Positions 1-64,000 of a stretch of DNA of 64,000 nucleotides are shown here, piece after piece. The DNA comes from Geobacillus stearothermophilus ATCC 12980. GTDB lineage: Bacteria; Bacillota; Bacilli; Bacillales; Anoxybacillaceae. Within the stretch, counting starts at the first letter, position 1, and each line of letters begins with the position of its first letter. The position numbers were made by a program, and so were the translations under genes. The stretch spans positions 2,499,501 to 2,563,500 of the forward strand of contig NZ_CP128494.1 of assembly GCF_030369615.1 (NCBI RefSeq). Direction: 5' to 3'. The notes beneath the pieces were generated by a model that was not told where the DNA came from, did not search any database, and worked only from the letters and a program-made list of their open reading frames with translations.

Positions 1-976
1 TGCCGTAAAATTCACAAAGATATTCTAGTTTTTCTTTTATGTTACCGAGAGGAATATTGACAAAGTTTTGATTTGTCTTTTTTCCTAGATTAATATTGCG
101 TTGCCATGTTTCCGCATAGCCAATGACAAGTTTGCCAATTTGATTTTCAATACAGTAGTTAATGATGTAACGGCAAGTCTTGTTGATATAATCATTCACT
201 TTATTATTGCGATTCATAGCAAGCAAAGCCTGTTTACGAGTGGTGCCTTTGATTTTTTGCTTATCTTTTATGCTTTGAAGTCTGGCATTTTCTTTGTTAA
301 ACCATTGATTTATACTTTTTAATCTCCGCCCATCAATGATGAATGATCTGCCGTCTGATGTGACACAAGTGGCAACATTGTTTAATCCTAAATCAATTGC
401 CAGTGCTTTTTGGTCATTTAATTCTCTTTGCTCTTCAGGCATTTCATATTTGTACTGAATCTCAAAGAACCTGGCATGATGCTTAGGAATGATTTCAATC
501 TGCTTAATCTTTTTGTCCAGTAACACAGGCGGAATCGTTATCGTGATAGGCTTGTGAGTCTTTTTAAATAGGCGAGAATACGGTATCGTGAATTTGTTGC
601 CGTCTATACGAATCTGGCCAATGATCAGTGAATGAAAGCCATCTTTTTTAAGATATTTTGGAATACTGATAGCCTTGTGGTCATATTTTCCTTGTTTGGC
701 AAGACTGATCAAACCAAAGAAAGATTTAAAGGCTTCATTGACCTTTTTTAAAATTTGCTGTGCCATGTTGCTGTTTAACAGCTTATAGTTTTCGTTAGTT
801 TTTGCAAGATGATAGTTTTTCTCATAATTAAGAAATTCCTTGTGTTTAAAATAGTATTGTCTGACATTGTACAATCCGACGTTGTACATGTTCTTGGCAA
901 TATGGCACAGTTCTCGAAGAGTCAAGTATTCTTCTTTGGTCAAACCATTTAGCTGTTGTTTGATACAAAAATACAT
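1..976 (-). CDS. tnpB: TnpB-type protein of an IS200/IS605 element, 3' end outside window
   Basis: An uninterrupted minus-strand frame runs from an ATG at 976 off the left edge; about 325 residues are visible. The start follows a strong GGGAGGTG ribosome site. The RuvC-like nuclease core is recognisable: IDLGLNNVATCV carries the first catalytic Asp, followed by DGRSFIIDGRRLKS and later LVIGYAETWQRN and LGKKTNQNFVNIPL, which are typical of this TnpB subfamily. The C-terminal zinc finger and last catalytic Asp lie beyond the window. TnpB proteins are RNA-guided nucleases that help retain IS200/IS605 elements. No tnpA is seen, so it may be a solo-tnpB (IS1341-type) element. The family call is firm; activity cannot be judged from a partial gene. 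Confidence 0.88.
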   Translation of the reverse strand, partial: MYFCIKQQLNGLTKEEYLTLRELCHIAKNMYNVGLYNVRQYYFKHKEFLNYEKNYHLAKTNENYKLLNSNMAQQILKKVNEAFKSFFGLISLAKQGKYDHKAISIPKYLKKDGFHSLIIGQIRIDGNKFTIPYSRLFKKTHKPITITIPPVLLDKKIKQIEIIPKHHARFFEIQYKYEMPEEQRELNDQKALAIDLGLNNVATCVTSDGRSFIIDGRRLKSINQWFNKENARLQSIKDKQKIKGTTRKQALLAMNRNNKVNDYINKTCRYIINYCIENQIGKLVIGYAETWQRNINLGKKTNQNFVNIPLGNIKEKLEYLCEFYG

Positions 977-1050
977 TTTTTCACCTCCCATCTAACTATA
1001 TTATACTATATTTTACTGAATCTATCCTATTTTCAGCAAAATATAGTTAA

Positions 1051-1106
1051 GGCGATTCATCTCCCACTTACTCCGCTTCGCTTCGTTGAAGTGGGAGTCT
1101 TCTCGC
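1051..1106. repeat. Subterminal hairpin of the IS200/IS605 element
   Basis: Arms GGCGA...TCGCC enclose a 9-bp perfect stem (CTCCCACTT at 1061-1069, AAGTGGGAG at 1089-1097). This nested imperfect hairpin lies about 75 bp upstream of the tnpB start, where the left-end hairpin of IS200/IS605 elements is expected. In this family such hairpins are recognised as single strands by TnpA. Confidence 0.7.
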
Positions 1107-1198
1107 CTAATTAAGATAAACAGTGTACTAAGGTACAGAGTCAAGGGGGGATGTGGTGCAGCCAAACCATTTTCCTTGATGTCCAATCAATCAAAAAA

Positions 1199-1239
1199 AT
1201 ACGCAACTTGTCCGCCTCATAGACAGACAAGTTGCGTAT
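1199..1239 (-). terminator. Rho-independent terminator after the M23 peptidase gene
   Basis: A perfect 14-bp stem (1199-1212 with 1226-1239) is followed on the minus strand by seven T. It sits 9 bp after the endopeptidase stop codon and closes the ftsE-ftsX-peptidase unit. Confidence 0.88.
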
Positions 1240-1247
1240 AGCAGAAT

Positions 1248-2546
1248 TTAGAAAGCGATGTAATTACGCGGATCGACCGCATTCGTTTTTCCTGGGTTCC
1301 AGCCGCCGCGGTGCAGTTCAAAATGAAGGTGCGGACCGGTCGAATTTCCAGTATTACCCATATAACCGATGACTTGTCCTTTGCGAACGTGCTGCCCTTC
1401 GCCGACAAGACGCGCTTCTAAATGAGCATACACGGTCGTATAGGTTTGCCCATTAATCACATGGCTGACGAAAATGACGTTGCCGTAGCTGCTAGAATAG
1501 TAGGAGCGGAACACAATGCCGTCCGCTGCCGCGACAACCGGCACAACAGGAGCTCGCTTGCCAATGTCGACCCCGGGATGGAAGTCCGTGCCGCCAAACC
1601 GGTAGCCAAAGCCCGAGGTGATCGGACCGTTGGCTGGACGGGTGAAGGCCCCGCTCGACACAGGCGGTGTGCTGCCGCCCGATGGCGCTTCTTCTGATGA
1701 CGATCCTCCATCGTTTGGCGCGGTATATGTACGTCCCTTCTGTTTCGCTTCTTCTTCGGCCCGTTTTTGCCGTTCGAGTTCGGCAAGCTGCTCTTTCACC
1801 GCCGCTTCTTGTTTGGCGATCAGTTCTTTTTCTTCTTCAAGCGCCATCTTATGATCATGCTCTTCTTCCTCTTTTTGCTTCAAATCGGCCATCAGGCGAT
1901 TTTTTTGTTCCAGCTGGCCAGCCAGTTCAGCCTGCAGCTGCTTCAATTCTTGCAAATCCGCCTGCAGCTTGTTCCGCTTTTCGGTCAATTCTGTTTCCTT
2001 TTTTTCTTTCAGCGCTTTGTCCGCTTCCTGTTCACGGATGATTTGCTGGTCCGCTTCCATAATCGTGGTGACAGCGCTCATCCGGTCGATGAAGTCGCTG
2101 AAGCTTTGGGCGCCAAGCAATACTTGCAAGTAGCTGATCGCCCCGCCGCTTTCCTGAAGCGAACGCATCCGCCCTTTTAAAATTTCGTTCCGCTTTTCAA
2201 TCCGCTCTTGAATTTCGGCAATCTCTTGTTTCAGTGTCTCGATCGCCTGCTCGGTTTCATCAATATCTTTGCTGACGTTGCGGATTTTACCGCTCGTTTC
2301 GTCAATCGCCACGTTGAGTTTTTGAATGTCATTGGCAACTTGGCGCTGTTGCGAGCGAAGCGATTCGATCGTTTTTTGCGCCTCATTGATTTTTTGCTCG
2401 ACATCGGACCGCTTCGAACGCAGCGAATTCATTTCATCCCGCTTCTGCTCGATGTCGCGCGTACTGACGGCGTTCGCTGCCGGCGGGAGAATGCCCAGCC
2501 CAAGCGCCCCGGCAACAGCGAGCGCCAACATGCGTTTCTTTTTCAT
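1248..2546 (-). CDS. Secreted coiled-coil M23 (LytM) peptidoglycan endopeptidase, EnvC-like
   Basis: A 432-residue protein with a signal peptide (MKKKRMLALAVAGALGLG, then an Ala-rich cleavage region), a long charged coiled coil (about residues 25-260), a Gly/Ser linker and a C-terminal M23 domain. Zinc-ligand motifs are visible: HPGVDIG and HLHFE, with VYAHLE between. M23 enzymes cut peptide cross-links in the wall. The gene follows ftsX after a very short gap, so it is probably the cell-wall hydrolase whose coiled coil is controlled by FtsEX, as in EnvC-type partners. I chose the ATG at 2546 over an in-frame start 24 nt upstream because the signal peptide and an AGGGGAAAG site fit it. B. subtilis uses CwlO with FtsEX, so equivalence is inferred from position. 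Confidence 0.88.
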   Translation of the reverse strand: MKKKRMLALAVAGALGLGILPPAANAVSTRDIEQKRDEMNSLRSKRSDVEQKINEAQKTIESLRSQQRQVANDIQKLNVAIDETSGKIRNVSKDIDETEQAIETLKQEIAEIQERIEKRNEILKGRMRSLQESGGAISYLQVLLGAQSFSDFIDRMSAVTTIMEADQQIIREQEADKALKEKKETELTEKRNKLQADLQELKQLQAELAGQLEQKNRLMADLKQKEEEEHDHKMALEEEKELIAKQEAAVKEQLAELERQKRAEEEAKQKGRTYTAPNDGGSSSEEAPSGGSTPPVSSGAFTRPANGPITSGFGYRFGGTDFHPGVDIGKRAPVVPVVAAADGIVFRSYYSSSYGNVIFVSHVINGQTYTTVYAHLEARLVGEGQHVRKGQVIGYMGNTGNSTGPHLHFELHRGGWNPGKTNAVDPRNYIAF

Positions 2547-2570
2547 CTTTCCCCTCTCCCTTTCTATCAT

Positions 2571-3464
2571 TTATACTTTTAAAAACTTGCGCACAGACAT
2601 AACGCTTCCCCAGACGCCGATGCCGGCGCCAATCACTAGCAGCAGCCCGCTTAACTGCCACATAAACGGCGAAAACGGAAGAAGTTCAAAAAACGGCAAG
2701 GAAACCCACTGTTCATACACCTGATACACGTTGTAGTACACGATCGAAAGCGCCGCGATCGGGAAGAGAGCGCCGAGCATTCCAAGCCATAGCCCTTCCA
2801 AAAAAAACGGCCAGCGGATAAACCCGTTCGTCGCGCCCACGAGCCGCATGATTTCAATCTCGCGGCGGCGGGCGAAAATCGTAATTTTGATCGTGTTGGA
2901 AATGAGAAACATCGCCGTAAACAACAATCCGAGAATGAGTACGAGCCCAACGTTGCGCGCCACTTTCAGCGCGTCAAACAGCTTCTCGACCGTCCCTTGG
3001 CCATAATTGACTTTATGAACGAACGGCAATGTTTCGATTTGTTTGGCGATTTTCACTGTATCTTGCGGATGGGCCGCTTTCACGACGTATACATCGCTTA
3101 GTGGGTTGTCCTGTTCAAATAAGCGGAACGACGAGCCTTCCTCCCCCATGCTTTTGATCAGCCGCTTCAGCTCTTCGTCCTTTGATGAATAGCGCACTTC
3201 CTTCACGTTTGGAATGGCTTCAATTTGCCGGCGCAAGGCGTCTTTTTGCCGGCTGTCAGCGGTCAGCTCGATATGGACGCGAATTTCGACATCGTTTTCG
3301 ACTTTTTTGGCGAAATGGTTGATGTTAAACATGACGACAAAAAAGACACCGACAAGCAACAACGTCACCGTGACGGCGCTCGCGGACGCAAATGTCATCC
3401 AACCGTTGCGGCCGAGGCTTTTCATGCTCTCCCGAACGTGGCGCTTGAACGTATTAAGCGTCAT
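2571..3464 (-). CDS. ftsX: Cell-division ABC transporter-like permease FtsX
   Basis: A 297-residue membrane protein with the FtsX layout: a short cytoplasmic start containing RESMKSLGRNGWMTFASASA, one TM helix, a roughly 120-residue extracellular domain, then three TM helices with ITIFARRREIEIMRLVGATN between TM2 and TM3. FtsX does not transport; it relays FtsE ATP hydrolysis to extracellular wall hydrolases. The ATG at 3464 overlaps the end of ftsE by 11 nt and has a GGGG site 9 nt upstream. A longer frame start (33 nt upstream) is possible but less like orthologues. Translational coupling to ftsE is likely. Confidence 0.95.
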   Translation of the reverse strand: MTLNTFKRHVRESMKSLGRNGWMTFASASAVTVTLLLVGVFFVVMFNINHFAKKVENDVEIRVHIELTADSRQKDALRRQIEAIPNVKEVRYSSKDEELKRLIKSMGEEGSSFRLFEQDNPLSDVYVVKAAHPQDTVKIAKQIETLPFVHKVNYGQGTVEKLFDALKVARNVGLVLILGLLFTAMFLISNTIKITIFARRREIEIMRLVGATNGFIRWPFFLEGLWLGMLGALFPIAALSIVYYNVYQVYEQWVSLPFFELLPFSPFMWQLSGLLLVIGAGIGVWGSVMSVRKFLKV

Positions 3465-4140
3465 AACCGTATTCCCCCTTCGCCTCGTCACGGACAATTT
3501 TTCCGTTTTCGATGGCGATGACGCGCCGACGAGTCGCGTTGACGATCTCTTTGTTGTGTGTCGCCATCACAATCGTTGTGCCCCGGTCGTTGATTTTCTT
3601 AAACAACTCCATAATGCCCCATGACGTTTCTGGATCCAAGTTCCCTGTTGGTTCATCGGCAATGACGATTTTGGGGGAATTGACAATCGAGCGGGCAATC
3701 GAAACGCGCTGCTGTTCGCCCCCGGACAGTTCGTTCGGGTAAGAGCGGACTTTATGTTTGAGGCCGACTAAGTCGAGTACTTCCATCACTTTTTTGCGGA
3801 TCGCTTTCGGCGATTCTTCAATGACTTCCAACGCAAACGCCACATTTTCATAGACATTGAGCTTCGGAAGCAGCTTGAAATCTTGAAACACAACGCCGAT
3901 GTTGCGGCGCAGCAACGGGACTTTGCTGTCTTTGATTTTAGCGAGGTTCACGCCATTGACGATGATTTTGCCGCTCGTCGGCTTTTCCTCGCGGTACATC
4001 ATCTTAATAAACGTCGACTTTCCAGCTCCGCTGGGTCCAACGACATAGACGAATTCTCCTTGCTTGATGCGAACGTTGATGCCGTTTAACGCCACAACGC
4101 CGTTTGGATACGTTTTGTATACATCTTGCATTTCAATCAT
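3454..4140 (-). CDS. ftsE: Cell-division ATP-binding protein FtsE
   Basis: A 228-residue ABC ATPase: Walker A GPSGAGKST, Q-loop VVFQDFKLLP, signature LSGGEQQRVSIARS, Walker B IVIADEPTGNLD and H-loop MATHNKE. It matches FtsE closely in length and sequence and works at the membrane with FtsX. Four consecutive in-frame ATG codons precede IEMQDVYK; I chose the last (4140) because the AGGTG site is then about 9 nt upstream and orthologues begin MIEM. It is the first gene of ftsE-ftsX-M23 peptidase, as in other Bacilli. Confidence 0.95.
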   Translation of the reverse strand: MIEMQDVYKTYPNGVVALNGINVRIKQGEFVYVVGPSGAGKSTFIKMMYREEKPTSGKIIVNGVNLAKIKDSKVPLLRRNIGVVFQDFKLLPKLNVYENVAFALEVIEESPKAIRKKVMEVLDLVGLKHKVRSYPNELSGGEQQRVSIARSIVNSPKIVIADEPTGNLDPETSWGIMELFKKINDRGTTIVMATHNKEIVNATRRRVIAIENGKIVRDEAKGEYGYDA

Positions 4141-4307
4141 CATCATCACCTATTTTCGACTTTCCTGTTGCCCTTTCTCGAGCTGTTTCGAATGAATCTT
4201 GCAAAATTCCGCAAAGATTATTATAACACGATTTTCTATTGTCGAATTTTACATTTATATTTCAAATGGCCAACAAAAGCAAGAGTAGGAAAAACAGCCC
4301 AAAAAAA

Positions 4308-4339
4308 CACCGTCTGGTTTTCGGTTCAACCAGACGGTG
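4308..4339 (-). terminator. Terminator of the cytochrome c551 gene
   Basis: A perfect 12-bp stem (CACCGTCTGGTT with AACCAGACGGTG, 8-nt loop) followed on the minus strand by seven T, 18 bp after the cccB stop. Confidence 0.88.
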
Positions 4340-4357
4340 CACATGCGGTGATCCTTT

Positions 4358-4690
4358 TCATTTTTTCGAAGCGAGCCATTCCGCCACTTTATCAGCGTCT
4401 TCCCCTTTAATGATTCCGGCCGGCATGGCGCCGCGGCCGTTGGCAATGATCTCTTTGATCTGCTCTTTGGAGTACTTGCTTCCAACCTTTTGCAAGTTCG
4501 GGCCGACCCCACCCGACAAGTCTTGTCCATGACAGGACGCACAGTTTTGTTTAAAAATTTGCTCGGCGGACGCGGCGGTATCCCCTCCACCATTGTTGCC
4601 GTTGTTGTTTCCAGCGTTGTCCCCGCCACCGCCGCACGCGGCAAGCGCGAGCGAAACGCCAAGGAACATCGCAGCCAACTTCCACTTCAT
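4358..4690 (-). CDS. cccB: Membrane-anchored cytochrome c551 lipoprotein
   Basis: A 110-residue protein with a lipoprotein signal (lipobox LAAC, Cys at about residue 19), a flexible Gly/Asn-rich linker and one small cytochrome c domain with heme motif CASCH and a distal Met in RGAMPAG. It carries electrons outside the membrane in the respiratory chain, as CccB does in B. subtilis. The position between ftsE and yvjA matches the B. subtilis order. It is probably monocistronic, with its own terminator and 50 bp to the next gene. Confidence 0.93.
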
Positions 4691-4751
4691 GGCGAACTCC
4701 CCCAGAAAACAAAAATTTCATTCTCTTTTATTATAACTGATTTTTTCCGTT

Positions 4752-5615
4752 TTACGTACGTTGAAATCCCTCTCCAAGCACTTCGACGGCGTTGGCCACG
4801 ACGACAAACGCTGTCGGATCAATGGTTCGGACCAATTGTTTCAATTTCGTGAACTCGGATTGCGCGACGACGCACATCAGTACCGGCCGTTCGTGTTCGG
4901 TGTAACCACCGTACGCCGGCAGCCGCGTCACCCCGCGATCGATTTCGTGCAAAATGGCGCGGCGCACTTTTTCCTCTTCATTGGTAATAATCAAGGCAAT
5001 TTTCGAATAGCCAAGCCCGACTTGGACGAGGTCGATCGTTTTGCTCGTCACATACAAGGCGATCAGCGCGTAGAGCGCTCGCTCAATGTCAAAGACAAAC
5101 GCCGCGGTCAACACGATCAAGCCGTCAATCAAAATCACACACATGCCGAGCGACAGCCCGGTATATTTATGGATGATTTGCGCCGCCAAATCGGTGCCAC
5201 CCGTCGAAGCGCGGCCGCGAAATACCATGCCAAGGCCGAGCCCGACACCGATACCGCCAAAGATCGCGCCAAGAAGCGGATTCGTCGTCGCCGGCTCCAT
5301 CCCTTTCGTCATGTAGACGACCAGCGGCAAAAACACCGTCCCGACAAACGTCTTGACGCCAAACTGCCGGCCTAGCAGCACAACGCCAGCGATAAAGAGC
5401 GGAATGTTGAGCGCCCATTGGACGTAGGCAGGCTCAATGCCAAACAGCGCGTGCATAATCGTGCTCACGCCGCTTACCCCGCCCGAGGCGATCCGATTCG
5501 GCAGCAAAAACACGTTAAACGCCACCGCTACAACTGCCGCGCCGACCAGAACATACACATACTCCAAAGCTCCCTCCAACGCCGGAGGCATGGTCTTCTC
5601 TCTTCGCTTCCGCAT
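4752..5615 (-). CDS. yvjA: YitT-family membrane protein (YvjA)
   Basis: A 287-residue protein with an N-terminal five- to six-helix membrane region (LEYVYVLVGAAVVAVAFNVF, LPNRIASGGVSGVSTI, then GRASTGGTDLAAQII) and a C-terminal DUF2179 domain (about 200-285: ALIITNEEEKVRRAIL, GVTRLPAYGGYTEHERPVL). The family is widespread in Firmicutes; transport function is suspected but unproven. Start ATG at 5615 was chosen for its AGGAAGGTGGGG site; an upstream in-frame start would add 15 residues unlike the family. Position next to cccB and prfB is conserved. Confidence 0.9.
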   Translation of the reverse strand: MRKRREKTMPPALEGALEYVYVLVGAAVVAVAFNVFLLPNRIASGGVSGVSTIMHALFGIEPAYVQWALNIPLFIAGVVLLGRQFGVKTFVGTVFLPLVVYMTKGMEPATTNPLLGAIFGGIGVGLGLGMVFRGRASTGGTDLAAQIIHKYTGLSLGMCVILIDGLIVLTAAFVFDIERALYALIALYVTSKTIDLVQVGLGYSKIALIITNEEEKVRRAILHEIDRGVTRLPAYGGYTEHERPVLMCVVAQSEFTKLKQLVRTIDPTAFVVVANAVEVLGEGFQRT

Positions 5616-5712
5616 GCTTCCCCACCTTCCTCTGTGAGTATAGCATGCCCGTTTTGGCAAGTAAATGACAGCCGGTTAACGCGATAACGGTCTGCTATGA
5701 TAAAGGAAAAAA

Positions 5713-5732
5713 GGACGATCCGATGATCGCCC
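5713..5732 (-). terminator. Terminator after the toxin gene, duplicate of the prfB terminator
   Basis: On the minus strand GGGCGATC-ATCG-GATCGTCC is followed by six T. The same 20-bp hairpin occurs at 6330-6349 after prfB. Confidence 0.75.
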
Positions 5733-5751
5733 TAGCCAAAAAATACAAGCC

Positions 5752-6012
5752 TCAATACACATCGCCACGGTTGCCGATCGCCTCAATATAGATGATTCGT
5801 TCATCATGATCGATGCGAAACAAAACACGATATGTTCCGATTCGCAGCCGATATAATCCATCCTGCCCCTTCAACTTTTTAATATCCCCCTGTGGTGGGA
5901 TCGCAAGCAGACCTTGCAACCCAGAGGCCAACCGTTCTTGAACCTCTTTTTCTTGCCTAGCGATGAATTTGACCGCAGCCTTACGGTAAATCAACTTGTA
6001 GTCCGAATTCAC
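5752..6012 (-). CDS. RelE/ParE-family toxin
   Basis: An 86-residue basic protein with the RelE fold pattern: DYKLIYRKAAVKFIARQ, then a helix pair, GDIKKLKGQDGLYRLRIGTYRVLFRID and DERIIYIEAIGNRGDVY. Such toxins usually cleave mRNA in the ribosome. I chose a GTG start at 6012, preceded by an excellent GGGGGAG site 8 nt upstream, so it overlaps the antitoxin end by 32 nt; an ATG 33 nt further upstream is possible but has a poorer context. The overlap suggests translational coupling to the antitoxin. The substrate is unknown. Confidence 0.85.
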   Translation of the reverse strand: MNSDYKLIYRKAAVKFIARQEKEVQERLASGLQGLLAIPPQGDIKKLKGQDGLYRLRIGTYRVLFRIDHDERIIYIEAIGNRGDVY

Positions 6013-6238
6013 GCTTGGCTTCTCCCCCGGTGATATATCCTTCATCGCTTTGCAGCTGCTGGCGCTCTTCTTCCGTCAACGCTTCTTCATCTGTTTCGTC
6101 AATCCGCTCCCATACCATTCGTTCCTTTCTGGATCGATCAAGCAAGTACATCAAAAAATCGTACGCGGTTTGATGATCCGTTTCATCCAACCGGTCAATC
6201 AGTTCGTAAAGCAATTGTTTGCGCACAGCCAAAGCCAT
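5981..6238 (-). CDS. Antitoxin of the RelE-type pair
   Basis: An 85-residue, mostly helical acidic protein (ALAVRKQLLYELIDRLDE, YDFLMYLLDRSRKERM, then an acidic EETDEEALTEEERQQLQ stretch). It lies directly upstream of and overlaps the RelE-type toxin gene, the usual antitoxin-first order. The N-terminal part probably dimerises or binds DNA, and the C-terminal tail (EAKREFGLQVDLP) probably wraps the toxin. The class call rests mainly on position and size. The AGGAGGG site sits very close to the ATG. Confidence 0.78.
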   Translation of the reverse strand: MALAVRKQLLYELIDRLDETDHQTAYDFLMYLLDRSRKERMVWERIDETDEEALTEEERQQLQSDEGYITGGEAKREFGLQVDLP

Positions 6239-6329
6239 CGCCCTCCTTTTTCCTTATCATTACCTTCAGCGTATCACGAAAGCATAGATGCGTCAAAAGG
6301 CCAAAACACGATTTTGAAGCGAAAAAAAA

Positions 6330-6349
6330 GGACGATCCGATGATCGCCC
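6330..6349 (-). terminator. Terminator after prfB
   Basis: GGGCGATC-ATCG-GATCGTCC hairpin followed by eight T on the minus strand, immediately after the prfB stop at 6351. Confidence 0.82.
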
Positions 6350-6350
6350 T

Positions 6351-7455
6351 TTACTTCAACTTCGCACGCAAATACGCGTCAATAAACACATCAATTTCCC
6401 CATCCATCACCGCTTGCACATTGCCGACCTCGACGTTCGTCCGATGGTCTTTGACAAGCGAATACGGATGGAAGACGTACGAACGAATTTGGTTGCCCCA
6501 GCCGATTTCTTTTTGCTCGCCGCGCAGCTCAGCGAGTTCGGCCTGCTGTTCCTCGAGTTTCTTTTGGTACAACTTCGCCTTCAACATGTTCATTGCTTTT
6601 TCGCGGTTTTTAATTTGCGACCGCTCCGACTGACACGTCACGACAATGCCAGTCGGCAAGTGAGTGATGCGCACGGCCGAGTCGGTCGTGTTGACGTGCT
6701 GCCCGCCCGCTCCGCTCGAGCGGTACGTGTCGATTTTCAGCTCTTCCGGCCGGATCTCAATTTCAATGTTATCATCCATCTCCGGCACGACTTCGCACGA
6801 GACGAACGACGTATGGCGGCGGCCCGAGGCATCAAACGGGGAGATGCGCACAAGGCGGTGCACCCCTTTTTCCGCTTTTAAGTAGCCGTAAGCGTTATGC
6901 CCTTTAATGAGCAGCGTGACGCTTTTAATCCCCGCTTCCTCGCCCGGGAGGTAGTCGAGCGTCTCGACTTTGAACCCTTTTTTCTCCGCCCAGCGCGTGT
7001 ACATGCGCAACAACATCGACGCCCAGTCTTGCGACTCCGTGCCGCCCGCGCCCGGGTGGAGCTCCAAAATAGCGTTGTTTTGATCGTACGGCTCATTGAG
7101 CAGCAGCTGCAACTCAAACTCGCTGAAGTCTTTTGTCAGCTTTTTCGCTTCCTCGACCAGCTCAGCTTGGAGCTCGTCATCCGGCTCCTCCTTGAGCAAT
7201 TCGTACGTCACTTCCAAGTTGTCAAACCGTTCTTCCAGTGAAGAAAATTCCTCAACGAGATCTTTAAGCGCATTCGCTTCCGAAATAACCGCCTGCGCCG
7301 CCTTTTGATCATCCCAAAAGTTGGGCGCGGCCATTTGCTCCTCTAATTCGCGAATGCGCGCCTGCTTCGCTTCGAGGTCAAAGAGACCCCCTAATTTCCG
7401 CTAATCGCTTAGCCATTTTCTCAAGCTCTTGCTTAATTTCCACCAAATCGATCAT
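6351..7455 (-). CDS. prfB: Peptide chain release factor 2, with programmed +1 frameshift
   Basis: RF2 reads UGA and UAA stops. The gene starts at ATG 7455 (site GAGGTGAGG) and encodes [25 protein letters not shown] in frame 0 up to an in-frame TGA at 7378-7380; a +1 shift continues as [15 protein letters not shown] into the main frame, giving about 366 residues. The catalytic GGQ motif is seen in [15 protein letters not shown]. The stop-recognition loop lies in domain 2. Without the shift only a 24-residue peptide is made, so RF2 controls its own synthesis. Position between secA and yvjA is as in B. subtilis. Confidence 0.96.
7378..7392 (-). promoter_or_regulatory. prfB recoding site (+1 frameshift)
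   Basis: On the minus strand AGGGGG (7387-7392) acts as an internal Shine-Dalgarno sequence just before CTT-TGA-C. This is the classic RF2 autoregulatory site: slow termination at the UGA allows a +1 slip from CUU to UUU. Confidence 0.95.
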
Positions 7456-7512
7456 GTTGTCCTCACCTCATCATGAATATAGTATGTCAATGGTTCATAT
7501 CTGCCATTCAAA

Positions 7513-7531
7513 AGGGAGGCAGCGCCCCCCT
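7513..7531 (-). terminator. Probable terminator of secA
   Basis: A 7-bp GC-rich stem (one G-U pair) with a 5-nt loop followed by a short T run on the minus strand, 16 bp after the secA stop. The T run is short, so confidence is moderate. Confidence 0.5.
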
Positions 7532-7546
7532 ATTATTTATAAACCG

Positions 7547-10060
7547 TTACACCGTTCTTCCGCAACAATGTTTATATTTCTTCCCGCTCCCGCACGGGCA
7601 CGGGTCGTTGCGGCCGACGCGCACCGCCTTGCGGACCGGTTTTTTCTTCGGCTCTTCGCCGTCTTCTTTCGGGTGAACCGCTTCGCCTTTGGCCACCTCT
7701 TGGCGCTCAAGGTTATGGTGGATTTCCGCCTTCATGATATAGGTGGCGACTTCCTCTTCAATCGCGGCAATCATGTTTTCAAACATCACATAGCCTTCCA
7801 TTTGGTATTCGCGCAGCGGGTCAACTTGCCCGTAGGCGCGCAAATGGATGCCTTGGCGGAGCTGCTCCATCGCGTCGATATGGTTCATCCATTTCATATC
7901 GACAGCGCGCAAGACGACGACGCGTTCAAACTCGCGCATCTGTTCAGGCGGGATTTGCGCTTCTTTCTCATCATAGCGCGCCTTCACTTTCGACCAAATG
8001 AGCTCGATCATCTCTTCGGGCTCTTTGCCGCGCAAGTCAGCTTCCGTTACATCCCCTTCCGGAAGCAGATGGGCGTTGAGATACTCAACGAGCCCTTTCA
8101 AATTCCATTCTTCCGGAACCTCTTCTTTCGGCGTATGAGCGTTGACGACGCGCTCGATCACCGATTGGATCATCTTTTCGATAATGCCGCGCAAGTTGTC
8201 GGAATCAAGCACTTCATAGCGCTGGCGGTAAATGATTTCCCGCTGTTCGCGCAGGACATCGTCATATTGAAGCAGTTGCTTGCGGGCGTCGAAGTTGTTG
8301 CCTTCGACCCGTTTTTGCGCCGACTCAACGGCCCGTGTCACCATTTTGCTTTGGATCGGCTGCGAATCGTCCATCCCCAGGCGGTCCATCATCGCCATCA
8401 AGCTCTCGGAACCGAAGCGGCGCATCAACTCATCCTCAAGCGACAAATAGAACTGCGACACCCCCGGATCGCCTTGGCGTCCCGAGCGGCCGCGCAGCTG
8501 GTTGTCAATCCGCCGGCTTTCGTGACGCTCCGTGCCGATGACGGCCAATCCGCCAAGCTCCTTGACCCCTTCGCCAAGCTTAATGTCCGTCCCGCGCCCG
8601 GCCATGTTCGTCGCGATCGTCACCGCGCCTTTTTGTCCTGCTTGGGCGATGATCTCCGCCTCTTTCGCATGGTTTTTCGCGTTTAAGACGTTGTGCGGGA
8701 TGCCGCGTTTTTTCAACATCTCCGACAACAGCTCCGACGTCTCGATCGCCACCGTGCCGACCAACACCGGCTGCCCTTTCGCATGGCGGGCGGCGATGTC
8801 CTCAACCACGGCGCGGAACTTCCCTTCCATCGTCCGATAAATCAAATCCGGACGGTCCTCCCGGATCACCGGGCGGTTCGTCGGAATGACGACGACGCGC
8901 ATGTTGTAAATGTTGCGGAACTCTTCCTCTTCTGTTTTCGCCGTCCCCGTCATCCCCGCGAGTTTTTCATACATGCGGAAATAGTTTTGGAACGTAATCG
9001 TGGCCAACGTCATCGACTCGTTTTGAATCTCGAGCCCTTCCTTCGCCTCAATGGCTTGATGAAGCCCATCGCTGTAGCGGCGGCCATGCATCAAGCGCCC
9101 GGTGAACGGGTCGACGATGATCACTTTTCCGTCTTGCACGACGTAGTCGACATCGCGCTGCATCACAACATGCGCCCGCAGCGCCAGCTGAATATGGTGG
9201 TTGAGCGTCACGTGCTTCAAATCAAACAAGTTGTCGATGCCAAACGCCCGCTCGGCTTTGTTCATTCCTTCTTCCGTCAGCTGGACGCTTTTCGATTTTT
9301 CATCGTATGTGTAATCGACATCTTTGCGCAGCGTGCGGACAAACGCGTTCGCCTGCACATACAGCTTGGTCGACTTCTGCGCCGTCCCTGAAATGATGAG
9401 CGGCGTCCGCGCTTCATCGATCAAAATCGAGTCAACCTCGTCGATCACGGCAAAATGCAGCGGCCGCTGCACCATATGCTCCTTATAAAGCACCATGTTG
9501 TCGCGCAAATAGTCAAAGCCAAACTCGTTGTTCGTCCCGTACGTAATGTCGGCGTTGTACGCCGCTTGCTTCTCCTCGCGCGACATGCCGCTTAAGTTCA
9601 ACCCGACAGTCATGCCTAAAAACTCATACAGTTTGCCCATTTCCGTCGCATCGCGCGTCGCCAAGTATTCGTTGACCGTCACGACATGCACGCCGCGCCC
9701 CGTCAAGGCGTTCAAATAGACGGGCATCGTCGCCGTCAACGTTTTCCCTTCACCCGTTTTCATCTCGGCGATGTCGCCCTCATGCAAAACGACGCCGCCC
9801 ATAATTTGCACTTTATATGGGTACAAACCGAGGACGCGCTTCGCCCCTTCGCGCACAACGGCAAACGCCTCGACAAGCAAATCATCGAGCGATTCGCCTT
9901 GTTGGTAGCGGGCTTTGAATTCCTCGGTTTTTTGCCGCAACTGTTCATCGGACAGTCGGGCCATCTCCGGACCGAGCGCGTCGACTTGATCGGCAATTTT
10001 CTCAAGCCTTGCCAAATGACGCTTGTTCGGGTCAAATACTTTTTTTAAGACTCCAAGCAT
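7547..10060 (-). CDS. secA: Preprotein translocase ATPase SecA
   Basis: An 837-residue SecA, the motor that pushes unfolded preproteins through SecYEG. Visible in order: NBD1 with Walker [16 protein letters not shown] and DEVD in [16 protein letters not shown], the preprotein cross-linking domain, NBD2 with [19 protein letters not shown] and [10 protein letters not shown], the helical scaffold and wing, and the C-terminal zinc-binding tail [16 protein letters not shown]. Length and motifs are normal. ATG 10060 follows AAGGAGCG. It is transcribed ahead of prfB with 91 bp between them. Confidence 0.98.
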
Positions 10061-10106
10061 AGGAAACGCTCCTTATTTTTCATGGACTCACTTCTTCATC
10101 ATATCA

Positions 10107-10706
10107 TTATACAGGGATCAGTGACAACTGTTGCACAGGCTTCAAGAGGGGGCATGTCCAAGAGAGGGGATCACACTTGGACTGAAGTTGCTCAATCGCC
10201 GCTTCCGCATGGTGAAGCCGCCGATTCAGCGCATCCATTTCAAAACTTTTCTCCTCCACTTTTTCGTGAATTTTGCGAAGCAAGATTTGCACATCATCCA
10301 CAAGCTGCGTTTCGACGCGATAAAGCGTTTCTTTCACTTCCATCAATTCAGTTTCCACGCCGTCCAATCGGGTCTCTACGCCGCCCAATCGCGTTTCCAT
10401 GCCGTCTAACCGAGTCTCCACGCCATTCAACCGCGTTTCCACGCCGTCCAATCGGAACTCTACACCATCCAACCGGGCCTCTACGCCGTCCAATCGGGCC
10501 TCTACGCCTTTCAACCGCGTTTCCACACGGTCTAACCGCTCTTTCACCGCGCCCATTTCCCGTTCGAGGCCGACGAGGCGCCCGTTCATCTCCGTCAAAC
10601 GGCCATCCATCTGCTCAAACCGTTGGCGAGTTTCTTCTTGGAACACCAAAAACCCTTTTTCCATGTTGTCCAACTTGGACAAAATTTGACGCAACAATTC
10701 CTCCAT
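10107..10706 (-). CDS. Heptad-repeat coiled-coil protein of unknown function
   Basis: A 199-residue soluble protein with no signal or TM segment. Residues about 57-120 are at least nine back-to-back seven-residue units of the form RLDGVE(T/A), encoded by a 21-bp DNA repeat, flanked by less regular heptads. The product should form a long parallel coiled coil. The C-terminus (SKCDPLSWTCPLLKPVQQ) holds two Cys. The ATG at 10706 follows GGGGGAG. It lies between hpf and secA, a position with no such gene in B. subtilis, and just downstream of the hpf terminator. Similar repeat-rich proteins occur in Geobacillus and phages, but I cannot assign a role. Confidence 0.7.
   Translation of the reverse strand: MEELLRQILSKLDNMEKGFLVFQEETRQRFEQMDGRLTEMNGRLVGLEREMGAVKERLDRVETRLKGVEARLDGVEARLDGVEFRLDGVETRLNGVETRLDGMETRLGGVETRLDGVETELMEVKETLYRVETQLVDDVQILLRKIHEKVEEKSFEMDALNRRLHHAEAAIEQLQSKCDPLSWTCPLLKPVQQLSLIPV
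10347..10538 (-). repeat. Tandem 21-bp repeat coding for heptads
   Basis: About nine imperfect 21-bp units, each coding for one RLDGVET-like heptad, with third-position variation. Such repeats expand or contract easily by slippage, so the coiled-coil length is likely to vary between strains. Confidence 0.8.
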
Positions 10707-10745
10707 TGCTCTCCCCCATTTTGATTTTTCTCATGCATATTATAA

Positions 10746-10773
10746 CATCCCCTGCCCAAAAAAGCAGGGGATG
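10746..10773 (-). terminator. Probable hpf terminator
   Basis: A perfect 10-bp stem (CATCCCCTGC / GCAGGGGATG, 8-nt loop) 19 bp after the hpf stop. The following T run on the minus strand is weak (GTTATAAT), and this TATAAT could also be the -10 box for the coiled-coil gene. Confidence 0.6.
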
Positions 10774-10791
10774 CGCACAAGAGGCAACCGT

Positions 10792-11337
10792 TTAATTCGC
10801 CTCGATCAATCCGTATTTTCCGTCTTTGCGGCGGTAGACGATGTTCGTCCGGTTCGTCTCGGCATTCGTAAAAATGAAGAAGTTGTGCCCCAACAAATTC
10901 ATCTGTAAAATCGCCTCTTCGCTGTCCATCGGCTTCAAGCTGAAGTGTTTCGTGCGCACGATTTCAAATTCCTCGTCGTTCTCCGCCGCAGCAGCGCCGC
11001 TTGGCACAGGGGCGGCCAGCTTCGCTTCTTTCTCGCGGTCGCGCAGCTTCCGATTGACTTTCGTTTTATGTTTGCGGATTTGCCGCTCCAGTTTATCCGT
11101 CACTAAATCGATCGCCGCATACATATCGTTATGGCGCTCTTCCGCCCGAAGCGACAAATGCGGCATCGGAATGGTCACTTCGATTTTCCCTTGTCCATCG
11201 TTGTAGACTTTTAAATTGACATGGACATTCACGTCATCGGTGCGGTCGAAATAGCGCTCCAACTTGCCGATTTTTTTCTCCACGTACTCGCGCAGCGCTG
11301 GCGTGACTTCAATGTTTTCCCCGCGAATGTAATACAT
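10792..11337 (-). CDS. hpf: Long-form ribosome hibernation promoting factor (YvyD)
   Basis: A 181-residue long-form HPF. The N-terminal domain (1-100: MYYIRGENIEVTPALREYVE, KKIGKLERYF, IPMPHLSLRAEE) binds the 30S subunit in stationary phase; a flexible Ala-rich linker (about 115-130) leads to the C-terminal dimerisation domain (EIVRTKHFSLKPMDSEEAIL, NIVYRRKDGKYGLIE) that joins two 70S ribosomes into 100S dimers. Located next to secA as in B. subtilis, where yvyD is a SigB/SigH-controlled general stress gene. Two adjacent ATG codons are present; the second is used here. Confidence 0.95.
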   Translation of the reverse strand: MYYIRGENIEVTPALREYVEKKIGKLERYFDRTDDVNVHVNLKVYNDGQGKIEVTIPMPHLSLRAEERHNDMYAAIDLVTDKLERQIRKHKTKVNRKLRDREKEAKLAAPVPSGAAAAENDEEFEIVRTKHFSLKPMDSEEAILQMNLLGHNFFIFTNAETNRTNIVYRRKDGKYGLIEAN

Positions 11338-11387
11338 CATCGCTGACCACTCCTTATTTTCAAACTATAGATCCCTACATTCTTTCA

Positions 11388-11413
11388 TTACCCATCAAAC
11401 CCCTGCTTCAATC
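11388..11413 (-). promoter_or_regulatory. Possible SigB-type promoter of hpf
   Basis: Minus strand GATTGA-14 nt-GGGTAA resembles the SigB consensus GTTTAA-N12/14-GGGTAT (4/6 and 5/6 matches), about 50 bp upstream of hpf. B. subtilis yvyD is SigB-dependent, which motivated the search; the match alone is weak. Confidence 0.3.
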
Positions 11414-11515
11414 AAAAATATTTTCGAAGATTTTGTGAAAAATATAGAAAAATATGGTAAAACAGGCATGGGTGTTTTTTCTTAATTGGTGTGGAAAGTA
11501 CGGAGTGTGGAAACG

Positions 11516-12594
11516 ATGCGAAAAATCCATATTTCCCATGCGAAAAGCGGTGACGTGCTCGCTGTCGACTTATTCGCCGCCAACGGCAGCGTGTTGCTCT
11601 CGCGCGGCGTGCGGCTGACAAACGGCTACATCCGCTCGTTGGCGCAAAAAGGGGTTCAATACATTTATATTGACGACAAACAAACCTATGACATCCGCCC
11701 GCGCTCGCTCATCAGCCCGACCGTGCGCCAGCAGGCGGTGAAAAAAGTGTACGAGACGATGACGGCCTTGATCGAGCAAAAAAGCTGCTCAGCCGCGTGT
11801 CTTCCCTCGATTTAGGAAAAGAGCACGAAAACGTTTTCAAAGACATTTTGGACTATTTGCTCAAACAAGAAGATTTGCTCATCAACTTGTCGGATTTGGT
11901 CATCTCAAACGACTACTTTTTCCACCATTCGGTCAACGTCGCCACGATCGCGGGCGTCATCGGCATCGCCAAAGGGTATCGCCCCCAACAGCTGCTTGAC
12001 CTTGGCATCGGCGCGCTGCTGTTTGACATCGGCATGACCCAGCTGCCTGACGGACTTTGGCGAAAAAAAAGAGCCTTGACGGAAGAGGAAAAGGAAATCG
12101 TCCGCCGTCATACATATCTCGGCTTTGAACTGCTGCGGCGCCAGCGCAACATCTCGCTCTTTTCCGCCCACTGCGCCTTGCAGCACCACGAGCGGTGCGA
12201 CGGCAGCGGCTACCCGCGCGCCTTATCAGGCGATGACATTCACGAATACGCCCGCATCGTCGCCATCGCCGACGTCTTTGACGCCTTGACATCGGCGCGC
12301 TACCATCGAAGACAATACTCGCCGCACGAAGCAGCCGAATACCTATCCGCCGCCGGCGGCATGCTGGACTACGAACTCATTAAGCTCTTTCTTTCCTACA
12401 TCGCCGTCTACCCGGTCGCCACGACCGTTAAGCTCAACACCGGGGAAGTCGGCGTCGTCTCGCAAGTGTTTCCGGGTTTCCCGCTCCGCCCCATCGTCCG
12501 CGTCATCAAAAATCCCGCGGGCGAGGAGCTGAAAAGCCCGTATGAGATTGACTTGCGGAAAGAGATGAACATCACCATTGTCAAGGCCGTTTGA
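11516..12594 (+). pseudogene. HD-GYP domain c-di-GMP phosphodiesterase, frameshifted
   Basis: The intact product would be about 360 residues: an N-terminal DUF3391-like part (MRKIHISHAKSGDVLAVDLF, VQYIYIDDKQTYDI) and a C-terminal HD-GYP domain with HHSVNVA, LFDIGMTQLPDGLW, the H-x-E-R-x-D-G-S-GYP stretch (HHERCDGSGYP) and IVAIADVFDALTSAR. HD-GYP enzymes hydrolyse c-di-GMP. The frame breaks at about 11775-11785 in CAAAAAAG (six A): the first part stops at 11815, while one extra A would join it to KLLSRVSSLDLGKEH. The second part (to 12594) is otherwise intact. A homopolymer sequencing error, a real knock-out or slippage expression are all possible. Confidence 0.85.
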
Positions 12595-12659
12595 CTCTTT
12601 TGCCGCTCACGGCAAAAACAGGCGAACGAATGCCGGTTTCATTCGCCCTGCCGCACAAA

Positions 12660-12696
12660 AGCGGGTGCCCTCGATTCCAGCAAGAGGACACCCGCT
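12660..12696. terminator. Probable bidirectional terminator between the HD-GYP gene and the fliT operon end
   Basis: A 13-bp stem (AGCGGGTG then CCTC, one G-U pair on the minus strand) with an 11-nt loop between convergent genes. T runs are short on both sides. A second perfect 8-bp hairpin (TTTTGCCG-CTCA-CGGCAAAA) sits right after the HD-GYP stop at about 12598. Confidence 0.6.
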
Positions 12697-12734
12697 TTCG
12701 CTTGCACGGCTGGCAAAGCACCGCCGTTCATTCT

Positions 12735-13121
12735 TCACTGCACAACATACCGCCGCAGACCGCTCTCCATCGCACTCTTCCACGCCTGAAACGCCGGCGA
12801 CAACCGTCCACAGACAATGCGCTCTTTCGCCGCCGCATCGGAAAATTGCCCGTCAAGCGCCGCTGCCGCTTCCAGCACATCCGCAAACCGTTCGATATGG
12901 CCGATCAAATCGCTCTCGTCAGCGAACAGCTGGCATAAATAAACGTTCGTCTCACCGATTTTCCCAAGCGCCAATAAAAGATCCGCCAGCAACACATCCG
13001 CATGCATCCGCCGCGGGTCAGAAAAACTCGCCTCCACATAATCGAGCCCTTCTTCGACCGTCTCAAGCAGCGCCGCGTATTGGCGGATGATATTCAGCGC
13101 CTCGCTTGTCAATTCCGCCAT
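12735..13121 (-). CDS. Unknown protein at the end of the fliD-fliS-fliT operon
   Basis: A 128-residue, mainly helical acidic protein (MAELTSEALNIIRQYAALLETVEEGLDYVE...). No catalytic motif, signal or TM segment is seen. It starts 12 bp after fliT, with the AGGTGGG site inside that gap, and is the last gene before a terminator, so it is probably co-transcribed with fliD, fliS and fliT. A role in flagellar assembly or export is inferred from position only. Confidence 0.7.
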   Translation of the reverse strand: MAELTSEALNIIRQYAALLETVEEGLDYVEASFSDPRRMHADVLLADLLLALGKIGETNVYLCQLFADESDLIGHIERFADVLEAAAALDGQFSDAAAKERIVCGRLSPAFQAWKSAMESGLRRYVVQ

Positions 13122-13133
13122 CCTGAATCCCAC

Positions 13134-13487
13134 CTATCGCCGTTTGTCGTAAAACATCCCGTCAATCGAAAGCGGCTGCTCGTACGGATGAACGTAGCAG
13201 GCGTTCGCCTGCCGCTTCGCCCCCACCATGCGCAAATCGTTTCGAATCTCATCACCCACGCGGTGAAGCCGCCTCTCAATTTCTTCATTCCAAGCGATGA
13301 TCTCGCGGCCAAGCCGCTGCTCTTCCTCGCTGTACGGCGGACGCAGCTTCCAAAGGAGCTCCTGGCGCTCCTGAAGCAATCGATCAACCGTCCGAAGCCG
13401 CTCTTCCCGATCCTCGGACGGCCACGGCAACGCCGTCGCCTCCAGCAGCTCCTTCGTCACCCGCCATACATCATGCACCACGCCCAT
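13134..13487 (-). CDS. fliT: FliT-like flagellar chaperone
   Basis: A 117-residue helical protein immediately after fliS, starting in a TAATG overlap with the fliS stop (ATG 13487). The sequence (VWRVTKELLEATALPWP, RTVDRLLQERQELLWKL, EIIAWNEEIERRLHRVGDEIRNDL) matches the size and helical pattern of Bacillus FliT, which escorts the FliD cap protein. FliT proteins are poorly conserved, so the assignment relies on gene order plus helical pattern. Confidence 0.8.
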   Translation of the reverse strand: MGVVHDVWRVTKELLEATALPWPSEDREERLRTVDRLLQERQELLWKLRPPYSEEEQRLGREIIAWNEEIERRLHRVGDEIRNDLRMVGAKRQANACYVHPYEQPLSIDGMFYDKRR

Positions 13488-13888
13488 TACGCCTGCCCGC
13501 CTTCCGCGTATTGGCGCTGCCGATGGAGCTGAATCACTTGCTTCCACGTATCGCGAAACTCGACGACATACCCTTCCACTTCATCCAAAATCGCCGCATC
13601 GCTTTTCACATTCGCCTCAACCAGGCGGCGGTAGATGTAGTCATACATGGTCATCATGGATTTCGCGACTTCATACTCCATCTTCAATGTCTTCATGAGT
13701 TCCAAAATGATGTTTTGCGCCTTAATCAAATTTTCATTGCGCGCCGCAATGTCCCCTTTCTCGATCGCCTGGCGCGCGAGCTTGATAAACTTCAAGCAGC
13801 CGTTATACAGCATCAATGTCAACTCCCCAGGCGACGCCGTCTGCACAGCGTTCGCTTGGTAGTGTTGATACGGATTGTTCGTTGCCAT
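13487..13888 (-). CDS. fliS: Flagellin export chaperone FliS
   Basis: A 133-residue FliS: the N-terminus NPYQHYQANAVQTASPGELTLMLYNG is diagnostic (split here: NPYQHYQANAV and SPGELTLMLYNG), followed by the four-helix bundle that holds the flagellin C-terminus in an export-competent state. The ATG at 13888 follows AGGAGTG and is preferred to an in-frame ATG 9 nt upstream. Overlaps fliT by one base. The substrate is the hag product encoded at 41.7-42.9 kb. Confidence 0.95.
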   Translation of the reverse strand: MATNNPYQHYQANAVQTASPGELTLMLYNGCLKFIKLARQAIEKGDIAARNENLIKAQNIILELMKTLKMEYEVAKSMMTMYDYIYRRLVEANVKSDAAILDEVEGYVVEFRDTWKQVIQLHRQRQYAEGGQA

Positions 13889-14014
13889 CCCGATCACTCC
13901 TCTTCCACGTCAAGTGCTGCACACGTTTCAAGACTGAAGCAAGAACGTTTTTTTCAGCCAAACCGCCCCTTTCAAGAGGCGTCGCGCCTTTTCAGTTGTC
14001 TCAGCCTAAAACCT

Positions 14015-14049
14015 CCATCATCAGGAAGCGGATCGCTTTCCGATGATGG
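14015..14049 (-). terminator. Weak hairpin between fliD and fliS
   Basis: An 8-bp perfect outer stem (CCATCATC / GATGATGG) with a partly paired interior in the 202-bp gap between fliD and fliS. No clear T run follows, so it may be a processing or attenuating hairpin rather than a true terminator. Confidence 0.35.
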
Positions 14050-14090
14050 CCAAGCGCCAACGGACGCCTGCATGCCACAGCCGCTGATCG

Positions 14091-15692
14091 TTATCTTTGC
14101 ATGCCGCCAAAGGCGTTCATCAAGTACATGCTTTGCTGGTTGGCGCGCTGAATCGCCTCTTCCATCGCCGTGAATTGGCGATAGTAGCGGTCTTCAATTT
14201 GTTTCAAACGGTCTTCGAAGCGGTCAATTTGGTCATTGATTTCGATTAAATCGCGCCCGATCGCAAACTGCTGGTTCGTCCAAATCGTCTTCCCCGCTTT
14301 TTGCTCAATCTTCCCGATCGTCGCTTTGATCGTATCACGCAGGCGGCGGGCGATCCCTTTTTCCGCATCCGTCGCCCCGTCTTGGTTAAACAGTTGATAG
14401 ACGGCATCCGGGTTTTCCTTGATTTTCTCCCGCAGCTTCGTCTCGTCAATGATCAACTTCCCGCCATCGAGGTAGTTCGACGACGTCGAGATGCCAAGCT
14501 GCGCCAGCTGGGAAAACCCGCTCGGGATGTTCGCCCCTTCCACTTTCGTGTACACATTCATCCGCATTTGGCTTAAGGCGCTCGACAAAATCGAATCGCC
14601 GCGAAGCATCCCGCTGCGCGCCTTTTCTTCCCACAGCTCCACTTGTTTTTCCGTCATCGCTTCTTTTTGCTCATCGGTGAGCGGCGGATAGTCGCGATAG
14701 CGCTCTTCTTTCAACTCGGCGTTGATTTTGGCGATCGTTTCGTTGTATTTGTCGACGAATGACTTGATCGAATTGAAAATGGCATCAACGTCCGTCGAGG
14801 CAGTCACGGTTACTTCGCTTGCGGTTGTTTGCTTTAATGTGTACTCATACCCGTTAATCTGAAACACATTCGTTGGACGTTCCGTTGGTAAACCGTTAAT
14901 TGTAAACTGAGCGTTCTTTCCTTTTCTCCCCAACATGATCGTATTATTGCTCGGATCCTGTGTCGCAGCAGCAATATCACTGTCTTGAGGTAGCTTTAAC
15001 ACGTCAATCAAAAACCTGTCAGCTGTACCATCAATTACAATTTCAGCACCTTCTGACGCATCGCCTGTATTTTTCGCCGTCAATGACACTCTGCCCGTTC
15101 GGCTATCGTAAAAAGCCACTACCCCGGCCTGTGAGCTATTAATTTTATTAATCAACGAGTTTAATGAATCAACACTCGGATCAAATTGAATCGTTGTCCA
15201 CTCGGTCGGCATCGTGCCATCGCTCTTAATCGCCTTAATGCGAATCTCCTTTGTCCCGCTGCTCAACGTGTAGCCGTTATTTTTCGTGATGTTGCTATCT
15301 TGACTAAGCAACGTTTGGGATGGATCGAAATTGGCATTGCCTACGGCAACAGCTCCATACATATAAGCATTCTCTGCCAGTTGTGTCACTTTGATAGTTG
15401 ATGTCAATTGGGAAGTAGAGCTAATGTTTCGAACAGAAACAGCCGCTTCATTCGAACTGATAACCGTCTGCTTCGTAAACGTCGCCTGCCGATAGATTCC
15501 ATCAAAGATCGATGTATCTAACTCGCTGAGCAGCTTATTCATCTCTCGATAATCATCACGCTGCCACTCGAGCAGCTGCTTTTTCTGCTTCAATTTATCA
15601 AGCGGCATCCGCTCTGCTTTCATCAAATCGCTCACGATTTTGTCAATATCCATCCCGCTCGCGAGGCCGCTGATGCGCAACGTATTCGCCAT
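14091..15692 (-). CDS. fliD: Flagellar filament capping protein FliD
   Basis: A 533-residue HAP2. The N-terminal FliD_N region (MANTLRISGLASGMDIDKIVSDLM) and C-terminal FliD_C region (FVDKYNETIAKINAEL, MRGDS-like LRGDSILSSALSQMR, LAQLGISTSSNYLDGGKL, then a terminal coiled coil ending YLMNAFGGMQR) are both clear. FliD oligomers cap the growing filament and fold exported flagellin. The middle region (about 130-280) is the variable surface part. It is 202 bp upstream of fliS and 15 bp after flaG. Confidence 0.96.
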   Translation of the reverse strand: MANTLRISGLASGMDIDKIVSDLMKAERMPLDKLKQKKQLLEWQRDDYREMNKLLSELDTSIFDGIYRQATFTKQTVISSNEAAVSVRNISSTSQLTSTIKVTQLAENAYMYGAVAVGNANFDPSQTLLSQDSNITKNNGYTLSSGTKEIRIKAIKSDGTMPTEWTTIQFDPSVDSLNSLINKINSSQAGVVAFYDSRTGRVSLTAKNTGDASEGAEIVIDGTADRFLIDVLKLPQDSDIAAATQDPSNNTIMLGRKGKNAQFTINGLPTERPTNVFQINGYEYTLKQTTASEVTVTASTDVDAIFNSIKSFVDKYNETIAKINAELKEERYRDYPPLTDEQKEAMTEKQVELWEEKARSGMLRGDSILSSALSQMRMNVYTKVEGANIPSGFSQLAQLGISTSSNYLDGGKLIIDETKLREKIKENPDAVYQLFNQDGATDAEKGIARRLRDTIKATIGKIEQKAGKTIWTNQQFAIGRDLIEINDQIDRFEDRLKQIEDRYYRQFTAMEEAIQRANQQSMYLMNAFGGMQR

Positions 15693-15707
15693 GTCGACTC
15701 ACCACCG

Positions 15708-16067
15708 TTAAATTTTTTTATCCACCAAAAGCCCGACAAACTCCATCATCGCCGCGTACATATCCAACAGCTTTTTCGGCGGGATTTCTCGAATGACCTC
15801 ATCCGTTCGCTCATCAATGATTTGTACGTAATATTCCTGCAGCTCGTCATGCAGTTCAAACTTTAACGACGTATGGCTTGGCTGAAGGAATTCGTTTAAG
15901 CCTTTCACTACTTCTTCTAGTTTTTCTTTTGGAATGTTTTGCTGCGGTGCTTCCGAAGTGCTAGCATGATTCTGCTTTTGCGACTCGATCACGCTGCTTG
16001 CCTTTTCATTGCGAACACTTTCATACAAATAAGAAGGAGAATGCGAAGAGACCCTTTCCACCGACAT
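15708..16067 (-). CDS. flaG: FlaG-family flagellar protein (YvyC)
   Basis: A 119-residue protein with the FlaG domain at the C-terminus (KEVVKGLNEFLQPSHTSL-like, FELHDELQEYYVQIIDERTD, VIREIPPKKLLDMYAAMMEF). FlaG influences filament length in some bacteria; its mechanism is unclear. ATG 16067 follows AAAGGAGCGGG. It is first in flaG-fliD-fliS-fliT and lies downstream of a SigD-like -10 element. Confidence 0.92.
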   Translation of the reverse strand: MSVERVSSHSPSYLYESVRNEKASSVIESQKQNHASTSEAPQQNIPKEKLEEVVKGLNEFLQPSHTSLKFELHDELQEYYVQIIDERTDEVIREIPPKKLLDMYAAMMEFVGLLVDKKI

Positions 16068-16104
16068 AACGCCCGCTCCTTTGCATGAACACTATCTATG
16101 TTTT

Positions 16105-16131
16105 ATATCGGATAAAGATGGAGAATTGTGA
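16105..16131 (-). promoter_or_regulatory. SigD-type promoter of flaG-fliD
   Basis: Minus strand TCAC-15 nt-TCCGATAT (7/8 match to the SigD -10 GCCGATAT), about 40 bp upstream of flaG. The same TCAC-N15 arrangement is seen before the glycosyltransferase gene at 41.6 kb. Confidence 0.65.
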
Positions 16132-16221
16132 AGGGGGAGGGAACAATAAATGCAATCCATATAAAAATCAGGAGATGATGATAATTTCATTTCTTGTGTA
16201 TAATACTTGTCAATTATTGAA

Positions 16222-17584
16222 CTGTAGATGAGCAATTTTCATAACAATAATTACCATGTAAAAAGAAACAAACAGGGTACCCCTTATGCCACATGGAGCT
16301 GTTTTTTCACGGTATCAATGGGAATATTTTGTTTCGCTGCACAGTAAATGAACTCCACGAGGCTATGTCCTTTTCTCTTGCGCAAGAGATCGAGCCCATC
16401 AGAAAAATCGCTGTTCGACTCGAATAGGCTGTACACGTAAGCAAGCTGCACCAAGATCCAGTAGCGTTTCACCGCCCGAACCTGACGAACACGGTACCCA
16501 TCGAGCTTCAGCTGGTCTTTCGCTTGTCGAAAAAAGCATTCGATCGACCAACGCTGGGCATAGTAGCGCAAGATCTCTTCATCGTTTAGCTCCCGGTCGG
16601 TGCTCAAGACGCAGTGAAGATGTTCCGATGTCATCGGCTGATTGGCTTTCCAAGCGAGCAGCACCACCGCATGGTCGAGACCGTTGAGCGCTCCTTCGTA
16701 ACGATAGACGCGATAATGCTCTTCTCCCACCGTGACGAGGTGTGTGTCATTCGGTTCGATGGAGCGGGCCAACTGCTTCGCTTGGACGGCAACGCCGTTC
16801 GGATAGAGAATCCGGTTCGTCTTGAGCATCGCGATGACGTGGAATCCTTTTTTCAGACAAGCTTCCACGAGCGCTTTCGATGGATACCACGAATCCATCA
16901 GCACATAAACGGGACGGCGTACATCCAACGAAGAAAGCATCTCGATCGCGAGTTCCCCTTTGCTTTTTCCCGCCGTCTTGTCGTAAAGGCGGAAGGCAAA
17001 GGGAAACGCCTGGGTTGCAGTATGAACCATGAACCAAACAAGAGAATGGCCCCAAATCGATTTTTTCTCTGAGTGAGAGTAGTGCCAATCACATCCCTGA
17101 ATCGCGTGTGTTGCCCGTGACGAAGGCTTGGTTTTTTTGCAAATCGTATCATCGATCGAAACAAACAAGGGTTGATTCTCCTGTTTGGTGATGCGTTCGA
17201 CACGACGAAGGATCCACTGCTGGAGTTTGCGAAGCAGTGTCTCTTCCTCCCACGGACTTTTCGTGAAAAAATGGCTGAGTGTCGTGCGGTGGTTCGGATG
17301 AAAGCTCCCATGATGAAGATCGGTCAATGTTCCCGAAAAGCCCTTCGTGATCATCGCATCCACGATATGAACGAGATGCTTCATAACAGGTTTTGAAAAA
17401 TAAAGGGCCAACCCCAACATCGTGAAAAACTTGTGAATTCCTTGATGATGTGCTAATCTATTCATGAGACATGAACCTCCTTGTGAATGGTTTGGTAGCA
17501 CATCTATTCTAACCAAGGAATCGGGTTCATGTCTCCTTTTTTGTTTCGATGTAAATTTATGTTAGTGATTTTGCTCATCTACAG
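16222..17584 (-). mobile_element. IS4-superfamily insertion sequence, complete with target duplication
   Basis: A 1363-bp element with 14-bp perfect terminal inverted repeats (CTGTAGATGAGCAA) that continue imperfectly, flanked by the 7-bp direct repeat TATTGAA at 16215-16221 and 17585-17591. It encodes one transposase on the minus strand and inserted upstream of flaG. Both ends and the gene look intact. Confidence 0.92.
16284..17465 (-). CDS. IS4-type DDE transposase
   Basis: A 393-residue transposase. The IS4 signature Y(2)R(3)E(6)K is seen in YAQRWSIECFFRQAKDQL and catalytic Asp candidates in LFVSIDDTICKK and YVLMDSWYPSKALVE. The ATG 17465 has an AAGGAGG site; an in-frame upstream extension lacks one. 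The gene fills almost the whole element. Subgroup assignment (IS4 versus IS701-like) cannot be settled by eye. Confidence 0.9.
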   Translation of the reverse strand: MNRLAHHQGIHKFFTMLGLALYFSKPVMKHLVHIVDAMITKGFSGTLTDLHHGSFHPNHRTTLSHFFTKSPWEEETLLRKLQQWILRRVERITKQENQPLFVSIDDTICKKTKPSSRATHAIQGCDWHYSHSEKKSIWGHSLVWFMVHTATQAFPFAFRLYDKTAGKSKGELAIEMLSSLDVRRPVYVLMDSWYPSKALVEACLKKGFHVIAMLKTNRILYPNGVAVQAKQLARSIEPNDTHLVTVGEEHYRVYRYEGALNGLDHAVVLLAWKANQPMTSEHLHCVLSTDRELNDEEILRYYAQRWSIECFFRQAKDQLKLDGYRVRQVRAVKRYWILVQLAYVYSLFESNSDFSDGLDLLRKRKGHSLVEFIYCAAKQNIPIDTVKKQLHVA

Positions 17585-17738
17585 TATTGAAAATAGCGGG
17601 GGTATCATAAGCAAAAACTAACGAGGGGGAAGTAGAAACTTAAAAGGGGAATATAAAAGAGTAAAATCACATTAAAACAAAAAAACAAGATGAGGAATAT
17701 AAGCACAAAACATTCTTGGCAAAACTCAAACATTGCTT

Positions 17739-18125
17739 TTATCCATATTTAATAATGAAATTTTTAAAATCAATAATCATTCCCGTTCTCTCCATAAAGT
17801 CTACGCCTAAAATTCCGTCAAAACCATATATTTCTTTAGTCATTCCCAGTTGTAATAAAAATGATGCTAGCTCCTTTCCATCAATTATAACGTTGTTTAC
17901 GATTTGTTCATAACAAATCTCGCTGTATCCGCCTACTCCGTACATTCGTTTTGTTCTTCCATTAATAATATCTAATTCGATACCAATTTGTGCGAGTGCA
18001 TCCGTATCAAAAATGGTCGTAGCACAACCTGTGTCCAACAACACGTCTGTTAAAAGAACAGTTTTTTCACCACACTTTATTTCGACAGAAACAATAGGTA
18101 ATCCATTTTCTATTCTTATATTCAT
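17739..18125 (-). CDS. Retropepsin-like aspartic protease, single domain
   Basis: A 128-residue protein with the retropepsin active-site motif LLDTGCATTIFDTDAL (D-T-G) at about residues 30-45, a flap-like VGGYSEICYEQIV and the second hydrophobic motif GILGVDFMERTGMIIDF. Such proteins act as dimers. There is no signal peptide, so it should be cytoplasmic. It overlaps the upstream small gene by 4 nt and both are AT-rich compared with the backbone, suggesting acquired cargo. Partner and substrate are unknown. Confidence 0.8.
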   Translation of the reverse strand: MNIRIENGLPIVSVEIKCGEKTVLLTDVLLDTGCATTIFDTDALAQIGIELDIINGRTKRMYGVGGYSEICYEQIVNNVIIDGKELASFLLQLGMTKEIYGFDGILGVDFMERTGMIIDFKNFIIKYG

Positions 18126-18382
18126 ACTCTCCCCCGAATCCCTATAAAATATTGTTCTTCTACCTCTATTTGCTCCTTACTTGTGTGAAAAATATATAAT
18201 TCTTTCTCCGGAAAAGTTTTGTGCTGCTGTTTATAACCATTCCATGCATCAGACACACTATGATACCGATCGATCACTGCCATTTCCTTAATGATACGTT
18301 TGCCATTTTGTGAACAAGCCGAAATAGCCTCCACCAACACAAATTGATTCGGATATTGCTTACGTAACTCTGACCATTTCAT
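18122..18382 (-). CDS. Small unknown protein coupled to the aspartic protease
   Basis: An 86-residue soluble protein (MKWSELRKQYPNQFVLVEAI, DRYHSVSDAWNGYKQQHK, ELYIFHTSKEQIEVEEQY). Its stop overlaps the protease start (ATGA), so the two are translated together. No named function is recognised. The conserved small-protein plus retropepsin arrangement suggests a partner or substrate role, which is inference only. Confidence 0.7.
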   Translation of the reverse strand: MKWSELRKQYPNQFVLVEAISACSQNGKRIIKEMAVIDRYHSVSDAWNGYKQQHKTFPEKELYIFHTSKEQIEVEEQYFIGIRGRV

Positions 18383-18645
18383 TTGTTTGCCTCCATCTCT
18401 TTTTATTACATTTTATCACTAATCACCTTACATATATTTTAAGCGTGGCAAGCAGTATGAGTACAATTTAATGCCAACGTCTAACATCATATCGATAGAA
18501 ACAAACTATACTAAGGGAGTTTGCTTGTCCTCTGCTTTTTCAATCGGGACCCTATTCGATATCGAGCAAAAATTTTTGACTAATATCCACAGTAATAAGT
18601 AAATTTTCATGTCCTTGCTACCATCTGAATACAATTTACAGAAAA

Positions 18646-18718
18646 GTTCCATGAGCAATTTTTGCTCTCCACCCGGGATGAAAATGGCCACTCCAAAGGC
18701 GCGCATTTTCACGGAAAA
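18646..18718 (+). repeat. 73-bp IS110-related mini-element, copy 1
   Basis: A 73-bp unit identical to the inverted copy at 30824-30896. Its first 40 bp align with the start of the long IS110 units (GNTCCATGNGCAAT... then CTCCACCC) and its last 14 bp (ATTTTCACGGAAAA) are the IS110 right end. It is bordered by GAAAA and abuts IS110 copy A. It looks like an internally deleted, non-autonomous derivative. Coordinates may be off by one base. Confidence 0.7.
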
Positions 18719-20144
18719 GTGTTTGAATCCACTGGGTGCACCACCCATTGTCCGCCCTTTCCTGTGACAGAGGAAAGGTGACGACGAACGGAAAACTGCC
18801 GCATGTCTCCCGTGGATTCGCTGTTTGCGCACTCCATCATCGAAAAGGAGGCGTTTCATCATGGATGTCATCTATCCTCGCTGCGCAGGATTGGATGTTC
18901 ATGCCGAAACCATCGTCGCCTGCGCGCTATGGGAAGAAGATGGACACATTCAAAAGGACATTCAAACCTTCTCCACGTTCTCGAAGGGACTTGGCGACCT
19001 GCTTGAGTGGCTCGAAGAACATGGCGTTACCCATGTCGCCATGGAATCCACCGGCGTGTATTGGAAACCGGTCTTCGCCTTCCTCGAGGGCTATGTCGAC
19101 TTGACTTTGGCCAATCCGCAGCGGATCAAAAATGTCCCGGGAAGAAAAACCGATGTCTCTGACGCCGAGTGGATCGCCAAGCTGCTCCGCCATGGACTCG
19201 TTGAAAAAAGTTTCGTCCCCCCAGCGGATATTCGCGAATTGCGGGATTTTACCCGCCTCCGCAAAAAGTGGGTCGGACAGCTGACTTCGGAGAAAAACCG
19301 GATTCAAAAAGTGCTCGAGTCTTCCAATGTCAAACTGGGCTCCGTCCTCTCCGATCTCTTCGGCGTTTCCGGAAAAGACATCCTCGCCCGGCTGCTTGAG
19401 AAGGGATACGTGGACAAGGACGAGTTGGATCAATGCCTGCGCGGAAGGCTCAAAAAGAAAAAGCAAGCGGTGTACGATTCGCTGCTCGGCACCTTGACCG
19501 AACACGAGCTCCGTCTCCTTCGTCTCTTGTGGAAACACGTTGAGGAATTGGAGCAGTTAATCGAAGAAGTCGACCAGCACATCGACCGCCTGCTCGAGCC
19601 GTATCGGGAGGAAGTGGACTTACTGATGACCATGCCTGGAATCAAAAAACAAACCGCCGCCGTCATCATAGCCGAGATGGGAACCGACATGAGCGTCTTT
19701 GAAACGCCGGAACGGGCGGCTTCATGGACTGGATTGTCCCCCGGCAACCATGAAAGCGCCGGAAAGCGAAAGAGCACGCGCACGACAAAAGGCAATCCCC
19801 ATCTCCGATCGGCGTTATGCGAGGCGGCATGGTCAGCAGCTCGATCCAAGACGCATCCCTTGTCCCGAAAGTTTTGGTCGTTGGCGGCCCGGTGCGGGAA
19901 GAAAAAAGCCCTCATCGCCATTGCTCGGCGGATGTTGGTGATCATCTTTTGCATGATCTCCCGCAAAGAGCCGTTCCGCCAACCACAACTTATTTAGTCT
20001 AGCCAAAAGGCAGACAGGTTATACGAGATGCCTAAAATCGGGCACCTCTGCTTTCCTATTGCCTTTTTTGGCCATTTTCAGTATACCCTCACGGATCAGG
20101 AGCGTATACCGCACTCACCAAGTGGTGGGGATTTTCACGGAAAA
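18719..20144 (+). mobile_element. IS110-family element, copy A (short 5' end)
   Basis: A 1426-bp copy: a 142-bp 5' region, transposase and a 147-bp 3' region ending CACGGAAAA. It lacks the 129-bp leader segment (R) carried by copies B, C, D and E and is instead preceded by the 73-bp mini-element. There are no inverted repeats and no long target duplication, as usual for IS110. The plus orientation is opposite to the other copies. Confidence 0.85.
18861..19997 (+). CDS. IS110-family DEDD transposase, copy A
   Basis: A 378-residue recombinase: an N-terminal RuvC-like DEDD domain (GLDVHAETIVACAL, VAMESTGVYWKPVF, GRKTDVSDAEWIAKLLRHG) and a C-terminal Transposase_20 domain (LLMTMPGIKKQTAAVIIAEMG, AASWTGLSPGNHESAGK, RTTKGNPHLRSALCEAAWSA) with the catalytic Ser region. 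It is identical to copy C at protein level and differs at several sites from B, D and E (for example DQCLRGRL versus DECLRGRL). The ATG follows AAAAGGAGG. Confidence 0.93.
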   Translation: MDVIYPRCAGLDVHAETIVACALWEEDGHIQKDIQTFSTFSKGLGDLLEWLEEHGVTHVAMESTGVYWKPVFAFLEGYVDLTLANPQRIKNVPGRKTDVSDAEWIAKLLRHGLVEKSFVPPADIRELRDFTRLRKKWVGQLTSEKNRIQKVLESSNVKLGSVLSDLFGVSGKDILARLLEKGYVDKDELDQCLRGRLKKKKQAVYDSLLGTLTEHELRLLRLLWKHVEELEQLIEEVDQHIDRLLEPYREEVDLLMTMPGIKKQTAAVIIAEMGTDMSVFETPERAASWTGLSPGNHESAGKRKSTRTTKGNPHLRSALCEAAWSAARSKTHPLSRKFWSLAARCGKKKALIAIARRMLVIIFCMISRKEPFRQPQLI

Positions 20145-20253
20145 TGTTTCGTATATCGTTTGTTTCATCGTTATTTTCTGACTCATCTACCCGTTAGCCG
20201 CCAAATAAGATATAATAAAAAATGACAAATATTGTATAAAGGAGAGTTTGTAA

Positions 20254-20793
20254 ATGGGAATGGAGAATTTAGAAGAATTTTTGAAAAGAAAAAAGAAAGA
20301 CGCCGAACAGAATAAAATCGATTGGGAACAGAGAAAACAGCAGTGGCTGGCGGAAATTGCAGAGTTTTATAATCAAGTTAAAGCATTTCTTGCACCCCTT
20401 CAAGAAAAAGGGCTGCTGTCTTTGAATTGGGAAGAAGTAAAAAAATATGAAGAATACCTTGGCGAATATACAACAAACAAATTATACGTAAACTTTCCTG
20501 ATCAAAAAGTAGTCATAGAGCCAATCGGAAAAAATATTATAGGCGCTATGGGGAGGATAGATATGATTGGTAAAAATGGAAATATTACCTTTTTGTTAGT
20601 AGACAAAGAAGCAGAATCCCCAAAAATTATCGTTCATTTCAACGATGAACTGGCAAAAGGTTTAGAAAAAATTCGTGAAACGAAAAATCCCGAATATGTT
20701 TGGAAAATCGCAACTCCTCCCCCAAACATAAAATTTATTGACTTGAACAAAGATTCCTTTTCTGATGCTTTGTTAAAGGTCGTTGCTAAGTGA
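20254..20793 (+). CDS. Unknown protein, first gene of a two-gene HEPN-type module
   Basis: A 179-residue soluble protein with a highly charged helical N-terminus (EEFLKRKKKDAEQNKIDWEQ) and a beta-rich middle (KLYVNFPDQKVVIEPIGKNI, GRIDMIGKNGNITFLLVDKE). No known motif is recognised. It has a good AAAGGAGAG site and a TATAAT about 40 bp upstream. It overlaps the downstream HEPN-type gene (GTG start inside its stop region), so the two formed one translational unit. AT-rich composition suggests horizontal origin. Antitoxin or sensor roles are possible but unsupported. Confidence 0.75.
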   Translation: MGMENLEEFLKRKKKDAEQNKIDWEQRKQQWLAEIAEFYNQVKAFLAPLQEKGLLSLNWEEVKKYEEYLGEYTTNKLYVNFPDQKVVIEPIGKNIIGAMGRIDMIGKNGNITFLLVDKEAESPKIIVHFNDELAKGLEKIRETKNPEYVWKIATPPPNIKFIDLNKDSFSDALLKVVAK

Positions 20794-21183
20794 AGAAACG
20801 TATCACATTTTCGGGGGAGAATAGAAACCTTGAAGATATTGTGAGTTTTTATAATTTATGTAAAAGCGCGCTTTTAAAATACAAAGAAAATATCAAAAAA
20901 GGGTTGGAAATACCCGAAGAATTCATCGGCTTTACACCAGAAGAATTAGATCAGCATTTTAAAGACAAAATCGAAGAACTGGAAAATCTAATATGTTTAG
21001 ACTTACTAGCAGCCGTGGAGGCAAAACTAAGAATGGACTATTTAACAAGAGTATATAATCGTAAAAAAGATAACCTTAGCAGGATCTTCCGACATATTTA
21101 CAAAGAAAAAGCAGAACGCGCTTTGTCAAGGCCGATTATTTTTTCCCCAAAATCGCCGGTTTAAAATTCCCCAGAAGGACCTT

Positions 21184-23138
<1,955 letters not shown>

Positions 23139-23550
23139 GAACCATAGCTCCTCTCGTTGACACTATGGTTCTATTGTAAGTGGGGAATTTTATTCCGGCT
23201 ATATTGGGGATTTTATCATCGGCTTTAACACTTCTCTCGATGAAGATATTCTCGAAAGCTGGAAAGAGCAATATCCACAGGCGAAAAAATATATTAGCGA
23301 TTATAAAGGCGCACTGCAATTGCGCCATTGGTTGGCTCATGGGCGGTGCTGGACACCAAAGCTAGGGAAGAAATATGACCTGTTAACAGTATACACGATA
23401 TGTAAAAACTTAGTCGATTATTTGCAAATATAAAGAGAGCCAGCAACTATTCAGCCTCCAACTAGAGAAAGTTAGAAAGATGCGTTTAAAACTTCCTATC
23501 TCCTGTTTAAACGAGGGGGATTACTACTAATCAAACAGATGGTGAAGACG

Positions 23551-24365
23551 ATGAATCGGGAACAAATTTTATCGGTGTACCAACAAGGACCGGAGGCAGT
23601 CGCACAATTAGTAGAAAAACTGCTTCGACGCATCGAACAACAAGAAAATACCATCCATCAGCTACAGGCACGTGTTGAACAGTTGGAAGCACACACAAAA
23701 AAACAGGACTAACAGCCATTGGCCTCCTTCTTCGGATTCGTTTCGCCCTCGAACCTCCTTACGGAAGAAAACCGGAAAGCGTCCAAGTGGAACAGATCGG
23801 ACATCGATGTCACATGCTCCAAAAGGCGGCAACCCTCATCATATCGTGGTACATCGGGTGACTCATGCCAAAGCTGCGGGGTATCCTTGGAACACGTTCC
23901 TGCTCTTCGGCATCTCACACCCGGCAAGTATGGGATCTTCCATCGTTGCCGATAAAGGTGACTCAACACGAATGCGAAATCAATCTTGTCCCTACTGTCA
24001 TCGTCTTCACCAAGCGGAATTTCCCACATATGTGACCAGTTCCGTGCAATATGGCCCAAGGGTAAAAGCGTTGCTTGTCTCTATCTTACCTAATACCAAC
24101 CGCTTCCCTAATCGCCGGACTACAGAGTTCATGAAAGATATCTTTGGCCATCGGATCAGTGAAGGAACGCTGGTGAAATCAACAGGCAGGCCGGCGGCAT
24201 CCTTGCCGGCATCCGTTTCCTTTTCCACGAAGCCTTATTGCCTTCTCCAGTTCTTCACGTGGATAAAACGGGCTTTCGGGTACAGGGGAAACGGCAGTGG
24301 CTCCATGTAGCCGGCACCGATCAGGCGACATGGTACTCCTGCCACCCGAAAAGGGAAAGGAAGCT
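23551..24365 (+). pseudogene. Decayed IS66-family transposase
   Basis: ATG 23551 opens a 53-codon frame (MNREQILSVYQQGPEAVAQL, then a coiled coil) that stops at 23712. In another frame the N-terminal IS66 pattern continues (PPSSDSFRPRTSLRKKTGKR, HHIVVHRVTHAKAAGY, then SCPYCH-like zinc ligands), with further frame changes up to about 24365 where copy B of IS110 begins. The catalytic domain is largely missing. Two or more frameshifts plus truncation make it a dead remnant. Confidence 0.8.
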
Positions 24366-24384
24366 ACTAATGTGACTTATTATT

Positions 24385-25941
24385 TTTTCCGTGAAAATCC
24401 CCACCACTTGGTGAGTGCGGTATACGCTCCTGATCCGTGAGGGTATACTGAAAATGGCCAAAAAAGGCAATAGGAAAGCAGAGGTGCCCGATTTTAGGCA
24501 TCTCGTATAACCTGTCTGCCTTTTGGCTAGACTAAATAAGTTGTGGTTGGCGGAACGGCTCTTTGCGGGAGATCATGCAAAAGATGATCACCAACATCCG
24601 CCGAGCAATGGCGATGAGGGCTTTTTTCTTCCCGCACCGGGCCGCCAACGACCAAAACTTTCGGGACAAGGGATGCGTCTTGGATCGAGCTGCTGACCAT
24701 GCCGCCTCGCATAACGCTGATCGGAGATGGGGATTGCCTTTTGTCGTGCGCGTGCTCTTTCGCTTTCCGGCGCTTTCATGGTTGCCGGGGGACAATCCAG
24801 TCCATGAAGCCGCCCGTTCCGGCGTTTCAAAGACGCTCATGTCGGTTCCCATCTCGGCGATGATGACGGCGGCGGTTTGTTTTTTCACTCCGGGCATGGT
24901 CATCAGCAGGTTCACTTCCTCGCGATACGGCTCGAGCAGGCGGTCGATGTGTTGGTCGACTTCTTCGATGAGCCGCTCCAATTCCTCAACGTGTTTCCAC
25001 AAGAGGCGAAGGAGACGGAGCTCGTGTTCGGTCAAGGTGCCGAGCAGCGAATCGTACACCGCTTGCTTTTTCTTTTTGAGCCTTCCGCGCAGGCATTCAT
25101 CCAACTCGCCCTTGTCCACGTATCCCTTCTCCAGCAGCCGGGCGAGGATGTCTTTTCCGGAAACGCCGAAGAGATCGGAGAGGACCGAGCCGAGTTTGAC
25201 ATTGGAAGACTCGAGCACTTTTTGAATCCGGTTTTTCTCCGAAGTCAGCTGTCCGACCCACTTTTTGCGGAGGCGGGTAAAATCCCGCAATTCGCGAATA
25301 TCCGCTGGGGGGACGAAACTTTTTTCAACGAGTCCATGGCGGAGCAGCTTGGCGATCCACTCGGCGTCCGAGACATCGGTTTTTCTTCCCGGGACATTTT
25401 TGATCCGCTGCGGATTGGCCAGTGTCAAGTCGACATAGCCCTCGAGGAAGGCGAAGACCGGTTTCCAATACACGCCGGTGGATTCCATGGCGACATGGGT
25501 GACGCCATGTTCTTCGAGCCACTCAAGCAGGTCGCCAAGTCCCTTCGAGAACGTGGAGAAGGTTTGAATGTCCTTTTGAATGTGTCCATCTTCTTCCCAT
25601 AGCGCGCAGGCGACGATGGTTTCGGCATGAACATCCAATCCTGCGCAGCGAGGATAGATGACATCCATGATGAAAATCCTCCTTTTCGATGATCGAGTGC
25701 GCAAACAGTGAATCCACGGGAGACATGCGGCAGTTTTCCGTTCGTCGTCACCTTTCCTCTATCACAGGAAAGGGCGGACAATGGGTGGTGCACCCAGTGG
25801 ATTCAAACACTTTTCCGTACAGGGTCTAAGCCACCATTAAGCATAACGTCCTGTTAAACTGTTTGCGCCTATTCTTCATTATGGGAAGAAAAGGGGGATT
25901 TTCATCCCTGGGTGGAGGGCAAAGCGTGCTGCCCATGGATC
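24385..25941 (-). mobile_element. IS110-family element, copy B (array unit 3)
   Basis: 1557 bp: a 147-bp 3' region, transposase, and a 273-bp 5' region (129-bp-type leader R with 2 extra bases, plus the 142-bp X leader). Its 5' end abuts the 3' end of copy C with no spacer, so B, C and D form a head-to-tail array. The leader hairpin loop differs from copies D and E. Confidence 0.88.
24532..25668 (-). CDS. IS110-family DEDD transposase, copy B
   Basis: 378 residues with the same DEDD and Transposase_20 domains as copy A. It belongs to the D/E lineage (DECLRGRL, EELERLIEEVDQ, NLLMTMPGVKKQ) but has one private change, DKGELDEC for DKDELDEC. Start ATG 25668, with a good GGAGG site, an intact upstream region and no frameshift. 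Confidence 0.92.
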   Translation of the reverse strand: MDVIYPRCAGLDVHAETIVACALWEEDGHIQKDIQTFSTFSKGLGDLLEWLEEHGVTHVAMESTGVYWKPVFAFLEGYVDLTLANPQRIKNVPGRKTDVSDAEWIAKLLRHGLVEKSFVPPADIRELRDFTRLRKKWVGQLTSEKNRIQKVLESSNVKLGSVLSDLFGVSGKDILARLLEKGYVDKGELDECLRGRLKKKKQAVYDSLLGTLTEHELRLLRLLWKHVEELERLIEEVDQHIDRLLEPYREEVNLLMTMPGVKKQTAAVIIAEMGTDMSVFETPERAASWTGLSPGNHESAGKRKSTRTTKGNPHLRSALCEAAWSAARSKTHPLSRKFWSLAARCGKKKALIAIARRMLVIIFCMISRKEPFRQPQLI

Positions 25942-26088
25942 TTTTCCGTGAAAATCCCCACCACTTGGTGAGTGCGGTATACGCTCCTGATCCGTGAGGG
26001 TATACTGAAAATGGCCAAAAAAGGCAATAGGAAAGCAGAGGTGCCCGATTTTAGGCATCTCGTATAACCTGTCTGCCTTTTGGCTAGA

Positions 26089-27225
26089 CTAAATAAGTTG
26101 TGGTTGGCGGAACGGCTCTTTGCGGGAGATCATGCAAAAGATGATCACCAACATCCGCCGAGCAATGGCGATGAGGGCTTTTTTCTTCCCGCACCGGGCC
26201 GCCAACGACCAAAACTTTCGGGACAAGGGATGCGTCTTGGATCGAGCTGCTGACCATGCCGCCTCGCATAACGCCGATCGGAGATGGGGATTGCCTTTTG
26301 TCGTGCGCGTGCTCTTTCGCTTTCCGGCGCTTTCATGGTTGCCGGGGGACAATCCAGTCCATGAAGCCGCCCGTTCCGGCGTTTCAAAGACGCTCATGTC
26401 GGTTCCCATCTCGGCTATGATGACGGCGGCGGTTTGTTTTTTGATTCCAGGCATGGTCATCAGTAAGTCCACTTCCTCCCGATACGGCTCGAGCAGGCGG
26501 TCGATGTGCTGGTCGACTTCTTCGATTAACTGCTCCAATTCCTCAACGTGTTTCCACAAGAGACGAAGGAGACGGAGCTCGTGTTCGGTCAAGGTGCCGA
26601 GCAGCGAATCGTACACCGCTTGCTTTTTCTTTTTGAGCCTTCCGCGCAGGCATTGATCCAACTCGTCCTTGTCCACGTATCCCTTCTCAAGCAGCCGGGC
26701 GAGGATGTCTTTTCCGGAAACGCCGAAGAGATCGGAGAGGACGGAGCCCAGTTTGACATTGGAAGACTCGAGCACTTTTTGAATCCGGTTTTTCTCCGAA
26801 GTCAGCTGTCCGACCCACTTTTTGCGGAGGCGGGTAAAATCCCGCAATTCGCGAATATCCGCTGGGGGGACGAAACTTTTTTCAACGAGTCCATGGCGGA
26901 GCAGCTTGGCGATCCACTCGGCGTCAGAGACATCGGTTTTTCTTCCCGGGACATTTTTGATCCGCTGCGGATTGGCCAAAGTCAAGTCGACATAGCCCTC
27001 GAGGAAGGCGAAGACCGGTTTCCAATACACGCCGGTGGATTCCATGGCGACATGGGTAACGCCATGTTCTTCGAGCCACTCAAGCAGGTCGCCAAGTCCC
27101 TTCGAGAACGTGGAGAAGGTTTGAATGTCCTTTTGAATGTGTCCATCTTCTTCCCATAGCGCGCAGGCGACGATGGTTTCGGCATGAACATCCAATCCTG
27201 CGCAGCGAGGATAGATGACATCCAT
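26089..27225 (-). CDS. IS110-family DEDD transposase, copy C
   Basis: A 378-residue open frame identical in protein to copy A (DQCLRGRL, EELEQLIEEVDQ, DLLMTMPGIKKQ). All domains are intact, but only 14 bp of its own upstream DNA remain (still including GGGAGG, partly supplied by the inserted element). Expression would depend on read-through from the nested element. Confidence 0.9.
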   Translation of the reverse strand: MDVIYPRCAGLDVHAETIVACALWEEDGHIQKDIQTFSTFSKGLGDLLEWLEEHGVTHVAMESTGVYWKPVFAFLEGYVDLTLANPQRIKNVPGRKTDVSDAEWIAKLLRHGLVEKSFVPPADIRELRDFTRLRKKWVGQLTSEKNRIQKVLESSNVKLGSVLSDLFGVSGKDILARLLEKGYVDKDELDQCLRGRLKKKKQAVYDSLLGTLTEHELRLLRLLWKHVEELEQLIEEVDQHIDRLLEPYREEVDLLMTMPGIKKQTAAVIIAEMGTDMSVFETPERAASWTGLSPGNHESAGKRKSTRTTKGNPHLRSALCEAAWSAARSKTHPLSRKFWSLAARCGKKKALIAIARRMLVIIFCMISRKEPFRQPQLI

Positions 27226-27239
27226 GATGAAAATCCTCC

Positions 27240-27623
27240 CTCTAGAAATGTTGATGTATCAAGGCTTTTCGGCCCCTCAGGGGTGTCCAAAAAATATTTT
27301 TCGACAAAATCCCTTACATCCTTTTTCAGTTTTGTGGATATCTTACAGACCTAGGGTGCGCTTCGCGGCCACGGCTGGGGATATTTTCCTGCCGTGGGGG
27401 GGAAGCATATTCGATGCACCCTTTGGATCTCCGCGTCGCTGATGAGGACGAACCCTCCCATGTCTCCGGGCGTCTTCGCGCCAACATTCCCTCGTTCGGT
27501 CTCGTCATCAGGCGGAGGCCGGCCAAGCTCCTTTAGGGACTCAAGGTCGAATGGATGAAATCACGCCAGCTTCTCCGGTGTCATCTCGTTGTCCAACGAT
27601 TCTTCCGTTCGCAGGGGGAGGCC
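27240..27623 (-). ncRNA. Candidate structured RNA region downstream of the IS1111-like transposase
   Basis: A 384-bp 3' non-coding region rich in inverted repeats, including complementary GC tracts around 27380-27530. In IS1111-type elements the bridge RNA is reported to lie on the 3' side of the transposase, which is the basis of this suggestion. No fold was computed. Confidence 0.35.
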
Positions 27624-28904
27624 TTAGGCCGCCCGTTGCACTTGGGACAAGACGTCCTGTTTCATTCGCTCCGCGTCAAACGCTTGTTTCTTCGTACAAA
27701 TCGCAAACAGCACATTCAACAGCTTCCGGCACAAGGCGACGATGGACTGCTTTCCGGTCAGCGGATTGACGGATCGGGTCGTATAATACTCATGCAGCTC
27801 GCGAAACGCCTCGTTATGCCGAATCAGCGGAATCATCGCCCGAAACAGCACCGAGCGCAACCGTTTCCGTCCCCGTTTGGAGATGTGCTTTTGCCCTTTG
27901 CGCTGGCCGGAGGAGTTCTCCTTGAGCGTCAGGCCCGCCAACTTCACCAATTGGCGCGGGTCCCGATAATGGGCGAAGCTGCCGATCTCCGCCAACAGAT
28001 CGATGATCGTGGCGTCTCCCAACCCGTCGACCGTTTTCAACCATTGGTACTCCATCGTCGTTTGAACCAATGCCTTCAACTCGGCGTCCAGTGCAGCGAT
28101 CTCCGCCTCCAATTGGCGGTATCGGCGGACGAGCGCGGCGATCTCAAACCGGGCCATCGCTGTCCCTTCCGTCACCCCAATCGAGTCCTTCGCGGTGTTG
28201 ATCAACGCCTGAATTTTGGCCTTCTGCGGGCATTTCATCCCTTTGCTTTGCCGGTACACCTCGATGAGCTCCTCGGCGGTCCGACCGGCCATATCAGCCG
28301 GAAGCGGCGTCCACTCCAACACCGAAAGCGCCGTTTTCCCCAAGTCACGAAACACGGTCCAAAACTCTGGAAAATACCGATCCGTCCAGCGGACGATCGC
28401 GTTTTTCACCGCCGTCTGTTCCTTGCGGAGCTTCTCTTTGAGCGTGCTTCCCACGCGCAAATCGGCTTCGATCTCGTGCAGCAGCCGGGGAACGAGGAAT
28501 CGTCCGTCTTTTGCCAGTCTGGCAATGACCAGGGCGTCTTTGGCGTCGTGTTTCGTCGGCAGGTTGTCATCGAGTTCTTTCGACCGGCACACATGCGCCG
28601 GGTTGACCATGACCAACGGGATCCCGTGCTCCTCGAGGAAGTAGGCCAGGTTCAACCAGTAGTGCCCGGTCGGCTCCACCGCGACGATCACCTCTGACTT
28701 CCCAAACGCTTGCATCGCCTCCTGAATCGCTTTATACAGCTGCTGAAACCCCTCTTTCGACTGGAAGATCGGGAACGACTTGCGAAGCACGCGCCCCCGG
28801 TCATCCACGAAGCAGGCGTAGTGGGTTCGTTTCGCGATATCGATGCCCACGACAAGCGTTTGTTCCGTAACTTGATCAATTTTATAGTTTTGTGTACAAT
28901 TCAT
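27624..28904 (-). CDS. IS110/IS1111-family DEDD transposase
   Basis: A 426-residue recombinase: VVGIDIAKRTHYACFVDD, VAVEPTGHYWLNLAYFLEE and KHDAKDALVIARLAKDGR form the DEDD domain; LKTVDGLGDATIIDLLAEIG, KLAGLTLKENSSGQRKGQ and SKRGRKRLRSVLFRAMIPL form the Transposase_20 domain. The ATG 28904 has an AAGGAGG site that is part of a strong hairpin (28912-28964). Longer in-frame starts extend into the host IS and are rejected. Confidence 0.92.
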   Translation of the reverse strand: MNCTQNYKIDQVTEQTLVVGIDIAKRTHYACFVDDRGRVLRKSFPIFQSKEGFQQLYKAIQEAMQAFGKSEVIVAVEPTGHYWLNLAYFLEEHGIPLVMVNPAHVCRSKELDDNLPTKHDAKDALVIARLAKDGRFLVPRLLHEIEADLRVGSTLKEKLRKEQTAVKNAIVRWTDRYFPEFWTVFRDLGKTALSVLEWTPLPADMAGRTAEELIEVYRQSKGMKCPQKAKIQALINTAKDSIGVTEGTAMARFEIAALVRRYRQLEAEIAALDAELKALVQTTMEYQWLKTVDGLGDATIIDLLAEIGSFAHYRDPRQLVKLAGLTLKENSSGQRKGQKHISKRGRKRLRSVLFRAMIPLIRHNEAFRELHEYYTTRSVNPLTGKQSIVALCRKLLNVLFAICTKKQAFDAERMKQDVLSQVQRAA

Positions 28905-28911
28905 CTGAAGT

Positions 28912-28964
28912 CCTCCTTGGTATGGTGAGTGATGTGGTTGACACCCCTGCATCATACCAAGAGG
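28912..28964. promoter_or_regulatory. Hairpin covering the ribosome site of the IS1111-like transposase
   Basis: CCTCCTTGGTATG at 28912-28924 pairs with CATACCAAGAGG at 28953-28964 (12 bp with one bulged base). On the transposase strand the stem includes the AAGGAGG site, so read-through transcripts should be poorly translated. On the plus strand the same stem is followed by GGGC and seven T, so it can also terminate transcription entering from the other side. Confidence 0.7.
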
Positions 28965-29415
28965 GCTTTTTTTGATCAAGTCCCCGGAAAAGCTCCTAAC
29001 GGGAATGCTCCTTTTCGATGATCGAGTGCGCAAACAGCGAATCCACGGGAGAAATGCGGCAGTTTTCCGTTCGTCGTCACCTTTCCTCCGCATCGGGAAA
29101 GGGCGGACAATGGGTGGTGCACCCAGTGGATTCAAACACTTTTCCGTACAGGGTCTAAGCCACCATTAAGCATAACGTCCTGTTGAACTGTTTGCGCCTA
29201 TTCTTCATTATGGGAAGAAAAGGGGGATTTTCATCCCTGGGTGGAGGGCAAACCATTGCCCATGGATCTTTTCCGTGAAAATCCCCACCACTTGGTGAGT
29301 GCGGTATACGCTCCTGATCCGTGAGGGTATACTGAAAATGGCCAAAAAAGGCAATAGGAAAGCAGAGGTGCCCGATTTTAGGCATCTCGTATAACCTGTC
29401 TGCCTTTTGGCTAGA

Positions 29416-30552
29416 CTAAATAAGTTGTGGTTGGCGGAACGGCTCTTTGCGGGAGATCATGCAAAAGATGATCACCAACATCCGCCGAGCAATGGCGATG
29501 AGGGCTTTTTTCTTCCCGCACCGGGCCGCCAACGACCAAAACTTTCGGGACAAGGGATGCGTCTTGGATCGAGCTGCTGACCATGCCGCCTCGCATAACG
29601 CCGATCGGAGATGGGGATTGCCTTTTGTCGTGCGCGTGCTCTTTCGCTTTCCGGCGCTTTCATGGTTGCCGGGGGACAATCCAGTCCATGAAGCCGCCCG
29701 TTCCGGCGTTTCAAAGACGCTCATGTCGGTTCCCATCTCGGCGATGATGACGGCGGCGGTTTGTTTTTTCACTCCGGGCATGGTCATCAGCAGGTTCACT
29801 TCCTCGCGATACGGCTCGAGCAGGCGGTCGATGTGTTGGTCGACTTCTTCGATGAGCCGCTCCAATTCCTCAACGTGTTTCCACAAGAGGCGAAGGAGAC
29901 GGAGCTCGTGTTCGGTCAAGGTGCCGAGCAGCGAATCGTACACCGCTTGCTTTTTCTTTTTGAGCCTTCCGCGCAGGCATTCATCCAACTCGTCCTTGTC
30001 CACGTATCCCTTCTCCAGCAGCCGGGCGAGGATGTCTTTTCCGGAAACGCCGAAGAGATCGGAGAGGACCGAGCCGAGTTTGACATTGGAAGACTCGAGC
30101 ACTTTTTGAATCCGGTTTTTCTCCGAAGTCAGCTGTCCGACCCACTTTTTGCGGAGGCGGGTAAAATCCCGCAATTCGCGAATATCCGCTGGGGGGACGA
30201 AACTTTTTTCAACGAGTCCATGGCGGAGCAGCTTGGCGATCCACTCGGCGTCAGAGACATCGGTTTTTCTTCCCGGGACATTTTTGATCCGCTGCGGATT
30301 GGCCAGTGTCAAGTCGACATAGCCCTCGAGGAAGGCGAAGACCGGTTTCCAATACACGCCGGTGGATTCCATGGCGACATGGGTGACGCCATGTTCTTCG
30401 AGCCACTCAAGCAGGTCGCCAAGTCCCTTCGAGAACGTGGAGAAGGTTTGAATGTCCTTTTGAATGTGTCCATCTTCTTCCCATAGCGCGCAGGCGACGA
30501 TGGTTTCGGCATGAACATCCAATCCTGCGCAGCGAGGATAGATGACATCCAT
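29416..30552 (-). CDS. IS110-family DEDD transposase, copy D
   Basis: 378 residues, identical at protein level to copy E, with complete DEDD and Transposase_20 domains. Start ATG 30552, preceded by GGAGG. Together with its intact leader this copy is a good candidate for an active source element. Confidence 0.93.
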   Translation of the reverse strand: MDVIYPRCAGLDVHAETIVACALWEEDGHIQKDIQTFSTFSKGLGDLLEWLEEHGVTHVAMESTGVYWKPVFAFLEGYVDLTLANPQRIKNVPGRKTDVSDAEWIAKLLRHGLVEKSFVPPADIRELRDFTRLRKKWVGQLTSEKNRIQKVLESSNVKLGSVLSDLFGVSGKDILARLLEKGYVDKDELDECLRGRLKKKKQAVYDSLLGTLTEHELRLLRLLWKHVEELERLIEEVDQHIDRLLEPYREEVNLLMTMPGVKKQTAAVIIAEMGTDMSVFETPERAASWTGLSPGNHESAGKRKSTRTTKGNPHLRSALCEAAWSAARSKTHPLSRKFWSLAARCGKKKALIAIARRMLVIIFCMISRKEPFRQPQLI

Positions 30553-30823
30553 GATGAAAATCCTCCTTTTCGATGATCGAGTGCGCAAACAGTGAATCCA
30601 CGGGAGACATGCGGCAGTTTTCCGTTCGTCGTCACCTTTCCTCTATCACAGGAAAGGGCGGACAATGGGTGGTGCACCCAGTGGATTCAAACACTTTTCC
30701 GTACAGGGTCTAAGCCACCATTAAGCATAACGTCCTGTTAAACTGTTTGCGCCTATTCTTCATTATGGGAAGAAAAGGGGGATTTTCATCCCTGGGTGGA
30801 GGGCAAACCATTGCCCATGGATC
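30553..30823 (-). ncRNA. Candidate bridge RNA region of IS110 copy D
   Basis: The 271-bp 5' region, repeated in E (44651-44921), B (25669-25941) and, split, in C. It holds stable short hairpins: GGGCAA-TGGT-TTGCCC near the outer end and CCTTTCC-loop-GGAAAGG nearer the gene. The stems are kept between copies while loops change. The junction heptamer CGGAAAA recurs inside (30618-30624 as its complement). IS110 elements encode a bridge RNA in this position; whether this one does is inference. Confidence 0.45.
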
Positions 30824-30896
30824 TTTTCCGTGAAAATGCGCGCCTTTGGAGTGGCCATTTTCATCCCGGGTGGAGAGCAAAAATTGCTCATGGAAC
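30824..30896 (-). repeat. 73-bp IS110-related mini-element, copy 2
   Basis: An exact inverted copy of 18646-18718. It sits between the 3' end of the glycosyltransferase gene region and IS110 copy D, again bordered by GAAAA. It contains hairpin GAGCAA-TTT-TTGCTC, the compensated counterpart of GGGCAA/TTGCCC in the long elements. Confidence 0.7.
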
Positions 30897-30954
30897 TTTT
30901 CTAAGCCAGATATCTACATCAGCAATTTTGGAGAGGCTATAGCATTTATAAAAA

Positions 30955-32022
30955 CTACCTTAGAAGTTCTAAACGTTTTATAGCTCTTTCATATTGCTCA
31001 TTGGCTGCTTGTTGATAGAATGAAATGGCTTTATCCGTATTGCCAAGAACCTCATGGAATACTCCTAAATTGTAAGAAGCAAGGAAACTTCCTGTTCCTT
31101 TTACACTGTCATACTTATCCGTATCTCCTATTTCTAAACATCGAAGAAAAGATTGTTCAATGAGCGGAAATAAATGAATATATTTATTGACATTGCTAAA
31201 AATTAAGTCCATATAAAATAAACCGCATGCAAAATGGAAATCTGGAGAATCGGCAAATCGGTCCCGCTCGGTTTCAATTAATTTTAAGCCTTTTTCGAAC
31301 GATTTATTTCCTATAATCGTATATAAATAATCAATAATGAGACTATGGCGGTACCACGATTTCAATGCGACAAGATTGTAACTCTTTTCGAAATATGATT
31401 CCGCTTGTTGCAGTTGTTGCCGCAACTTATATTGTTTTCCTACTTGATACAAAACATAATCATTAAGAGGATCTCTTTCCAATTCTAGCAACAACAACTT
31501 GAGGTTTCGATCCGTTTTGTCTGTATAAACATATCCGTCATGGTATACTTCTATATCCAAGTTTTCTCTTGGTAAATCAGAGTTTACCTGTTCATGAACT
31601 CTCCCGACATATTTTACTCCTTTAGGCAGTAACCGAGATAGATAAGACTGCGCATACCTCTTCTCACCATCTTGAATGAACTCATCAATTCTTTTAATCC
31701 GCCCAATTACTTTGTCATTTTTTTCTATAAAATTACGTATAACGCTTCCGCAGTCATTCATAATATATTCATCCGCATCTAATACGAAGTTCCAATCACT
31801 TGTGGATTTTTCAAGTGCATAATTCCGGGCAGTGGAAAAATCATTCACCCATTCAAAATCAAATACTTTCGCACCAAATGCATAAGCTATTTCCTTTGTA
31901 CGATCGGTAGATCCTGTATCGACAATAACCATCTCATCAACAATACCTTTGACACTTTGCAGACAACGGCTAAGATGTCGCTCCTCGTTTTTTACAATCA
32001 TGACTAATGCTAATGTCGTCAA
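30955..32022 (-). CDS. GT2 glycosyltransferase with C-terminal TPR-like helices
   Basis: A 355-residue protein. The N-terminal GT-A domain (about 1-190) has LVMIVKNEERHLSRCLQSV, VIVDTGSTDRTKEIA and the metal-binding FVLDADEYI; the remainder is TPR-like (DYVLYQVGKQYKLRQQLQQ, ASYNLGVFHEVLGNTDKAIS). It resembles the SunS/TPR-GT type that glycosylates protein side chains. It is the last gene of the island and its start overlaps rfbD by 4 nt. It likely acts on flagellin or on a flagellin-linked sugar; acceptor and donor are not proven. Confidence 0.85.
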   Translation of the reverse strand: MTTLALVMIVKNEERHLSRCLQSVKGIVDEMVIVDTGSTDRTKEIAYAFGAKVFDFEWVNDFSTARNYALEKSTSDWNFVLDADEYIMNDCGSVIRNFIEKNDKVIGRIKRIDEFIQDGEKRYAQSYLSRLLPKGVKYVGRVHEQVNSDLPRENLDIEVYHDGYVYTDKTDRNLKLLLLELERDPLNDYVLYQVGKQYKLRQQLQQAESYFEKSYNLVALKSWYRHSLIIDYLYTIIGNKSFEKGLKLIETERDRFADSPDFHFACGLFYMDLIFSNVNKYIHLFPLIEQSFLRCLEIGDTDKYDSVKGTGSFLASYNLGVFHEVLGNTDKAISFYQQAANEQYERAIKRLELLR

Positions 32023-32879
32023 GGTTTCACCCCATAAACTTTAATAAATTCCTTTAACGCCTCCCGCCAATGCCTTAATTCTTTAAATCCATTTAATCGT
32101 AGAGCCATATGATCCAATACAGAATATAGAGGGCGTTGAGCAGGTCTTGGATAATCTTTTGTTTTACATGGATTAACTACTATATTAACATTAGCCTCTT
32201 CGAAAATGGCTTTTGCAAATTCATACCAAGAGCAATGGCCTGAATTAGAAATATGGTAGACCCCATATTTCTCAGTATGAATAAGTTGAAAAATGCAGCT
32301 AGCTAAATCAACTGTATAAGTTGGGCATCCAATTTGATCATCAACGACAAACAATTCTTTTTGTTCTTGTGCAAGTTTTAACATTGTTTTCACAAAATTA
32401 TTTCCATGTTTCCCGTAAACCCACGATGTTCGAATAATAAAAAATTTAGAGTGAAGGTCTCTTACAAACTGTTCACCGGCTAGTTTACTTTTTCCATATA
32501 CGCTTATCGGACTCGTAAAAGCAAACTCGTTATAAGGTGCGTTGGCGGTGCCGTCAAACACATAATCGGTACTTATATAAACAAACTTAGCACCTATATG
32601 TTCTGACGCTACGACTACGTTTCTTGTTCCGTATGCATTCACGAAAAATGCTTGATCTGGTTCGGACTCTGCTGCATCTACATTTGTATAAGCAGCAGCG
32701 TGAATAACAACATTAGGATGGATATGGTCAATAACACTTTTCACTTGCTGAAAATCCGTTATATCGAGTTCTGCTCGTCCATATCCATATACTTCATATT
32801 CCATGTCTTTTAACAATTTGACCATCTCTGCGCCGAGTTGTCCTTTCGCACCAGTAACTAATATTTTGTGTTTACTCAT
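32019..32879 (-). CDS. rfbD: dTDP-4-dehydrorhamnose reductase
   Basis: A 286-residue RmlD: NAD(P)-binding ILVTGAKGQLGAEMVKLL, the SDR catalytic YGKSKLAGE (Y-x3-K), STDYVFDG, and the C-terminal RPLYSVLD typical of the family. It makes dTDP-L-rhamnose in the last step. ATGA overlaps on both sides tie it to rfbB and the downstream glycosyltransferase. Confidence 0.96.
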   Translation of the reverse strand: MSKHKILVTGAKGQLGAEMVKLLKDMEYEVYGYGRAELDITDFQQVKSVIDHIHPNVVIHAAAYTNVDAAESEPDQAFFVNAYGTRNVVVASEHIGAKFVYISTDYVFDGTANAPYNEFAFTSPISVYGKSKLAGEQFVRDLHSKFFIIRTSWVYGKHGNNFVKTMLKLAQEQKELFVVDDQIGCPTYTVDLASCIFQLIHTEKYGVYHISNSGHCSWYEFAKAIFEEANVNIVVNPCKTKDYPRPAQRPLYSVLDHMALRLNGFKELRHWREALKEFIKVYGVKP

Positions 32880-33889
32880 TCCCTTTCACCATATTGCTTT
32901 TGATAATAAGCCATGTACTCTCCGGATTTAATACGTTTCCACCAATCTTTATTATTGATATACCATTGAATCGTTTCCTCAATTCCCTTGTCAAACGTAT
33001 ATTGTGGTTTCCATCCGAGTTCTGTCATAATTTTCGTAGGATCGATTGCATAGCGACGATCATGCCCTGGACGATCTGATACATATTTAATTAACGACTT
33101 TGAAACCCCAAGTTTTTCAACAATTAAATGGACTATCTCGTTATTTGTCCGTTCATTATGCCCGCCGATATTATATACTTCTCCTGGCTTTCCTTTATGA
33201 ATAACTAAATCAATAGCGGCGCAGTGGTCTTTAACATAAAGCCAATCACGAATATGTTGACCATCACCGTAAATAGGAAGCTCTTTCCCTTCTAATGCGT
33301 TTGTTATGATTAAAGGGATTAGCTTTTCAGGAAAATGGTATGGTCCATAGTTATTTGAACAACGTGTAATATTCACATTTAATCCATATGTTTCATGATA
33401 TGCTCGTACAAGTAAATCTGCACTGGCCTTACTTGCTGAGTAAGGGCTGTTTGGAGCAAGCGGCGTTTCTTCCGTAAAATACCCTGTATCTCCTAAACTG
33501 CCGTACACTTCATCGGTAGAGATTTGGACATACTTTTGAATACTGTTCGCCTTCGCGACATCTAACAATACCTGAGTCCCCAATACGTTCGTTTTAACGA
33601 AAACACTTGGGTCAGAAATACTGCGATCCACATGTGATTCAGCAGCGAAATTAACAATCACATCAATATGATGAGACTTTACAATATAATCAACGAGTTG
33701 ATAGTTTCGGATATCTCCTCTAACAAAAACATACCGTGGATTTTCTTGAATATCTTTTAAATTTTCCAAATTCCCAGCATAAGTTAATAAGTCATAATTA
33801 ACGATTTTATATTCAGGATATTTGTTCAACATATAACGCACAAAATTGCTACCGATAAAGCCTGCTCCACCGGTTACTAAAAGATTCAT
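32876..33889 (-). CDS. rfbB: dTDP-glucose 4,6-dehydratase
   Basis: A 337-residue RmlB: MNLLVTGGAGFIGSNFVRYM, AAESHVDRSI, STDEVYGSLG, the catalytic YSASKASADLLVRAY and RCSNNYGPYHFPEKLIPL. It converts dTDP-glucose to the 4-keto-6-deoxy sugar. Start ATG 33889 overlaps the rfbC stop (ATGA); an upstream start 15 nt earlier lies inside rfbC and is less likely. Confidence 0.97.
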   Translation of the reverse strand: MNLLVTGGAGFIGSNFVRYMLNKYPEYKIVNYDLLTYAGNLENLKDIQENPRYVFVRGDIRNYQLVDYIVKSHHIDVIVNFAAESHVDRSISDPSVFVKTNVLGTQVLLDVAKANSIQKYVQISTDEVYGSLGDTGYFTEETPLAPNSPYSASKASADLLVRAYHETYGLNVNITRCSNNYGPYHFPEKLIPLIITNALEGKELPIYGDGQHIRDWLYVKDHCAAIDLVIHKGKPGEVYNIGGHNERTNNEIVHLIVEKLGVSKSLIKYVSDRPGHDRRYAIDPTKIMTELGWKPQYTFDKGIEETIQWYINNKDWWKRIKSGEYMAYYQKQYGERE

Positions 33890-34449
33890 AGAGTTCTCTC
33901 CCACACAAAATTAATTTCTGCATCCGCTAACAATGGATGATTTGCATCTTTTTCCGAAAGAATAGGATTCGTTACTGGCCAGTCAATGCTTAACGCTGGA
34001 TCATTCCAAAGAATTCCTCGATCATGCTCAGGTGAATAATATTCGTCAACTTTATATTGAACTTCTGTGTTCTCTACCAATGTACAAAAACCGTGTGCAA
34101 ATCCTTTAGGAACTAACAATTGTCGTTTATTGTCCTCACTCAAAATAAATCCTTTCCATTTCCCAAACGTCGGTGATCCTTTCCGAATATCAACGATCAC
34201 ATCATAAATAGCACCGCGAGTAACACGAACAAGTTTTGTTTGGGCTTTTGGATTTAGTTGATAGTGTAACCCACGAATCGTTCCCGCTTTTACGGAAAGA
34301 GAATGGTTATCTTGCACAAACCGGACATCAAAACCTAATTTACGAAATATTTGTTCATTATAACTTTCCATAAAAAAACCGCGCTCATCTTTATACACAA
34401 TAGGCTCAAATATAACCGCTCCATCCAATTCGGTTTGAATAATCCTCAT
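33886..34449 (-). CDS. rfbC: dTDP-4-dehydrorhamnose 3,5-epimerase
   Basis: A 187-residue cupin-fold RmlC: FFMESYNEQIFRKLGF, the catalytic HYQLNPKAQTKLVRV (His), GKWKGFILSEDNKRQLLVP and GFAHGFCTLVENTEVQYKVD. Start ATG 34449 is chosen because its GAAGG site is 9 nt upstream; an in-frame ATG 9 nt earlier is too close to it. Third enzyme of the rhamnose pathway. Confidence 0.96.
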   Translation of the reverse strand: MRIIQTELDGAVIFEPIVYKDERGFFMESYNEQIFRKLGFDVRFVQDNHSLSVKAGTIRGLHYQLNPKAQTKLVRVTRGAIYDVIVDIRKGSPTFGKWKGFILSEDNKRQLLVPKGFAHGFCTLVENTEVQYKVDEYYSPEHDRGILWNDPALSIDWPVTNPILSEKDANHPLLADAEINFVWERTL

Positions 34450-34470
34450 ATCATTCATCCTTCAATGATT

Positions 34471-35211
34471 TCATATTTTCTTATTAAACAAGCTACCGAA
34501 ATCGACATCTTTAGCAAGCTCATTAGCCCGCAAATAGGATGCATGCGTACCAGCATCCGTCCACCATCCGTCCAAAATGTCATACGTTAGCTCATTTCGT
34601 TCAATGTAAGCGTTATTCACATCCGTAATCTCTAACTCGCCTCGTGCAGACGGCTTTAACGTTTTAATAATGTCAAATACTTTAGCATCATACATATAAA
34701 TTCCCGTAACTGCATACCGACTTTTCGGGTTTTTTGGCTTTTCTTCAATACTCTTAATTTGATTACCTTCGAGTTCAGGTACCCCGAATCGCTCAGGGTC
34801 CTCAACTTCTTTAATTAAAATTTTCGCCCCTGTTGCCTGTTGTTTAAAGTTTTCAACATAAGGAACAATGCTGCCAGAAAATACATTATCCCCTAAAATA
34901 ACCGTCATTAAATCATTGCCAACAAACGATTCACATAACCCTAGCGCCTGAGCAATTCCACCAGCTTGATCCTGTACTTTATATGTAAACTGAACATCAA
35001 ATTCAGAGCCGCTGCCTAAAAGATTAACAACGTCCCCCATATGTTCGCGTCCAGTTACAATTAAAATATCAGTAATATTCGCTTCTTTCAGTTTATAAAT
35101 GGCATGATAAATCATCGGGTATTTGCCGACTGGCAACAAATGTTTATTCGTTACTTTAGTAAGAGGATAAAGGCGGGAGCCTGTCCCACCTGCGAGGATG
35201 ATGCCTTTCAT
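34471..35211 (-). CDS. rfbA: Glucose-1-phosphate thymidylyltransferase, short form
   Basis: A 246-residue nucleotidyltransferase: KGIILAGGTGSRLYPLT, the sugar-phosphate loop KHLLPVGKYPMIY, ILGDNVF and WTDAGTHASYLRANE. It makes dTDP-glucose. The protein is shorter than the roughly 290-residue E. coli RmlA and lacks the C-terminal helices; this short form is common in Firmicutes surface-sugar clusters. First of the four contiguous rfb genes. Confidence 0.94.
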   Translation of the reverse strand: MKGIILAGGTGSRLYPLTKVTNKHLLPVGKYPMIYHAIYKLKEANITDILIVTGREHMGDVVNLLGSGSEFDVQFTYKVQDQAGGIAQALGLCESFVGNDLMTVILGDNVFSGSIVPYVENFKQQATGAKILIKEVEDPERFGVPELEGNQIKSIEEKPKNPKSRYAVTGIYMYDAKVFDIIKTLKPSARGELEITDVNNAYIERNELTYDILDGWWTDAGTHASYLRANELAKDVDFGSLFNKKI

Positions 35212-35246
35212 TTAAGTAATCCTCCTGTAAATTCATCCTTACTTAA

Positions 35247-37556
35247 CTAATTAACTAACCCTGCGCGTACTATAAACTGATAAGTATCCGCGTGAGGTAG
35301 TGATCTCAAATAATCAGCAACTTGCTGAGGAAATACATTCAAATTAGTTCTAAATTCTGTTTGCTCCGGTGGACACACTGTTCTATTCATTTCTTTAATC
35401 GTTAATCCAGCGTCTTGGAACAACTTGATAACTCCGGATCTAGTAAAGAATCTAATATGAGTATTATCTAAAAGACCTAATTCTTTATAAGGGAATCTAC
35501 CTTGTAATAACTCTGCTATGACAGAGCAATGAGCTATGTTAGGAATAGATACAAGAATTTCCCCATTTGCACTTAGATAGGGTTTGACACGCTTTAATAC
35601 ATCCAAAGGATCATATAAATGTTCCAAAACATCCGCAAAGATAATAACATCGAATTCCCCTTTTTGGAAATGCTGACTAAAATCGAAATTGTTAAGATCG
35701 CCTACAATAACATTATTAGAATATCTTCTTGCCTTTTCAGCAGCCACCGCATCATATTCTACACAACTAACTTCACAGCCCAATAAATTAGTTAATATAT
35801 TAGTCATATATCCAGTGGCACAACCTAATTCTAAAACTTTTTTATTTTTTCCAACCATTCTCAGTATCATAGCATGAGAATTGTTTTCAGCGTTTATATC
35901 TATGTTAAAATCATATTTAGTTCGCTTTAATTGTTGAACAAGTTTATGATACTCTGTTTCCATTAATAGTTTATATTTTTGTATTTCTCCTATTCTATCT
36001 GAAATATTTGAATTAAATATTTCTGTAATCTCCGAATTATTCAATATTTCATCTATGAATCTATTTATATAATCTAACCAATGTTTTAAGGCTAATTCGT
36101 AGTTCCTATCACTTTGTAAAAAACCTTTTTTTCTAGCCTCTATAATTGAATGAGCAAAATCTATTATTCCATTTAACTGCATTTCAATTGATTGTGATTG
36201 CTGATCATCATGAATCCTAAAATAACTTAGTGTTTCGCTAATATAAACAACTTTTCCTTTAGCCAAAAGATTAAACCATGAAGCTAGATCAACATTGCAC
36301 AAATATTTCCTTCCAAGGAAAGTACCAAAAGGCTCATCTAAATCACTCTTCCTGAATAACACTGTAGTAGGCTCACCAATATAGTTAATCAGTGACATTA
36401 ATACATAATCTGCCATCATTTTTCCATCTATAATAGTATCTGATTCAAAAAGCCGTCTCGTACTAACAATATCCTTTAAAAAATTCCCATTTCTATCAAT
36501 TAATTGTCTATGTGATGTTACTAACTTTATTTCATTATTTTTATCATGTAGATAATAATTCATCATTTTTTCAATTTTTTGGGGATGAAATAAATCATCG
36601 TCCATTAAATAATTAATATATTCTCCTCGTGCAAGGTTAAACAGCTTAACATCATTTTCAAACTGACCCAATCTGACCGGATTTTTAATATAGGTTAAGT
36701 TATCATATTTACAAGTATATTTAGATATAAGTCTCTCAATTTCATCGTTCATGCTATCATCACATACAATAACTTCAATATTTTCATATGTTTGATTTAA
36801 AGCGCTTTGTAAAGCAAGCTCAAAATAATGCAGACGATTGTAAGTAGGAATTAGTATGCTTACAAGGGGAAGAAATGTCTTGTTTAATCTCTGAACATTT
36901 TCCCCATAAACATCAACAAATTTTTTTCGATCATTATCAAATCCGTTTTCCGCACTCGCTATACCGCAGTCATGAACACACCATGGCACGTTTTGGCGCA
37001 CAACCCCTACATCGTAACCCGCTAATAAAAATTCTTGACACTCGGAGAGATCATAAAAATGCCAACCCGTAAACAAATCTTCTCGCCATGGGATATCGTA
37101 TTGAGTAATCATGATTAACCCATCGATAGCTTGAACGGGTTCATATTCTAGTTCTGTTTCCTTAAAACTTAATAACTTCATTTCTCCAGTATGACTGTCA
37201 TAAACCTTTCCAAATCGTTGCGTGCTCTCCCACCAAATTCCATTTCTCGGAATTGTTTTCGCTCCAACTACTCCAATCATCCCTAATTTAGGATACTTTT
37301 CAAAGAGAGCAATAATATCATATAAGAAATTTTTATTCACAATAAACGCATCTTGATGCAAATACACTTTATACTTTGCATCTGTTTTTTTCATCGCTTC
37401 GTTATATCCAGAAGTAATGCTTTTTGCCCCTTCTATTGTTATAATTTCGATTTTGTATCCTTCTGGTACGTAAAGCGACCTTACGTAACGGACAGATTCC
37501 TCATATAATTCCCGATTGTTGACGCAATAAATAAAAGCGATTTTTTTGTCGTTCAT
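35247..37556 (-). CDS. Three-domain protein: two glycosyltransferases and a SAM methyltransferase
   Basis: 769 residues. Domain 1 (about 1-225) is a StrF-type glycosyltransferase (KIAFIYCVNNRELYEESVRY, YKVYLHQDAFIVN). Domain 2 (about 230-500) is a GT2 GT-A fold (VSILIPTYNRLHYFELALQS, VIVCDDS, INYLMDDDLFHP). Domain 3 (about 560-769) is a class I methyltransferase (VLELGCATGYMTNILTNLLG, FADVLEHLYDPLDVLKRVKP). ATG 37556 follows GGAGAG and overlaps nothing; a TTG 6 nt upstream overlaps the previous gene. It probably adds and methylates sugars of the flagellin glycan. Domain order is clear; sugars are unknown. Confidence 0.85.
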   Translation of the reverse strand: MNDKKIAFIYCVNNRELYEESVRYVRSLYVPEGYKIEIITIEGAKSITSGYNEAMKKTDAKYKVYLHQDAFIVNKNFLYDIIALFEKYPKLGMIGVVGAKTIPRNGIWWESTQRFGKVYDSHTGEMKLLSFKETELEYEPVQAIDGLIMITQYDIPWREDLFTGWHFYDLSECQEFLLAGYDVGVVRQNVPWCVHDCGIASAENGFDNDRKKFVDVYGENVQRLNKTFLPLVSILIPTYNRLHYFELALQSALNQTYENIEVIVCDDSMNDEIERLISKYTCKYDNLTYIKNPVRLGQFENDVKLFNLARGEYINYLMDDDLFHPQKIEKMMNYYLHDKNNEIKLVTSHRQLIDRNGNFLKDIVSTRRLFESDTIIDGKMMADYVLMSLINYIGEPTTVLFRKSDLDEPFGTFLGRKYLCNVDLASWFNLLAKGKVVYISETLSYFRIHDDQQSQSIEMQLNGIIDFAHSIIEARKKGFLQSDRNYELALKHWLDYINRFIDEILNNSEITEIFNSNISDRIGEIQKYKLLMETEYHKLVQQLKRTKYDFNIDINAENNSHAMILRMVGKNKKVLELGCATGYMTNILTNLLGCEVSCVEYDAVAAEKARRYSNNVIVGDLNNFDFSQHFQKGEFDVIIFADVLEHLYDPLDVLKRVKPYLSANGEILVSIPNIAHCSVIAELLQGRFPYKELGLLDNTHIRFFTRSGVIKLFQDAGLTIKEMNRTVCPPEQTEFRTNLNVFPQQVADYLRSLPHADTYQFIVRAGLVN

Positions 37557-37558
37557 AG

Positions 37559-39634
37559 TCAAAACTCTCCTCTTGCGATCTTCAACAGTTGTAGCACTTG
37601 TTCATCTGGTTGTTGAATTTTTTGTAAAAATGTCTCTGCTAACGCATGCTCTCCATAAGTAATAAGCACATAGCCTAAATTGTATAACGTATCTACGTTT
37701 GTCGGCTCTTGTTCATACGCAAGTTGTAAATATGGTAATACATGTTCGTGCAATCCTTGTTCAAAGCATGCAATCGCAATAGCCTGAAGCACTTTTACTT
37801 TATGGATCATGCTTGTATCAATAATTTCCTTAATAAGCGGTTCATCAATCTCACCACAAGCGATTTTCTCAACAAGTGCCTGCTTTGTTTCGTCAATATC
37901 GACATCAAACTCAAGGCGACGCAACAAAAATGTCAGTTCTTGCGCCTTTTTCAATGAGTGTTCATTAATTTCTTCAAATAGTTTCTTCACCTCATCGTCT
38001 GGTTGACGAATGAACGACAAATAACGATTTGCTAGCTCTTTCTCGCCATAAGAGTTTAACACAAATGCTAAATTATATAATGTATCTGTATCATCTTGAC
38101 ATAACTCAAACGCCGCCTGCAAATATGGTAAAACATGCTCATGATTCCCTCGCGCAAAATTTTCAATCGCAAGTTCATTCAGCAGCTTGGTTGCTTCATC
38201 CATTTTCTTTATCATGTCAATAACTCCGGTAATGGGAAAATGATTTAATTTTTCTAAGACTTGATGACAATCTTCTTTGGATACGAAAGCTTCAATTAGT
38301 TTTCGCATATTCTCATTTTGTTTATAGGCCCGTACAACAAACGATTGTGGCATAAGCAAAGACTGAATAGCTTCTCCGTAAAGTACTTTCAAATGGTTGA
38401 CGAATCGATGTTGGTTGTCAGTCTCTGAGAGCATCAAACCTGTAACAGATATCGATAGCGGATATCGTTTAAACAAATCATCCAATTGACCTAGACTGTA
38501 CAACCTCGTACGAGCAAACGGATTACGCCCAGCAATCAGTTCTTCAATTACGCGAAAGTGCCCCGCATTTTGGACATGAGCAAAAAACTGCCCATTTGGT
38601 TTTAAATGGTCAACGACAAAACGAAGGAAATGATCATTCAACTCAAACGCGCGATCGCTGTACAAAATAAGATCAAACATTTGGTTTTTTATCTTATCGT
38701 CTTTTAAGTCATTCGCTACGTATGCATACCGTTGCGCTTCCTTCATGGCAAATGCATTTTGTTCTATGCCGTACAACGTTGCATATGGATACTCATGTTT
38801 GATTTTCAACAACGTCGCCCCAGCACCGCAACCAATGTGCAACACACTAACATGAGATTGACGATCTACCTCGATTCGATCAATCATCTCTCGTTCAATG
38901 TTATACGCCTCAACATCAACGTTCCATTTTTCTTCGAACTTTTTTTGATTATCCCGCAACAACTTCGAATAACCGCTACCATCGTCTTTCCATGATACGC
39001 TACCGTAATGATGGATAAACGTATCTTTGCATAGCATTAAACGATAACCAGCTTGTCTCAAACGAACAGAGTAATCGTCGTCCTCAAAATTTCCTGGAGT
39101 AAACCGCTCATCCAACAGCCCTACTTTATCAATCGCTTCTTTTTTAATTAGCATACAGAAGCCAATTAGTTTTAATCTTTCTTCCCATTTATTCGGATCC
39201 AAAACATTATGTTGAGAAGCGAACACATGCATTTCATCGATCGATGTATAACTTACAGGAATCGTTGAATAGTAAGCTGCAGAATTTGTAACCGGTCCGA
39301 CCGCTCCAATATCGTCAGCGCTATATAAGCAAGCTAACAAATGATCAAGCCAGTGCTTTGTAACGACTACATCGTTATTTAGTAAAAGAATGTTTTCCCC
39401 TGTTGCAATTTGTATTCCTTGGTTGCATCCTTTCGGAAAACCAACGTTTTCATCATTAAAAATCGTTCGAGTGTCTGCTTGTTTCTTTAACCACTCCACT
39501 GTTCCATCGGTAGAATGGTTGTCAACTACGATAATCTCATATGTGCCTGATCTCGTATATTGGCGAATGCTTTCAATACATTGTTTTGTATAATCTAGCT
39601 TATTGTGAGTTAATATAACGATACTTGTCTTCAT
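37559..39634 (-). CDS. GT2 glycosyltransferase fused to a methyltransferase-like domain and TPRs
   Basis: 691 residues. N-terminal GT2 (SIVILTHNKLDYTKQCIESI, IIVVDNHSTDGTVEWL, LLLNNDVVV, GNFEDDDYSVRLRQAGYRL), then a SAM-fold domain (VSVLHIGCGAGATLLKIKHE, DLILYSDRAFELNDHFLRF) and C-terminal TPR-like repeats (HEHVLPYLQAAFELCQDDTD, TLYNLAFVLNSYGEKELA, and a second near copy HEHVLPYLQLAYEQEPTNVD). No signal peptide, so cytosolic. It follows the SigD-preceded glycosyltransferase by 13 bp and precedes the next by overlap, so these form one operon. Confidence 0.85.
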   Translation of the reverse strand: MKTSIVILTHNKLDYTKQCIESIRQYTRSGTYEIIVVDNHSTDGTVEWLKKQADTRTIFNDENVGFPKGCNQGIQIATGENILLLNNDVVVTKHWLDHLLACLYSADDIGAVGPVTNSAAYYSTIPVSYTSIDEMHVFASQHNVLDPNKWEERLKLIGFCMLIKKEAIDKVGLLDERFTPGNFEDDDYSVRLRQAGYRLMLCKDTFIHHYGSVSWKDDGSGYSKLLRDNQKKFEEKWNVDVEAYNIEREMIDRIEVDRQSHVSVLHIGCGAGATLLKIKHEYPYATLYGIEQNAFAMKEAQRYAYVANDLKDDKIKNQMFDLILYSDRAFELNDHFLRFVVDHLKPNGQFFAHVQNAGHFRVIEELIAGRNPFARTRLYSLGQLDDLFKRYPLSISVTGLMLSETDNQHRFVNHLKVLYGEAIQSLLMPQSFVVRAYKQNENMRKLIEAFVSKEDCHQVLEKLNHFPITGVIDMIKKMDEATKLLNELAIENFARGNHEHVLPYLQAAFELCQDDTDTLYNLAFVLNSYGEKELANRYLSFIRQPDDEVKKLFEEINEHSLKKAQELTFLLRRLEFDVDIDETKQALVEKIACGEIDEPLIKEIIDTSMIHKVKVLQAIAIACFEQGLHEHVLPYLQLAYEQEPTNVDTLYNLGYVLITYGEHALAETFLQKIQQPDEQVLQLLKIARGEF

Positions 39635-39647
39635 CGTGCTCTCCCTT

Positions 39648-41576
39648 TTATTTTTCTTTCTCCTTTAACCATTCACTGTCTGGATATATACGTTTAGCTT
39701 GTTGAACGACCTTCTTTCTCTCTTCACTTATTCCACATATGTTCATCAGCTCAATCACATATTTGTACAAACGAAAATCACGATGACCGAAACTGATAGC
39801 CAACAGTCCATATTGCACCGCTTCTATCGTTTCATTTTTTACTGTTAGCGCTTCGATCACATTCACGAATGACTCTGCATCCCAAGCGCTCATATTCTCA
39901 ACTGAACGATACAATTGAAGTGCCACGTCCATAAATTCATAACGATGGAGCAAATGACCAATTTGAATATGAACACTCGCAGGAAATTTATCACTTAAAG
40001 CAAAAAATTGTTCAAATAGCTCATACTCTTTCAACTGAATCGTCCGCTCAAGTAAAAGCAAATAAAACATCGGTTCAGATGCTTCCTTATATTCATTCAT
40101 CATGAACAATAAAAACTCTTTTTCTTTTTGCTCAGAAACAAGATGAAGCAAGAGGCGAACGACATCGAGTTGATTCGTTTTGAACGCCGTCACTAATAGA
40201 TCGTACGAGTCCAAACTGCCTGTTCGAATGTATGTTTGCAAGTTAGACACAGAACTTTTCAATATTTGTTGTAACGCTCTTTCATAATTTTTTTGTAATA
40301 TATTTACTTTTATTTGGAAACCACGTCGAGCCGTTTCATCGCTTAGTTTCAAAGCATACCATTGTATCACCTTTTCTAAATGTAAAACGGAAGCAATGCG
40401 CAAAATCAAAGAAATAGCTAGCTCATCGTTCGCTAATTGTTTATCTTCGATAAATTGAATCATTTCTTCCTGATGATGAGCACGCGCTAATAGCTGTAAC
40501 ACGTGATACAATGCTTCATAACTTTTGCGATTGAAAGATAATGCACTAGAGTAGTGATACATTGCTTTTTGTAAATTTCCTTTGTGTCTGTAGATATGAC
40601 CGAGCAACATATGCGGATCATATTCGACATATTCAAACGTTTTAATCGTATAAGGATATTTACTTTTATTTTCAAGCAAATATTCTAGCTGCTTTGCCGC
40701 ATCATCATAACGATGTTGCAAGTAGTAAATTTCCCCCCGCAAAAATGGAAAATCGGCGGTTTCACTATATAGAGTTTCTGCATCCGTGATTACCCGCAAA
40801 GCATCTTCAAATCTCTTTAAATACTTCAAACATAAAATGATTTGCACAAGACAATATGATACCCAGCTTAGACGAATATCTTTTTTCTCTTGATATGCTT
40901 TAACAAATGATTCCAGCGCCTTCTCTATTTCACCTTTGGAAAGATACTCGTTTCCTAAATTGAAATAGTCAAAAGCAACACTCTCTCCTGCTTGAATTTC
41001 ACGCTCAATAAGCGGAGCATTTCGATCGTGTTTTTTCTTTTCTACCACTGCTTGATGCATGTAGCCTGTATGATAAACAGTTAAAATCCCTTGTTTAGCC
41101 TGGACATATTCTCCATTTACTCTCTGCAACTGTTCATGAATGGCACGATCATATCGTAAATGTGGACAATTACGATAGATTCTTGTATGACGATGTTGAA
41201 GAATACGCTCACCATACACTCCCATGAAGTTGTAGATGACAACATCATAGGCTTCAACGCTTTCGTCTGTTTGCTTTAATACATCAATCATTGCTTGTAA
41301 ATTTGCTCGTTCGACATATTCGTCTGCATCTAATACGAGAATCCATTCCCCTGTCGCTTGTTGCTGGGCGAAGTTGCGGGCCTCAGCAAAGCTGTTTGTC
41401 CATTCAAAATCATATAATTTATTTGTATATTTGAGTGCAATCTGTTTTGTTGAATCCGTCGAGCCTGTGTCAACAATGATAATTTCATCCACAATGCCGT
41501 ATACAGAATCTAAACAACGTTGCAACACTTTTTCTTCGTCTTTAACGATCATACATAACGATACAAATGGTTTCAT
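39648..41576 (-). CDS. GT2 glycosyltransferase with long TPR tail, first gene of the glycosylation island
   Basis: 642 residues from ATG 41576. The GT-A domain (about 1-220) has VSLCMIVKDEEKVLQRCLDS, IIIVDTGSTDSTKQIA, ILVLDADEYVERA and IHEQLQR; the rest (about 225-640) is TPR-like helices (YFNLGNEYLSKGEIEKALES, LGHIYRHKGNLQKAMYHYSS). The start was chosen downstream of the SigD-type promoter at 41619-41645; the longer open frame would start inside or above that promoter. Paralogous to the gene at 30955. The likely acceptor is flagellin Ser/Thr, by context. Confidence 0.86.
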   Translation of the reverse strand: MKPFVSLCMIVKDEEKVLQRCLDSVYGIVDEIIIVDTGSTDSTKQIALKYTNKLYDFEWTNSFAEARNFAQQQATGEWILVLDADEYVERANLQAMIDVLKQTDESVEAYDVVIYNFMGVYGERILQHRHTRIYRNCPHLRYDRAIHEQLQRVNGEYVQAKQGILTVYHTGYMHQAVVEKKKHDRNAPLIEREIQAGESVAFDYFNLGNEYLSKGEIEKALESFVKAYQEKKDIRLSWVSYCLVQIILCLKYLKRFEDALRVITDAETLYSETADFPFLRGEIYYLQHRYDDAAKQLEYLLENKSKYPYTIKTFEYVEYDPHMLLGHIYRHKGNLQKAMYHYSSALSFNRKSYEALYHVLQLLARAHHQEEMIQFIEDKQLANDELAISLILRIASVLHLEKVIQWYALKLSDETARRGFQIKVNILQKNYERALQQILKSSVSNLQTYIRTGSLDSYDLLVTAFKTNQLDVVRLLLHLVSEQKEKEFLLFMMNEYKEASEPMFYLLLLERTIQLKEYELFEQFFALSDKFPASVHIQIGHLLHRYEFMDVALQLYRSVENMSAWDAESFVNVIEALTVKNETIEAVQYGLLAISFGHRDFRLYKYVIELMNICGISEERKKVVQQAKRIYPDSEWLKEKEK

Positions 41577-41618
41577 CCTGCTCTTCCTTCTCCAATAAGT
41601 TTCAATAATCCACTTTTT

Positions 41619-41645
41619 ATATCGGCTGGAGGTCAGCGGTTGTGA
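41619..41645 (-). promoter_or_regulatory. SigD-type promoter of the glycosylation island
   Basis: Minus strand TCAC-15 nt-GCCGATAT, an exact SigD -10 followed by AAAAAG as at hag. It lies between the hag terminator and the first glycosyltransferase gene, about 43 bp before its ATG. Confidence 0.8.
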
Positions 41646-41695
41646 AGGATAAAGGATAAACAATAAGTTAGAGCGGTTCAATACACTTATAAAAA

Positions 41696-41722
41696 AGAGA
41701 CCTTAGATAGCCTAAGGCCTCT
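41696..41722 (-). terminator. hag terminator
   Basis: AGAGACCTTAG / CTAAGGCCTCT stem (one T-G pair) with a 5-nt loop followed by six T on the minus strand, 10 bp after the hag stop codon. Confidence 0.88.
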
Positions 41723-41732
41723 TGACGCTTCA

Positions 41733-42912
41733 TTAGCGAAGCAATTGCAATACTCCTTGCGGCTGCTGATTCGCCTGAGCGAGCATCGCTTGTGCAGCTT
41801 GCATTAAGATATTGTTTTTCGTGAATTCCATCATTTCTTTGGCCATCGTGCCACCCGCCCTTTCGGTACGGGACAAGACTACATCTTCACCCTCAGCTTC
41901 ACCTGGTAGGGGCCGGGCGCTTCGGATGAACGAGGACGATGGAAATCCTCTCCACCCTACGGGCTTCATCGCCATAGCACAAGCCGTAGGCGGTATGCCC
42001 TAGTCGTTGAACCTTCTCCACCCTTTCGGGACAGGAGCTTGGCTGCTGATTGCCCAATCCTTTGGCTTTTTCCGCCGTCACGTCTGCCGTTTCCAGCTCC
42101 GTTGTGGCGCCAAAGGCTCTTAGGGCTTCCCAGCAATTCACCCGGTGGTGATCCTAGCCGTTTCCAGCCAGGACGACTGTGCCTGTCGCCGTTTACGCGG
42201 CTAAGGCATAATCGACGTCGCGGATACGGGATTCTGCGGCTGTTAAGTTTTCCGCAGAAGTAGATAAGTTGTTAATTGTGTACTCTAAACGGTTTTGTAA
42301 TGCACCAAGTTTTGAGCGCTCTTGCGATACAGCATTGATCGCAGCATCAATGTTAGCAATCGATGAACTAGCTAGAGAGTTGTTAGCAACCGAAATATTA
42401 GCTGCACCAACTGTTAACGAAGTTGAGTTCATTGTTGCAATCGTCAAGTTAATAATTTGACCGCTATTGGCGCCCACTTGGAAGGTTGCGTTCAACGAAC
42501 CATCAAGCAAGTTTTTCGTGTTGAATTGTGTGGTATTTGAAATACGGTCAATTTCTGAAATTAACTGATTCAACTCTTTTTGGATTTGATCGCGGTCAAT
42601 CGTTGTGTTCGTATCGTTCGCTCCTTGTACCGCTAACTCGCGCATACGTTGAAGGATAGCATGTGTTTCATTTAAAGCTCCTTCCGCTGTTTGGATCAAC
42701 GAGATCGCGTCTTGCGAGTTCTTCGCAGCCATTTCTAGTCCGCGAATTTGGCCTCTCATTTTTTCGGAGATCGCAAGGCCTGCCGCATCGTCACCAGCGC
42801 GATTGATACGAAGACCAGAAGATAGCTTTTCAATGTTTTTTGCCGCCTGCGTGTTGTTGAACGTCAACTGCCGATACGTATTCAACGCCGCGATGTTGTG
42901 GTTGATTCTCAT
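41733..42912 (-). CDS. hag: Flagellin, split by a group I intron
   Basis: Exon 1 is 42211-42912 and exon 2 is 41733-41846; splicing gives 271 residues. N-terminal D0/D1 (MRINHNIAALNTYRQLTFNN, KLSSGLRINRAGDDAAGLAI) and C-terminal D1/D0 (ERSKLGALQNRLEYTINNLS, MAKEMMEFTKNNILMQAAQA, ending LQLLR) are typical. The central region is very short, so surface-exposed Ser/Thr-rich residues (TMNSTSLTVG, NNSLASSSIAN) are the likely glycosylation sites. Unspliced RNA would encode a protein ending DYALAA after residue 234, without the D0 helix needed for assembly. ATG 42912 has a GGAGGAAG site, and a SigD-type promoter lies upstream. Confidence 0.93.
41847..42210 (-). ncRNA. Group I intron in hag
   Basis: A 364-nt insert between codons for DVD and MAKEM. 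Conserved core elements are in order: P-like GAATTGCTGGGAAGCCC (about 42116-42139), Q-like AATCAGCAGCCAAG (42038-42051), R GTTCAACGACTA (42001-42012) and S AAGATGTAGTC (41877-41887). The 5' exon ends in U and a GUCG in the intron can pair with exon CGAU (U-G at the splice site); the last intron base is G. No homing-endonuclease frame. Ends inferred from restored flagellin. Confidence 0.9.
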
Positions 42913-43012
42913 GTTCTCTTCCTCCTTGAAATGATGTTTTCCACGTCCTTGTGGAACGGCGGGGCTAGGGCGAAAGTCGGCCGCCTTTCGCCGCAAACCG
43001 CGCTCACTTTTT

Positions 43013-43038
43013 ATATCGGCGCGTTTTTTGGAAGTTTA
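43013..43038 (-). promoter_or_regulatory. SigD promoter of hag
   Basis: Minus strand TAAA-14 nt-GCCGATAT with exact -10 and -35 cores (spacing one short of the usual 15), about 100 bp upstream of the hag ATG. Confidence 0.85.
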
Positions 43039-43074
43039 ATAGGGAAATTTAATTTTTTTCGATGGAGCGAAAAA

Positions 43075-43091
43075 AGCGCCGTTTGGGCGCT
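43075..43091 (-). terminator. csrA terminator
   Basis: AGCGCC-CAAAC-GGCGCT hairpin followed by six T on the minus strand, just after the csrA stop and upstream of the hag promoter, separating the two transcripts. Confidence 0.8.
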
Positions 43092-43097
43092 TCGGCG

Positions 43098-43337
43098 TTA
43101 TGGATGTTTCCATTGTTTCAGCTTGGCGGTCAGTTCGGCGAGCGAGGCTTCGTGTGCTTCGGCGGCGGCACTGTTTTCCGCTTGGATGGCGAGGTACACT
43201 TCTTTGCGGTGAATGTCGATGTGTTTTGGCGCGTTGATGCCAAGCTTTACTTGATCGCCTTGGATGGCGAGGACGGTGATTTCGATGTCATCGCCGATTT
43301 GGATCGCTTCTTTGAGTTTGCGCGTTAAAACAAGCAT
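43098..43337 (-). CDS. csrA: Translational regulator CsrA
   Basis: A 79-residue Csr[40 protein letters not shown] and HRKEVYLAI form the RNA-binding beta dimer; the tail after residue 55 is longer and more Ala-rich than average. In B. subtilis it represses hag translation until FliW sequesters it. The ribosome site AAAGGAGG is intact, but only about 29 bp upstream remain before IS110 copy E, which cuts it off from fliW. Confidence 0.94.
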
Positions 43338-43366
43338 GGTTCGCCCGCCTCCTTTACGTCGCCGCT

Positions 43367-44921
43367 TTTTCCGTGAAAATCCCCACCACTTGGTGAGTGC
43401 GGTATACGCTCCTGATCCGTGAGGGTATACTGAAAATGGCCAAAAAAGGCAATAGGAAAGCAGAGGTGCCCGATTTTAGGCATCTCGTATAACCTGTCTG
43501 CCTTTTGGCTAGACTAAATAAGTTGTGGTTGGCGGAACGGCTCTTTGCGGGAGATCATGCAAAAGATGATCACCAACATCCGCCGAGCAATGGCGATGAG
43601 GGCTTTTTTCTTCCCGCACCGGGCCGCCAACGACCAAAACTTTCGGGACAAGGGATGCGTCTTGGATCGAGCTGCTGACCATGCCGCCTCGCATAACGCC
43701 GATCGGAGATGGGGATTGCCTTTTGTCGTGCGCGTGCTCTTTCGCTTTCCGGCGCTTTCATGGTTGCCGGGGGACAATCCAGTCCATGAAGCCGCCCGTT
43801 CCGGCGTTTCAAAGACGCTCATGTCGGTTCCCATCTCGGCGATGATGACGGCGGCGGTTTGTTTTTTCACTCCGGGCATGGTCATCAGCAGGTTCACTTC
43901 CTCGCGATACGGCTCGAGCAGGCGGTCGATGTGTTGGTCGACTTCTTCGATGAGCCGCTCCAATTCCTCAACGTGTTTCCACAAGAGGCGAAGGAGACGG
44001 AGCTCGTGTTCGGTCAAGGTGCCGAGCAGCGAATCGTACACCGCTTGCTTTTTCTTTTTGAGCCTTCCGCGCAGGCATTCATCCAACTCGTCCTTGTCCA
44101 CGTATCCCTTCTCCAGCAGCCGGGCGAGGATGTCTTTTCCGGAAACGCCGAAGAGATCGGAGAGGACCGAGCCGAGTTTGACATTGGAAGACTCGAGCAC
44201 TTTTTGAATCCGGTTTTTCTCCGAAGTCAGCTGTCCGACCCACTTTTTGCGGAGGCGGGTAAAATCCCGCAATTCGCGAATATCCGCTGGGGGGACGAAA
44301 CTTTTTTCAACGAGTCCATGGCGGAGCAGCTTGGCGATCCACTCGGCGTCAGAGACATCGGTTTTTCTTCCCGGGACATTTTTGATCCGCTGCGGATTGG
44401 CCAGTGTCAAGTCGACATAGCCCTCGAGGAAGGCGAAGACCGGTTTCCAATACACGCCGGTGGATTCCATGGCGACATGGGTGACGCCATGTTCTTCGAG
44501 CCACTCAAGCAGGTCGCCAAGTCCCTTCGAGAACGTGGAGAAGGTTTGAATGTCCTTTTGAATGTGTCCATCTTCTTCCCATAGCGCGCAGGCGACGATG
44601 GTTTCGGCATGAACATCCAATCCTGCGCAGCGAGGATAGATGACATCCATGATGAAAATCCTCCTTTTCGATGATCGAGTGCGCAAACAGTGAATCCACG
44701 GGAGACATGCGGCAGTTTTCCGTTCGTCGTCACCTTTCCTCTATCACAGGAAAGGGCGGACAATGGGTGGTGCACCCAGTGGATTCAAACACTTTTCCGT
44801 ACAGGGTCTAAGCCACCATTAAGCATAACGTCCTGTTAAACTGTTTGCGCCTATTCTTCATTATGGGAAGAAAAGGGGGATTTTCATCCCTGGGTGGAGG
44901 GCAAACCATTGCCCATGGATC
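43367..44921 (-). mobile_element. IS110-family element, copy E, between fliW and csrA
   Basis: A 1555-bp intact copy (147-bp 3' region, transposase, 271-bp 5' region). Both host junctions carry GGAAAA: the fliW side reads CGGAAAA next to the leader, and the element's 3' end reads CACGGAAAA next to csrA DNA. No other duplication is seen. Confidence 0.9.
43514..44650 (-). CDS. IS110-family DEDD transposase, copy E
   Basis: 378 residues, the same protein as copy D, with GLDVHAETIVACAL and WTGLSPGNHESAGKRKST both present. It is in the same direction as fliW and csrA, so flagellar read-through transcription will cross it. Start ATG 44650. Confidence 0.93.
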   Translation of the reverse strand: MDVIYPRCAGLDVHAETIVACALWEEDGHIQKDIQTFSTFSKGLGDLLEWLEEHGVTHVAMESTGVYWKPVFAFLEGYVDLTLANPQRIKNVPGRKTDVSDAEWIAKLLRHGLVEKSFVPPADIRELRDFTRLRKKWVGQLTSEKNRIQKVLESSNVKLGSVLSDLFGVSGKDILARLLEKGYVDKDELDECLRGRLKKKKQAVYDSLLGTLTEHELRLLRLLWKHVEELERLIEEVDQHIDRLLEPYREEVNLLMTMPGVKKQTAAVIIAEMGTDMSVFETPERAASWTGLSPGNHESAGKRKSTRTTKGNPHLRSALCEAAWSAARSKTHPLSRKFWSLAARCGKKKALIAIARRMLVIIFCMISRKEPFRQPQLI

Positions 44922-45343
44922 TTTTCCGGGAAAAGGCGATGTTTCGTTTTGTACGGGGTGTTCGATAAGATCACTTGCTTGCCGATTCGTTTTCGGGCGT
45001 TGATGACCACGGGCGCCTGCAAGTTCGCCGTCGTGTTGTCGAACGGGTCAGCGACCGTCAAGATGACGTACACCGCGACGTCGCGTTCGGTTTCGATGTC
45101 AAGCTGTTCGACCATCGCTTCATCCAGTTCAAATTCGTACGCCGGAAAGTACGAAAACGGCTCGATCAACACAAACCCAAGCGCGGGCGTCTCGACGGAC
45201 TGCAAGATGACAAACGGCGTGTCGGCAAGCGGCAAAAGGATGAACCGCTTCTCGTCCGCAAATCCGGGCAGGCCGTGGGGGAAGCGGATGATGTCTTCGT
45301 CCTTCACCGCCACCGTTCCGTGGTATTTCGTGTCGATGTTCAA
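44861..45343 (-). CDS. fliW: Flagellar assembly factor FliW with IS-derived C-terminus
   Basis: A 160-residue frame from a TTG at 45343 (site AAGGAGG, 10 nt). Residues 1-139 are FliW (NIDTKYHGTVAVKDEDIIRF, PHGLPGFADEKRFILLPL, FVLIEPFSYFPAYEFELD, GKQVILSNTPYKTKHRLF); the last 21 residues are read from IS110 copy E. FliW binds CsrA and free flagellin, releasing hag mRNA from repression. Only a few native C-terminal residues seem replaced, so activity may be kept or reduced. The same frame is open upstream into yviE because of a frameshift there. Confidence 0.88.
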   Translation of the reverse strand: MNIDTKYHGTVAVKDEDIIRFPHGLPGFADEKRFILLPLADTPFVILQSVETPALGFVLIEPFSYFPAYEFELDEAMVEQLDIETERDVAVYVILTVADPFDNTTANLQAPVVINARKRIGKQVILSNTPYKTKHRLFPEKIHGQWFALHPGMKIPLFFP

Positions 45344-45365
45344 TGCTTGCTCCTCCTTATGTTCC

Positions 45366-45919
45366 TCAAATGACGACGTCAATGTGAAGCGACGGACGCT
45401 GGGCGAGGCGGATCGCCACCTCGCCCGGCATGTAGCGAATGACCGGTGGATGCGTGCGGGCGCGGATGACCGGTTTGCGTGCCTCAAAGCGAATATCCAC
45501 ATCCGCCGGAGTATAGGATATGTGAACGCTGAACGGGGACGGCACCCAGCCGATGTTGAATTCGTACATCGGAGTTTCGCTGTTTTCTTTCGCCTGCTCG
45601 GCGATCGGGTTGCCGCCGTCCTCAATGCGCATGAGCTCGTCGCCTTGGCGAGAGACGCGGGCCAGCCCGTCAAGCCAATCGTTGTATCCTTGTTCAGCAA
45701 ACTTTCGATGCGGCGGAAGATATGTTCTAAGTTCATGTCTTCCCACGCTTTTGTCTGATCGATCGTTAGCTTGGACGGCGTCGTACGGATCGTGAGTCGG
45801 GCCGGAGATTGCTCGATTTCCAACTCGGCAGGCGGCTGTTGGATTTCTAGTTTCGCCGGAACGGTTTCGATGGCGATTTTCGCCATCGTTGACTGCAAGC
45901 GGATCTGCGGCAGCTGCAT
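45366..45919 (-). pseudogene. yviE: yviE (DUF6470 family), single-base frameshift
   Basis: The N-terminal part (MQLPQIRLQSTMAKIAIETV, PAKLEIQQPPAELEIEQSPA) and C-terminal part (FAEQGYNDWLDGLARVSRQG, YEFNIGWVPSPFSVHISYTP, ending LHIDVVI) are in different frames. They would join as RRIE-KFAEQ if the GAAAG at about 45708 had one more A. The intact product would be about 184 residues. yviE lies between flgL and fliW in B. subtilis as well; its function is unknown. Either a real lesion or a base-call error. Confidence 0.85.
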
Positions 45920-45940
45920 CGTCATCTCCCCCTTATCCGC

Positions 45941-46840
45941 TTAGCGCAAAAAATCGAGCAGCGTCGGCTGAATGATGCGGGCGCCGACGCCAAGGGCGGC
46001 GCGGTGCACACTTTCCTGTGTTTTCAAATCGGTAATGACCCGTTCGATATCGGCGTCTTCATTGTCCGACAAAATTTGTTGGGCGATCACTTCCTGTTCA
46101 TCGACACGCGCTTCCATCAGCTCAAGGCGGTTGCTTCGCGCGCCAAGCTCGGCACGCTCGGCCAAGACGTTGTCGATGTGCTTGTCAATATAGGATAAAT
46201 AACCGTTCAGCTCTTGGCCGCTCTTGCCAGCTTCCAAGTCATTCACAAGCGCTTCTAAATCGCTGAACAGCCCTTGTCCTGGAGTCGCGCTGTACGTAAA
46301 GACGCGCGTCGGATTGACGTTGACCGGGAGCTGGATGCCTTTTAACAGCTCGATTTTCACTTGTTCTGTGTTCGTCGACACTTTGTTCACTGGGTCGTCC
46401 AAGTTGACCGGCGGTCGAAGGGTATCCGTGCCATTGAAAATGTATTTGCCCGCAATTTGTGTGTTGGCAATGGACACTAAATGGTTTTTTAGCTCATCGA
46501 TCTCTTTCGCGATATGCTCACGCTGCGATTGCTCATACGTATCGTTGCTTGCCTGGACGACGAGCTCGCGAATGCGCTGGAGCACTTGCGTCGCTTCGTT
46601 AAGCGCCGAGTCGGACGCATCGATCCAGTTATGGGCTTCGGAGAAATTGCGTTTAAACTGTTCCACCTCAGTTAAGTTCGTCCGGTACGCCATCCCTTTG
46701 ATGGCCACGACCGGGTCGTCAGACGGGCGGGCAATTTTTTTGCCGGTGGACAGCTGGTCTTGAATTTTGCCGAGCCGTTCATAGCTTTGGCTCAAGTTAC
46801 GCAGCATATTTTGCGTCAACATCGATTGCGTGACGCGCAT
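45941..46840 (-). CDS. flgL: Flagellar hook-associated protein 3 (FlgL)
   Basis: 299 residues, flagellin-like at both ends: MRVTQSMLTQNMLRNLSQSY, KIARPSDDPVVAIKGMAYRT at the N-terminus and SNRLELMEARVDEQEVIAQQ, VITDLKTQESVHRAALGVGA at the C-terminus. It joins the hook (through FlgK) to the filament. Second of two adjacent ATG codons used. It starts 10 bp after flgK. Confidence 0.95.
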   Translation of the reverse strand: MRVTQSMLTQNMLRNLSQSYERLGKIQDQLSTGKKIARPSDDPVVAIKGMAYRTNLTEVEQFKRNFSEAHNWIDASDSALNEATQVLQRIRELVVQASNDTYEQSQREHIAKEIDELKNHLVSIANTQIAGKYIFNGTDTLRPPVNLDDPVNKVSTNTEQVKIELLKGIQLPVNVNPTRVFTYSATPGQGLFSDLEALVNDLEAGKSGQELNGYLSYIDKHIDNVLAERAELGARSNRLELMEARVDEQEVIAQQILSDNEDADIERVITDLKTQESVHRAALGVGARIIQPTLLDFLR

Positions 46841-46850
46841 CATCGCTCAC

Positions 46851-48392
46851 CTACCTTCCGACAATTCCCATGCCGTTAATGATTTTATCGAGCATTTCAT
46901 CAATCGTTGTAATCGTGCGCGCCGCCGCGTTGTAGGCGTGCTGAAACCGAATCATGTTCGTCATTTCTTCATCGAGCGACACCCCGCTGACGGACTGCTG
47001 CCTTTCCTCCACCGACTGGCGGAGCACTTCGGAGTTGTTGACGAGGCGGTTCGCCTGTTGGGTGTCGACCGCCAGCTGGCCGATCATGCTTTCGTAATAC
47101 GCCTGCAGCGTGCCCGCTGTGATCGGATACGAGACCGACGGCGCCGGATTTTGCAGGTTGGCAAAATTGCTGTTTTTGACATTGGCGAGACGAATGGCGT
47201 TTAAGCCGTTCCCCGGTTCGTTCGGCGCTGATGAAGCGGCGATATTGTTTAAATCATCAATATTGGATGACAATTGGATCGCTTTCGCTGCCCCGTCCAC
47301 TTGCGTCAAATCGCTGAAAAACAGCCCTCCCGGGTTGCTCGGGCTGAGCGTATACCCTGTTTGGTGCACTTCGTTAAACCGTTTGGCGAACGAATACGCG
47401 AGCGTATCGAGCTTTTTCAACATATCGGGATAAATGCCTTTGACACCGCTTCCGTCATCATATCCGTAGGCCTCGATCAACCCTTTCAACTTGCCGGAGG
47501 CGACAAACGGGATGGAAGAGCCTCCAAGCGAAAGTCCGGTAAGCGGACCGGTCGGCATCTCCGGGGAGGAGCTGGCGCTCGGCGATACGGACAGCGTCTG
47601 GTATCCTTGGTTGCCATTGACCAGCAGCTGACGCTGGCCGTTGCCATCAAAAATATATACATCATAAGACCCCTCCGCTATTTTCAGCGCATTGCCGCCG
47701 CTTGGCTTCGGCTCGACTTCGATTTTGACGAGCGCAGACAGTTCATCGAGCAGTCGGTCGCGCTCATCGTACAAATCGTTCGGCAAGTAGCCGTGCGGTT
47801 CGACTTCGGCGATTTGTTGGTTGATTTTATACAGCTGTTCCGCGATCGAGTTGATCGATTTGACGGTCACTTGAATTTCATTGGCGAGATCGTTTTGAAT
47901 AGAGGTTAACGAATCGGCCAAATAATGAAACGTCTCGACCACCGCCAGTCCGCTCTGGCGCACGACCGAGCGGGCCCCTGTATTTTCTGGGTTTGCACTT
48001 AAATCCTGGAGCGCCTGCCAAAATTGATCCATGGTTTTGGATAAACCGCTGTCGGACGGTTCGTTCATAATGTCCTCCATTTTTTTTAACGCATCGGCTT
48101 GGGCTTGCCAATAGCCCAGTTTGTTGTTCTCGCCGCGGTATTGCCAGTCAAAAAAGCGGTCGCGCACCCGCTCAATCGACCCCGCCTCGACCCCCGTCCC
48201 CATCTGTCCCGGAATTTGCGGGCGGTTGAGGGACGCCGGCGGGTACGGCTCGCTTTGGACAAAATTGACACGCTGACGGGAATAACCGGGCGTGTTGGCG
48301 TTAGCAATGTTATGGCCGGTCGTGTACAGCGCCATTTGCTGCACGGCCATGCCGCGCTTGGCGACTTCCAGCCCGTGAAATGTTGATCCCAT
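46851..48392 (-). CDS. flgK: Flagellar hook-associated protein 1 (FlgK)
   Basis: 513 residues. The N-terminal rod/hook signature (GSTFHGLEVAKRGMAVQQMA, YTTGHNIANANTPGYSRQRV) and C-terminal helix (SGVSLDEEMTNMIRFQHAYN, AAARTITTIDEMLDKIINGM) are diagnostic. ATG 48392 follows AAGGAGGGG; an in-frame ATG 18 nt upstream is discarded. Part of flgM-flgN-flgK-flgL. Confidence 0.96.
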   Translation of the reverse strand: MGSTFHGLEVAKRGMAVQQMALYTTGHNIANANTPGYSRQRVNFVQSEPYPPASLNRPQIPGQMGTGVEAGSIERVRDRFFDWQYRGENNKLGYWQAQADALKKMEDIMNEPSDSGLSKTMDQFWQALQDLSANPENTGARSVVRQSGLAVVETFHYLADSLTSIQNDLANEIQVTVKSINSIAEQLYKINQQIAEVEPHGYLPNDLYDERDRLLDELSALVKIEVEPKPSGGNALKIAEGSYDVYIFDGNGQRQLLVNGNQGYQTLSVSPSASSSPEMPTGPLTGLSLGGSSIPFVASGKLKGLIEAYGYDDGSGVKGIYPDMLKKLDTLAYSFAKRFNEVHQTGYTLSPSNPGGLFFSDLTQVDGAAKAIQLSSNIDDLNNIAASSAPNEPGNGLNAIRLANVKNSNFANLQNPAPSVSYPITAGTLQAYYESMIGQLAVDTQQANRLVNNSEVLRQSVEERQQSVSGVSLDEEMTNMIRFQHAYNAAARTITTIDEMLDKIINGMGIVGR

Positions 48393-48513
48393 CGTGCCCC
48401 TCCTTTTCATCTTCTAATGATTGTCCGCTGTTTTCTGCCTAGCGGCTCTGTTTCGTTTTGACGGCTGTTGGATGGATCGATCTCTCCTTATTTTCCGTCG
48501 GTGACTTGTGCTG

Positions 48514-49047
48514 CTATGCTTTGGAATCAAAGAGTGAACGGCTTCGTCCATGTCCATATTGTCTCGTTGATTGGTTTGGCGCGGTATAGTTCACGTTGGG
48601 CGGCTGCGGCATCAATTGGTCCAACATCAGCGTCACCCATTGCAGCGACTGGCGGATGAGCTGCCCATTCAGCTCGTTGACTGCCTGGAGTTCGTTGATC
48701 ACGTCGAGCAACTCGCTAGCCAACTGTTCGGCTTTTTGCCGCTCCTCCTCGTCCATTTTCGGCAAGCAATCGGCCAATGTCAGCGGATGCCCGCCATCGG
48801 ACCATGCGGCGACGAGTTGTGCCCGCTCGCGCTCGAGCTGCTGGATGGCGGCGATAGCAGTTTGTTCTTTTTGGATCAGCTGCATTAATCCGTCCATATC
48901 GCCTCGTTTTAATACGTCCGTTTTTTGATAGGCCAATTGAAGCAAATGCCGGTGCAGCGTCAAGTGCCGGTCAAGGAGCGCCATCAGCTGCAGCGCTGGC
49001 GCACGCTGTTCATCATCGGTTCGGCGATTTTCTACCCTTGTGTTCAT
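48514..49047 (-). CDS. flgN: FlgN-type export chaperone
   Basis: A 177-residue, mostly helical protein (LMALLDRHLTLHRHLLQLAY, LMQLIQKEQTAIAAIQQLER, ELQAVNELNGQLIRQSLQWV). FlgN carries FlgK and FlgL to the export gate. Overlaps flgM by 4 nt (ATGA) and precedes flgK by about 120 bp, matching the conserved order. The C-terminal 30 residues are low-complexity and basic. Confidence 0.9.
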   Translation of the reverse strand: MNTRVENRRTDDEQRAPALQLMALLDRHLTLHRHLLQLAYQKTDVLKRGDMDGLMQLIQKEQTAIAAIQQLERERAQLVAAWSDGGHPLTLADCLPKMDEEERQKAEQLASELLDVINELQAVNELNGQLIRQSLQWVTLMLDQLMPQPPNVNYTAPNQSTRQYGHGRSRSLFDSKA

Positions 49048-49313
49048 TGGCCATCGCCCTTATAGAACTTGTATAGTTTCTCCGCAATGGCGCGGGCATC
49101 GATCTCATACGTTCTGTTGTCGATTTGTTCCTTCAACCGGCGCACTTTCTCTTCCCGCTCGGCGGCCCAAGTGGAGCGTTGCTGCAGCTCTTTTGCCGCC
49201 TCGGAAATTTCGACGCGATCCCGCCGCCCGGTTTGCCCTGTTTTTCCTTGTGGGGCGCCCGAGTACTGACGGTAGGGATGAACGCCAATCGAAAACCGGT
49301 TATCGATTCTCAC
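49044..49313 (-). CDS. flgM: Anti-sigma-D factor FlgM
   Basis: An 89-residue FlgM from a GTG start (GGAGG site). The C-terminal SigD-binding part is typical: RRDRVEISEAAKELQQ, EREEKVRRLKEQIDNRTYEI, DARAIAEKLYKFYKG. It holds SigD inactive until the hook-basal body is complete. Translationally coupled to flgN. Confidence 0.93.
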   Translation of the reverse strand: MRIDNRFSIGVHPYRQYSGAPQGKTGQTGRRDRVEISEAAKELQQRSTWAAEREEKVRRLKEQIDNRTYEIDARAIAEKLYKFYKGDGQ

Positions 49314-49381
49314 TGCGATTCCTCCTATCCGTTCCTCACGTTGTTGTCTTACTACTATTATCGGTCAATCCATTCATTTGT

Positions 49382-49789
49382 TTAGCGGCCATTTCGCTCT
49401 TTGTCGGTGTAATACGTGCGAAACACCTGTTTTTTCTTCTGTTCTTCTTTTTTCACCATTTCCAGCTGCCCTTGCAAATCTTTTGAACAGTCAGCGCACA
49501 TTCTGCCTTCGCGGATCAGCTTGCCGCAACGGTCGCACGGATATCCTAAATTCGGCAGCTGCGCCAACGTTAAGCGGCCGCTTTTGATGAATTTGACCAG
49601 CAGCGTCTCAGGCACCCCTGTCGCATCGACAATTTGCTCCATCGTCGCCAACCGGTTTTCCCGGCGCCGCAAAAATTGGACCACGGTTTGAAATTGCCGT
49701 TCTTCTTCTTCATGACAAGACGGGCAAATATCGCGAAACGGCGAGCGGACAAACAGACGGCCGCAAACCGGGCAATTTTCTAAGTTCAT
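49382..49789 (-). CDS. yvyF: YvyF-family flagellar operon zinc protein
   Basis: 135 residues with two Cys4 zinc sites: CPVCGRL...CPSCHEEE at the N-terminus and CDRCGKLIREGRMCADC near residue 90, around a helical segment. The family is linked to flagellar operons (flgM neighbour) in Bacilli but has no proven role. Second of two ATG codons used after GGGGAG. Confidence 0.9.
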   Translation of the reverse strand: MNLENCPVCGRLFVRSPFRDICPSCHEEEERQFQTVVQFLRRRENRLATMEQIVDATGVPETLLVKFIKSGRLTLAQLPNLGYPCDRCGKLIREGRMCADCSKDLQGQLEMVKKEEQKKKQVFRTYYTDKERNGR

Positions 49790-49813
49790 CATTCTCCCCT
49801 CCCAATGTGCCCA

Positions 49814-50254
49814 TTACGTATACAAATTGACGATCAACCCTTGAATTTCCCCCAACGTCTGCAGCAAATCAATCCTCGGCCGTTCTTGCTCGAGCACCGC
49901 GTTTGTGACGTCCAGCAGCTTTTGGTCGATCGTTTTGACGATATGATAGACGCGGGAACGGCCGCTCCAATGGAACCCATACTGCTCCGTCAGTTTCAAG
50001 CCATGGTTCACCGCTTCATCGAGCAATTGTCTGACGAGCTGTTTATACCGCCGCAAATCGTCAACCGTCCGCAACTTGGCCAGTTTTTTTCCTTGCTGTT
50101 CGATTTCATCCGCCAGCTGCCTCAGCCGCTCGTTTCGCAGCTTTTCCTGCTCCTTGGCGGTCAGCTCGGCAAATGACACGGATGGCGAAAAAGAAGCCGC
50201 CGCTTTTTTGCCGATTGGAACCGATGGGGTGTTGGCAATTTTATTGATCTCCAT
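49814..50254 (-). CDS. YaaR-family (DUF327) protein
   Basis: 146 residues, matching DUF327: SFAELTAKEQEKLRNERLRQ, LADEIEQQGKKLAKLRTVDD, LRRYKQLVRQLLDEAVNHGL and the aromatic HWSGRSRVYHIVKTIDQKLL. In B. subtilis yaaR is far away near the origin; here it sits in the flagellar operon, pointing to a flagellar link. ATG 50254 overlaps the preceding gene by 14 nt and has a TAGGAGCG site. Confidence 0.85.
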   Translation of the reverse strand: MEINKIANTPSVPIGKKAAASFSPSVSFAELTAKEQEKLRNERLRQLADEIEQQGKKLAKLRTVDDLRRYKQLVRQLLDEAVNHGLKLTEQYGFHWSGRSRVYHIVKTIDQKLLDVTNAVLEQERPRIDLLQTLGEIQGLIVNLYT

Positions 50255-50504
50255 CTTCTTCGCTCCTACCGCCTTGTTCATCAAGCTTCTGAATCCATTT
50301 TAAAACTTCCCCGATCACCGCGTAAAGCTGCGGCGGGACGCGCGGCACCGGATCGACCAGCTGTCTCAGCAACTCCCGGTCATGGGGCAGCGGAATGCCC
50401 GCCCGCCCCGCCTTGTCGGCCACCTCATCAGCGAGCTGCCGCGGCTGTCGGCCAAGATGTTGCTCATATGATTTGAAAGCAGGGGCGTAACGGTGTCTGT
50501 TCAT
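50241..50504 (-). CDS. FlhB C-terminal-domain homologue (YlqH-like)
   Basis: 87 residues corresponding to the cytoplasmic FlhB/EscU C-terminal domain: ADEVADKAGRAGIPLPHDRE, LLRQLVDPVPRVPPQLYAVI, GEVLKWIQKLDEQ. No TM helices and no NPTH self-cleavage site. Stand-alone FlhB-C proteins can substitute in export-specificity switching in other bacteria. It overlaps the FliK-like gene by 4 nt (ATGA), the same pairing as ylqG-ylqH in B. subtilis. Confidence 0.85.
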   Translation of the reverse strand: MNRHRYAPAFKSYEQHLGRQPRQLADEVADKAGRAGIPLPHDRELLRQLVDPVPRVPPQLYAVIGEVLKWIQKLDEQGGRSEEDGDQ

Positions 50505-52207
50505 ATCGTCCACTCCCACTGGCTCGTTTCGTTTTCCGTCTTCACTCTGTCTGTCGCCGCCCGCTCTTGGTCTTGGGTGTTCATCGGTTGGAAAGTGAGG
50601 CGTTGCACCCGATAACCGATCTGTTCCAAATGGTCTTTGACTGTCGCCGCACATGACTGCAACACCGCCGCCAACCGCTCGTGTTCTGTTTCCACCGTCA
50701 CGGACAGCTGCCGTTCGACCGACTGCAAGGAAATGCCGACTTTGCCTTGATTCGTGTCCAACAAAAAGTAGAGGCGGCAGTTTTGCCAGTCAAGCTGTCC
50801 GTCACCGCTGCGAGCGTTGACGTGCACATGTACGGTCGCCATCTCACCATGAAGCGAGAGTGGCCACTGGTACAACATAGTTTGGGTGTGGCTGTCAACA
50901 GTAAATTTGTTGAGCAACTGTTGGCCGGTAAGATTCATGAGCAGCCGTTCCGCCTGCGCAGGAACCGTTCCTTCCTCAACCCATGACAGCAGCATCGCCT
51001 TCAAATTCTCGACCGGCTGTAATCGCTCTCCGCTCAAGAGCGCACGGGCGGTCTCTTGTTCATGGAAAAAGCCGAGGCGGCGCAGCGATTCAAAGACTCC
51101 TCTCGCCGATAATGCGCCATCGTTGGGCGCTTGGTCCACATGTTTCAGAAGGCGCGACAGCTGCTCGTGCGGCTTCGTGCCCTGCCACGCTTCCGATTCC
51201 ATGAAAAACCGCTGTACTTTTTGTTCAGATGGCTGAAAGCGGAGCGACTCCAACAACGCTTTCACTTCACGCGCCGTCTTGGCCGCTTCGTCCGTCTTTC
51301 CTTCAGCAAGGCCGCGTTTCGCTTCTGCCAATTTCGCCCCCGCCTCAAGCAACTTCGTTTCCGTTTTCATGTCAGTAAACAACAACCATTCCCCGTGCAA
51401 CAGCATGCGGTCGAGTGAATGAATGAGCGACTCAACAAGCGGCGCGGCTCGCTCTGTCGACTGTTGGGCAGCGGCATGCGCAAATTGTTCGAGCTGACGG
51501 ACCATATCACGCTGCCAAACACGAAAATCGTGCACGAGTTGCACCATTTTTTCCGTCACTACCGTCACGGCAAACGTCCGGGCCTCTGCCGTCGGAAGAA
51601 CCAGCTCCGATGCAACCGCATACGCGCGCGAACCTTCCAATCGCTCCGTTTGTTCACGAACAGGCGCCGCTTTTGCTTCATGGGTTTCTTCCGGTTCCGT
51701 TTTCGTCAACAACGGCGCCAACAGATCTCCGAGCGGCGGGCCATGGAGCGCTTCATGCGCTAGGCGCAAATGCGTCTCGGTCACCTCGAGCTGTTTCGCC
51801 GCCAAAGCAGCGACGGTTTCCTGTTTTTTCTTTATCGAGCCGCCTTCCGTCTCCCAAAAACGACGAACGGCTTCTTTTTCCTTTTCGGTCAGGCGAATGC
51901 CACGGGCCGACAGCCATGAATCGATTCCATCGTCCAACGAAGATGGCAGAAACCGCCCTATAGACGATAGTGGCACCGCTTGCGCCATCCAAGTTCCACC
52001 TTCTTGCTTCACAAGCCGCACCATAAACGAACGGTCGCTTGGGACGCCATCCACAAAGTGGACGCGTACATCCTGTTGGCCGATGGCGACCACGGCCTCT
52101 TGATCGTTGAACCTTTCTTTCATTACCGCCATCTGCACGCTCCCCGGCTGCAATGAAACAGCCGGTGCGGCGACCTCATTGGATAGTTGATCGTGACGAA
52201 TACGCAT
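50501..52207 (-). CDS. FliK-like (YlqG-type) hook-length control homologue
   Basis: 568 residues. Long helical N-terminal and middle parts with Ala/Glu/Lys-rich stretches, and a C-terminal beta domain resembling the FliK C-terminus (QTMLYQWPLSLHGEMATVHV, HVNARSGDGQLDWQNCRLYF, LLDTNQGKVGISLQSVERQL). Directly upstream of an FlhB-C homologue, as FliK would be with FlhB. First gene after the SigD-type promoter at 52244. Whether it measures hook length is unknown; the B. subtilis homologue YlqG has no clear phenotype. Confidence 0.72.
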   Translation of the reverse strand: MRIRHDQLSNEVAAPAVSLQPGSVQMAVMKERFNDQEAVVAIGQQDVRVHFVDGVPSDRSFMVRLVKQEGGTWMAQAVPLSSIGRFLPSSLDDGIDSWLSARGIRLTEKEKEAVRRFWETEGGSIKKKQETVAALAAKQLEVTETHLRLAHEALHGPPLGDLLAPLLTKTEPEETHEAKAAPVREQTERLEGSRAYAVASELVLPTAEARTFAVTVVTEKMVQLVHDFRVWQRDMVRQLEQFAHAAAQQSTERAAPLVESLIHSLDRMLLHGEWLLFTDMKTETKLLEAGAKLAEAKRGLAEGKTDEAAKTAREVKALLESLRFQPSEQKVQRFFMESEAWQGTKPHEQLSRLLKHVDQAPNDGALSARGVFESLRRLGFFHEQETARALLSGERLQPVENLKAMLLSWVEEGTVPAQAERLLMNLTGQQLLNKFTVDSHTQTMLYQWPLSLHGEMATVHVHVNARSGDGQLDWQNCRLYFLLDTNQGKVGISLQSVERQLSVTVETEHERLAAVLQSCAATVKDHLEQIGYRVQRLTFQPMNTQDQERAATDRVKTENETSQWEWTI

Positions 52208-52243
52208 CATTATTCTTCCTCGCTCTTTGTTCTCCTACTTTTT

Positions 52244-52271
52244 ATATCGGCACGTAGGCTTCCAATGTTTA
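52244..52271 (-). promoter_or_regulatory. SigD-type promoter of the ylqG-like to fliW operon
   Basis: Minus strand TAAA-16 nt-GCCGATAT (exact -10, exact -35, spacing one long), followed by AAAAAG as at hag. It lies 37 bp before the YlqG-like start, just after comFC. Confidence 0.82.
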
Positions 52272-52276
52272 CACTG

Positions 52277-52969
52277 TTACGCGCGAATGAGCGTCAACGC
52301 CCCCACCTCTGCCGCCCCCGCTTCAAGCAAAACAAGGGCCGCGTGGCGGACGGTGATGCCCGTCGTGTAAATGTCATCGATGAGAACGATTCGTTTTCCG
52401 TCAATCGGCGGATGTCCGGAGAGAAAAAACGGGTTGTCGGTCTCCATCCGCTCGCGGCGCGATTTTTTCGATTGTTTTTCGGAATGCTTGCGAGAAAGCC
52501 AAGGGAAATACGGAAACGGAAGCAGGCGGGCGAGCGCTTCCGCTTGGTTGAAGCCGCGCTCATACAGCCGTTCGGGGCTCAGCGGGATTGGGACGATGTG
52601 CCAATCGCGGCCGAAATGTCGGCGAAACGCTTGGGAAAACGGACGGCGGAATGCCTCGACGATGACATAGTCGCCGCGGAATTTCCATAAGGCGACGACG
52701 TCTTTCATCCAGTCGTTGTATAGATAGACGGATCGGTTTTTCACGAGCACCCTCCCCCATTGTTCATCTTCCTGCCACCGAAGGCAGTCGGCGCACAGCG
52801 ATGGCTTGGCTTCCTCGAGCGGGCGGCCGCACATCTCGCAAAGGCGGCCGTCAATGAGTTTGAACGACCCGCGGCAGCGTGGGCAAAGGACGTCTGGGTC
52901 TTCAAGAAGAATCAGTTGGCGCCAGCTCGTGATCGGGTTGTACGGAGAATGGCAAAGGAGGCAGTTCAT
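52277..52969 (-). CDS. comFC: Competence protein ComFC, phosphoribosyltransferase-like
   Basis: 230 residues: a zinc-finger N-terminus (CLLCHSPY, CPRCRGSF, CEMCGRPL, CADCLRW), then a PRTase core ending in the PRPP motif IVLIDDIYTTGITVRHAALV. ComFC works with ComFA in DNA uptake during competence. It overlaps the comFA end by 4 nt (ATGA). Confidence 0.94.
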   Translation of the reverse strand: MNCLLCHSPYNPITSWRQLILLEDPDVLCPRCRGSFKLIDGRLCEMCGRPLEEAKPSLCADCLRWQEDEQWGRVLVKNRSVYLYNDWMKDVVALWKFRGDYVIVEAFRRPFSQAFRRHFGRDWHIVPIPLSPERLYERGFNQAEALARLLPFPYFPWLSRKHSEKQSKKSRRERMETDNPFFLSGHPPIDGKRIVLIDDIYTTGITVRHAALVLLEAGAAEVGALTLIRA

Positions 52970-54363
52970 CGATGCAGCAACCCCCTTTTCTTCGCTGTCT
53001 CATTCATGCGGACAATGTGGCGGCGCGCCCGCACCATCTCGTTCGTTTTTCCGTGATGGAAAAAGCGGACGTCGCCATCCGGAAACGCCGCGTGGCGGCC
53101 GACGCGGCCGGCGATTTGCACAAGAGCGCTTTCCGTAAAGATGCGGTCTTCGGCACCGAGAACGGCGACATCGATGTTCGGCACCGTCACGCCGCGCTCA
53201 AGAATCGTCGTCGTCACAAGCAGCGGAACGCGCCCGTCGCGAAACGCCTGCACATGATCGGCGCGATCCGGGGCTTCGGCGTGGACGCCGACGATGCGGG
53301 GATCGACGCGCTGCAAGAGGCGGGTGACAGCTTCAAGCTCATCGATATGGGGAACGAACAAAAACGCCTGCTTTCTCTGTTCCAAACGATGGAGAACCCA
53401 CGCAAGGACGTTTTCGGGCAAGCGGCCGCGCTCTAACCGCTTGCGCCAATTGCCGCACCATTCGAACACGGGGACGGGGAGCGGATGGCCGTGATAGCGG
53501 GCGGGGATGACGACGGCGTTCCGTTTGCCACGCGCAATGTCACGCTGCCAAGCGCGGGAGGGAGTGGCGGTGAGATAGATGAGGCTTGATCGTTCTTTCC
53601 GCGCTTGACTGACGGCGTATTCAAGCATCGGTTCAACCGAATACGGGAAGGCGTCGACTTCATCGATGATCATGACATCAAACGCGCGGTACGCGCGCAA
53701 CAGTTGGTGGGTAGTGGAAAGAACGAGCGGGGCGATTCGCCCGCGCTCATCGCTTCCGCCGTGCCATACGGCGAGCGAAACGCGCGGGAACGCCTGGCGG
53801 AAGCGCGGAGCCAGTTCGCGGACAACGTCCACTCTAGGCGTGGCGAGGCCAACGCGCCAACCTTCCTCCAAGGCGGCAGCGATGGCGGGAAACAACATCT
53901 CGGTTTTCCCTGCCCCGCATACGGCCCAAACGATCAGCTCGCTTCGGTCCAGCACCGCCTGTCGGACAGCCTGCGCGGCCTCCGCTTGAGCGGCGGACAG
54001 CGTCCCATCCCAAACAAGCGGCGCCTCGTGCGGCTCGGACGGAAGCGGCATCGTCACGTGCACAAGGTGAGTGCAGGAGCTGATGCGCCCCATCACGAGA
54101 CACTTGCGGCAATACGCACAATCTGCCCCGCAGCGGGCGCACGGAAACGCGGCAAAAAGATGAGGATCGTTATTTCCGCAACGGACGCAGCGCCAGGCGC
54201 GCGCTGTTTTGATGAGCCCGGGCTGTTCGTGAAGCAAACCGGTCTGGATGGCGGCAGCGACTTCTCCATCGGGAAACGGCAGCTGCTCTCGGGGTAGGCG
54301 CTGGCCATTGAGCCAGACGACAAGCGGCGAAGCAGCGGTTGATGGGGGATGTACAATGAGCAT
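52966..54363 (-). CDS. comFA: Competence DNA-uptake helicase ComFA
   Basis: 465 residues, DEAD-like ATPase: zinc-finger Cys (CVRCGN, CARCGADCAYCRKC), Walker A AVCGAGKTEML, DEVD in MIIDEVDAFPYS, motif III LTATPS, and C-terminal motif V/VI TTTILERGVTVPNIDVAVLG and QIAGRVGRHA. It drives single-stranded DNA import. comFB, present between comFA and comFC in B. subtilis, is absent. The GGAG site is unusually close to the ATG. Confidence 0.95.
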   Translation of the reverse strand: MLIVHPPSTAASPLVVWLNGQRLPREQLPFPDGEVAAAIQTGLLHEQPGLIKTARAWRCVRCGNNDPHLFAAFPCARCGADCAYCRKCLVMGRISSCTHLVHVTMPLPSEPHEAPLVWDGTLSAAQAEAAQAVRQAVLDRSELIVWAVCGAGKTEMLFPAIAAALEEGWRVGLATPRVDVVRELAPRFRQAFPRVSLAVWHGGSDERGRIAPLVLSTTHQLLRAYRAFDVMIIDEVDAFPYSVEPMLEYAVSQARKERSSLIYLTATPSRAWQRDIARGKRNAVVIPARYHGHPLPVPVFEWCGNWRKRLERGRLPENVLAWVLHRLEQRKQAFLFVPHIDELEAVTRLLQRVDPRIVGVHAEAPDRADHVQAFRDGRVPLLVTTTILERGVTVPNIDVAVLGAEDRIFTESALVQIAGRVGRHAAFPDGDVRFFHHGKTNEMVRARRHIVRMNETAKKRGLLHR

Positions 54364-55003
54364 CACTCCTTTTGAAATTCAAGAAAAGCATGTTCCCGAG
54401 CTGGGAGCCAAAAAGAGCGGGTGGCGCAGTGATGCGGTAAAAACGCGCTCCCCCAGGTTGAAAGGCTTTGAGCGCATCAATGAGCCAGTGTTATGGAGAA
54501 AGAGCAGAGCTGACGATGTTTTTCCCTAAAAGGCGGGTGGAAAACCGCTGTTCCCCTTGATCGATGAGTTGAATGTGTGAAAAGAAGGAACGACGCTACA
54601 AGGTTTTTCTAGTTGAGAAACGAAGCGAGAAAGCGGTTGTGCTAGCAAATCACCGCCCTTCTAACAAAATGATGAAAAGATGGGGAGGAAGCAAAAAACG
54701 GCAGCCTTCGATCGGCAAAGAAAGTGGAGGCAAAAAGGGCTTCCCAATGGAGTCAAGATGTGGTTTGACCCTCTTTTTCACGACATATCGACCTTCGAAA
54801 GAAAAGGATAAAGCGAAATCCGACAACATCAAAGATCCACAGAGAGTCATCGAGTCGATCGACAACGTGTTTCGACAACATTCCCAGGGAAATAGCGACA
54901 AATTTTTCAGGAATAGAAAACGTTCGACAAGTTCGGCCAGTACCGCATCTCCGGTCCGTTTCATAAGGAGGTGAGAAAACGAATGTAAAACAAATTCGCC
55001 GCC
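54364..55003. other. 640-bp region without a convincing gene
   Basis: Between comFA and the degV terminator. A 133-codon plus-strand frame (54573-54974) and opposing minus-strand frames exist but look like chance or decay: no ribosome site for the former, low-complexity, no recognisable domain. An AAGGAGG-spaced ATG followed at once by TAA occurs at about 54966-54986. I found no clear pair of ComK-type AAAA-N5-TTTT boxes. Confidence 0.5.
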
Positions 55004-55036
55004 GCACAAGGCGGGGCACACCGTTCCGCCTTGTGC
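55004..55036 (-). terminator. Terminator of degV
   Basis: A perfect 11-bp stem (GCACAAGGCGG / CCGCCTTGTGC, 11-nt loop) about 40 bp after the degV stop, followed on the minus strand by a short GC spacer and a T-rich stretch. Confidence 0.65.
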
Positions 55037-55076
55037 TCGGCTGCAGCGCCTCAAGGCGGCGCTTTGCGGCCTCGAC

Positions 55077-55922
55077 TTATGGCTGATACCACGTCAGCCC
55101 GAGCGCCCCTTCGCCGACGTGCGTGGCGATGACGGGGCCAAAATAGCTGATCGAAAATTCGACGTGCGGATAGCGGGCGGCCAGCTCATCGCGCCAACGG
55201 CTCGCTTCATCGGGCTGGTTGGCATGGATGATAGCGGCTTTGAGCGGAACGCCTTTGTCCGCATCTTCGTCAAACAGCTCCTCGATGCGTTGCACCGCCT
55301 TTTTGCGCGTGCGGATTTTTTCAAACGGCACGATCACTTTGTTTTCAAAGCGAAGGAGCGGCTTGATTTGCAAGAGGCCGCCGATGAACGCCTGCGCGCC
55401 AGTGAGCCGTCCGCCGCGCTGCAGGTGGGACAAGTCGTCGACCATAAAGTAGGCGCGCAACGTCCGCTTCATCTCATCAAGACGGGCGAGAATCTCCTCC
55501 GGCATTTTCCCCGCCTTCGCCATCTCGGCGGCTTCGATGGCGTAAAACCCTTGCGCCATGCAGCTGATTTCCGAATCATAGGCGTAAACGCGCAGACCAT
55601 CGACCATTGTTCCCGCCGTCACCGCGCCTTGATACGTGCCGCTGATGCCGCTTGAGAGGTGGATGCTGATGACAGCGTCGTACCCTTCCTCACGAATGGC
55701 AGTGAACAAGTCGACAAATTCGCCGACTGAGGGCTGCGATGTCGTCGGCAGCTTAGGACTCTGCTTGATTTTGACAAAAAATTCATCCGCCGTCATATCG
55801 ATCTCTTCGCGATATGTTTCGTCCCCAAAAATGACGCTGAGCGGAATCATCCGGATGCCGAGCCGCTCGCGCACGTCTTTCGGCAAATAAGCCGTGCTAT
55901 CGGTGACAATCGCAATTTTCAC
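55077..55922 (-). CDS. degV: DegV-family fatty-acid-binding protein (YviA)
   Basis: 281 residues: KIAIVTDSTAYLPKDVRERL, the fatty-acid contacts PTTSQPSVGEF and SIHLSSGISGTYQGA, VDDLSHLQRGGRL and the C-terminal THVGEGALGLTWY. DegV proteins bind fatty acids for the Fak kinase. I prefer a GTG at 55922 (AAGGA 9 nt upstream; orthologues start there) over an ATG 9 nt earlier, which overlaps the ribosome site. Confidence 0.94.
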   Translation of the reverse strand: MKIAIVTDSTAYLPKDVRERLGIRMIPLSVIFGDETYREEIDMTADEFFVKIKQSPKLPTTSQPSVGEFVDLFTAIREEGYDAVISIHLSSGISGTYQGAVTAGTMVDGLRVYAYDSEISCMAQGFYAIEAAEMAKAGKMPEEILARLDEMKRTLRAYFMVDDLSHLQRGGRLTGAQAFIGGLLQIKPLLRFENKVIVPFEKIRTRKKAVQRIEELFDEDADKGVPLKAAIIHANQPDEASRWRDELAARYPHVEFSISYFGPVIATHVGEGALGLTWYQP

Positions 55923-56165
55923 AGGCGCCATTCCTTCCTGATTCAGCCTTTTCTGCCATTATACCAAAAAGACTCGTTGTCCACCACCGCTCGATGCATG
56001 AGGAGGCAAAGAACGCGGGCAGGCCGTGAAGCGGAACATCGTTGATCCTCATGCAACGCTTTGCCCAAGCCGCTCCTTCGCCGTCAAACGGCGCATCGAT
56101 GCCACAGGAAGCCGCTTCGATCGTCAACGCACCGCTGCAAAGACTGACGAGAGCCCCCGTTCCGT

Positions 56166-56840
56166 TCAGCGCACCTCCACCCAGCCGTTTTTGATCGCAA
56201 CCACAACGGCTTGCGTCCGGTCATTGACGTTTAATTTTTGCAAGATGCTGCTGACGTGGTTTTTCACCGTTTTTTCGCTAATGTACAGCGCTTCGCCGAT
56301 GGCGCGGTTGCTTTTGCCGTCGGCCAACAGCTGCAGCACTTCGCACTCGCGCCGCGTCAATAAATGCAACGGACGACGCACTTCTTGTTTGACCGCCACG
56401 CCGCCTTTTTCCGACGTCAAGCGGCGGTATTCGCGAATCAAGTTGTGCGTCACTTTCGGATGCAAATACGATCCGCCTTCCGCGACGATTCTCACCGCCT
56501 CAATGAGCGTATCGGTATCCATCTCCTTCAGCAAATACCCCGTCGCCCCCGTCTGCAAAGCGCGCATCACATAGTGTTCATCGTCATGGATCGACAGCAC
56601 GACGACTTTCGTATCAGGGTAAGCTTCGATCAGCTGTTTCGTCGCCTCCACGCCGTTGATGTCCGGCATGTTAATGTCCATCAGCACCAAATCGGGGCGG
56701 TATGTTTCGACGATTGAAAGCGCTTCGCTTCCGTCGCTTCCTTCCGCCACGACTTCAAAATCGCCCTCAAATTCCAAAATGCGCTTGATGCTCTCGCGAA
56801 ACAGCTGGTGATCGTCGATAATCGCGATGCGTGTTTTCAT
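56166..56840 (-). CDS. degU: Response regulator DegU
   Basis: 224 residues: a receiver domain with acidic pocket [13 protein letters not shown] and phospho-acceptor D55 in [11 protein letters not shown] in [19 protein letters not shown], and a LuxR-type helix-turn-helix ([39 protein letters not shown]). It controls exoenzymes, competence, biofilm and flagellar genes. Its ATG overlaps the degS stop (ATGA). Confidence 0.97.
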
Positions 56841-58018
56841 CGTTTCCTCTCCTCCTTGTTCGCTTCGTCAGTCGAACGGTCGAGCGGAACGCGAATGAAC
56901 ACGGTCGTTCCGCTGCCAATCTTTGAGCGGATGTCGAGCGTGCCGCCGAGCAGCTCCACCCGCTCCCGCATTCCAATCAAGCCGAACGCATTTTCTTTTT
57001 TGACCGATGGATCAAATCCTTTGCCATCGTCTTTGACACTGACAAGCAGATGGTGGCACGTCACTTCCATTTTGACGTCGATATGGCGCGCTTCGGCATG
57101 CTTTAAGGCATTTTGCACCGATTCTTGGACAAGGCGAAACACGGCCGCCTCCATCCGCGACGGCAGCCGAATTTCTTCGCCGATATGTACAAAGGAAATA
57201 TGGACTCCGTTATTATATTCTTCGGTCGTTTGCAAGTATTTTTTTAGCGTCGGAACCAATCCTAAATCATCAAGCGCCATCGGCCGCAAATCGTAAATGA
57301 TGCGGCGCACTTCGGACAAAGCCGAACGCACCATTTTGCGAAAATCACGAATCTCGGCGATCGCCGCCTCTGTCCCTCGCTCTTTGATCACCTTTTCGAC
57401 GAGATCCGATCGAAGCAGGACATGCGCAAGCAGCTGCGCCGGGCCGTCATGGATTTCCCGCGACAGCCGACGCCGCTCTTCTTCCTGGGCTTCGGTGATT
57501 TTCAGCCCAAATTCCTGCTTTTGCTTCGCTCCTTCAACGAGCTCGCTGACCTGGCGGAAATCGCTGTTTAAGTAGTGGAGCACGACCGTAATTTGCCCGA
57601 CTAAATAATCGGCGCGTTCGATAATTTGCGCAAAGCTCGCCAATCTCCGCTCGAGTTCATCACGGCGCAGCCGCAGCTGTTTCTCCCGCTCGCGCACCAT
57701 CGTCAGCTTCATATGCAGCTCGTGCGCCGCTTCATACGCCTCGCGAATATCTTGCTCCAAGTGGGTCGAAAAGTTTTGGCTCACTTCCGACAGGCGGCGG
57801 CGCGCCCGGCGCGCCTCCATTTCGAGCCGGTCCGCTTCTTCGATCGCCTGCACGGTCAGCCGCTTCACCTCCTCAAGTTCGCGAAGCAAATGGTCGTGCT
57901 CTTGACGCGACTGCTCCCCGATGCGGAAAATTTCGTCTTTGCTATGTTGAACGGTGTCGATCATTTTTTCGACAATCCGATCTAACTGCTTTACGTCCCA
58001 CTGTTTTGCCTTAGCCAT
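56837..58018 (-). CDS. degS: Sensor histidine kinase DegS
   Basis: A 393-residue soluble kinase with no TM helices. N-terminal coiled-coil sensor (about 1-175), phospho-acceptor His in [20 protein letters not shown] (about residue 190), and a HATPase with [20 protein letters not shown] (N box), [11 protein letters not shown] and [18 protein letters not shown]. It phosphorylates DegU. Good AGGTTGG site at ATG 58018. Confidence 0.97.
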
Positions 58019-58232
58019 TTGCCAACCTCCAACATCGCTGCCAAGCGGTGCGCATGGGCGCCAGCAAAATTTGTTTGAAGGAAAAAAGTTGTCGATTTAT
58101 AATAATAAAAGCATGCTCTATCTATTGCTCTTTTATTTTTAGTTTACCATAATGAGAGTAGAGCGCTAGCCGTTCTTGCAAAAATAAACAAATAAACCGT
58201 TTGCACGATGTTGATCGTTGAGGTGTTTCGTT

Positions 58233-58874
58233 TTGTTGCAAAAATATTACACGGTTAAAGGATACGGTGAACACGAAATCGTAATTGAAAAATCACGGTT
58301 TATCTGCTATGTCAACCGCGCGGAAACGGAAGAAGAGGCTATCGCCTTTATTCAACAGATCAAGAAGAAGCATTGGGACGCCACCCACAACTGCTCCGCC
58401 TATTTGATTGGGGAGCATGACCAAATCCAAAAAGCGAACGATGACGGTGAGCCGAGCGGCACCGCAGGGGTGCCGATGCTTGAAGTGCTGAAGAAAAAAG
58501 GATTGAAAGACACCGTCGCCGTCGTCACCCGCTACTTCGGCGGCATCAAGCTCGGTGCGGGCGGCTTGGTGCGTGCATACAGCCGCGCCGTCTCAGAAGG
58601 CCTGAACGCCGCAGGCATCGTCGAACGCCGGCTCATGCGCGTCATGCAGGTGACGATTGACTATTCGTGGCTTGGGAAGGTGGAAAATGAGCTGCGCTCT
58701 TCCGTATATACTATTAAAAATATCCAATATGCCGACCGCGTCACGTTTGATGTTCTCGTTCCCGAGGACGGCCAGTCTTCGTTCGGCGAGTGGATGACCG
58801 AACTGACAAACGGAAGGGCGGACATTCAGGCGGGAGCGATGGAGTATGCCGAACGGTTGCTTCCGTCTTCCTAA
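58233..58874 (+). CDS. yvyE: YigZ/IMPACT-family protein (YvyE)
   Basis: 213 residues from a TTG at 58233 (GAGGTG site 7 nt upstream; start aligns with B. subtilis YvyE). The IMPACT domain is clear: HEIVIEKSRFICYVNRAETE, HWDATHNCSAYLIGEHD, NDDGEPSGTAGVPMLEVLKK, VVTRYFGGIKLGAGGLVRAY, then a DUF1949 C-terminus. The family is linked to translation control. It is divergent from degS and upstream of the LCP gene. Confidence 0.92.
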   Translation: MLQKYYTVKGYGEHEIVIEKSRFICYVNRAETEEEAIAFIQQIKKKHWDATHNCSAYLIGEHDQIQKANDDGEPSGTAGVPMLEVLKKKGLKDTVAVVTRYFGGIKLGAGGLVRAYSRAVSEGLNAAGIVERRLMRVMQVTIDYSWLGKVENELRSSVYTIKNIQYADRVTFDVLVPEDGQSSFGEWMTELTNGRADIQAGAMEYAERLLPSS

Positions 58875-58906
58875 AACGACACCGTAAAGGAAAGAAGGGT
58901 TAAACG

Positions 58907-59914
58907 ATGAATCATACAAGAAAAACGGTGAAAAAGCGAAAGAAAAAAAAGCGGCTCCGCCGATTATTTTTGCTCGTGTTTCTTCTTTTGCTCGGGGGTG
59001 TTGGCGCCTTTGGCTACAATATTTACTCCGAGACGAAACAGGCGTCAAGCAAAATGTATCAAGCGCTTGATCCATCAGGCAAGCCGGCAAGAAACATTGA
59101 GGTGCGCAAAGACCCATTTACCGTTCTGTTAGTCGGAGTGGAAAACCAGTACCACGACGAGGAGGGGCGGTCTGATGTCGTCATGTTGTTGACCGTCAAT
59201 CCGAAGACGAACAAAGTGTATTTGTTGAGCATTCCCCGCGACACGCGCGTTTACATCCCGAACGAAGGGCGGAAAGACAAAATCACCCATTCTTACAGTC
59301 ATGGCGGCATTCAATCGACCATTGCAGCCGTCAATGAGCTGATCGATGTACCGATTGACTATTACGTGACAACCGATTTTGACGGGTTCCAGAAAATTGT
59401 CGATTCCTTAGGCGGCGTCACGGTGGATGTTCCGTTCACATTCAAAGCCCAACTGACCGGCTCCCTCAAATGGCATACGTTCCATAAAGGCAAACAAGAG
59501 TTGAATGGCAATGAAGCGCTCGCCTATGTGCGCATGAGAAAATCGGACCCCCGCGGCGACTTTGGCCGAAACGAGCGGCAAAAACAAGTCATTCGTGCCA
59601 TTATTGACAAAAGCACATCCATCACCTCGCTGCCGAAGCTGGATGACATCATCGCCGATTTAGGGGATCACGTGCGGACGAACATCCCTCCGGCCGATTT
59701 GTTATCGTTCATCTATGTCTATCAAAAAATGAAAAACGCGGATGTAGAAAATTTGCATTTGAAAGGATACGACGAAACAATCAACGGCGTGTACTACTAC
59801 ATCCCCGACGAGCAATCGGTCAGCTCAATCAATAAAACGCTGCGGCAAGCGCTCGAGACGTCCAACGCCTCCCTCACGCGCAGCAATTCACCATCCACAC
59901 AAAACCAAAATTAA
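58907..59914 (+). CDS. LytR-CpsA-Psr (LCP) family wall-polymer ligase
   Basis: A 335-residue membrane protein: a Lys/Arg-rich cytoplasmic start, one TM helix (LRRLFLLVFLLLLGGVGAF), then the extracellular LCP domain with TVLLVGVENQ, GRSDVVMLLTVNPKTNKVYL, SIPRDTRVYIP and the catalytic/phosphate-binding RMRKSDPRGDFGRNERQKQV. LCP enzymes attach teichoic acids or polysaccharides to peptidoglycan. B. subtilis has tagV at this position. It is followed by its own terminator. Confidence 0.93.
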   Translation: MNHTRKTVKKRKKKKRLRRLFLLVFLLLLGGVGAFGYNIYSETKQASSKMYQALDPSGKPARNIEVRKDPFTVLLVGVENQYHDEEGRSDVVMLLTVNPKTNKVYLLSIPRDTRVYIPNEGRKDKITHSYSHGGIQSTIAAVNELIDVPIDYYVTTDFDGFQKIVDSLGGVTVDVPFTFKAQLTGSLKWHTFHKGKQELNGNEALAYVRMRKSDPRGDFGRNERQKQVIRAIIDKSTSITSLPKLDDIIADLGDHVRTNIPPADLLSFIYVYQKMKNADVENLHLKGYDETINGVYYYIPDEQSVSSINKTLRQALETSNASLTRSNSPSTQNQN

Positions 59915-59925
59915 CGATCACAAAG

Positions 59926-59958
59926 AAGGTGCTCCCAAAAGCAATGGGGCGCCTTTTT
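59926..59958 (+). terminator. Terminator of the LCP gene
   Basis: An 11-bp stem (AAGGTGCTCCC with GGGGCGCCTT, two G-U pairs) followed by five T on the plus strand, 12 bp after the stop. Confidence 0.82.
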
Positions 59959-60079
59959 CCATTTACAGCGTATATCATGCCGCAATGATGATGAAAGAAC
60001 ACAACTTTTCATGTCCTCTGTTTTTTTCTCTTTTTCAACAAAACTTTTCATTTTTTCTCATAATAGGACTGAATTCGGG

Positions 60080-60108
60080 TTGGATAAAACGGCAAAATTC
60101 GCTATGAT
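60080..60108 (+). promoter_or_regulatory. SigA-type promoter of the SH3 amidase gene
   Basis: TTGGAT-17 nt-TATGAT, 45 bp upstream of the TTG start. Both boxes match the consensus at five and five of six positions. Confidence 0.65.
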
Positions 60109-60152
60109 AGTATAGAAAACGCAAACTTGAGAAAAAAGGGGGGATCGAATCC

Positions 60153-62600
60153 TTGAAAAAAACGCTTCTTTCCGTCTTGTTAGCGACTTGCCCGCTGTGG
60201 CCGTCGGCCGCCTTGGCCGCCGATGGAAGTCCGTCCTCATCCTCACCGACACTCATGGTCGCGGAGCATAACGCTTTGCTGAGGAGAGGAGCGACGGATT
60301 CCTATCAAATCGTCGAATCCATTTCCGCTGGCCAACAAGTAAAGGTCATCGACAAGTTCCAAAACGCTGCTGGCGAAACGTGGTATCGCATCGAATATAA
60401 GGGCATCACAGGCTGGGCGCGGGCAGACGACTTTTCTGAAGCGCATGTCTCTTCCGCCTTCCCTAACGTGATGTTCGCCAAGCAAGACTCGTTGCTGAGA
60501 AGAGGGGCAACCGATTCATATCGGTCCGTTGGCTCGATTCCCGCTGGCCAACAAGTGAAAGTCATAGACGAGTTTCAAAATGCCTATGGTGAAACGTGGT
60601 ACCGCATCGAGTACGGAGGCGTCACCGGCTGGACGCGTGCGGACAGCTTTTCTAACCAACCGCCTTCCATGCTCGTCGGAAAGCGTGCGGTGATCGCCGC
60701 CAACGACATCGCGATGCGCAAGGGGGCATCCCCTTACTATCCGGTCGTCAAAACACTGTCTAACGGCGATGTCGTCTCCATCATTGCCGAGTTCACCAAT
60801 TCGCTCGGGGAACAGTATGTGCGTGTGGAGTGGGCGGGAGTCAAAGGATGGGTGAAAACGGAACAGATCTACATACCCAAACAGCTTCCGACACTTTTGC
60901 CGACATTCATGAACGTTGTGCAGTCCTCCCCGGTTCGCCGCGGGGCGAGCGTCCATTACCGCGCCGTCGCCACAGTGTCACGCGGTCAATCTGTCAAAGT
61001 GATCGATTTGTTCGTCACAAATGGTCAGGAACTTTGGTGCCGCGTTGATCTCGGACATGTCCGAGGATGGGTGTCGGAAAAAGTGTTGACGATGTCATCA
61101 ACCATGTCGGTTCCAAGCGGTGTCTCGGATACGTCCAGCGTCTCAGGCCAGCCGCTGACGGTCAGCGTTTCGGTCGCCAATGTGCGGCAAGCTCCATCTT
61201 TAAAAGCAAAAGTCGTCACCCAACTGAAAAAAGGAACCAAACTGAACAGCCTGTCAAGCGCCAAAGATGCGTCGGGAGCGCTTTGGTACAAAGTGCCCCT
61301 CAATGGAAAAACGCTCGGCTGGGTGCACGAGACGGTCGTAACCAAATCCTACCTTTCCCCACCAGCCAACCAGGGGATGCAAAAGCAGGTGACAACCGCT
61401 AATGCGGCGCTGTTTGCCGAACCTTCGTTGAGCGCCGCCGTCATCGAGCGGATTGCGAAAAACCGAACGGTCACGGTTTTGAAGACGACAGAAGCATCTC
61501 CGTTCGACTGGGTGCAAGTCACCTCTGCATCGGGGAAAACGGGATGGATGCCGGTGTTTGAAGTAAAAGCCCCATCCTACGTATACGTCAAACAGGCGGG
61601 CACTCCGCTGCGCCGAGGTGCATCTTCGAACTATCAATCGTTGAAGGCGTTGGCAGCGAATGAGCGACTTGCTGTCCTTTACGAATATCATGGATGGCTG
61701 AATGTCGAAACATCCAATGGCGTCCGCGGATGGGTGGAGGAATCAAGCACCTCTACCGTCGCCTTAAATAGTCTCGTTGAACCGACTTTTTCGACCATCA
61801 ACGACAATGCCTATTTGACGTGGAAAAAAACGTCTAATTTCCGCGTCTCCTATTCGTTGTTGCCGGGCAATCGTCTGAAAATCACCGGCTCGTTTTCCTA
61901 CGCTGAAGTCCCGTCGACCGATATTCCAGGCATACAAACCGTGGAATGGACCGGCAGCAGCCTGCTCATCACCTTTGAACCGGGGTACACGTTCACCCTT
62001 CGCCATTACAGCGACCGATTGGCGCTGAAAATTCTCGAGACCGGACTCAAGGGCAAAAAAATCATCATTGACGCAGGGCATGGGGCGCACGACACCGGGG
62101 CGATCGGCCCTGGCGGCACGCGGGAAAAAGATATTACTCTCGACACCGCCTTATTGCTAAAAGAAGAATTGGAGCGGGCCGGAGCGATCGTGAAATTGAC
62201 GCGAAGCACCGACATCTTTTTGGAGCTGTCTGAACGGACATGGATCGCCAACAGTTCCGACTACGACGCCTTTATCAGCATTCACGCCGACTCGTACTCG
62301 CGGACATCTCGCGGAACGACAACGTACTACAACGTATCGAGCAACTTCAATGGGCCAAAAAGCGAGCAGTTGGCCGCCATCGTGCAAAAACATCTTGTCC
62401 AACAGCTCGGAACATATGACCGCGGCCATAAAACGCAAAACTTTTACGTCAACCGGAAAAACGAGCTGCCGAGCATTCTCGTTGAGCTCGCCTTCATCTC
62501 CAATCCAAATGAAGAGGCGCAGCTCAAAACGAAAGCGTTCCGCCAAAAAGCGGCCGTCGGCATTCGCGAAGGACTGGAAGAGTATTTCAGCCAATTCTAG
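60153..62600 (+). CDS. Secreted multi-SH3b N-acetylmuramoyl-L-alanine amidase
   Basis: 815 residues from a TTG (GGGGG site). Signal peptide (KKTLLSVLLATCPLWPSAAL), then seven bacterial SH3 (SH3b) wall-binding repeats (about 28-520) each with an RRGA or related start and a GW end; repeats 1 and 2 are nearly identical. An AMIN-like beta domain (about 535-630) follows, then Amidase_3: IIIDAGHGAHDTGAIGPGG, TREKDITLD, FISIHADSYS and catalytic ILVELAFISNPNE. It cleaves the amide bond between MurNAc and L-Ala. The length is at the long end of the family, due to SH3b expansion. Confidence 0.94.
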   Translation: MKKTLLSVLLATCPLWPSAALAADGSPSSSSPTLMVAEHNALLRRGATDSYQIVESISAGQQVKVIDKFQNAAGETWYRIEYKGITGWARADDFSEAHVSSAFPNVMFAKQDSLLRRGATDSYRSVGSIPAGQQVKVIDEFQNAYGETWYRIEYGGVTGWTRADSFSNQPPSMLVGKRAVIAANDIAMRKGASPYYPVVKTLSNGDVVSIIAEFTNSLGEQYVRVEWAGVKGWVKTEQIYIPKQLPTLLPTFMNVVQSSPVRRGASVHYRAVATVSRGQSVKVIDLFVTNGQELWCRVDLGHVRGWVSEKVLTMSSTMSVPSGVSDTSSVSGQPLTVSVSVANVRQAPSLKAKVVTQLKKGTKLNSLSSAKDASGALWYKVPLNGKTLGWVHETVVTKSYLSPPANQGMQKQVTTANAALFAEPSLSAAVIERIAKNRTVTVLKTTEASPFDWVQVTSASGKTGWMPVFEVKAPSYVYVKQAGTPLRRGASSNYQSLKALAANERLAVLYEYHGWLNVETSNGVRGWVEESSTSTVALNSLVEPTFSTINDNAYLTWKKTSNFRVSYSLLPGNRLKITGSFSYAEVPSTDIPGIQTVEWTGSSLLITFEPGYTFTLRHYSDRLALKILETGLKGKKIIIDAGHGAHDTGAIGPGGTREKDITLDTALLLKEELERAGAIVKLTRSTDIFLELSERTWIANSSDYDAFISIHADSYSRTSRGTTTYYNVSSNFNGPKSEQLAAIVQKHLVQQLGTYDRGHKTQNFYVNRKNELPSILVELAFISNPNEEAQLKTKAFRQKAAVGIREGLEEYFSQF

Positions 62601-62817
62601 TTTGTTCGCGTTCGGAGAATAATAGCATGAGAAGGCCGGTAATGCAACGGATTGCAAAGCTTTACGACGGAGTTCGTCAAACTGAGAAACATGGCAGCAT
62701 CGCGTTTTCATTCCTTGCGATTCCTCATGAACCGAGCGAATCCGTTGTTTTTCACCGGCCTTTTAGGAAAGCTATTATTCTCCTTTCTTTCCATATCCAA
62801 AAACGGGGGAGATGAAC

Positions 62818-63495
62818 ATGATGAAACGAAAAGCCAAATGGGCCGTTGCTGCCAGCCTGGCGGTCGGAATGACGGCAGGCGCCCTCTTGTTTACGCCATC
62901 GGCGATGAAAGCATCAGAAGAAGTCGTGTTAGCGAGCGTCGACTGGGTGACTTCCCAGCTCAACCCGATGAAAAACGACATTGCCAACCTGAAAGCACAA
63001 CTGGCCGCCCAGCAACAACAAATTCAACAACTTCAACAACAACTTGCTAGCAAACCCGCTTCGCCTTCTTTGCCTTCTGTCGTCTATGTAGTGAAAAACA
63101 ATGCGGCCGTCCGCAGCGGAGCGTCAACGAGCTACCGCGTCATCACTTATAAACAGGCAGGGGCTTCACTGCAAGTGGTCGGGGCGCACCTTACTTCCCA
63201 AGGATTGTGGTACAACATCATCCTCTCCTCATCGTTGAAAGGTTGGATTTATTCCGGCGATGTCTCGACATCCGCCGTCAGCAGCGACAGCACCAAGCAC
63301 GTCATCGCCACGGCCGCGGTCAATATTCGAAAAGGAGCGACGACTTCTTATCCGATTATTGCGACCGTTCCAAAAGGGACAGAGATGGTCTATATTCAGC
63401 CGTTTACCAACAGCAAAGGGGAGAAATGGTACAACGTGCAACTGTCTGATGGGCGTCAGGGTTGGATGGCCGCTGAATTTGGTGAGGTGAAGTAG
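62818..63495 (+). CDS. Secreted SH3b-repeat protein
   Basis: 225 residues: signal-like N-terminus (KRKAKWAVAASLAVGMTAGA), a Gln-rich coiled coil (NDIANLKAQLAAQQQQIQQL), then two SH3b domains (AAVRSGASTSYRVITYKQAG and AAVNIRKGATTSYPIIATVP), both with GW-type ends. No catalytic domain, so it may tether or space wall enzymes. Three in-frame ATG lie close to GGGGGAG; 62818 has the best spacing, with 62821 also possible. It sits between the amidase and the SpoIID/LytB gene, 3 bp before the latter's start. Confidence 0.82.
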   Translation: MMKRKAKWAVAASLAVGMTAGALLFTPSAMKASEEVVLASVDWVTSQLNPMKNDIANLKAQLAAQQQQIQQLQQQLASKPASPSLPSVVYVVKNNAAVRSGASTSYRVITYKQAGASLQVVGAHLTSQGLWYNIILSSSLKGWIYSGDVSTSAVSSDSTKHVIATAAVNIRKGATTSYPIIATVPKGTEMVYIQPFTNSKGEKWYNVQLSDGRQGWMAAEFGEVK

Positions 63496-63498
63496 ACG

Positions 63499-64000
63499 GT
63501 GAAAAAATTGGCGTGGTTGGCCGTCGGCCTGTTTTTGCTCATCGTCTCTCCTTCCGCGTCGAACGCCGCTGGGGTGAAAACGTACAACAATACCGTGCAA
63601 GTCCTTTTATATAAAGGGACATCGGTGACAGTCGCCGTCGAAGGAAACTATCAAATCGTCAATAAAGAGACGTTGACGATCACCCCGCTGCCAAGCGGGA
63701 CAAATCTGACATTTCAGTCTTCCTCTTCGACCGTGTTTGTCACGTACAATGGAAAGACGGATTTTTCAAGCACCGGATTTACCATTCAAGAAACGATCGG
63801 CGCGGCGCCGTTGTCGCTTGTCAAGGTGAACCAAACGCGGTATCGGGGAAGCGTCGACATTCGCCTGCAAAACAGCGCCTTGTATGCTGTCAATATTTTA
63901 GATATGGAAGATTATTTAAAAGGAGTCGTGCCGAGCGAGATGCCTGCCTCTTGGCCGCTTGAGGCGCTGAAGGCGCAAGCCATTGCGGCCCGAAACTATG
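63499..64000 (+). CDS. SpoIID/LytB-family protein, 3' end outside window
   Basis: A GTG start at 63499 (AGGTGA site) opens a frame running off the right edge (about 167 residues). Signal peptide (KKLAWLAVGLFLLIVSPSAS), a beta-rich domain, and then the SpoIID core YLKGVVPSEMPASWPLEALK followed by AQAIAARNY. SpoIID is a lytic transglycosylase; LytB enhances amidase activity. With the preceding SH3 amidase the latter, LytB-like role is more likely. The catalytic Glu of the family lies in VPSEMP. Confidence 0.9.
   Translation, partial: MKKLAWLAVGLFLLIVSPSASNAAGVKTYNNTVQVLLYKGTSVTVAVEGNYQIVNKETLTITPLPSGTNLTFQSSSSTVFVTYNGKTDFSSTGFTIQETIGAAPLSLVKVNQTRYRGSVDIRLQNSALYAVNILDMEDYLKGVVPSEMPASWPLEALKAQAIAARNY

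Follow-up and report, generated by a model that had tools for sequence, protein, structure and literature searches.

An in-frame YALAA tail at the 5′ end of the flagellin group I intron of Geobacillus stearothermophilus ATCC 12980, a candidate degron for the unspliced product

The interrupted flagellin gene

The window analysed here is a 64-kb stretch (64,000 nucleotides) of contig NZ_CP128494.1 of G. stearothermophilus ATCC 12980. On its minus strand, the flagellin gene hag is divided by a 364-nt group I intron, which lies between the codons for DVD and those for MAKEMMEF (Table 1). The final codon of exon 1 is GAU (…RIRDVD), and the intron opens with UAUGCC and closes with GGCACG. Exon 1 matches Pfam Flagellin_N (1.1e-48) and positions 1–52 of the 86 in Flagellin_C, a span that reduces to about 1–50 because the searched piece included two intron codons, and the two exons make up complementary parts of Flagellin_C. 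The intron matches Rfam family RF00028 with 64.2 bits (cut-off 50; E 5.7e-14; model positions 1–253). RF00028 is the sole RNA family that exceeds its gathering score within the window, and no other match to it was found at E 0.001 or better in the whole 2.86 Mb genome. The helix names given to the Rfam-aligned core segments (P4/P5, P5/P4 with P6, P7/P3 and P7) are those that we presume to apply.

Table 1. Features of the interrupted hag gene, in positions of the window.
Feature	Position	Strand	Basis
hag exon 1, flagellin N-terminal part up to RIRDVD	42211..42918	-	Flagellin_N and Flagellin_C profiles
Group I intron, 364 nt, without recognisable endonuclease gene	41847..42210	-	RF00028; empty sites in 8 relatives
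hag exon 2, MAKEMMEF...VLQLLR-stop, C-terminal D0	41733..41846	-	Pfam Flagellin_C positions 51-86, 3e-11
Tail YALAA with its stop, read on from exon 1 into the intron; putative degron of SsrA type	42193..42210	-	ORF 42193..42996
P1 5′ strand, exon GAU and intron UAUGCC, splice site between 42211 and 42210	42205..42213	-	Pair counts, 60 sequences
P1 3′ strand with internal guide sequence (GGCACA GUC)	42175..42183	-	Pair counts
Core P4/P5 5′ strand	42123..42139	-	Rfam alignment
Core P5/P4 3′ strand and P6	42037..42052	-	Rfam alignment
Core P7 5′ / P3 region AAGGUUCAACGACUA	42001..42015	-	Rfam alignment
Core P7 3′ region UGAAGAUGUAGUC	41877..41889	-	Rfam alignment

Some match to the intron DNA is present in 35 of the 41 genomes of the family. 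Thirty loci were kept (L010-L039), of which 21, the window's own counted, carry the intron at this insertion point (hereafter site 1), and eight (L021, L022, L026 and L035-L039) have an uninterrupted RIRDVD-MAKEMM. The contiguous reading in these eight relatives proves the insertion point. It is very improbable that the intron is dead, with the gene broken and no full-length flagellin made: the core match is full-length, P1 and both exons are intact, and the introns of the closest relatives are 95–97% identical to that of the window.

Three open stretches within the intron (84, 79 and 42 aa) gave no Pfam match at E 0.01, and there is therefore no recognisable endonuclease gene of the kind that a mobile intron would carry inside it. 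A plasmid search returned 15 records, none of them covering 80% of the query, and two additional contig scans returned 0 contigs and 1 contig. No stop codon interrupts the frame of exon 2 across the 3′ third of the intron (41850-41975, minus strand), where an 80-aa ORF has its ATG at 41975. Comparable 3′ openings occur in L011-L015, and the intron part has no Pfam match.

The pairing at the 5′ splice site was counted over 60 distinct sequences among 63 site-1 introns, which were selected for the exon motif together with a P4-like word no more than 120 nt away, duplicates being removed. The 5′ strand of P1 pairs with intron nucleotides 28-36, the exon triplet GAU pairing with intron GUC, and the splice-site U·G is present in 60 of 60. 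Intron positions 1, 3, 4, 5 and 6 are paired in 59, 60, 60, 59 and 58 of the 60 sequences, with two-sided changes at positions 4-6, and position 2 is paired in one sequence only (an A facing C or G). The Rfam alignment sets P1 inside the exon, with its start at 42267; the P1 obtained by comparison appears to be the better supported of the two placements.

A preliminary description of this locus had placed the break in the hag frame after DVD and the restart at MAKEMMEF 364 nt further on, coordinates that proved correct to the base. The group I ribozyme core that it recognised is borne out by the covariance model (RF00028, 64.2 bits), as are the U before the intron and the G at its end by the splice-site pair in all 60 sequences and the terminal GGCACG. 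It had seen no endonuclease gene, in agreement with the three open stretches described above, and the comparison that it proposed with intronless hag alleles yields an exact empty site in eight loci. Its view that the C-terminal D0 segment needs splicing also holds, exon 2 carrying Flagellin_C positions 51-86. Model, structure and comparison together show that the D0 codons of flagellin are interrupted by a group I intron of the self-splicing kind, from which we infer splicing itself.

Two irregularities were observed in the neighbouring genes. An IS110-family transposase gene (43517-44686, minus strand; PF01548 1.8e-29, PF02371 1.3e-26) sits between csrA (43101-43337) and fliW, and therefore interrupts the fliW-csrA neighbourhood known from Bacillus. 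A DUF6470 (YviE-like) gene at 45369-45925 on the minus strand is split over two frames, of which one covers profile positions 1-70 and is fused to that of FliW and the other covers positions 67-178; this is either a frameshift or a sequencing error.

A short coding tail at the start of the intron

The unusual part of the locus, absent from the preliminary description, is the in-frame tail YALAA and its stop. When exon 1 is read onward into the intron, it continues with Tyr-Ala-Leu-Ala-Ala and then a stop, which falls within the P1 hairpin, upstream of the catalytic core. The product of the unspliced ORF is flagellin minus its last 37 residues, with YALAA at its C-terminus. Nineteen of the 21 site-1 introns of the family encode YALAA, one YALVA and one YAFVA. 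Ala-Ala ends 59 of the 63 site-1 tails, that of the window among them, and the four that lack it are YALVA, YAFVA, YALAS and YALTA. Of these 63 introns, which have 39 nucleotide haplotypes of the tail, 38 encode YALAA.

The conservation of the tail follows its codons. Ala is encoded at the penultimate position in 60 of 63 introns, and the last codon is GCN in 62 of 63, with G, T, A and C at its third base in 13, 22, 16 and 11 cases, respectively. Entropies over the three positions of the two Ala codons are 0.12, 0.21 and 1.06 bits and 0.12, 0 and 1.96 bits (60 sequences), and the 12 nt past the stop are variable throughout (0.86-1.92 bits). Pairwise pN/pS values, pooled with no tree, were obtained for 29 distinct five-codon tails. 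The frame of the exon gives 0.32; the two shifted frames give 0.89 and 0.69, values that come from the 11 and 26 of 29 sequences left once those containing stops were removed.

Part of this pattern would be expected of an ordinary group I intron in which YALAA is a by-product of the P1 hairpin and the stop merely bars ribosomes from the core. The tail codons fall within P1 and the hairpin at its distal end, where both sides of pairs have changed, and introns of this type are known to contain in-frame stops (PMC3984707, in the excerpted text). The tail pairs partly within P1, and RNA and peptide constraints therefore overlap; RNA pairing accounts for part of the conservation of the tail. It does not explain the last Ala codon, whose third base takes all four letters after an unchanging GC and is predicted to be unpaired in 54 of 60 folded sequences. 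We regard the by-product account as unlikely, also in view of the reading frames of related endings described below. A separate candidate, a GNRA-loop origin of GCG-UAA at site 1, was rejected because the letter before UAA/UAG takes all four values.

The tail YALAA is identical to the last five residues of the host's own tmRNA tag, which ARAGORN gives as GKQNYALAA. Tags were obtained for 30 of the 33 hosts searched, three further tmRNA genes being found as well, and all 30 end in AA. Tail and tag could be compared at site 1 for 17 other hosts: AA is common to the two in all 17, and the last three residues agree in five (G034, G222, G041, G241 and G353); in most of the remaining hosts the tag ends in LAFAA and the tail is, for example, YAEAA. 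What tails and host tags have in common is thus the terminal Ala-Ala (17/17 in the last two residues, 5/17 in the last three), and the tails do not duplicate the tag of their own host. Strict co-adaptation between the two is unsupported, with agreement in only 5 of 17 hosts.

The window genome encodes ClpX (706.8 bits) and a protein of the NFACT/RqcH type; RqcH is the protein that adds poly-Ala tails. ClpXP reads ssrA tags and, in Bacillus subtilis, poly-Ala tails (PMC8138137, in the excerpted text).

Ala-Ala endings at other sites and a second flagellin intron

Public viral and genome contigs were scanned for core patterns chosen without regard to the tail. For each intron the longest ORF ending near the core was taken, and similar tails were removed. 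These contig scans are samples, and the counts of the first and further sets apply among the matches listed. In the first set, the matches listed comprised 465 introns, 459 of them with candidate ORFs, from which 111 were retained and 61 remained without similar tails; the 111 were type-0 introns with an ORF of at least 100 aa, at least 1.6 times as long as the second longest, and a stop at -60 to +10 of the P4 anchor.

With the core CAGCCAAG..AAGGTTCA, 12 of the 61 unspliced ORFs among the matches listed end in AA-stop vs 0 of 308 control ORFs, which end in the same stretch in other frames (p 1.6e-10). A further five of the 61 listed end in another residue and A, and 44 do not end in A. One of the 12 AA cases (L303) is the flagellin site itself. 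Over 12 choices of threshold, the enrichment among the matches listed has p values from 6e-11 to 1.5e-5. Among the same matches, stops more than 60 nt from the P4 anchor follow AA in 1 of 40 cases. A second core, AGCAGCGAA..AACGTTCA, gave AA in 0 of 22 cases close by; of its more distant stops, 0 of 30 follow AA, as do 2 of 185 in the control frames of that distant group (all among the matches listed). A further scan with CAGCCGAG followed the same steps and was screened against the first set, so that 115 introns were reduced to 46 and then to 29 among the matches listed; AA ends 6 of these 29 vs 2 of 113 controls (p 9.5e-4), several capsid-like introns that look like one site having been counted separately by the filter.

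The codon pair itself keeps to the frame of the exon. Among the matches listed, GCNGCN-stop closes the exon ORF in 12 cases vs 0 out of frame in the first set, and in 6 vs 3 in the second. Combined, 18 are in frame and 3 out, with p 1.1e-6 for at least 18 of 21 at the one third that RNA alone predicts. This count from independent sites also weighs against YALAA as a by-product of P1. An RNA-motif origin of Ala-Ala-stop was rejected because the motif ends the exon ORF in 12/12 cases of the first set and in 6 vs 3 of the second.

A role for Ala-Ala-stop in clean or fast termination, or in parking a ribosome so that the intron can fold, without proteolysis, would fit the place of these stops just before the core: among the matches listed, 11 of the 12 AA-ended stops lie 19-36 nt upstream of the P4 anchor. 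How ribosomes may affect splicing is taken up in excerpts of PMC3984707. Among the matches listed, only 29 of 2509 ordinary ORFs of at least 200 aa on the contigs of the further scan end in AA, which speaks against such a role and against ordinary C-termini as the source of AA. Related tails also end in LVA, QVA and KVA, which we take to be close to ssrA-variant endings. We consider a role confined to termination or ribosome parking improbable.

Exon proteins were scanned for 10 of the 12 AA cases. Matches in PHROGs were to capsid proteins for L189, L246, L384 and L395, to ribonucleotide reductase (RNR) for L310 and to an unnamed family for L300; no PHROGs match was found for L258, L425, L477 and L551, of which L551 has a sub-threshold Pfam match to a crassvirus capsid. 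In L189, L246, L310 and L395, the PHROGs match stops 6-15 residues short of the end of the unspliced ORF.

Another set was based on the covariance model. RF00028 had a match in 94 of 398 Bacilli genomes, and 118 of the places were analysed, the weakest being left out. All 20 site-1 flagellin tails in this set end in AA. At 45 other, non-flagellin places with an ORF of at least 100 aa, which were not de-duplicated and include some endonuclease ORFs, five end in AA and six in another residue and A. The five AA places are in tape-measure proteins (L064, L108, L114 and L147) and RNR (L148). A temperature or growth switch of flagellin output as the chief role of the intron, with the tail incidental, would leave unexplained why introns of phage capsid, tape-measure and RNR genes have these endings too, and we think it doubtful as the main role; the switch is nevertheless compatible with a degron.

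RNR introns of Bacilli (e.g., L146, L148 and L116) also seem to have immediate stops at two sites. At the APTGK site, three of five ORFs stop immediately and the remaining two read KLLAPYIRKNVA and KVIAPYVCKNAA. At the EQGGSR site, 10 of 16 stop immediately. At both sites the stops were taken from ORF ends.

Many Bacilli have another flagellin intron, inserted at MLA^Q, 14 codons before the end (site 2; L012, L014, L021 and others). The window genome has the site-1 intron only, as judged by the RF00028 search of the genome. At site 2, 71 of 73 introns open with codons like QSNQLPQAVLQLLR-stop, which copy the native C-terminus, and exon 3 with the native end, mostly QANQQPQGVLQLLR-stop, follows the intron in 69 of 73. 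An intron lying just past the stop codon was rejected for site 2, given the splice site MLA^Q and the native-like exon 3 in 69 of 73. The intron copy has a pN/pS of 0.19 (63 distinct sequences) and exon 3 one of 0.10 (43); compared with its own exon 3, the intron copy has a pS of 0.79 and a pN of 0.14 (68 pairs). Position 2 is Ser in 60 of 71 intron copies and Ala in 67 of 68 exon 3 copies. Both C-terminal copies look selected as protein, which suggests that the unspliced and the spliced messages are both translated. The two exceptions, QLLVA and QFEQVA, look like disposal tails.

A proposed fate for flagellin from unspliced mRNA, and comparison with known systems

How ribozyme introns are tolerated in highly expressed genes despite coupled transcription and translation is a standing question (PMC3984707, in the excerpted text). 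We consider it probable that the YALAA ending of this group I intron is a cis-encoded C-degron and that ClpXP destroys the truncated flagellin made from unspliced mRNA. A ribosome on the unspliced message would read five intron codons and stop in the P1 hairpin before the core, releasing flagellin without its last 37 residues and with an ending like that of the host tmRNA tag. YALAA would recruit ClpXP, and the truncated flagellin would be destroyed. No defective subunit would then occupy export, FliS/FliW or the filament, and the tail would shield flagellar assembly and the FliW/CsrA circuit from truncated flagellin. With the truncated product removed by ClpXP, slow or failed splicing would as a consequence cost little. 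The translation of the unspliced site-1 message, the recruitment of ClpXP and the degradation of YALAA-ended flagellin are steps that we infer from sequence. Several observations weigh against this account: tail and host tag agree beyond AA in only 5 of 17 hosts, P1 pairing explains some of the tail's conservation, and, among the matches listed, the second core has no AA in 22 cases, 44 of 61 tails of the first set lack a final A and the further scan has the motif out of frame 3 times; in the Bacilli set, AA ends only 5 of the 45 other places.

The Ala-Ala ending recurs in related introns at other sites, and near the very end of flagellin it mostly gives way to a substitute C-terminus. On the best reading, what becomes of a protein made from unspliced mRNA would be set by the first codons of the intron: either destruction, probably by ClpXP, or completion. 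With somewhat less confidence than in the degron at site 1, we favour a class of bacterial and phage group I introns whose 5′ end is translated as a 'fate tail'. Where much of the protein is missing, this tail would act as a ClpXP degron ending in Ala-Ala (often xLAA); where only the last 14 codons are missing (MLA^Q), it would be a working copy of the C-terminus, so that both messages would yield complete flagellin. If this is true, group I introns would be neutral at the protein level through coding and not through splicing alone, and their tolerance would be independent of perfect splicing where the 5′ end encodes a degron or a substitute C-terminus. It would also provide a sequence signature by which coding introns could be found, and a mobile RNA would then harbour a concealed level of protein quality control.

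Substitute C-termini have a reported parallel in fungal mitochondria, where mobile elements studied by Paquin, Lang and co-workers are said to bring a substitute C-terminus, with the resident end displaced after insertion. Site-2 flagellin introns likewise supply a replacement end for the host protein. Unlike in the fungal elements, the intron copy and exon 3 are both kept and conserved.

Flagellin group I introns of G. stearothermophilus and thermophilic Bacillus have been published by Hayakawa and Ishizuka (2009, 2012), as cited in excerpts of PMC3984707, in keeping with the preliminary description. They concern the same gene, the same kind of element and heat-loving bacilli. The intron itself is thus known; the coding tail appears to be new, with a strong statistical case. 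Full-text literature searches, judged by title and the start of the abstract, with preprints and most subscription papers outside their range, showed among the papers listed no description of an intron-encoded bacterial degron or of a comparable tail in group I introns of bacteria or phages. The excerpted review reports the view that an in-frame stop stalls ribosomes and lets the intron fold (PMC3984707). Its introns with an in-frame stop likewise halt translation before the core, but, unlike for the hag intron, no coding tail is described in those excerpts.

The closest likenesses of the tail itself come from outside group I introns. It shares the …ALAA or Ala-Ala C-terminal ending with tmRNA (SsrA) tags and poly-Ala tails (PMC8138137, in the excerpted text). 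Whereas those are added to stalled chains, the tmRNA tag in trans, the hag ending is encoded in cis within the intron and followed by a normal stop. In yeast, protein made from unspliced HAC1 mRNA is removed through a degron that the intron encodes (Di Santo et al., as cited in excerpts of PMC8002603). As in hag, the HAC1 intron encodes a C-terminal tail before an in-frame stop, and the HAC1 protein that carries it is destroyed. Unlike the hag intron, that of HAC1, as described in the same excerpts, is eukaryotic, non-spliceosomal and Ire1-dependent, with a degron of 10 residues and no group I ribozyme (PMC8002603).
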